A DNA stretch of 27,945 bases from Gemmatimonadota bacterium (GTDB lineage: Bacteria > GCA-2686955): contig NYZA01000144.1 in assembly GCA_002686955.1 (NCBI GenBank), positions 1-27,945 of the forward strand. Direction: 5' to 3'. The notes below the pieces were generated by a model. The model was not told the origin of the DNA and searched no databases. It was given only the letters and a program-made list of their open reading frames with translations. Below are positions 1-27,945 of this stretch, piece after piece. Both the position numbers and the translations under genes were made by a program. Position 1 is the stretch's first letter. Every line of letters begins with the position of its first letter.

Positions 1-71
1 AAGGAGAAGATGCCTGCGTCATGGAGCTCTCGAAGAGGCTGCGGAAGTATCTGGGAGCCGCCAAGAGATGA
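1..71 (+). CDS. 3' end of an unidentified gene upstream of aroA
   Basis: The first 71 bases hold an open frame (first full codon at position 3) that ends in TGA at 69-71 and overlaps the aroA start as ATGA. The visible tail is 22 residues, starting GEDACVMELSKR and ending LGAAKR. A charged amphipathic helix at the end would suit the C-terminus of many enzymes. In aromatic operons prephenate dehydrogenase or prephenate dehydratase often precedes aroA, but too little is visible to name it. The 4-base overlap and the lack of a terminator suggest the aro operon begins upstream of this window. Confidence 0.55.
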   Translation, partial: GEDACVMELSKRLRKYLGAAKR

Positions 72-1366
72 GTGTGTCGAGAGTGCATGGAGGCGGCCCC
101 TTCACGGCCGATCTGGAGCTTCCCGGCGACAAATCGATCACGCATCGGGCCTTTCTGATCGGTTCGCTATCGGGCAAGACGGTGCGCGTCATAGGGGCCC
201 TCGACTCGGCCGACACGCGGTCCACGCTGGGAGCGCTCGAAGCGTTGGGGAGCGGTGTGATTCGGCGGAACGGCGGAGCGATCGACATCGTGCCGGCCGC
301 GTGGTGCTCGCCCGCCGCGCCGATCGACTGCGGCAACTCCGGCACGACGGCGCGCTTGCTGGCGGGACTGCTGGCGGCGACCCCGATCTCGGCGATCCTC
401 ACCGGTGATGCATCGTTGCGACGCCGCCCGATGCGCCGGATCATCGACCCATTGTCCGCCATGGGTGCCCGGATCGGAGCCGAGGCCGGCACTCTTCCGA
501 TCGAAATCCTGGGGGGAGGACTTCGGACCGGCACGCGTCATGAGCTCGCGGTGGCGAGCGCACAGGTGAAGTCGGCGATTCTCTTGGCGGCGACACGGGC
601 GGGGGTGGCGGTATCGATTCACGAGCCCGGTCCGGCGCGGGATCACACCGAGCGCATGCTCTCGGTGGCCGGGCGGCCGGTGACGCGTCTCCCCGGTGGA
701 TGGCTGGAGCTCGAGGAGGGGCCGCGCGAACTTTCGATGCCGAACGAGCTCAACATCCCCGGAGACATCTCCTCCGCCGCCTTTCTCTTCGTGGCGGCGG
801 CGATCACCGGGGGGCGGGCCCGTGTTCAGGGCCTCGGAGTCAACCCGACCCGCACTGGTGTGCTCGACCTGCTCGGGCGCGCCGGCGCGCGTGTCGTGAT
901 CGAGCCCGAAGACGACAGGGCGGGCGAAGCGGTCGCCACGGTGACGGTGGAGGGGGGGGAGCTGCGCGGTTTCGAGGTGTCGGGCGGCGAGGTGGTTCGT
1001 GCGATCGACGAGCTCCCCGCGATCGCCGTCCTCGCGGCGGCGGCCCGTGGGCGCTCGGTCGTGGCCGATGCGGCGGAGCTGCGCGTCAAAGAGAGCGACC
1101 GCATTCGGGGGATCTGCTCAGGTCTCGCCAAGCTCGGCGCGCGCGTGGAGGAGCGTCCCGACGGCTTCGTCGTCGAGGGTGGCGGAAGGCTCGCCGGCGG
1201 ATCGGTGGACGCCGAAGGAGACCATCGGCTCGCGATGGCCTTCGCCGTGGCGGGACTGGCGGCTCGCGGGACCACCGATGTGATCGGGGCGGAATGTGTC
1301 GACGTCTCCTTCCCCGGGTTTTGGGGGATTCTGAGGACGGGGATCGCGCCGGGGAGCGCACCGTGA
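68..1366 (+). CDS. aroA: 3-phosphoshikimate 1-carboxyvinyltransferase (EPSP synthase)
   Basis: Joins phosphoenolpyruvate to shikimate-3-phosphate, the sixth step of the shikimate pathway, in the cytoplasm. The 432-residue product has the normal family length and its landmarks in order: GDKSITHRA near the N-terminus (PEP/shikimate lysine), GNSGTTARLLAG, ASAQVKSAILLA, RDHTERML, the catalytic-region IDELPAIAVLA, RVKESDRIRG and GDHRLAMAF near the C-terminus. GDKS, SAQVK, RDHTE and NPTR together match the motif set used to define class II (CP4/Bacillus-type) enzymes, so it is closer to those than to the E. coli type. The ATG at 68 overlaps the preceding stop (ATGA) and aroE starts inside its own stop, so the genes are probably translationally coupled. 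Confidence 0.97.
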   Translation: MSVSRVHGGGPFTADLELPGDKSITHRAFLIGSLSGKTVRVIGALDSADTRSTLGALEALGSGVIRRNGGAIDIVPAAWCSPAAPIDCGNSGTTARLLAGLLAATPISAILTGDASLRRRPMRRIIDPLSAMGARIGAEAGTLPIEILGGGLRTGTRHELAVASAQVKSAILLAATRAGVAVSIHEPGPARDHTERMLSVAGRPVTRLPGGWLELEEGPRELSMPNELNIPGDISSAAFLFVAAAITGGRARVQGLGVNPTRTGVLDLLGRAGARVVIEPEDDRAGEAVATVTVEGGELRGFEVSGGEVVRAIDELPAIAVLAAAARGRSVVADAAELRVKESDRIRGICSGLAKLGARVEERPDGFVVEGGGRLAGGSVDAEGDHRLAMAFAVAGLAARGTTDVIGAECVDVSFPGFWGILRTGIAPGSAP

Positions 1367-2307
1367 GCTCGGGCGCGACCCCTTCCGATCCGTCCCCCGC
1401 CTCCGGCCGCACCCGCACGTTCGGCGTCATCGGAGATCCGATCGAGCACTCCCTCTCGCCGGCCCTACACGAGATGATGCTCGCTCATTGGGGAATCGAG
1501 GCCCGATATCTGCCATTTCGGGTGGAACCCGGACGCCTCGATGCCACCCTCGATCGGATTCGTGCTCGGGACTTCTCGGGGATCAATATCACCCTTCCCC
1601 ACAAGATATCCGCCGCAACACTCGTCGATCGACTGGAAGGCGACGCCGCGGTACTCGGGGCGGTCAACACGGTGCGTCTCGAGGAGGACGGAACCCTGAG
1701 CGGGCATAACACCGATGTCCGTGGACTCGAGTTGGCGCTTCGCTACGCTGGCGATGACGCGCTTCTCACCCGCGGAAGAGGGGCGCCTGGACCCGCGCTC
1801 GTGCTGGGTGCCGGCGGGGCGGCGCGGGCCGCCGTACTCGCGCTGGCCCGCGCGGGTTTCGATCCTATCGCCGTCTCGGCCCGCCGCCCAGCCCGCGCGC
1901 TTGATCTGATCGATCGGCTCCGGAGCGCGCTCCCAAGATCCACCTCGACCGAATCGATGGAGTTGTCCAGCCTGGCCCTCTCCGCGCTCCAGACCCGAAT
2001 CCCGCCGGTCGCGTTGGTCGCTCAAGCCACGAGCTGCGGCATCGGTGATCAGGCCGATCTGTCGCCATGGCCCAGCGATCTTCCCTATCCCGAGGACGCG
2101 GCTCTCCTCGATCTCGTCTATCAGCCGGAAGCGACACCTTTCTTGCGCCGCGCGGGCCGCCGCCCGAGCTCCGATGGCCTGCCGATGCTGGTTTGGCAGG
2201 GAGCTCTGGCGCTCGCCATATTCGCCGGAACCCCGCTCCCCCCGCCGGACCAGGTGCGGGAATGGGAAAGGGCACTGCGCGAGCGCCAGCGCAAGGAGGG
2301 CACCTGA
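1363..2307 (+). CDS. aroE: shikimate 5-dehydrogenase
   Basis: Reduces 3-dehydroshikimate to shikimate with NADPH. The start is taken as GTG at 1363, overlapping the aroA stop as GTGA and giving 314 residues; the first ~18 residues are a Ser/Pro/Thr-rich extension before the domain begins at FGVIGDPIEHSLSP. Family features are visible: the shikimate-binding SLSP (30-33), NITLPHK with the catalytic lysine at about 81, GAVNTV, GHNTDVRG with the paired aspartate at about 118, and the dinucleotide loop LGAGGAARAA at 148-157. A C-terminal LVWQGALAL helix follows. It is embedded in the aro operon and its stop overlaps the next ATG by one base (TGATG). The usual NRT-type NADP-phosphate loop reads SARRPARA here. 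Confidence 0.95.
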   Translation: MSSGATPSDPSPASGRTRTFGVIGDPIEHSLSPALHEMMLAHWGIEARYLPFRVEPGRLDATLDRIRARDFSGINITLPHKISAATLVDRLEGDAAVLGAVNTVRLEEDGTLSGHNTDVRGLELALRYAGDDALLTRGRGAPGPALVLGAGGAARAAVLALARAGFDPIAVSARRPARALDLIDRLRSALPRSTSTESMELSSLALSALQTRIPPVALVAQATSCGIGDQADLSPWPSDLPYPEDAALLDLVYQPEATPFLRRAGRRPSSDGLPMLVWQGALALAIFAGTPLPPPDQVREWERALRERQRKEGT

Positions 2308-3962
2308 TGCGGATAGTGCTGACCGGTTTCATGGGCACCGGCAAGACGGTCGTCGGCCGCTTGCTCGCCCGAAGGCTCGAAGTCGAATTCATCGATCTGG
2401 ACGAGGCGATCGAGGCAAGGGCCGGGGAGCCGGTGCGGCGGATCTTCGAGGCCAGGGGGGAAGCGACATTCCGCAAGTTCGAGAGCGCGGAGCTGAGTGC
2501 TCACCTCTCACGCCCGGAGTCTTTCGTGCTCGCCACCGGTGGTGGCGCGCTGCTCGATTCCGCGAATGCGAGCCTTGCCTTGGAGTTTGCCCGCGTGTTC
2601 CGGCTGAGCGCAAGTGTTGCGACCTTGGCGGATCGACTCGCGCAGGCGGGCGACAGACCGATGCTCGACCGCCCCGCTGGTGTCGACCTCGCAACACATA
2701 TCTCCACCCTAGCCGCCGAGAGGGAGCCCTCGTATCGCCGGGCGGGGATCTCGCTGAGCACGGAGAATCGCTCTCCCGGCGAGGTGGCCGATGCCCTGCT
2801 CGCGTTCCTCGGCCGCCGACCCTTCGCTCTCGATCACGGGAACGGCGCGAAGTACGAAGTGGTCGTCCAGGCAGGAGCGGCCGAGGAGCTCGGCGAGCGG
2901 ATCCGCTATGCCTTCGCGAAGGGGAGGGGCGTGCTGGGACGACCGGTCGAGCTACCCCGCGGCGTCCCCATCGCGGTGGTGGCCGATCGCAACGCCTGGA
3001 AACACCACGGCGCGAAGATCGAGGCGGCCTTGCGCCGGGCCGATCTCCATCCGCGCTTGCGCCTGGTGGCGGGGGGCGAGAGAACCAAGACCCGATCGAT
3101 GCTGGCCACGATCCAGGATTTTCTCCTCGAATCGCGTGTCGAGCGCACCACCGCGGTCGTCTCGGTCGGAGGTGGCGTCACGGGAGACCTGGCGGGCTTC
3201 GCCGCCGCCACCGTGCTCCGCGGACTTCCATCGGTTCAGGTCCCCACGACTCTTCTAGCGCAGGTCGATGCGTCGATCGGCGGAAAGGTCGCCGTCGATC
3301 ACCCGCTGGGCAAGAATCTGCTCGGTGCCTTTCATCCTCCGTCCCTGGTGTTGGCCGATCCGGAGCTGCTCCGCACGCTGCCCGCGCGAGAAAAGCGTTG
3401 CGGCCTGGCGGAGATCGTCAAGATGGCGCTTCTGGCCTCGCCAGGGCTCTTCCGCCGGCTGGAGTCTTGCGACCGAGAGGTCGACGATCGGCTCCTGCGG
3501 GACGCGATTCTCGAGTCGATCGGGCTCAAAGCCGAAGTCGTGCGGGCCGACCCACGCGAAGCGGGGCCGCGCAGGATTCTGAATCTCGGGCACACCTTCG
3601 GTCACGCAATCGAAAGCTGTGGAGGGTATCGCGGCCTCTCGCACGGCGAAGCGGTGGCGGTCGGTCTCATCGGCGCCCTCAGGCTCGGCGCCCGGCACGG
3701 CACCACGCCCGACCATCTCGATGCTAGAGTCGCGAACTGTGTCTCGGCTCTCGGCCTGCCGGTCGAGGCGCCCGGACTCGACCCCGGCGAGATCTGCGCC
3801 GCGCTTGCCCATGACAAGAAAAGGCGTGACGGAAAGCGGGCGTGGGTGCTCTTGCGAGATGTGGGCGATCCCACGATCGAAACCGAGCTGGACGAGGCAG
3901 CGATACTCGATGTCGCGGCCGGCCTGGTCTCCCCGGACACCGCGGTGAGAGGTGAGCGATGA
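2307..3962 (+). CDS. aroKB: fused shikimate kinase / 3-dehydroquinate synthase
   Basis: One 551-residue open frame carries two enzymes. Residues 1-170 are shikimate kinase: P-loop GFMGTGKT (7-14), IDLDEAIE (29-36) with the Mg/shikimate aspartates, ATGGGA (76-81) and the lid arginine in GDRPML (115-120). Residues about 180-551 are 3-dehydroquinate synthase: GGERTKT (256-262), SVGGGVTGDLAGFAA (286-300), PTTLLAQVDASIGGKVAVD (313-331), then LNLGHTFGHAIE and SHGEAVAVG with the zinc histidines, and HDKKRRDGK. No stop or plausible internal start lies at the joint (RRPFALDHGNGAKYEVVV), so this is a true fusion, not two coupled genes. AroKB fusions are known, for example in Thermotoga. The fusion links steps 2 and 5 of the pathway. 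The start overlaps aroE by one base and the end overlaps aroQ (ATGA). Confidence 0.95.
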   Translation: MRIVLTGFMGTGKTVVGRLLARRLEVEFIDLDEAIEARAGEPVRRIFEARGEATFRKFESAELSAHLSRPESFVLATGGGALLDSANASLALEFARVFRLSASVATLADRLAQAGDRPMLDRPAGVDLATHISTLAAEREPSYRRAGISLSTENRSPGEVADALLAFLGRRPFALDHGNGAKYEVVVQAGAAEELGERIRYAFAKGRGVLGRPVELPRGVPIAVVADRNAWKHHGAKIEAALRRADLHPRLRLVAGGERTKTRSMLATIQDFLLESRVERTTAVVSVGGGVTGDLAGFAAATVLRGLPSVQVPTTLLAQVDASIGGKVAVDHPLGKNLLGAFHPPSLVLADPELLRTLPAREKRCGLAEIVKMALLASPGLFRRLESCDREVDDRLLRDAILESIGLKAEVVRADPREAGPRRILNLGHTFGHAIESCGGYRGLSHGEAVAVGLIGALRLGARHGTTPDHLDARVANCVSALGLPVEAPGLDPGEICAALAHDKKRRDGKRAWVLLRDVGDPTIETELDEAAILDVAAGLVSPDTAVRGER

Positions 3963-4441
3963 GCATTGAGCGAACGATCCTGGTCCTGCACGGTCCGAAC
4001 CTCTCTCGTCTGGGAAAGAGAGAGCCGGAGATCTACGGCTCCCTTTCTCTCGAAGAGCTCGATGAGCGATTGCGAAAGCATGCGAGATCGAAGGGTGTGG
4101 ATCTCGACTGCTTCCAGTCGAACAGCTCCGGAGAGCTTATCGACCGGATCGAAAGCGCGGAGGAGTGCCTCGGACTCGTCCTGAATCCGGGGGGACTGAC
4201 CCACTACGACGTCGCGCTGCGCGATGCGGTGGCCGCGACCGATCTGCCGGTGGTCGAGGTGCATCTCTCCAACATCCACGCCCGCGAGTCTTTCCGCCGG
4301 CGCTCACTGATCGCGGCGGTTTCCGTCGGGCAGATCAACGGATTGGGCTGGAGAAGCTACGCCGCGGCGATCGATTTCCTCGTCGGGGAGTTCGGGGGCG
4401 GCTCGGCTCTGGGCTTCAGACCGAAGGACCTGAGGGCGTGA
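3959..4441 (+). CDS. aroQ: type II 3-dehydroquinate dehydratase
   Basis: Dehydrates 3-dehydroquinate to 3-dehydroshikimate; type II enzymes are small flavodoxin-like dodecamers. The 160-residue product has the expected length and catalytic set: GPNLSRLGKREPEIYG with the catalytic tyrosine at 26, NPGGLTH with Asn76 and His82, EVHLSNIHARESFRRRS with Glu100, His102 and Arg113. NPGGLTHYDVAL replaces the more usual NPGAYTHTSVAL, a modest change around the substrate pocket that leaves the catalytic residues intact. The ATG at 3959 overlaps the aroKB stop (ATGA), and cdsA starts inside its stop (GTGA). With aroA, aroE and aroKB it completes the DAHP-to-EPSP part of the pathway. Confidence 0.96.
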   Translation: MSIERTILVLHGPNLSRLGKREPEIYGSLSLEELDERLRKHARSKGVDLDCFQSNSSGELIDRIESAEECLGLVLNPGGLTHYDVALRDAVAATDLPVVEVHLSNIHARESFRRRSLIAAVSVGQINGLGWRSYAAAIDFLVGEFGGGSALGFRPKDLRA

Positions 4442-5316
4442 GCCCGGCCGATCGCGTCCGGCGTCCCGGTTTTCGTGAACGTTTCGCCACGCTTCTGCCA
4501 CGGGCTCTGGTGGCCGTGGTTTTCGTGCCGATCCTGATCTGGGCCGGACTGGAATCCTCCTGGCAGATCTGGATCATCATCAACGCGAGCTTCGCTCTGG
4601 CCACGGTCGAGTGGCACAGGTTCGCGGCGGCGAAGGCCCGGCGTATCCGCCCTTCGCTCTTCGGCGCCACGGTGCTCTTGGTCCTCAACACCGGCTTCTG
4701 CCCCGATCCGACCGCGCTCCCGCTCGCTCTCGCTCTTTCGGTCATGGCTATCGCGATCGACCGCACTCTAAGGTCACCGGTAGAAGGGATAACGGCCGAC
4801 CTGGGAGTCGCGCTCGCCGGTGTGCTCTATCTCGGTGTGCTCGGATCGTTCCTGCCGCGCCTCCTGACCATTCCGGATGGTCTGAATGCTATAACAAACA
4901 GCGTATCACTCGGTTCCGCTTCTTTCTTGATGCTCTTATTGATGACCTGGTGCACCGATACAGCGGCCTATTTCTCGGGGGTTCTCTTCGGCAAACACCC
5001 CTTGATGCCGGCGGTGAGTCCGAAGAAGACCGTCGAAGGTCTGGCCGGGGGAGTGGCCGGAGCGGCGTTCGGCGGGTGGATCGCGTCGGTGACCTTCGCT
5101 CCCTTTCTCGGACCATGGCATGGCCTCGGCCTCGGGGCGGCGCTGGCGGTCATCGGTCAGCTCGGAGACCTGGTCGAAAGCTCTCTCAAGCGGGACGCCG
5201 GCGTAAAAGACGCATCGAAGATCCTGCCCGGCCACGGCGGAATCCTGGACCGCCTCGATTCTCTGCTCTTCACCGCACCCTGCGCCTACGCCTTCCTGCA
5301 TCTGGTCGTGCTCTGA
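4438..5316 (+). CDS. cdsA: phosphatidate cytidylyltransferase
   Basis: Makes CDP-diacylglycerol from phosphatidate and CTP, the branch point of membrane phospholipid synthesis. It is an integral membrane enzyme of 292 residues with about seven or eight hydrophobic segments, beginning RALVAVVFVPILIWAGL. The family signature is complete near the C-terminus: KRDAGVKDASKILPGHGG followed by ILDRLDS. The GTG at 4438 overlaps the aroQ stop (GTGA), so this lipid gene is coupled to the aromatic operon. In many diderms cdsA sits between uppS/dxr and rseP/bamA; here rseP does follow, but uppS and dxr are not beside it. Confidence 0.94.
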   Translation: MSPADRVRRPGFRERFATLLPRALVAVVFVPILIWAGLESSWQIWIIINASFALATVEWHRFAAAKARRIRPSLFGATVLLVLNTGFCPDPTALPLALALSVMAIAIDRTLRSPVEGITADLGVALAGVLYLGVLGSFLPRLLTIPDGLNAITNSVSLGSASFLMLLLMTWCTDTAAYFSGVLFGKHPLMPAVSPKKTVEGLAGGVAGAAFGGWIASVTFAPFLGPWHGLGLGAALAVIGQLGDLVESSLKRDAGVKDASKILPGHGGILDRLDSLLFTAPCAYAFLHLVVL

Positions 5317-5374
5317 TCCCCGTGAAGTTCATACGCGACAACCGCTTGGCTGATGACGAACGGGCGTCTCGGCC

Positions 5375-5403
5375 TTGCCCTTCACCTCCGGTCCGCCTAT
5401 ATT
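5375..5403 (+). promoter_or_regulatory. sigma70-like promoter upstream of rseP
   Basis: TTGCCC (5375-5380) and TATATT (5398-5403) are separated by exactly 17 bases, 43 bases before the rseP ATG. The TATATT hexamer stands out in a very GC-rich gap between cdsA and rseP. It suggests rseP and the envelope genes after it can be transcribed independently of the aro-cdsA operon. It also argues against an earlier rseP start at 5375, which would overlap the -35 element. Prediction from sequence only. Confidence 0.5.
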
Positions 5404-5446
5404 CCCCTGCGCAAGCTCCCCACTCCACCCCGGAGGGAACCGGTTC

Positions 5447-6811
5447 ATGGGCGACCTGATCGCGCCGACTCTGTCCTTTGTCGAAAACGCGCTCGTCTTC
5501 ATCCTCAGCCTCGGGCTGATGATCTTCATTCACGAGCTCGGCCACTTCGCGGTCGCCAAGTGGTGCGATGTGCGGGTTCTCACCTTCTCGATCGGCATGG
5601 GGCGGAAGCTGCTCCGCTTCCAACCCGGCGAGACCGAATACGCGATCAGCGCCATCCCCTTCGGCGGCTACGTCAAGATGTCGGGCGAAACCCCCGAGGA
5701 TCCGGCGGGGGGTGACGGACGGGATTTCGCTTCGAAGGGGTTGCCGGCGCGATCGGCGATCGTGCTCGCGGGCCCCGCGATGAATGTCGTCCTCGCCCTC
5801 GTCGTTCACTACTTCCTCTCTCTGGCCGTGGGCATCGGTGGACCCAGGGAGATCGGCATCGAGACGGTCCGGGAGGGTTCCGCGGCCTTCGAGGCCGGTC
5901 TTCGGGTAGGGGACCGAATCGCCGAGATCGACGGGGTGGAGATCGGCTCGCCCCTCGATGTGGTCGATGCCGTGCGCGCCACCCCCGCGGGTGAATCGAT
6001 CGTTCTCGCCATTGAGCGAGAGGACGAAGAGCTGGCCCTTCGCATCGCTCCACGCTTCGACGAGGAGCTGGGAGTTCCTCTGCTCGGGATCCGAACTCAG
6101 GTGATTCAGGAACCGATCGTGGGCCAGGTGAAACGGGGCGGAATCGCGGAGGCGGCCGGGTTGCGGGAGGGGGATCGGCTGACCGCGATCGCCGGCGCTC
6201 CGATCGATGACTGGCTCGGCGTGCAGATGGCGCTCTCGGACAGGATCGGCAGCGAGATTTCGATCGCGGCGATCCGGGAGGGAGAGACGATCGAGTTCCG
6301 CATAGTCCCCGAGACCAGCAACCTGGCACCGCAACGCCCCGACGGATCACCCCTGGCCGATGTCGGCATGATCGCCAAGCAACCGATGCAGCCGGTCTCC
6401 TGGATCGGTGCCGCCGGCGCGGCTCTCGCCGCGACCTGGCGCGACAGTGTGTACCTCTTCGAGAGCCTGCGTCAGATCCTCTCGTTCCGGGTCAGCCGAG
6501 AAAGCGTGGCGGGCCCGGTGGGGATCGCGACGGTGATCGCGGAGAGCTACGCCTACGGGATCGACCGCCTCTTCCGTCTGGTGGCGCTCATCAGCGTGAA
6601 TCTCGCCGTGATCAACCTCTTCCCTTTCCCGGTGCTCGACGGAGGGCAGCTCGTCTTCTTCACGATCGAGGCGGTGCTCCGCCGCCCGATGAGCGATCGG
6701 GTGATGATGATCAGCAATCAGATCGGTGTCGTCGTCCTGCTCCTCCTCTTCGTCTTTCTGACTCTCAACGACATCGATCGCATCATCCCGGTGTCGATTT
6801 TCGGAGGCTAG
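5447..6811 (+). CDS. rseP: site-2 intramembrane zinc metalloprotease, RseP family
   Basis: Cleaves transmembrane anti-sigma factors or remnant signal peptides within the inner membrane. The start is ATG at 5447, with GGAGGG at 5432-5437; 454 residues. HELGH (29-33) lies in the first membrane segment (LVFILSLGLMIFIHELGH) and supplies the zinc ligands; the third ligand is in NLFPFPVLDGGQL near the C-terminus, the classic LDG motif. FGGYVKMSGE follows the first segment. Two PDZ domains lie between (around TVREGSAAFEAGLRVGDRI and QVKRGGIAEAAGLREGDRL), the arrangement of E. coli RseP rather than single-PDZ forms. A final hydrophobic segment VVVLLLLFVFLTL ends the protein. cdsA upstream and the Omp85 gene downstream are the usual envelope neighbours. 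Confidence 0.95.
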   Translation: MGDLIAPTLSFVENALVFILSLGLMIFIHELGHFAVAKWCDVRVLTFSIGMGRKLLRFQPGETEYAISAIPFGGYVKMSGETPEDPAGGDGRDFASKGLPARSAIVLAGPAMNVVLALVVHYFLSLAVGIGGPREIGIETVREGSAAFEAGLRVGDRIAEIDGVEIGSPLDVVDAVRATPAGESIVLAIEREDEELALRIAPRFDEELGVPLLGIRTQVIQEPIVGQVKRGGIAEAAGLREGDRLTAIAGAPIDDWLGVQMALSDRIGSEISIAAIREGETIEFRIVPETSNLAPQRPDGSPLADVGMIAKQPMQPVSWIGAAGAALAATWRDSVYLFESLRQILSFRVSRESVAGPVGIATVIAESYAYGIDRLFRLVALISVNLAVINLFPFPVLDGGQLVFFTIEAVLRRPMSDRVMMISNQIGVVVLLLLFVFLTLNDIDRIIPVSIFGG

Positions 6812-6814
6812 GAG

Positions 6815-7402
6815 TTGAAGCGACACGGGTGGATGCTCCTCTCCCTTCTGGGGCCCGGCGGCTGCACCCCGGCTCCGCCGCTCGATCCAGGCGGTGTGGA
6901 TCCCGACTCGTGGATCCTCACCTCGGCCTCTCACGGGAGCGCATACGGCCGCCTCGGGTGCTTCGATGCCGGATGCCACGCAGACGCCGGGTCCAGATAC
7001 GACGCCGGCACCGAAGAGCACGCTCTCCCCGCCTTCTCCTGCGTGGATGGCGACTGCCATGGCGACAACGGCGTGCTGGACCAGACTCTGGTCACAGGCA
7101 AAGTCTTCGCCGATCTCGCCGGAAGCCAGGTCGAGCAAGAGATCGTGGTGATCGCCGAGGAGGTCGGAAACCCCCAGAACAGCGTCGAGTCCGATCCGAC
7201 CGATTCCGATGGCCAGTTCAGTCTCGTCCTTCCCCAGATCGGAACTTTCGATTTCGTTCTGCGCGACAGAAACGACGCGACGACTCGTTCGGTCGATCAC
7301 TCGATGCCGAGCCTGACAATCGGCGGCGGGCCGGAGCGAGCCCTCGACTGCGCCGAATGCCACGACGGAGTCACAGCGGGCTTTCTCGCACCGATTCGTT
7401 GA
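6815..7402 (+). CDS. small lipoprotein with three c-type haem-like motifs
   Basis: 195 residues starting at TTG 6815 (GGAGG at 6803-6807); an in-frame ATG at 6833 has a worse ribosome site. A short hydrophobic start, WMLLSLLGPGGC, ends at Cys17 in an imperfect lipobox, suggesting a lipoprotein. It holds CFDAGCH (49-55), CVDGDCH (76-82) and CAECH (179-183): two CX4CH motifs and one CXXCH, the spacings that bind haem c. Between motifs two and three a beta-rich stretch (TGKVFADLAG ... SDGQFSLVLPQIGTFDF) resembles a carboxypeptidase-regulatory-like fold. The gene begins 3 bases after rseP and ends 22 bases before the Omp85 gene, so it is probably cotranscribed. I do not recognise a named family; an exported multihaem electron carrier is a guess from the motifs. 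The CX4CH cysteines could instead form disulphides or bind another metal. Confidence 0.75.
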   Translation: MKRHGWMLLSLLGPGGCTPAPPLDPGGVDPDSWILTSASHGSAYGRLGCFDAGCHADAGSRYDAGTEEHALPAFSCVDGDCHGDNGVLDQTLVTGKVFADLAGSQVEQEIVVIAEEVGNPQNSVESDPTDSDGQFSLVLPQIGTFDFVLRDRNDATTRSVDHSMPSLTIGGGPERALDCAECHDGVTAGFLAPIR

Positions 7403-7424
7403 ACTAGAGGCGTAGACTGCTGCC

Positions 7425-9308
7425 GTGCCAACTAGTTGTCCGCAGTCATTTTGCCGCTCGGCGACCCGTGCCCTCCTACTCTGGGCCGGCCTCCTTGGCG
7501 TCTCGGCCCCCGCCCCCGCCGCCCGAAGCGGGGAGGAGCGTCCTCTGGCCGTCCGATCGATCGATTTCGTGGGGAACGAAGAGGTATCTCGGGATCGCCT
7601 GCTCGGCGCCATGCGACTCGCCGAAGCGACCTTTCTGAAGCGTACAGCGGGATTGGAGAGGATCGAGTTCGATCCTCTCGCCTACCAGATCGACGTACGG
7701 GCAATCCGGTATTTCTACCAGCAGCAGGGGTTCATCCACGCCGACGTGAAGGGAGACCGTGCGGCGTTCGATTCCCTAGCCGGGGCGGTCGATCTGACGA
7801 TCCGTGTGACCGAAGGAAACCGGTATCGATTCGAGCGGGTTACGGTCGAGGGTGCGGCCAGGCTCGAGCCCGAGGTGCTCTGGAAGCGGATCGGCACGCG
7901 TCCCGGCGATCTCGCCAACCTGCATCAGGTCAAACGCGATGCGAATGCGATCCGAACCCTCTACCGCAATCGGGGCTATGTTCGCGCAACGGTCGAATTC
8001 GAGACGGCGATTCGGGAGGGGGACTGGACGGTCGACGTTCGCTTCGACGTAAGCGAGGGGGAGCCCCACACGATCGCGAAGGTGGTCACACGCGGCAATC
8101 TCGACACCCGGGACGAGATCGTACTTCGCGAGATGAGGATGAAACCGGGCAAGCTCTACAATCGGGAGACGATCCTGACTGACGAGCGAAATCTCTACAA
8201 CACCGGTCTATTCTCGGGCGTAAAGGTGAGCGAAACCGCTCTCGACTCGACGAAGAACACGGTGAATCTCCGTGTCGAGCTGATTGAACGCAGCCCGCGC
8301 TGGATCTCGTTCGCGGTCGGCTCCAGCACCGGCGAGCGGGAGAACGTTCGCCTCTCGGCCGATTGGGGGCACAAGAACCTCGCCGGCACCGCGCGGCTAG
8401 TCACGGTGCGTGCCGAGGCGACCTGGCAACTGAGTCGCTATTACGACGAGGGTCGCATCGATCCGCTCGCGAGCCGCTTCGAATTCGCCTATCTGCAACC
8501 CTGGATCTTCGGACATCGCCTCAGCGCCGGCGGAACCGCGTTTACCGCCCAGGAGATCCCGGTGGGGCGCGAGGACCGGCTCAGCACTTGGGGAATCGTC
8601 GGGCGCCTCTTGCGCCGAATCGGAACCGACACGGAGGTCTACCTGGAGGCGACGCTCCAATGGGCGAACGAGTCGGTCGAGGGACGGATCCTCGATCGCG
8701 ACATCAGCCAGACCAAGAGCGTTACTTTGGCGCATCGTCTCGATTCCCGCGCGAATGTCTTCGCTCCGACGTCGGGCACGGCGACCACGATTGCTCTGAC
8801 ACACGCCGGGGGGGTCCTCGGCGGTGATTTCGATTTCCGCCGTGCGACCGCGAGCTACGCTCGGTTCTTCGGCCTGGGGGAGGGCAGTGTCGCCGCTTTG
8901 AGGCTCTCCGGCGGGGCGGCGGCGCCCTTCGGCGAGAGCGAAGAGATCCCGATCGATCAGGTCTTCACCGCCGGTGGATCGAGCACGGTGCGCGGCTATC
9001 TCGAAGGGGGACTTGGTGCGCCTGGAACTCCGGAAGAGGGGGGACGGGTTCTGGCCCTAGTCAACCTCGAGCTCAGGCAACGACTCGTGGGGGATTTCGG
9101 TGTCGCCCCATTCATCGACGGCGCGCAGGTGTGGCCCTACCTGTCGGCGGTCGACGCGATCGGCGAGATGCGTTGGAGCATGGGGACCGAGCTTCGCTAC
9201 CAGACTCCGATCGGACCGCTCCGGGTGGGCTACGGCGTGAAGATGAACCCGGAGAGCGGCGATCCCGACCCGGGCTCATGGTTCTTCGGATTCGGACAGG
9301 TCTTCTGA
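7425..9308 (+). CDS. tamA: Omp85-family outer-membrane assembly protein, TamA-like
   Basis: An outer-membrane barrel with periplasmic POTRA domains that helps insert or export envelope proteins. 627 residues from GTG 7425. A signal peptide (ALLLWAGLLGVSAPAPAA) is followed by three POTRA-like repeats: around AVRSIDFVGNEEVSRDRL, YRFERVTVEGAARLEPEVL and HTIAKVVTRGNLDTRDEI. A C-terminal barrel of about 350 residues follows, with the strand-loop motif GSSTVRGY (the Omp85 VRGY/F loop 6) and a final aromatic residue (GFGQVF) as barrel signal. Three POTRAs and the TamB-like gene starting in its stop codon favour TamA over BamA, which usually has five POTRAs; but its place after rseP is the usual BamA place, so it could be the general assembly factor in this organism. 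Confidence 0.85.
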   Translation: MPTSCPQSFCRSATRALLLWAGLLGVSAPAPAARSGEERPLAVRSIDFVGNEEVSRDRLLGAMRLAEATFLKRTAGLERIEFDPLAYQIDVRAIRYFYQQQGFIHADVKGDRAAFDSLAGAVDLTIRVTEGNRYRFERVTVEGAARLEPEVLWKRIGTRPGDLANLHQVKRDANAIRTLYRNRGYVRATVEFETAIREGDWTVDVRFDVSEGEPHTIAKVVTRGNLDTRDEIVLREMRMKPGKLYNRETILTDERNLYNTGLFSGVKVSETALDSTKNTVNLRVELIERSPRWISFAVGSSTGERENVRLSADWGHKNLAGTARLVTVRAEATWQLSRYYDEGRIDPLASRFEFAYLQPWIFGHRLSAGGTAFTAQEIPVGREDRLSTWGIVGRLLRRIGTDTEVYLEATLQWANESVEGRILDRDISQTKSVTLAHRLDSRANVFAPTSGTATTIALTHAGGVLGGDFDFRRATASYARFFGLGEGSVAALRLSGGAAAPFGESEEIPIDQVFTAGGSSTVRGYLEGGLGAPGTPEEGGRVLALVNLELRQRLVGDFGVAPFIDGAQVWPYLSAVDAIGEMRWSMGTELRYQTPIGPLRVGYGVKMNPESGDPDPGSWFFGFGQVF

Positions 9309-12300
9309 TGGGGGGCCGCTCCAGGGGCAAAAGGCGCATGTGGTGGATCCTCGCTGCGATGGCGATCGCCGTCGTGTTGGTGAACAGGATCGGAGCCGGT
9401 TGGCCGGTGACACGCGCGCTGCTCAATCGAACGCTGCTGCAACCCAAGGGCTACGAGCTCGTTGGAGGTCGGGTGCGCTGGGCGCTGGTGCCACGAGTGC
9501 GAATCGATGGGAGCGATCTGCTATTGCGGGGCCCCGGCCTGGAGGTCGTCCTGCCTCGGGTTCACGCGGAGCTTTCGGGATTCGAGCTGCTCGCCGGTCG
9601 CCTCGGAGTATCCGATCTGCGCGCATCCCGGATCGAAGTCTCGCTCGCCGAAGGGGAAGGGGAGGGGGGCACGCCGGTTGTGCCCGATCCGCGTCTCGTC
9701 CGCATGGCACTGGAGCGCTTCAGATTCGATCGCATCGTCCTGGCTGATCTCTGCGCGTCGATCGGCGACGCAACGACGCTCGATCTGGCTCTGCTCAGGG
9801 GTGCGCTGACCGGCCGAGACGAAGGACCGACGCTGGTGATCGATACGCTGGCGGCCACGCTCGGTCTCAGCGAGCCTCTGGCTCTGAGGGCGGCCGGGAC
9901 TGAGATCGTGGCCCGGACCGACCGCTACAGCGCATCGAGGTTGGGTGCCTGGATCGGAGAGAGCCGGATCGAGGGGACCGGGAGCCTGCGGCCCGGAGAG
10001 GCGGGACCGATCTGGGAGGCGCGGCTCCATCTCGACGAGTTCTCTTTGCAGTCGATTCGACCCCTGATCGACGAGACGATCACCCGAGCAGAGAGCCGCG
10101 TGAACGGCCGGTTGCAGGTGCGCGGAGAAGCCGACACGATCCATTTCGCTGGTCGGGGTCGAGGCCATGTCGACCCGATCGTGTTCGACGCCGACACGGT
10201 TTCCGGCTGGTGGGACGGCCGCGAGATCGTGGTCTCGCGTATGGAAGGGGTCGTCGAGGGGATCGAAATCGTGGCGACCGAGGCCGCGATAGATCCCCGA
10301 ACGCAGGACTATCGCCTGAAGGGAAGGGCGTCCGGCGTCGCGATCGAGCCCTATTTGGACTTCATGGCGGGCACCGAATTGAACGGGCCCGTAGAGCTGC
10401 GGGGCTCGCATTTCGGGGGGGAGGAGCTCTGGCTCGATGTGCGCGCACCGAAGCTCCGGGGCCGCGTCTTCGACCTCGAGATGCCCGATGGAGCGTTGCA
10501 CCTTAGATATGCCCTCGGCCGCTACGATTTCGACGGCCTGCGTGTCGGCTTGGAAGGCGCCCGTGTCGATGCCACCGGCATGGTCGATCCGGACGAGGAT
10601 TCGATGCGCTGGGAGGGCCATCTTTCCCTCGATCCCGATGCCGCTTTTTTCGAGCGATTCGTCCCCGTGGAGGGGCTCCGGGGGGCACTCGAGGGTGATG
10701 GCAGGCTCAGCGGTCCATTGGAAACCCCTCGCCTGACGGCGACCTACGGCGGGCGCTCGATGGAGTACGGAGCGTTCGTGCTGGACAGCTTCGAAGGCGA
10801 AGTCGATCTCGATTCGGTCTTCCACCACCCGAGCGGACGGGCCGCGATCCGAGGCCAGGGCCTGCTGGGGGTGCTCCCGATCCGGATCGACGAGAGCGAG
10901 CTCGAGGTGGATGCGCGGGATCTCTATCTGGACCGACTGTTGATGCGGCAGGATCGCCGCGATATCCGCGCCACCGGTCCCCTCCGCATCGATGAGGGGA
11001 TCTCCGGTGAGCTGATCGAGTTGGCGCTCGACTCGCCGATGGGGGGGGCGGTCGCCCTGGACACGGTTCTCTTCCGTGCCGACTCGAGCGGCTTCCGGCT
11101 CGATCCGGTCGCTTTTCACTTGGGCGGGGGCAATCTCTCTCTCGAGGGCTTCTGGCGGGTCGCGGAGGGGCTCGACATAGATTTTTCGGTCGAAGAGATC
11201 GATCTGACCCGTTTGGCGCGACTGGGTGGCGCCGGCCACGATGCCGTCTCAGGGAGCTTGCGAGCCTCGGGGCGACTGGAAGGCACCTTCGAGAACCCGA
11301 AGGTGGAGGGAGAGTGGAGTATCGGAGAGCTCTCGATCGGAAGCGCGTATCTCGGCTCAGTCGAGGCGAAGGCCGGCCTCGACAACGGGCGGGTGCGCTT
11401 CGATCGCCTGCGCGCGGGCCACGGGGGATCGGCGATCCGCATCTCGGGCGAGTACCCGCTCGGTCCTCAGATCGGCTGGAACCCGGCGCCGGGACCCCTC
11501 GATGAGATCGATCTCTCGGTCGAGCTGCGGGAGTGGTCCCTCGCCGAGTTGGGCGCCCTCGTCGGCCTCGACTCCTTGGCGGGGCGTGTCGATGCGAGCG
11601 CGCGGCTATCGGGAACCCTGACTTCGCCCACCCTCTCGCTCTCATGCGACGCCGTGGAGCCGGCCGTGCTCGGAGACCGGTACGCCGACCTGACGATCGA
11701 GGCCGAATTCGACGCGGGCAAGCTCAACCTTGCGGCGAGAGACCGGGCGGGTTCCCAAGCACTCGGAACCCTTCCTTTCGTCTTCTGCCTGGCCCCGCTC
11801 TCCTTCGCGCCTTCGGACGAAGCCCTCGATGTCGAGCTCAGTCTCCGAGATTTCGACGCGGCTTTTCTTCGCCATCTCGTTCCGGACATCGAATCGGCCA
11901 GTGGCGCCCTGCGCTTCGACGGACACCTCGATGGCCATCTCCCCTGGCCGGATGCCCATGGTGAGCTTTCGGTGGACGGGGGACGGGTTCGGCTGATCTG
12001 GATGAATGCGCCGCTCCACTCGATCTCGGGCAGCGCGCGGGTCGACGGGCCGCGGACGATTCTCGATCGCGCGGAAGGGAAGATGGGCAGGACCGGACGC
12101 TTCACCGTCAGCGGCTCCCTCACAACGCGGGACTACGTGCCGATCGACTACGATCTGGGCGTGAAGGGGAAACGCCTGCCGATCGATTGGATCCCCGATC
12201 TCAGAGCCGAGGTGGATGCTGACCTGCGTTTCACGAGAAACGTACATATTTCCGGAGATGTGAGTGTTCACGAGGCGATCTACAGCCGAGCCTTCGGAGA

Positions 12301-13156
12301 GGAGCCTGAGCCGATCCCACCGCCGGCTCTGCCGGGAGAGGAGCTGCCATTCGTTCTGAGCTACGACCTTGCTCTGGTGGGTGATCGAAACCTCTGGCTC
12401 CGGAACAGCGAAGCCGATATGGAGCTGCGCGGCCGGCTCCACCTCGAGAGTCTGCTCGATTACGACGAGCTGCCGTTCACGATCCAGGGCGAGCTCGAAG
12501 TGATCCGGGGCACCTACACACTGCTCGGAAAGAACCGTTTCGAGATCGAGAGCGGCCGGATCGAGATGCCCGATCCGTCGATCCTGGATCCGGAGATGCA
12601 GGTCGAGGCGGGTGCGGTGCTGCGGGAGCGGGTTCGTGACGAGCAGGGGGGCTACCGTAGCGAGTCCCTCCCGGTCCATCTCTCCCTCGAAGGGAAGTTC
12701 TTCTCCGATCTGACTTACCAGTTCACCGATCTCTCCCAGGGACGAGCGCCGATCCCGATCGAAGACATGATCCTGCTGCTCACATTCGGCCGCCGGCGCG
12801 CGGCCGTCGATCAGGGAGGGCTCTACGACCAGACCAGCGCTGCGGCCGACGCCAGCGCCATCACCGCCCAGCTTCTCGAGAGCCGGGTGCGCGAGTTCCT
12901 CGACATCTCACTCGATATCAGCACCGGGCGGAGCTCTCCCCTCGAATCGCTCGACGAGACCTATGTCGGCCTGGGCAAATACTTGAACGACAAGCTCTTC
13001 GTCTACTACAGCCAGTACCTTTCCGCCGACCCGAGGCGGAAGCTCGGTGTCGAATACGCCTTCACCGATCATGTGCTCGTGGCCGGCGAGCTCGACGAGA
13101 CCGACCCGAACGCGCCCCGCTACAACGTCGACCTGCGCTACAGGTTGGAGTACTGA
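9308..13156 (+). CDS. tamB: TamB-like AsmA-superfamily envelope protein
   Basis: A 1282-residue protein anchored in the inner membrane by one N-terminal segment (MWWILAAMAIAVVLVNRI) and otherwise periplasmic. TamB-type proteins form a long beta-taco bridge to the outer membrane, work with TamA, and take part in phospholipid transport. The body is a monotonous series of amphipathic beta-strands typical of AsmA-like proteins. The last ~330 residues match the TamB C-terminal domain: a strand series around FTRNVHISGDVSVHEAIYSR and the end ESLDETYVGLGKYLNDKLFV ... LGVEYAFTDHVLVAGELD ... YRLEY. The ATG at 9308 shares one base with the tamA stop (TGATG). An upstream in-frame extension overlaps tamA and is rejected. 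The stop lies 7 bases before a palindromic repeat. Confidence 0.92.
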   Translation: MGGRSRGKRRMWWILAAMAIAVVLVNRIGAGWPVTRALLNRTLLQPKGYELVGGRVRWALVPRVRIDGSDLLLRGPGLEVVLPRVHAELSGFELLAGRLGVSDLRASRIEVSLAEGEGEGGTPVVPDPRLVRMALERFRFDRIVLADLCASIGDATTLDLALLRGALTGRDEGPTLVIDTLAATLGLSEPLALRAAGTEIVARTDRYSASRLGAWIGESRIEGTGSLRPGEAGPIWEARLHLDEFSLQSIRPLIDETITRAESRVNGRLQVRGEADTIHFAGRGRGHVDPIVFDADTVSGWWDGREIVVSRMEGVVEGIEIVATEAAIDPRTQDYRLKGRASGVAIEPYLDFMAGTELNGPVELRGSHFGGEELWLDVRAPKLRGRVFDLEMPDGALHLRYALGRYDFDGLRVGLEGARVDATGMVDPDEDSMRWEGHLSLDPDAAFFERFVPVEGLRGALEGDGRLSGPLETPRLTATYGGRSMEYGAFVLDSFEGEVDLDSVFHHPSGRAAIRGQGLLGVLPIRIDESELEVDARDLYLDRLLMRQDRRDIRATGPLRIDEGISGELIELALDSPMGGAVALDTVLFRADSSGFRLDPVAFHLGGGNLSLEGFWRVAEGLDIDFSVEEIDLTRLARLGGAGHDAVSGSLRASGRLEGTFENPKVEGEWSIGELSIGSAYLGSVEAKAGLDNGRVRFDRLRAGHGGSAIRISGEYPLGPQIGWNPAPGPLDEIDLSVELREWSLAELGALVGLDSLAGRVDASARLSGTLTSPTLSLSCDAVEPAVLGDRYADLTIEAEFDAGKLNLAARDRAGSQALGTLPFVFCLAPLSFAPSDEALDVELSLRDFDAAFLRHLVPDIESASGALRFDGHLDGHLPWPDAHGELSVDGGRVRLIWMNAPLHSISGSARVDGPRTILDRAEGKMGRTGRFTVSGSLTTRDYVPIDYDLGVKGKRLPIDWIPDLRAEVDADLRFTRNVHISGDVSVHEAIYSRAFGEEPEPIPPPALPGEELPFVLSYDLALVGDRNLWLRNSEADMELRGRLHLESLLDYDELPFTIQGELEVIRGTYTLLGKNRFEIESGRIEMPDPSILDPEMQVEAGAVLRERVRDEQGGYRSESLPVHLSLEGKFFSDLTYQFTDLSQGRAPIPIEDMILLLTFGRRRAAVDQGGLYDQTSAAADASAITAQLLESRVREFLDISLDISTGRSSPLESLDETYVGLGKYLNDKLFVYYSQYLSADPRRKLGVEYAFTDHVLVAGELDETDPNAPRYNVDLRYRLEY

Positions 13157-13320
13157 TGCGAAAGGGTTCGCGCAAGAATAACTTGTCATCTTGGCGCCCA
13201 GATGTGCCGCAGATCTGGCCGATCGGCGAGTCCCGAAACCGGAGGAATAGTCGGGCTATTTCGAGGCTTTCGGGACTCGCCGATCGGCCGGAGATGTGGT
13301 GCAGATGGGATGCCAAATGA
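13156..13320 (+). CDS. possible 54-residue ORF spanning repeat copy 1
   Basis: An open frame begins with ATG at 13156, overlapping the tamB stop as TGATG, and ends with TGA at 13318-13320 inside the right arm of the repeat. It starts MRKGSRKNNLSSWRPD and ends EMWCRWDAK, is basic and Trp/Arg-rich, and has no recognisable domain. Part of it (LADRPEM ... RWDA) is also readable in the repeat copy at 21406-21585 on the minus strand, but that reflects nucleotide similarity of the element. The perfect stop-start overlap is suggestive, yet open frames in GC-rich palindromes are common. It is more likely a by-product of the element than a real gene. Confidence 0.15.
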   Translation: MRKGSRKNNLSSWRPDVPQIWPIGESRNRRNSRAISRLSGLADRPEMWCRWDAK

Positions 13321-13342
13321 CAAGTTATTCTTGCGCGAACCC
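13164..13342. repeat. 179-bp palindromic repeat element, copy 1
   Basis: A nearly full-length imperfect palindrome between tamB and the histidine kinase gene. The outer arms 13164-13189 (begins GGGTTCGCGC, ends CTTGTCAT) and 13317-13342 are perfect 26-base inverted repeats. The inner arms 13217-13238 (GGCCGATCGG ... CCCGAAA) and 13268-13289 are perfect 22-base inverted repeats. The 27-base blocks between arms (13190-13216, 13290-13316) are partly complementary. The 29-base centre has a small hairpin (AATAG / CTATT). A second copy lies at 21406-21585 in the opposite orientation. The perfect arms fit a MITE-like or REP-like element, a structured RNA, or a bidirectional terminator. No transposase is visible in the window. 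Confidence 0.9.
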
Positions 13343-14564
13343 AAAGGGACGGCGGCGCTTCGGCCTCGATCTTCCCCGGCTCTCGTCGACGTTGCTCACC
13401 TTCTATGTTCTCGCGGGCGCCGTTCTCGCCTCCGCCGGAGCGTTCTACTACGTCCACGGCCTGATGGGGGCGCTGCGCGAGGACGCCCAGATCGTGAGCG
13501 AAGTCTACGGCCGTTTCTGCAGCATCGCCGGCGATCCGGATGGCGGTGCCGAGGCGCTCGATGTCATCTTCGACCACGTGATCCGCCGAATCGACTTCCC
13601 GGTGATCATCACCGATCGGGAAGGCGTGCCGCGTCACTGGGTCAACGTCGGACTTCCGCCCGACTCCGACGATTTGTCGGGTTTGCGGGCGATGGTGGAG
13701 GAGATGGACCTGGAAGCGGAACCGATCGACGTGCGCGTCGGGCGGGTGGGCCCACTGATCAGCCGGGTCCACTTCGCCGAATCGGATCGCATCTCCGATC
13801 TGCGGCGCGTGCCTTTGATCCTCGGGGGAGTGATCCTGCTCTTCGGCGGACTCGGATTGTGGATCATCTATCTGCTGAGGAAGCAAGAGCACCGCGCGGT
13901 CTGGGTCGGCATGGCTCGAGAGACCGCCCACCAGCTGGGCACGCCCCTTTCCGGCCTGGCCGGATGGGTGGAGCTGTTGGGGGACGGAACGATCACCGCG
14001 GCCGAGGCATCGAAGGAGATGGCGGTCGAGATCGGCCGCCTGGAGGCGGTGGCGGCTCGCTTCGGGCGGATCGGGTCGAGGCCGAGACTGGTCGCGGTCG
14101 ATCTTCGCTCCGTGGTGATCGATGTGCTGGAACGCTTCAGGACACGATCCGCTGCCCACGTCATCAGCTTCGAAGAGGAGCACGGTCCCGGCACGATCGT
14201 TCGCGGAGACGGCCAGCTTCTGGCCTGGGTCGTGGAGAATGTCGTGAGCAATGCCGTCGATGCCTGCCGAGCGACGGAAGAGGCGGGCACGATCTCGGTC
14301 TGGTGCGCCGCCGACATCAGTGGTCATTGGGTGCGCCTGACCGTGCGCGACAACGGCCGTGGCATGACGATGAACGAAGCCCGCCGCGCCTTCCGTCCCG
14401 GTCAGACGAGCAAAGAAACCGGGTGGGGGCTCGGCTTGGCTCTGGCGCGCCGGATCGTCGAGGACGATCATGGGGGACGGATCTTCATCGCCCGCAGCCG
14501 ACCCGGTGACGGAACCACCGTCGAGTTGCAGCTACCTCTCCACACCGAAAAGGCCGACCACTGA
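13317..14564 (+). CDS. membrane sensor histidine kinase (HQLGTPLS type)
   Basis: 415 residues from ATG 13317. Two membrane segments (about 24-46 and 165-186) bracket a periplasmic sensor of ~118 residues. The H-box is ETAHQLGTPLSGLAGW with the phosphorylated histidine at 205. The ATP-binding domain has the N-box VVENVVSNAVDA (Asn308 and Asn312), DNGRGM (345-350) and GWGLGLAL (369-376). There is no HAMP or PAS domain. Only 2 bases separate it from the PorX-like regulator, so the two are very likely partners. All in-frame starts (GTG 13296, ATG 13305, ATG 13317) fall inside the palindromic repeat; the N-terminus MTSYSCANP is translated from its right arm. The H-box differs from the THEFKTP type of Porphyromonas PorY, so I do not call it porY. 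Confidence 0.92.
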   Translation: MTSYSCANPKGRRRFGLDLPRLSSTLLTFYVLAGAVLASAGAFYYVHGLMGALREDAQIVSEVYGRFCSIAGDPDGGAEALDVIFDHVIRRIDFPVIITDREGVPRHWVNVGLPPDSDDLSGLRAMVEEMDLEAEPIDVRVGRVGPLISRVHFAESDRISDLRRVPLILGGVILLFGGLGLWIIYLLRKQEHRAVWVGMARETAHQLGTPLSGLAGWVELLGDGTITAAEASKEMAVEIGRLEAVAARFGRIGSRPRLVAVDLRSVVIDVLERFRTRSAAHVISFEEEHGPGTIVRGDGQLLAWVVENVVSNAVDACRATEEAGTISVWCAADISGHWVRLTVRDNGRGMTMNEARRAFRPGQTSKETGWGLGLALARRIVEDDHGGRIFIARSRPGDGTTVELQLPLHTEKADH

Positions 14565-14566
14565 CC

Positions 14567-16117
14567 ATGCCTCCCCCCGCGCAGATCCTCTGGGTAGACG
14601 ACGAGATCGAGAGCCTGCGCTCTCTGATCGTCTCGTTGGAATCGATGGGCCATCACGTCGAATCGGTTACGAACGGAGACGATGCGATCGCGCTAGTTCG
14701 GCGAGGGGGCATCGATCTCGTGCTGCTCGACGAGATGATGACCGGGCTCGACGGCGTCTCCACACTTCGAGCCGTGAGAGATCTCGACCCGACGATTCCG
14801 GTGGTCATGGTCACCAAGGTCGAAGAGGAGGAGCTGATGGACCGGGCCTACGAGGCACGGGCCGACGACATCCTGATCAAGCCGGTGCGTCCTTCGCAGG
14901 TTCGCGCGGTCGTGAAGAAGCTGCTCGATTCCGAGAGGATCGTCGGGGACGGCATCCGCCGCGACTACGGGCGTGAGATGGCGCGAGTGATGGGAGAGAT
15001 CTCGGGAGGACTCGACCCCGAGGGTTGGCTCAGGGTCGCCTGTTGGCTCTTCCGCCGCCAGATCGAGTTGGAGCGGCTGGGCGATGCAGCGCTGCTGGAC
15101 ACCCACGCCGATCTCCGGCGAGACGCGAATCGCTCCTTCTTCCGTTCGGTGAGCGCCGAGTACCGATCGTGGTTGGATGAGGCGGGACCTCTCCTCTCCC
15201 ATCGGATTCTCGATCGTGCCGTGGTCCCGATTCTCGGCGCGGGCGAGAAACTACTCTTCGTCGTTCTCGATTGCGTGCGGGCCGATCAGTGGATAGCGCT
15301 GGAGCCGCATCTGCGCGACGTCTTCGCGGTGGAGCCCGCCTACGGTTTCGCTCTTCTGCCCACAGCCACCCCCTTCGCCCGCAACGCAATCTTCGGGGGG
15401 GCGCTGCCCTCACAGATCCGACGAGACCACCCCGACCTGTGGGAGGACGACTTCAACTCCGTCGCCTCTCTGAACAGGCACGAGGAAGAGCTTCTGCGTT
15501 TGGCGATGAAGGCTCGCGGCTTCGGTGGGCTGAAGCTTCGCTATGAGCGCGTGGATGGCGGGGACATGGCCCACGATCTGGCTCAGCGCCTCTTGTCGTC
15601 CGCCGATATCGATCTCTACTCGGTCGTCTACGGGTTTCTGGATCTGCTGGCACACAAGAGCAGCGAGTCGGAGGTTCTTCAGGAGATCACGGCGACCGAG
15701 GCCGCCTATCGCGATCTGACGACGACCTGGTTCGCCCACTCGCCCCTGCAGGAGCTGCTCAGGGCCGCGGCCAGGACCGGGCGCACCGTCGTGCTCACTT
15801 CGGATCACGGCTCGGTGACGGTGCAGCGCGGAGCGAAGGTGGTGGGCGACCGCAAGACGTCGAAGGCGGTGCGCTACAAGGTGGGCCGCAATATCCACGC
15901 CGATCGAAGGCAGGCGCTCGACATCCGCGATCCGGAGGGCTGGGGTTTGCCCGCCACTTCGATCAACACCAACTACTTGATCGCGAGCGGGGATCATTTC
16001 TTCGTGTATCCGAATCAGCAGCGCGAGTACGAGCGACGACTCACCGGCACGCTTCAACACGGAGGGCTGAGCCTCGAAGAGATGGTGATCCCGATCGTGA
16101 CGCTGAGACCGAGGTGA
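14567..16117 (+). CDS. porX: PorX-like response regulator with PglZ domain
   Basis: 516 residues. The receiver domain (1-~122) has acidic pair Asp11-Asp12, phosphoacceptor Asp55 (LVLLDEMM), Thr83 and Lys105 (ILIKPV). An all-helical linker (~125-220) leads to a PglZ domain of the alkaline-phosphatase superfamily (~225-516). Candidate metal and catalytic residues are Asp235 (FVVLDCVRADQW), Thr266/Thr268 (LLPTATPFARNAIF), Asp359 and His363 (FLDLLAHKSS), Asp413-His414 (TSDHGS) and His498 in QHGGLSLEEMVIP. In Bacteroidetes PorX has this architecture, controls T9SS genes, and its PglZ domain has been reported as a zinc phosphodiesterase acting on oligonucleotides. The gene follows the kinase by 2 bases and its stop overlaps the tsaE start (GTGA). 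The symbol is by architecture; orthology is likely but not tested. Confidence 0.88.
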   Translation: MPPPAQILWVDDEIESLRSLIVSLESMGHHVESVTNGDDAIALVRRGGIDLVLLDEMMTGLDGVSTLRAVRDLDPTIPVVMVTKVEEEELMDRAYEARADDILIKPVRPSQVRAVVKKLLDSERIVGDGIRRDYGREMARVMGEISGGLDPEGWLRVACWLFRRQIELERLGDAALLDTHADLRRDANRSFFRSVSAEYRSWLDEAGPLLSHRILDRAVVPILGAGEKLLFVVLDCVRADQWIALEPHLRDVFAVEPAYGFALLPTATPFARNAIFGGALPSQIRRDHPDLWEDDFNSVASLNRHEEELLRLAMKARGFGGLKLRYERVDGGDMAHDLAQRLLSSADIDLYSVVYGFLDLLAHKSSESEVLQEITATEAAYRDLTTTWFAHSPLQELLRAAARTGRTVVLTSDHGSVTVQRGAKVVGDRKTSKAVRYKVGRNIHADRRQALDIRDPEGWGLPATSINTNYLIASGDHFFVYPNQQREYERRLTGTLQHGGLSLEEMVIPIVTLRPR

Positions 16118-16599
16118 AGGCCCTGGTCGCCGATTCGGTCGAGCGAATGCGCGCGCTCGGGGCGGCCTTGGGTCGTTCCGCCGAGGCGGGAGACGTCCTG
16201 CTGCTGCGGGGAGCGCTCGGTTCGGGCAAGACCGAGCTGGTGCGCGGTCTGGCGGGGGGCCTCGGCTGCGAAGCGCGGATTCGCTCTCCGACCTTCAATC
16301 TGATCCACCGGCTCGAGGGGGGGCGCCTGCTCCTCCACCATCTGGATCTCTACCGGATCCGCGACGCGCGCGAGCTCGAGCAGTTGGGGCTCGATGAAGC
16401 GATGGGCGAGGAGGGGGTGGCGGCCGTGGAGTGGAGCGAGCGGCTCCGCGAATTCGAGCCGACGGAGGCGCTCTGCTGCGATCTGTCGTTCGCTGGTGAC
16501 GCGGTCCGGGAGATCGCGTTCGCGCCGCGCGGTCTACGGGGCGCGGAGTGGGCCCGGCAGGCCTTTGGAGAGGAAGCGGATGTTGGTACTCGGGGTTGA
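16114..16599 (+). CDS. tsaE: tRNA threonylcarbamoyladenosine synthesis ATPase
   Basis: The ATPase subunit that works with TsaB and TsaD to make t6A37 in ANN-decoding tRNAs. 161 residues from GTG 16114, overlapping the regulator's stop. It has the P-loop GALGSGKT (33-40), the family SPTF (58-61), HLDLYRI (76-82) and EWSER (106-110). The C-terminus is somewhat longer than usual and Arg/Glu rich, and its last 20 bases overlap tsaB. A porX-like gene next to tsaE is, as I recall, also seen in Bacteroidetes genomes, so the linkage may be old. Confidence 0.93.
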   Translation: MKALVADSVERMRALGAALGRSAEAGDVLLLRGALGSGKTELVRGLAGGLGCEARIRSPTFNLIHRLEGGRLLLHHLDLYRIRDARELEQLGLDEAMGEEGVAAVEWSERLREFEPTEALCCDLSFAGDAVREIAFAPRGLRGAEWARQAFGEEADVGTRG

Positions 16600-17281
16600 A
16601 GCTTCCGGCGGAATCAGCGGAGCCGCCGTATCGATCGAGGGGCGGGGAATCAGCTCCGTCGAGCTCGCGGGTCGGGGGCGTCACGCGCGCAGCGTGAGCG
16701 ATGCCGTCGAGGCTCTGTTCGGCAGCCTCGATCTTTCACCCGCCGATGTGGAGCTGATAGCGGTCGGGCGAGGACCCGGCTCCTTCACCGGCTCGAGGGT
16801 CGCGATGGGCGTCGCGAAAGGTTTCGCCTTCGGTCAGGGGGCGCCGATCGTGGGTGTCTCCTCCTTGGCGGCGATGGCGGCGCCTGCGTGCATCGAGGGC
16901 TCGGTGATATTAGCGGCGAGCGATGCGAGGCGCGGCGAAATCTACGGCGCCCTCTATGCGCCCGATCCGACCGCGAGTCTGCCGCTTCCGCTCAGCGAAG
17001 AGGCCGCGATCCCTCTGTCGGAGCTCGGGCGCTGGCTCGCGAACCATCTGCCCCGTGATCTTCCCCTCACGATAGCGGGCAACGGTGCCGAGCGAACCGC
17101 CGGCGCCCTGCTCGCGCAGAGTGAATTCGAGGCGCCGGTCCATCTCGCCGCCCCGGAGGGACGAGTCTCCGCTTCTCCCGCTTCGGTCGCTCGCCTGGGA
17201 CTCGCGCGCTTTCTGGTCGACGGTCCCGATGATCCCGATGCTCTCGATCCGGTCTACATCCGTCCCGCAGTCGGCGGATGA
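16580..17281 (+). CDS. tsaB: tRNA threonylcarbamoyladenosine synthesis protein TsaB
   Basis: An ASKHA-fold partner of TsaD in t6A synthesis, without catalytic activity of its own. 233 residues from ATG 16580 (AGGAAG just upstream at 16571-16576), overlapping the end of tsaE by 20 bases. The N-terminal strand reads MLVLGVEASGG in place of the common LALDTS, and the TsaB hallmark GRGPGSFTGSRV is present at about residues 64-75. ASDARRGEIYGALY and the end DPVYIRPA are also typical. tsaD is not in the window. The rimI start overlaps its stop (ATGA). Confidence 0.92.
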   Translation: MLVLGVEASGGISGAAVSIEGRGISSVELAGRGRHARSVSDAVEALFGSLDLSPADVELIAVGRGPGSFTGSRVAMGVAKGFAFGQGAPIVGVSSLAAMAAPACIEGSVILAASDARRGEIYGALYAPDPTASLPLPLSEEAAIPLSELGRWLANHLPRDLPLTIAGNGAERTAGALLAQSEFEAPVHLAAPEGRVSASPASVARLGLARFLVDGPDDPDALDPVYIRPAVGG

Positions 17282-17751
17282 AGTCGATCCCGCCGATCAG
17301 GAAGGCGACTCGGGCCGATCTGCCGCTCCTGCTCGCCCTGGAGCGGGCGATCTTCCCCGATCCCTGGCCTCCTTCGATGTTCGAAGGGGAGATCGAGTGG
17401 GGTGGCGTGCTCGTCGCGGGGGGGGTCGAGACGGCCGAAATCGTTGGGTTCGTGGTGGCGGTCTTCGAGAGGAATCGGGTCCACATCGCCAATCTCGCCG
17501 TCGCGCGCGACCACAGGAGGCAAGGGTTGGGGCGACGCCTCCTCGACGAAGCGATCGACGCCGGGGGGTGCAAGGGCGCCCGGGCGGCCTGGCTCGAAGT
17601 ACGAGCCTCCAATGCCGCGGCCCGCGAGCTGTATACTGCTGCCGGCTTTCGGGAGATCGGACGGCGCACGGGCTACTACCGGCGCAGCCGACTCCTCGGC
17701 CGCGAGGATGCGGTGATCTATCGGCGGGATTTCGGCTCGCCGGAGGATTAG
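17278..17751 (+). CDS. rimI: ribosomal-protein-alanine N-acetyltransferase-like (GNAT)
   Basis: A GNAT acetyltransferase of 157 residues; RimI acetylates the N-terminal alanine of ribosomal protein S18. The acetyl-CoA loop is RRQGLGRRLLDEA, and the C-terminal signature EVRASNAAARELYTAAGF followed by RTGYYR is characteristic of RimI. The usual DPWP of RimI is visible as FPDPWPPSMF near the N-terminus. It overlaps tsaB (ATGA). The tsaE-tsaB-rimI order is common in bacteria. Residual uncertainty is only the natural substrate. Confidence 0.9.
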   Translation: MKSIPPIRKATRADLPLLLALERAIFPDPWPPSMFEGEIEWGGVLVAGGVETAEIVGFVVAVFERNRVHIANLAVARDHRRQGLGRRLLDEAIDAGGCKGARAAWLEVRASNAAARELYTAAGFREIGRRTGYYRRSRLLGREDAVIYRRDFGSPED

Positions 17752-17769
17752 AGGAACGAGGCTCGGAGA

Positions 17770-19671
17770 ATGCGAGGAATCGAGCGCTGGACCGGCGCCA
17801 CTCTGGCGGTTCTTGCGGCGACGATGCCGGCACGGGGCGCAGCCCCTGCCCGCGGGATCGACGGCACCCACGTCATCGAGCGGGCGATGGGGGGGCGCGG
17901 CGCGATCGCCGATATCCTCGACGAGTGGCGACGCAGCCCGGCCGTAGAGCGTCTCGAGGCGGGGCGATGCACCGATGGTGCAGACACGCTCCAGTCCCAG
18001 TCCTTCAATATCTTCGACCTGAGCGACTTCAACGATCTCGGTGGTGTGGATATCGATTGCACCCTCGTGCGGAAGACCGAGCACGCCTTCATCTACGTGG
18101 AGACATCTCTCTGGGGCGGGGCTCTGATCGACGATTCGGTCATCGATTCCTTCGTCGAGCTCTTCGAATCCTCGACGCCGGCGGTCGCCGATCCGCCCCA
18201 TGTGCTGGCCTCCGTCGATCCCTCCGCCGGCATCTTCGACATTCTCGAAACCGAGCTGCGCCCTCTGCCCGACTCGAACGATCCCCGCGATGTGGACGGT
18301 CTTGATCGCATCTATGTCGTGTTCGTCGACATACCGGACAGCTACAGGCGCGCGGGCGACGTAGCGGTCAACGGGTACTTCTCGTCGGTCAACGAGCTCT
18401 GCGATGCCGAGTTCAAGGCCAACTACGGCGCCTACGTGGCCAAAGGGCTGGGAACGAACGAAAAAGAGATGCTGGTGCTCGACATCGATCCTTCTCTCGG
18501 CACCGGATTCCTCGACATCGTGCGGGGAGTCCCCGCCCACGAGCTGCAACACCTGCTTCATTGGTTCGCCGACGAGCGGGAATCGACCTGGCTCGACGAA
18601 GGGATCGCCGATCTGTCCGCCGAGCTCGTCGGCTTTCCGCCGGTGGGACACTACGACGCCTTCCTGGACGATCACGACGCGAGCTCTCTCGCGCTCTGGG
18701 AGCAGGAGCAGAGGGACTACGGCCACGCCTCCCTTTTCATGCGCTATCTGGCGGACCATCCGCCGGCCGAGGCGGCGGTGCGGTGGGGCAACATGGAAGC
18801 GGTCCGCAAGGTCATGGCGTCGACCGATACCTCCGTCGCGGGAATCGTCGATGGCCTGAATGACGCGGGAGATCCGCGCGACATGCTGGAGCTCTACCTC
18901 GATTTCTCCGCCGCCATGCTGCTCCGAGATCCCGATTTCGAAGAGGGAAAGTACGGGATGCCTGCCGGGGGACCGACGCTCGATCCTCGCGCCAACTCCT
19001 TCACCGACGCCGTGCTCACCGGAATCGGCCAGACCATCGATCCGACTCTGGACGATCAGGTCACCAGCCTCACCGCGCGATTCGTGCAGCTCGAGAGCTT
19101 TTTCGCCGACTCCATCTATGTGAAAGTCACCGGACCCGCCTCGCTCGCCGCCCGCGCGATTCTCGGCTTCGACGCAGCCGGCGCCGACCCGCTGGATCTC
19201 GATCCGGTGGCCGTGCTCGATCTGGAGACGGTCGCGGTCGAGGGGGGCGATTATGTACGAGAGGTCCTCCTGGAGGAGATCGGCGGTGCCGCCGACCGAG
19301 TGCTCGTCGTGACGAGCCAGATCGATCCGGCGCGTCCCGGCGCCGGCGTGGCCGACTATACGGTGACGGTGGCCGGAGACGCCTCGGAGCCGGGGAGCTG
19401 TCTTTCGCTGCTGCGCGTCGGTCCGAATCCGGTCGATTTCTCCGATGGAGGCTCGGTCGAGGTGTCGTTCTTTGGCGATGCTCCGGGGCCACACTGTGCG
19501 CGGATCGCGCTGTACGATGCGGCCGGCCGGTCAGTGCGCCGTCTCGATGCTCCCCCTTTCCAATGGGACGGCACCAACGATTCCGGCCGTGGAGTCGCCG
19601 GCGGCATCTATTTCTGGGTCGCATCGGGGGACGATGAGATTCGGCGCGGCACACTCGCGCTCATCAGATGA
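17770..19671 (+). CDS. secreted HExxH metallopeptidase with T9SS/FlgD-like C-terminal domain
   Basis: 633 residues from ATG 17770. A signal peptide (about 1-23, GATLAVLAATMPARGA) leads to a mature region with AHELQHLLHW (256-265) and, 12 residues later, WLDEGIADLSAEL. HExxH plus a downstream glutamate (277) is the gluzincin zinc-site pattern, most like M30/hyicolysin-type peptidases. The last ~90 residues form a separate beta domain: LLRVGPNPVDF, ALYDAAGRSVRRLD, WDGTNDSGRGVAGGIYFW and the end RRGTLALIR. This is the FlgD-Ig / type A sorting-domain pattern that routes proteins through T9SS in Bacteroidetes. It starts 18 bases after rimI, so it may share the transcript with the PorX-like regulator. 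Substrate unknown. Confidence 0.85.
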   Translation: MRGIERWTGATLAVLAATMPARGAAPARGIDGTHVIERAMGGRGAIADILDEWRRSPAVERLEAGRCTDGADTLQSQSFNIFDLSDFNDLGGVDIDCTLVRKTEHAFIYVETSLWGGALIDDSVIDSFVELFESSTPAVADPPHVLASVDPSAGIFDILETELRPLPDSNDPRDVDGLDRIYVVFVDIPDSYRRAGDVAVNGYFSSVNELCDAEFKANYGAYVAKGLGTNEKEMLVLDIDPSLGTGFLDIVRGVPAHELQHLLHWFADERESTWLDEGIADLSAELVGFPPVGHYDAFLDDHDASSLALWEQEQRDYGHASLFMRYLADHPPAEAAVRWGNMEAVRKVMASTDTSVAGIVDGLNDAGDPRDMLELYLDFSAAMLLRDPDFEEGKYGMPAGGPTLDPRANSFTDAVLTGIGQTIDPTLDDQVTSLTARFVQLESFFADSIYVKVTGPASLAARAILGFDAAGADPLDLDPVAVLDLETVAVEGGDYVREVLLEEIGGAADRVLVVTSQIDPARPGAGVADYTVTVAGDASEPGSCLSLLRVGPNPVDFSDGGSVEVSFFGDAPGPHCARIALYDAAGRSVRRLDAPPFQWDGTNDSGRGVAGGIYFWVASGDDEIRRGTLALIR

Positions 19672-19711
19672 GTCGAACAAGCCACAACAACCAACGAGAA
19701 TGCGAGAGCAG

Positions 19712-20557
19712 ATGAATCCGAAGAGCTCGATGCCGGAGATCCAACCCGCGGTCCAGCTATTGCGAGAGCGGGGCTTCCAGGCCAAGATCGCCGTGGTGCT
19801 CGGATCGGGCCTGAGCGATCTGGTGGAGTCGTTCGATCCGCGAGAGTCGATCCCTTACGAAGAGATTCCCGGCTTTCCGGTGTCGACGGTCGCGGGGCAC
19901 GCCGGTCGTCTTGTGCTCACCCATCCCTCCACCGATGCGCTGGTCCTACAAGGGCGCTTCCACTACTACGAGGGCTATCCCATGTCGGTGCTCTCGATGC
20001 CGATCCACGTGCTGGCCGAGCTCGGTGTCGAAACGCTGATCGTCACCAATGCCGCGGGCGGGATCAACCCCGGGTTTTCGGCGGGCGATCTAGTGTTGAT
20101 TCGCGACCACATCAATCTGATGGGCTCGAATCCTCTGATTGGATGGTCGGACGGAAGCAACCGGCGCTTCGTCGACCTGGCCGATGCCTACTCTCCGAGG
20201 CTGCGGAAGTTGGCGCGGGCGGTCGCGCCCGAAGGGGCGACGCTCCATGAGGGCGTGCTGATGGCGTTCACGGGGCCCTCGTACGAGACCCGCTCCGAGA
20301 TTCGACTCGCGAGAATCGCCGGCGCGGACCTCGCGTCGATGTCCACCGTGCCCGAGGTGATCGTGGCCCGGCTCCACGGCATCGAAGTGCTGGGGATCTC
20401 CTGCGTGACGAACGTGATCGCGCCGGATGACGCCGAAGACCCGATTCGGGTCTCTCACGAAGAGGTGGTCGAGGCATCGCAAAAGGCCGCGCGCCATCTT
20501 TCCGAGCTTTTGAGGGGCACCATCGCCCGCTTGGCCGCGGAGGAAGGGGCGGACTGA
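19712..20557 (+). CDS. punA: purine nucleoside phosphorylase (trimeric, 6-oxopurine type)
   Basis: Splits inosine, guanosine and their deoxy forms with phosphate for purine salvage. 281 residues from ATG 19712; an in-frame ATG at 19700 would add four residues and neither has a strong ribosome site. Family motifs: LGSGLSDLVE (30-39), AGHAGRLV (phosphate site), QGRFHYYEGYP (80-90), TNAAGGINPGFSAGD (112-126), FTGPSYET (186-193), ASMSTVPE (208-215) and SCVTNVIA (230-237). The Asn in TN (234) is the residue that marks guanine/hypoxanthine enzymes; methylthioadenosine phosphorylases have Asp there. Its TGA overlaps the accD ATG by one base. Confidence 0.95.
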   Translation: MNPKSSMPEIQPAVQLLRERGFQAKIAVVLGSGLSDLVESFDPRESIPYEEIPGFPVSTVAGHAGRLVLTHPSTDALVLQGRFHYYEGYPMSVLSMPIHVLAELGVETLIVTNAAGGINPGFSAGDLVLIRDHINLMGSNPLIGWSDGSNRRFVDLADAYSPRLRKLARAVAPEGATLHEGVLMAFTGPSYETRSEIRLARIAGADLASMSTVPEVIVARLHGIEVLGISCVTNVIAPDDAEDPIRVSHEEVVEASQKAARHLSELLRGTIARLAAEEGAD

Positions 20558-21423
20558 TGGACCCGAAATCGTGGCTGCGGAAAGCGATCGGGCGCGGCGT
20601 CAAGACCCCCAAACGCAAAGCCCTGCCGGACGGCGTCTGGATCAAATGTGATGGTTGCGCCGCGATCGTCTATCGCAACGAGCTGGTGCGCAACCTCTGG
20701 GTCTGCCCGCGCTGCGATCACCATATGAAGGTCGGCGCCGCGGAGTACGTAGCCCTGCTGACCGACGAGGGCCTGGATTTGGAGATCGCCGCCGATCTGG
20801 TTTCGGTCGACCCTTTGAAGTTCAAAGACAGCAAGAGCTACAAGGACCGGATCAAGGCGGCGACCGAGAAATCGGGGCTGCGTGACGCCATCGTGGCGGG
20901 TCGGGCCTCGATCGATGTCAGCGAGTGCGCCCTGGCCGTGATGGACTTCGGCTTCATCGGGGGGAGCATGGGCTCGGTGGTGGGGGAAAAGGTCGCGCGC
21001 ACGATGCGGGAAGGGCTCGATCGAGGGATACCCGTGATTACGGTGGCGCGAAGCGGGGGCGCCCGCATGCAGGAGGGGATCCTCTCGTTGATGCAGATGG
21101 CCAAGACAGCGGCAATGGCCGCCCGCTTGCGAGAAGCGAGGATTCCCTACATCTCGATCCTCACCGATCCGACGACGGCCGGCGTCATGGCCTCTTATGC
21201 CTCGCTCGGCGACGTCATCATCTCCGAGCCGGGCGCGTTGCTTGGTTTCGCGGGTCCGAGGGTGATCCGGGACACGATCAAGCAGGAGCTGCCCGAGGGT
21301 TTCCAGTCGTCGGAGTTCTTCCTCGAGCACGGCATGATCGACATGATCGTCCCCCGAACCGAGATGCGGACCACCGTCGGGCGCCTGCTTCGGCATCTGA
21401 CCTTAGAGTCGGCGAAGAAATAG
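20557..21423 (+). CDS. accD: acetyl-CoA carboxylase carboxyltransferase subunit beta
   Basis: With AccA forms the carboxyltransferase that makes malonyl-CoA for fatty-acid synthesis. 288 residues. The N-terminal zinc ribbon is complete (Cys31, Cys34, Cys50, Cys53; CDGC ... CPRC). The crotonase-like core follows with FIGGSMGSVVGEK, ARSGGARMQEG, LTDPTTAGVMASYASLGD and FAGPRVIRDTI, and ends with FFLEHGMIDMIVPR. accA is not in the window. The final codons ESAKK and the TAG stop lie inside the left arm of a palindromic repeat, so the original 3' end may have been changed by its insertion. folC after accD is a common order. Confidence 0.96.
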   Translation: MDPKSWLRKAIGRGVKTPKRKALPDGVWIKCDGCAAIVYRNELVRNLWVCPRCDHHMKVGAAEYVALLTDEGLDLEIAADLVSVDPLKFKDSKSYKDRIKAATEKSGLRDAIVAGRASIDVSECALAVMDFGFIGGSMGSVVGEKVARTMREGLDRGIPVITVARSGGARMQEGILSLMQMAKTAAMAARLREARIPYISILTDPTTAGVMASYASLGDVIISEPGALLGFAGPRVIRDTIKQELPEGFQSSEFFLEHGMIDMIVPRTEMRTTVGRLLRHLTLESAKK

Positions 21424-21585
21424 CTCCCCATGTTTGCATCCCATCTTCGGCGCATCTCTGGCCGATCGGCGAGCTCGGAAATCCTCAAAAGGGCTCTGCC
21501 ATTCCTCCGGTTTCGGAGCTCACCGATCGACCAGATCTACACCAAATCTGGGCGCGAACATGGGAAGTTATTCCTTCGCCGACCC
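21406..21585. repeat. 180-bp palindromic repeat element, copy 2
   Basis: Second copy of the element at 13164-13342, inverted relative to it. Aligned by eye without gaps over 153 positions (21433-21585), it differs from the reverse complement of copy 1 at about 33, i.e. about 78% identity. Outer arms 21406-21432 (GAGTCGGCGAAG ... CCCCATG) and 21559-21585 pair with four mismatches in 27. Inner arms GGCCGATCGGCGAGCTCGG.. (from 21460) and TTTCGGAGCTCACC.. (to 21532) pair with about three mismatches in 22. Several differences between the copies are paired so that the stems are kept. It overlaps the last six codons of accD, including the stop, and ends 29 bases before the chosen folC start. Confidence 0.9.
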
Positions 21586-21614
21586 TTACCGGTCGCCGCG
21601 GAGTAGCGACGGCG

Positions 21615-22901
21615 GTGTCGGCCAGGGGACTGGACTGGCTCTTCGCCCGCAGTGGCGGAAGGATCAAGCTCGGGCTCGATAGAGTGCAAGCTCTGCTCCG
21701 TGCCCTGGGCAATCCCCACCTGGACATGCCGACACTCGTAATCGGAGGCAGCAACGGCAAAGGCTCGGTCGCGACCCTCTGCGCGAGCGCCCTCTCCGCG
21801 GGTGGAGCGAAGACCGGACTCTTCACCTCTCCTCACGTTCTCGACTTCGGTGAACGGGTGCGCATCGATGGCCACCCCCTTCCCTTGGACAGGGTGGAGC
21901 ACTTCCTCGCCCGAGCCGCCCCTCAGATCGAAGAGACCGAGGCCACTTTCTTCGAGGCGACGACCGCGCTCGCCTTCTGTGCCTTCCGCGATGCGGGGGT
22001 CGATCTGGCCGTGCTCGAAGTGGGACTGGGCGGGCGCCTCGACGCGACGAATGTGACCCTTCCGCTGGGAGCGGCGATCACATCGATCGACCTGGAGCAC
22101 ACGGGGATTCTCGGCGACGACCGGTTGCTGATCGCATCGGAGAAGTTCCCGATCGCTCGCGCGGGTCGTCCCCTGGTCGTCGGCCCGGTGGAACCGGAGG
22201 TTGCCGACTGGTTTCACCGGAGCGCCTCGAACGATGGAGTGGAGCTCCACCTGATCGAGGAGGACTGGAGCTGGCGCGTGCGATCTCAGAGCGAGACCGG
22301 CCTGCGCGCCGATCTGGCGGGTCCGGGAATCGAGCTGACCGACCTGACCATTGAACTGCTCGGACGTCATCAGGCAGCCAACTCTGCGCTCGCCTGCGCG
22401 CTGCTCCAGCGAGCCGATCTTTGGCCGGGTGAGAGCGCGGTGCGGCAGGGCTTCGCCGACCTCGATCTCCCCGGGCGCTTCGACATTGTGCAGACCCGCC
22501 CGGTGCCCGTGGTCATCGACGTCGCCCACAACTCGCCGGGCGTCGCCGCGAGCGTTGCGACCTGGCGGGAGCTCTGGGGCGACGAGCCGATCGCCATCGT
22601 CTTCTCCGCCCTTCGCGACAAAGATCTCGACGCGATGTGCGCCGAGCTGCTTCCCCTCGCCGGCCGGATCTACGTGCCCGAGCTCGACGCGCGGCGCGGT
22701 CGCCCTCCCGCTCCCGTCGCCGACTTGCTTCGGCGCGCCGGCGCCGATGCCCAGCAGTGCGGATCGGTTGCGGAGGCCCTAGACGGGGCACTGGGCTTGG
22801 TTGAGACCGGAAGGGCGCGAGGGGTGCTCTGCCTCGGCTCCTTTCATGTGGCGGAGGGGGCGTATCGGGTGTCGAGATGGGGGGCAAGCGCGAGGCTGTA
22901 G
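21615..22901 (+). CDS. folC: bifunctional folylpolyglutamate / dihydrofolate synthase
   Basis: A Mur-ligase-family enzyme that adds glutamate to folates and joins dihydropteroate to glutamate. The frame is open far upstream, but the family start (GLDWLF ... IKLGLDR) sets the beginning near GTG 21615, with GGAG at 21600-21603; 428 residues, normal length. The P-loop is GSNGKGS (45-51), followed by GLFTSPHVLDFGERVRIDG, EVGLGGRLDATNV, SIDLEHTGILGD and the C-terminal ligase domain with DVAHNSPGVAA and VFSALRDKD. The region just before the start is the palindromic repeat, so the native promoter or leader may have been altered. Confidence 0.93.
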   Translation: MSARGLDWLFARSGGRIKLGLDRVQALLRALGNPHLDMPTLVIGGSNGKGSVATLCASALSAGGAKTGLFTSPHVLDFGERVRIDGHPLPLDRVEHFLARAAPQIEETEATFFEATTALAFCAFRDAGVDLAVLEVGLGGRLDATNVTLPLGAAITSIDLEHTGILGDDRLLIASEKFPIARAGRPLVVGPVEPEVADWFHRSASNDGVELHLIEEDWSWRVRSQSETGLRADLAGPGIELTDLTIELLGRHQAANSALACALLQRADLWPGESAVRQGFADLDLPGRFDIVQTRPVPVVIDVAHNSPGVAASVATWRELWGDEPIAIVFSALRDKDLDAMCAELLPLAGRIYVPELDARRGRPPAPVADLLRRAGADAQQCGSVAEALDGALGLVETGRARGVLCLGSFHVAEGAYRVSRWGASARL

Positions 22902-23116
22902 GGCGCTCACTCCTCATCCGGTGGCTTCGCTTCTCCCGGCGTCGGAGATCGGCCCGTTCGCTCTTGCCTTTCGTCCCGCCCTCGGCGCACTGATCGAAGG
23001 GGCGGCCAGAGTAGAAGAGGACCGTGGAGAAAGCGTTTGATGACGTCTTGAGGGCAATACCATCCTGTTCGAAAGTGCGATCGAATATGCTGTATTCACC
23101 TCTGCTTTTCTCGTTG
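22902..23116. other. intergenic region with an A+T-rich segment before the LVIVD gene
   Basis: No convincing gene is visible. A GTG at 23024 with AGAGGA upstream opens the following frame early, but the residues it would add look non-coding. From about 23040 to 23170 the sequence is markedly richer in A+T than its surroundings, as expected for a promoter or a transferred segment. A weak promoter-like pair, TTCGAA (23068-23073) and TGTATT (23091-23096), is spaced 17 bases apart. No terminator hairpin for folC is evident. Confidence 0.35.
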
Positions 23117-25213
23117 ATGCAGAACCATCAATCGGTTTGTTTGCATTGCAATTCGCCGAAGAACAACCCTCGAACTCCCACGCGCCGGACGCGAGTCCGG
23201 GTCATGGCGATGGCGTTGTCCAGCGGCGCTCTTCTTTTTGGCGCCTCGCCGGCCGTCCTGGCGGACACCGACAGCACTCACCCGCCCAAACCGCCGCGCA
23301 CTGCGGTGGCGGGGCCGTCGCGGACCGAGCCCCTGTCCGATCTCCGCGGCGAGGTCCGCGTCGCCGGTGCCCTGGCCTATATGGCGGCCGCGGCGGGCGT
23401 GCTCGTGGTCGATGTGGAGACTCCCTGGGATGTCCCGATCGTGGCCCAGATCGACCTGCCGGGGGAGACCCGCGGCCTGACCCTGGTCGATCCCGCCGCG
23501 CCCCGGCCCCTGGTCGCCGTGTGCAACGGCGAGCCCCGGGCCCCGGGCCGGGATGCCCTGCTGCTCCTGCGGCCCACCGCCCCCGAGGGTGCGCAGCTCG
23601 TCGGCGCCGCCTACGCTCCGGCGGGAGTCGCCCTCCGCGAGCCCTCGGTGGCCGGGGAGCTGGTCCTGGCGCGGACGGAGACCGGGTTCGCCGCCTTCGA
23701 CATCTCCGATCCCTCGAGCCCGACCTTCACGGCGCTCTACGATGCTCTCGCGCAGCCGGGAGCGGGGCGCGTCGTCGACGTGGAGGGCGCCGAGGGAGCC
23801 GCATACGTGCTCGTGGAAGGGACCAGCCCCTGCCTTCAGGTGGTGGACCTGGCCGACCCCGAGAACCCGGAGTGGGTCGACACGATTCTGAACCGACGGG
23901 ACCGGGGCCCGGACGGGGGTTTGAGCCGAGATCCCCATCGCTCGTTGCTCGCGCTGCGGACCGGGACGGACTACCACCTCCTCGACCTTCGGGCGCCCCT
24001 CGCCCCGGTGCTGCTCCGGACCGTTGTGGCCGAGGATCACTCCGGCTCGTCGACGATCTCCCTGGGTGCACCTCGTTTGGCCGTCGCCGATCCGGCCTCG
24101 ATCGTCGATGCCTTCCAGGATCTGAGCATCTGGTCCACGGGATCGGACACGCCAGTCTCGGCGATCCGGCTCGAGCCGGGAGAGGCCAGGGCCGCCGTCC
24201 TGGACGACGGGAGGATCGTCGTTCGTTCCCGCGGGGGGCAGCATGTGTGGGACGAGACACGCTACGAGCGGATCCGGATACTCGACACAGCCCTTCCGCC
24301 GGGGCCTCCTTCCCGAATCGGTGAGCTCGCCATTCCGGAGGCCGGCTGCGCCCCGGAGCTGGCCGTCCTCGGCGACAGCATTGCGCTCGTGGCCTACGAC
24401 GGACGGATCGGCAGCGTCGATCTGCGAGACCCCGAGCAGCCGGTGTGGCTGGGCTCCTCGCCCTTCCGCGGCTACCTGATCTGCCAGCGGCCTTCCGAGA
24501 TGGTGGTCCGGGAGGACGGAATCGGTCTCTTGGCCGACGGGAACGGGGGACTGCACATTTTCGATGCGTCCGACCCCGCGGCCGTGCAGGTGCTCGCCAC
24601 CCTCTCGATGGATGCCCAGGCGGTTGACCTGGAGGGCAACATCGCCGCCGTGGGAGGGCGGGACGACGAAGCGGGGGAGGAGGGCTGGGTGCGGGTGACT
24701 CTTCTGGACATTGCGGACCCGAGCGCCCCGGTGCTGCTCGGGGAGTGGGGCGGCTCCCAGGGGGACCCACATTGCGAGCGGGCCTACGAAAACGGGGGAA
24801 CATCCATCGACGCAAACAAGGTTGCGATGGTCAGAGAAACACGGAATTCACCCATGGGTCTTCCTCCGCACGCGCCACTACTTCCAACGATTCGCGCTCC
24901 GGTCAAACTGATCGCGTGCGCGTTCCGCACCGTAATCGCGGATCCCGATTACACCCGCTTTGGCCGCGGCGACAACTACGCCTCCTGGAAATGGTGTGAG
25001 ATGCCCTGCAAAATCAGCGTTTACCCTCGCGCGCCCATGCTCCTCGCCCCACTGGTGATCGGCTATGTCATAAACAACAATGCCGGCACCCGCTTCGATC
25101 CACTCTGTCGTGTAGTAGATCGTAGTGCAGTACAAGCGATCACCTTGCTGAGCGAGTCGATACGGCTTACCAACAAAACCCGAGATACCAGGGACTGTCT
25201 CGCGGTGCAGTAG
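23117..25213 (+). CDS. secreted LVIVD-repeat beta-propeller protein, probably 3'-truncated
   Basis: Start uncertain: ATG 23117 gives a basic leader before MALSSGALLFGASPAVLA, a likely signal peptide; ATG 23204 and GTG 23024 are alternatives. The mature part holds about nine repeats with the LVIVD pattern (value, then DISDPSSP, DLADPENP, DLRDPEQP, DASDPAAV, DIADPSAP and a short strand), expected to fold as a beta-propeller. The pattern stops at about 24750 (LLGEWGGSQ). The last ~145 codons, to 25213, show no repeats and run antisense through the end of the convergent gene for 336 bases. The real 3' end was probably lost at a junction near 24780; no sorting domain follows. G+C is high up to the junction and lower after it. 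Function unknown; surface or extracellular location is inferred. Confidence 0.65.
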   Translation: MQNHQSVCLHCNSPKNNPRTPTRRTRVRVMAMALSSGALLFGASPAVLADTDSTHPPKPPRTAVAGPSRTEPLSDLRGEVRVAGALAYMAAAAGVLVVDVETPWDVPIVAQIDLPGETRGLTLVDPAAPRPLVAVCNGEPRAPGRDALLLLRPTAPEGAQLVGAAYAPAGVALREPSVAGELVLARTETGFAAFDISDPSSPTFTALYDALAQPGAGRVVDVEGAEGAAYVLVEGTSPCLQVVDLADPENPEWVDTILNRRDRGPDGGLSRDPHRSLLALRTGTDYHLLDLRAPLAPVLLRTVVAEDHSGSSTISLGAPRLAVADPASIVDAFQDLSIWSTGSDTPVSAIRLEPGEARAAVLDDGRIVVRSRGGQHVWDETRYERIRILDTALPPGPPSRIGELAIPEAGCAPELAVLGDSIALVAYDGRIGSVDLRDPEQPVWLGSSPFRGYLICQRPSEMVVREDGIGLLADGNGGLHIFDASDPAAVQVLATLSMDAQAVDLEGNIAAVGGRDDEAGEEGWVRVTLLDIADPSAPVLLGEWGGSQGDPHCERAYENGGTSIDANKVAMVRETRNSPMGLPPHAPLLPTIRAPVKLIACAFRTVIADPDYTRFGRGDNYASWKWCEMPCKISVYPRAPMLLAPLVIGYVINNNAGTRFDPLCRVVDRSAVQAITLLSESIRLTNKTRDTRDCLAVQ

Positions 25214-26017
25214 TGTTGGGTTCTCTGACGCTTCGATATCATACATTGAAATACTGCATCCCACGGTAAACAGACGTCCTCCGCCAAGGCTCAACGATCT
25301 TCCCAGGCACTCGTCTTCCACCGGAATGCCGGCCAGCTTCTCTGGCGCTTGCGCGTCCGTTACATCGACAATCTGAAATGAGTCTGAACCGGCAGCCACG
25401 AGGATTTCGCACTCGCCGATCCGCCCTGCCTCTATCTCTATTTCCAATGCATACCACGACGGATCTTCCCATCGTCCCGCATGGGTTGGCGCGTGAGCCG
25501 GCTCAATCAGCACTCCCAGAGTGCTCGGGTGTGCAGGGTCCTCGATGTCCAGGATCTCGAGCCCGCCGTTCCCTTCGAAATAGTCACTGTTGTGGACAGC
25601 CAAGTACACTCGACCGTCGTCGATCTCTACCCCTCCTACCGACCCCAGCAGCCCCGCCCGATGCACTCCGATCAAGCGCGGGCGATCGATGGCTCTCACA
25701 TCCAGCACGGCATATCCAGCGTAGCCCAGCGCCACCACGGCCACCTCGCCATCCTGACAGACGTCCTTCACCTCCCCCGGCAGTGGCACGGCGCTCGCCC
25801 ACGTTCGCAGCTCTTCTCCTCGCCGATAGAGGAGAAGTCCGCCCTCGTGTCCCGTTGCGACGAAGTCGTCACACACTCGCACGCACCCCGGCTCGAAGAG
25901 CGGCCACCACCCCTGCACGCCGAGACCCGACTCCAAGCCGATCTCCGCGGCGTGGGCCCCGCCGATCATCCACACCAGCGATGCCCGAACGAGGATCCGA
26001 ATGCACCTGCAATCCAT
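24878..26017 (-). CDS. secreted LVIVD-repeat protein, convergent to the preceding gene
   Basis: Read on the minus strand from ATG at 26015-26017, preceded by a strong ribosome site (GAGGAG, 7 bases away), which decides this start over an earlier open frame to 26254. 379 residues: signal peptide (about 1-23, RILVRASLVWMIGGAHA) then five LVIVD-like blades, with cores LDVRAIDRPRLIG, LDIEDPAHPSTLG, VDVTDAQAPEKLAG, YDIEASENPTLL and VVYDIAD. It ends soon after GVIGIRDYG with a short charged tail, so its 3' end may also lie at a junction. Cysteines are unusually frequent. Codon use is less G+C biased than in neighbouring genes, suggesting transfer. It is the only clear minus-strand gene in the window. 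Role unknown. Confidence 0.8.
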   Translation of the reverse strand: MDCRCIRILVRASLVWMIGGAHAAEIGLESGLGVQGWWPLFEPGCVRVCDDFVATGHEGGLLLYRRGEELRTWASAVPLPGEVKDVCQDGEVAVVALGYAGYAVLDVRAIDRPRLIGVHRAGLLGSVGGVEIDDGRVYLAVHNSDYFEGNGGLEILDIEDPAHPSTLGVLIEPAHAPTHAGRWEDPSWYALEIEIEAGRIGECEILVAAGSDSFQIVDVTDAQAPEKLAGIPVEDECLGRSLSLGGGRLFTVGCSISMYDIEASENPTLLHRETVPGISGFVGKPYRLAQQGDRLYCTTIYYTTEWIEAGAGIVVYDIADHQWGEEHGRARVNADFAGHLTPFPGGVVVAAAKAGVIGIRDYGAERARDQFDRSANRWK

Positions 26018-26492
26018 ATCTTCTCTCCTCGCGTTCCAGCACGATGCGCCGCACGGCCCCCGGTGCCTCGCCCTCAAATCGTAACCTCCTAACGAGCGTA
26101 CCAGCTCGATGCCCCGATCGTGCGTCCAGCCTTGAACGGCCGGCCTGTTCTCGAACCGACCTTCTCCTTCGCCCTTCCGGAAGGCTCCGCCCGCCCCACC
26201 GAGAAGGCACCGTGCCCCTGCCGTGACGGGAAGCCCCCCGACGCTCCTCAACACACGCGTTCAAAAGCACCGGCGATCGAGCCGGCCCACGATGCGCCGC
26301 CGCTGGAGTGGGCGTCGCCGAGGCGGTCGACGGCGCGCCCTCGCATATCGCCTCCATCCTTTCCCCAATTCTTTGACGCCGCTCCGCTCGGTGCTCTATC
26401 GTCCGCCGGATCGGCCCACCACGCCTTCGCGCGGATCGGGCTCGATTTCTCATCCAATAGGTACGACGATAACGATCGTTCTGGAGACCACC
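26018..26492. other. divergent intergenic region upstream of groES
   Basis: 475 bases between the minus-strand LVIVD gene and groES with no gene I can support. Frames are open on several strands but have no recognisable features and simply follow G+C bias. It must carry the promoters of both flanking genes. I see no CIRCE element (TTAGCACTC with its inverted partner). A perfect 10-base palindrome AACGATCGTT sits at 26471-26480, just before the groES ribosome site. Confidence 0.5.
26373..26402 (+). promoter_or_regulatory. possible sigma70-like promoter for groESL
   Basis: TTGACG (26373-26378) and TATCGT (26397-26402) are 18 bases apart, about 90 bases before the groES ATG. The -35 box is nearly consensus and the -10 box matches four of six positions. 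With no CIRCE element near it, heat control by HrcA at this promoter is not supported. Prediction only. Confidence 0.35.

Positions 26493-27945
<1,453 letters not shown>

Follow-up and report, generated by a model that had tools for sequence, protein, structure and literature searches.

A PorY-PorX gene pair in a Gemmatimonadota genome and its probable link to type IX secretion without a detectable PorKLMN motor

Organization of the kinase-porX locus

The locus discussed here lies in a stretch of 27,945 nucleotides (the window), which is contig NYZA01000144.1 of assembly GCA_002686955.1 from a Gemmatimonadota bacterium. The source genome is a MAG of 4.28 Mb that is 84.5% complete. The following features were assigned:

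13317..14564, + strand: sensor histidine kinase (PorY orthologue, see below), 415 aa; ATG start, with a GTG at 13296 as an alternative
14567..16117, + strand: PorX, with REC domain, helical linker and PglZ/alkaline-phosphatase-fold phosphodiesterase domain
16114..16599, + strand: tsaE, overlapping the porX stop
16580..17281, + strand: tsaB, overlapping tsaE and rimI
17278..17751, + strand: rimI-like N-acetyltransferase gene, overlapping tsaB
17770..19671, + strand: secreted-looking HExxH metallopeptidase (HELQHLLHW at residue 257) with a signal-peptide-like N-terminus
19396..19668, + strand: divergent T9SS type-A-like C-terminal sorting domain, VGPNP...ALYDAAGRSVRRL...WDGTNDSGRGVAGGIYFW

Only 2 nt separate the kinase stop (the frame ends at 14564) from the start of PorX at 14567 on the same strand, which bears out the sequence-only reading of a histidine kinase directly coupled to a PorX-type REC-PglZ gene. 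The genes that this reading had placed downstream of porX, i.e., tsaE-tsaB-rimI and then a secreted peptidase, are likewise all in place. The order kinase-PorX-tsaE-tsaB recurs in a second genome of the window's family, and PorX is present in both family genomes.

The kinase gene lies directly upstream of porX, on the same strand and with a gap of less than 90 nt, at 11 loci (nine named loci plus the two genomes of the window's family). These include Latescibacterota, Zixibacteria, a Gemmatimonadetes MAG and others. At the other porX loci, all recognised Bacteroidota among them, it was not found within up to 10 kb upstream; three porX loci carry too little upstream sequence to be judged. In the open-access literature searched, we found no description of a porYX operon outside Bacteroidota. 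All 11 adjacent loci fall in the same part of the PorX tree, which also contains the non-adjacent Cloacimonadota. Hence, either a single joining event took place there or the operon is ancestral and was broken up elsewhere; the tree is unrooted and accommodates both.

The C-terminal domain of the downstream peptidase matches FlgD_ig (22 bits, cut-off 27), CHU_C (E 0.008) and the C-terminus of PorZ (E 2e-4), and falls below the threshold of the curated sorting model TIGR04183. Against a model built from the sorting domains of the window and sister genomes it scores 23.5 bits (E 6e-7), and it is the only match to this model among the 254 reading frames of the window. A phmmer search of the C-terminal stretch against the PDB gave no match, and AlphaFold modeling of the last 114 residues without an alignment reached a pLDDT of 49, which supports no claim. 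The divergent sorting domain makes export of the peptidase plausible. That the peptidase gene lies near porX, which had been read as a link between the regulator and secreted cargo, looks incidental. The porX-tsaE arrangement is an old synteny that 50 of 72 loci share independently of the cargo, and the nearness is for this reason no evidence of a functional link. Near porX, a peptidase match appears in only one other locus, where it is weak (43 bits) and lies upstream.

PorX and its kinase across FCB lineages

The window PorX scores 533.6 bits against the NCBIfam model T9SS_RR_PorX (cut-off 300), covering model positions 2-513 of 513, with 80 bits for the REC and 51 bits for the PglZ domain. 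In a phmmer search against the PDB, PorX of Porphyromonas gingivalis and Flavobacterium johnsoniae (7pv7, 8ted) rank first over their full length. The likeness to these two proteins thus comprises the complete REC-linker-PglZ architecture and an identity of 36-37% (~37% to the crystallised P. gingivalis PorX). The phosphorylatable Asp55 and Thr268, the catalytic Thr that was mutated in the PorX crystal structures, are invariant among the three proteins, as are the putative metal ligands D235, D359, H363, D413, H414 and H498. Differences from the P. gingivalis and F. johnsoniae systems are also evident. The window porX gene directly follows the kinase gene and precedes tsaE, the switch tyrosine Tyr101 of F. 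johnsoniae PorX corresponds to Ile102, and the window genome has no detectable PorL/GldL target. Judged by these alignments, 14567-16117 encodes a true full-length PorX, for which phosphodiesterase activity and phosphorylation-driven dimerisation are predicted.

When GTDB genomes were scanned with an alignment of PorX sequences, at least 80 PorX loci from at least ten FCB phyla were obtained. Among these are KSB1, Calditrichota, Gemmatimonadota, Latescibacterota, Zixiibacteriota, Fidelibacterota, Cloacimonadota, LCP-89, Ignavibacteriota, Rhodothermota, Balneolota and Bacteroidota, and the earlier statement that PorX is known mainly from Bacteroidetes does not describe this distribution. In a tree of 90 PorX sequences, the branching broadly tracks the organisms and the window PorX groups with PorX of Bacteroidota and other FCB lineages. 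It forms a long branch among non-Bacteroidota lineages, and its position inside the group is only moderately supported. Together with the model score, this grouping upholds the assignment of the regulator to the PorX type.

The kinase carries a HATPase_c domain (82 bits) and a HisKA domain that stays below the Pfam threshold. Hydropathy suggests two TM helices (~22-41 and 164-190) enclosing a periplasmic loop of ~120 aa. There is no HAMP domain; the phospho-acceptor is His205 in GMARETAHQLGTPLSGL and the G-box reads GWGLGL. When used as a query against 25 PorX genomes, the kinase finds a single orthologue at E <= 1e-42 in 22 of them, its own genome included. In the 21 others the E values range from 1e-42 to 1e-174, and the next-best kinases are no better than ~1e-19. 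The three exceptions are a 1.4-Mb partial genome, a Paludibacteraceae MAG and LCP-89; in the latter, a profile search recovers a truncated kinase core only (212.7 bits). Members of this family share the signature W.G.A.E.AHQ.GTP...GW and GWGLGL, and most have two TM helices, ~115-120 periplasmic residues, no HAMP and the His ~20 residues past TM2. In a tree that includes eight paralogue rows, the 40 members of the family all group together to the exclusion of the paralogues (100/99 support).

How does this family relate to PorY? The published PorY is 395 aa long with TM helices at 14-36 and 149-173 and the phospho-acceptor at His193 (PMC5005315), and several family members have His193 exactly. 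A Porphyromonas-like genome (G103; the genus is inferred from its PorX, which is 79% identical to P. gingivalis PorX) has exactly one family kinase by profile (381 bits), 398 aa long and with His197. It has 201 residues after the phospho-acceptor His versus 202 in PorY. The window kinase resembles PorY (PGN_2001) in its two TM helices, a periplasmic loop of ~115 aa, the lack of HAMP and the position of His ~20 residues past TM2, whereas the periplasmic domain is larger than that of PorY in Latescibacterota, Cloacimonadota and some other family kinases. Via the G103 kinase and the published PorY layout, sequence comparison identifies the kinase at 13317-14564 as the PorY orthologue. A search of the PDB by sequence found no PorY structure.

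In the Bacteroidales, the family kinase is present in 14 of 15 genomes with PorX and in 5 of 14 without it (Fisher p = 0.0017, uncorrected for kinship). PorX and kinase distances correlate over 30 genomes (Spearman 0.72), a value that shared ancestry alone yields and that we do not take as proof. As the PorY orthologue, the adjacent kinase is a natural partner of PorX, as the sequence-only reading had suggested. PorX and PorY have been called orphans; the porY gene is located ~1000 genes from porX in P. gingivalis, while it adjoins porX in the window.

Type IX secretion parts and PorKLMN

All 25 PorX genomes have an SprA above the cut-off, the 14 controls have none, and PorV-family proteins are found in all 25. 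This fits a previous description of SprA as FCB-specific and missing from only one FCB phylum (PMC12611786). In the window genome (G000), SprA is encoded at C17:38438-42898 (522.7 bits joined, cut-off 200) and there are ten PorV-family matches (best 195 bits, cut-off 90). Moreover, 30 sorting-domain matches were obtained, of which ~26 are over the cut-off. In all 14 that were examined the domain runs exactly up to the stop codon, and most of them carry NPFNP...SGVY...K. The T9SS core genes (SprA and the PorV family) and the further proteins with a C-terminal sorting domain that the sequence-only reading called for are thus present. The likeness to the type IX secretion system (SprA translocon, PorV-family proteins and type-A-like C-terminal sorting domains) makes a T9SS-type export route in this organism likely.

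The motor components differ in this respect. GldM/PorM, GldN/PorN, GldL/PorL and GldK/PorK score over the cut-off only in three core Bacteroidota among the 25 PorX genomes, and the Bacteroidota-trained models did not detect PorK, L, M or N in any of the 22 others. In the window genome (84.5% complete) there was no match to GldM, GldN or GldL, the last searched at E <= 0.1. GldK matches of up to 78 bits do occur there; they are partial, lie mostly in the C-terminal formylglycine-enzyme part, have similar counterparts in the controls, and were therefore not counted as PorK. Consequently, PorK, PorL, PorM and PorN, which belong to the known type IX system, are undetected in the window genome.

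Proposed mechanism and alternatives

We suggest, with a probability of roughly 80%, that 13317-16117 constitutes an operonic PorYX two-component system that controls a motor-less T9SS. The orthology of both proteins, the coupling of their genes, the co-occurrence, and the presence of translocon and cargo are observed. Phosphotransfer, signal and output are predicted as follows. PorY would sense an envelope signal through its periplasmic loop, autophosphorylate on His205 and then phosphorylate Asp55 in PorX. Phospho-PorX would dimerise, as shown for Bacteroidota PorX, and act via its PglZ phosphodiesterase domain and/or protein contacts. In this way PorX may tune the type IX export route, made up of SprA, members of the PorV family and cargo with C-terminal tags, to which the neighbouring peptidase may belong.

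Phosphotransfer from PorY to PorX has been shown in P. gingivalis (PMC4800418) and, given the orthology, should hold in the window lineage. In F. johnsoniae, the phosphorylated form of PorX binds to GldL (PMC10951265). The earlier suggestion of PorX-like control of surface secretion stands insofar as a true PorX and T9SS core genes are present, but a route via PorL cannot be assumed since PorL, like PorK, PorM and PorN, is undetected. Because PorKLMN is undetectable in the window's lineage and in every other deep FCB lineage examined, the ancestral PorYX output was probably not the PorL motor and may instead have been gene expression, nucleotide signalling or a different energiser. Furthermore, deletion of porY in P. 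gingivalis has a mild effect and, unlike that of porX, does not abolish T9SS function (PMC11320123), suggesting that PorX may have other inputs.

Among the alternatives, the one that survives best, although we consider it unlikely, is that the kinase and PorX are a genuine pair that controls a process other than T9SS (e.g., envelope biogenesis or nucleotide signalling). In this scenario, the link to T9SS would have arisen later as a specialisation of Bacteroidota, and the co-occurrence with SprA would reflect shared FCB ancestry. The lack of detectable PorKLMN in 22 non-core genomes, the neighbours of porX (tsaE/tsaB/rimI and not T9SS genes) and a separate, unrelated NtrBC-like pair beside SprA in the window genome would all be expected. 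However, none of the PorX genomes tested lacks SprA or PorV, and it was through their co-occurrence with T9SS genes that PorX and PorY were first identified (PMC10951265).

Somewhat less likely still is an ordinary, full T9SS in which PorKLMN is too diverged for Bacteroidota-trained models or is encoded in the missing part of the assembly. The window SprA itself reaches only ~520 bits compared with > 2000 in core Bacteroidota, and short GldL matches of 13-18 bits occur in three deep FCB genomes, as such divergence would predict. Against this stands the absence in 22 of 22 genomes, which include a single-contig Latescibacteria genome and a Rhodothermales genome with an SprA of 1863 bits. A survey also reports Bacteroidetes "incertae sedis" that have Sov, PorV, PorX and PorY but are without PorK/L/M/N (PMC7323717). 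To this motor-less set the present data add many phyla, together with the operonic kinase-porX arrangement.

A generic two-component pair, whose kinase is not PorY and whose adjacency is coincidental, would suit the sub-threshold HisKA and the lack of a curated PorY model among the matches listed for the window kinase; it is made very improbable by the single-orthologue profile across FCB, the monophyly (100/99) and the 11 adjacent loci. Finally, a BREX/Pgl-type PglZ defence protein, with which PorX shares the PglZ domain, can be dismissed on model scores, not by tree (BREX-3 PglZ, the next-best model, 74.3 bits, cut-off 250, versus 534 bits for PorX), given also the fused REC domain and the lack of BREX genes among the scanned neighbours.

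Returning to a PorYX system that controls motor-less export, a broader and more tentative version, to which we give somewhat less than even odds, is that PorYX is an ancestral FCB system older than the rotary motor. It would control motor-less SprA export across ten or more phyla via a non-PorL output, Bacteroidota having later split the operon and added GldKLMN as a second target.

With respect to the kinase, other kinases for PorX have been suggested (PMC11320123), and for F. johnsoniae nothing is reported to be known about it (PMC10951265). In several phyla, porX is coupled to a kinase that is kept as a near-universal single orthologue, which speaks for PorY as the old, dedicated partner, and the family points to which F. 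johnsoniae orthologue is the candidate PorX kinase. The motor-less set also raises the question of how SprA is energised outside core Bacteroidota. Moreover, the combination of PorYX, SprA, PorV and cargo with no detectable motor leads us to ask whether the motor is the primary output of PorX at all.

Genes flanking the kinase and porX

The order porX-tsaE(-tsaB-rimI), of which the tsaE-tsaB-rimI part occupies positions 16114-17751 in the window, is widespread in the FCB group, and tsaE lies at most 400 bp from porX in 50 of 72 loci. This order places the gene of a T9SS regulator beside a gene for synthesis of the tRNA modification t6A. Directly upstream of the kinase gene, the window carries:

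9131-13156, large TamB-domain protein (137 bits)

The end of a TamB gene is likewise found 5′ of the kinase gene in the sister genome (L002:2-244).

Distribution and domain size of PorX and PorY

Five Bacteroidales genomes (G063, G066, G086, G088, and G099) retain a PorY orthologue despite yielding no PorX match at E ≤ 1e-100, which may reflect either incomplete assemblies or true loss of PorX. In the PorX tree, locus L058, from a MAG titled Streptomyces griseus, sits inside Chitinophagaceae; the bin from which it comes very likely bears the wrong label or is contaminated.

The periplasmic domain comprises approximately 200-250 residues, compared with approximately 115, in the PorY orthologues L156 (G002), L162 (G003), L166 (G004), L161 (G018), and L163 (G017), while their kinase core is unchanged. 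This combination suggests that their input signals differ from those of the other orthologues.

A cyclase-like gene adjoining sprA

In the window's genome (G000), a glutaminyl-cyclase-like gene lies directly downstream of sprA on contig C17 (retrieved as L126):

L126:7073-8038, glutaminyl-cyclase-like M28 gene
L126:8062-14175, sprA

The top PDB matches of the M28 gene are glutamine cyclotransferases (6qql, 7cje, and 6qro), and a cyclase gene adjoins sprA in 8 of the 17 SprA loci, spanning several phyla. Since T9SS cargo of some Bacteroidota carries N-terminal pyroglutamate, this adjacency may represent a functional link.
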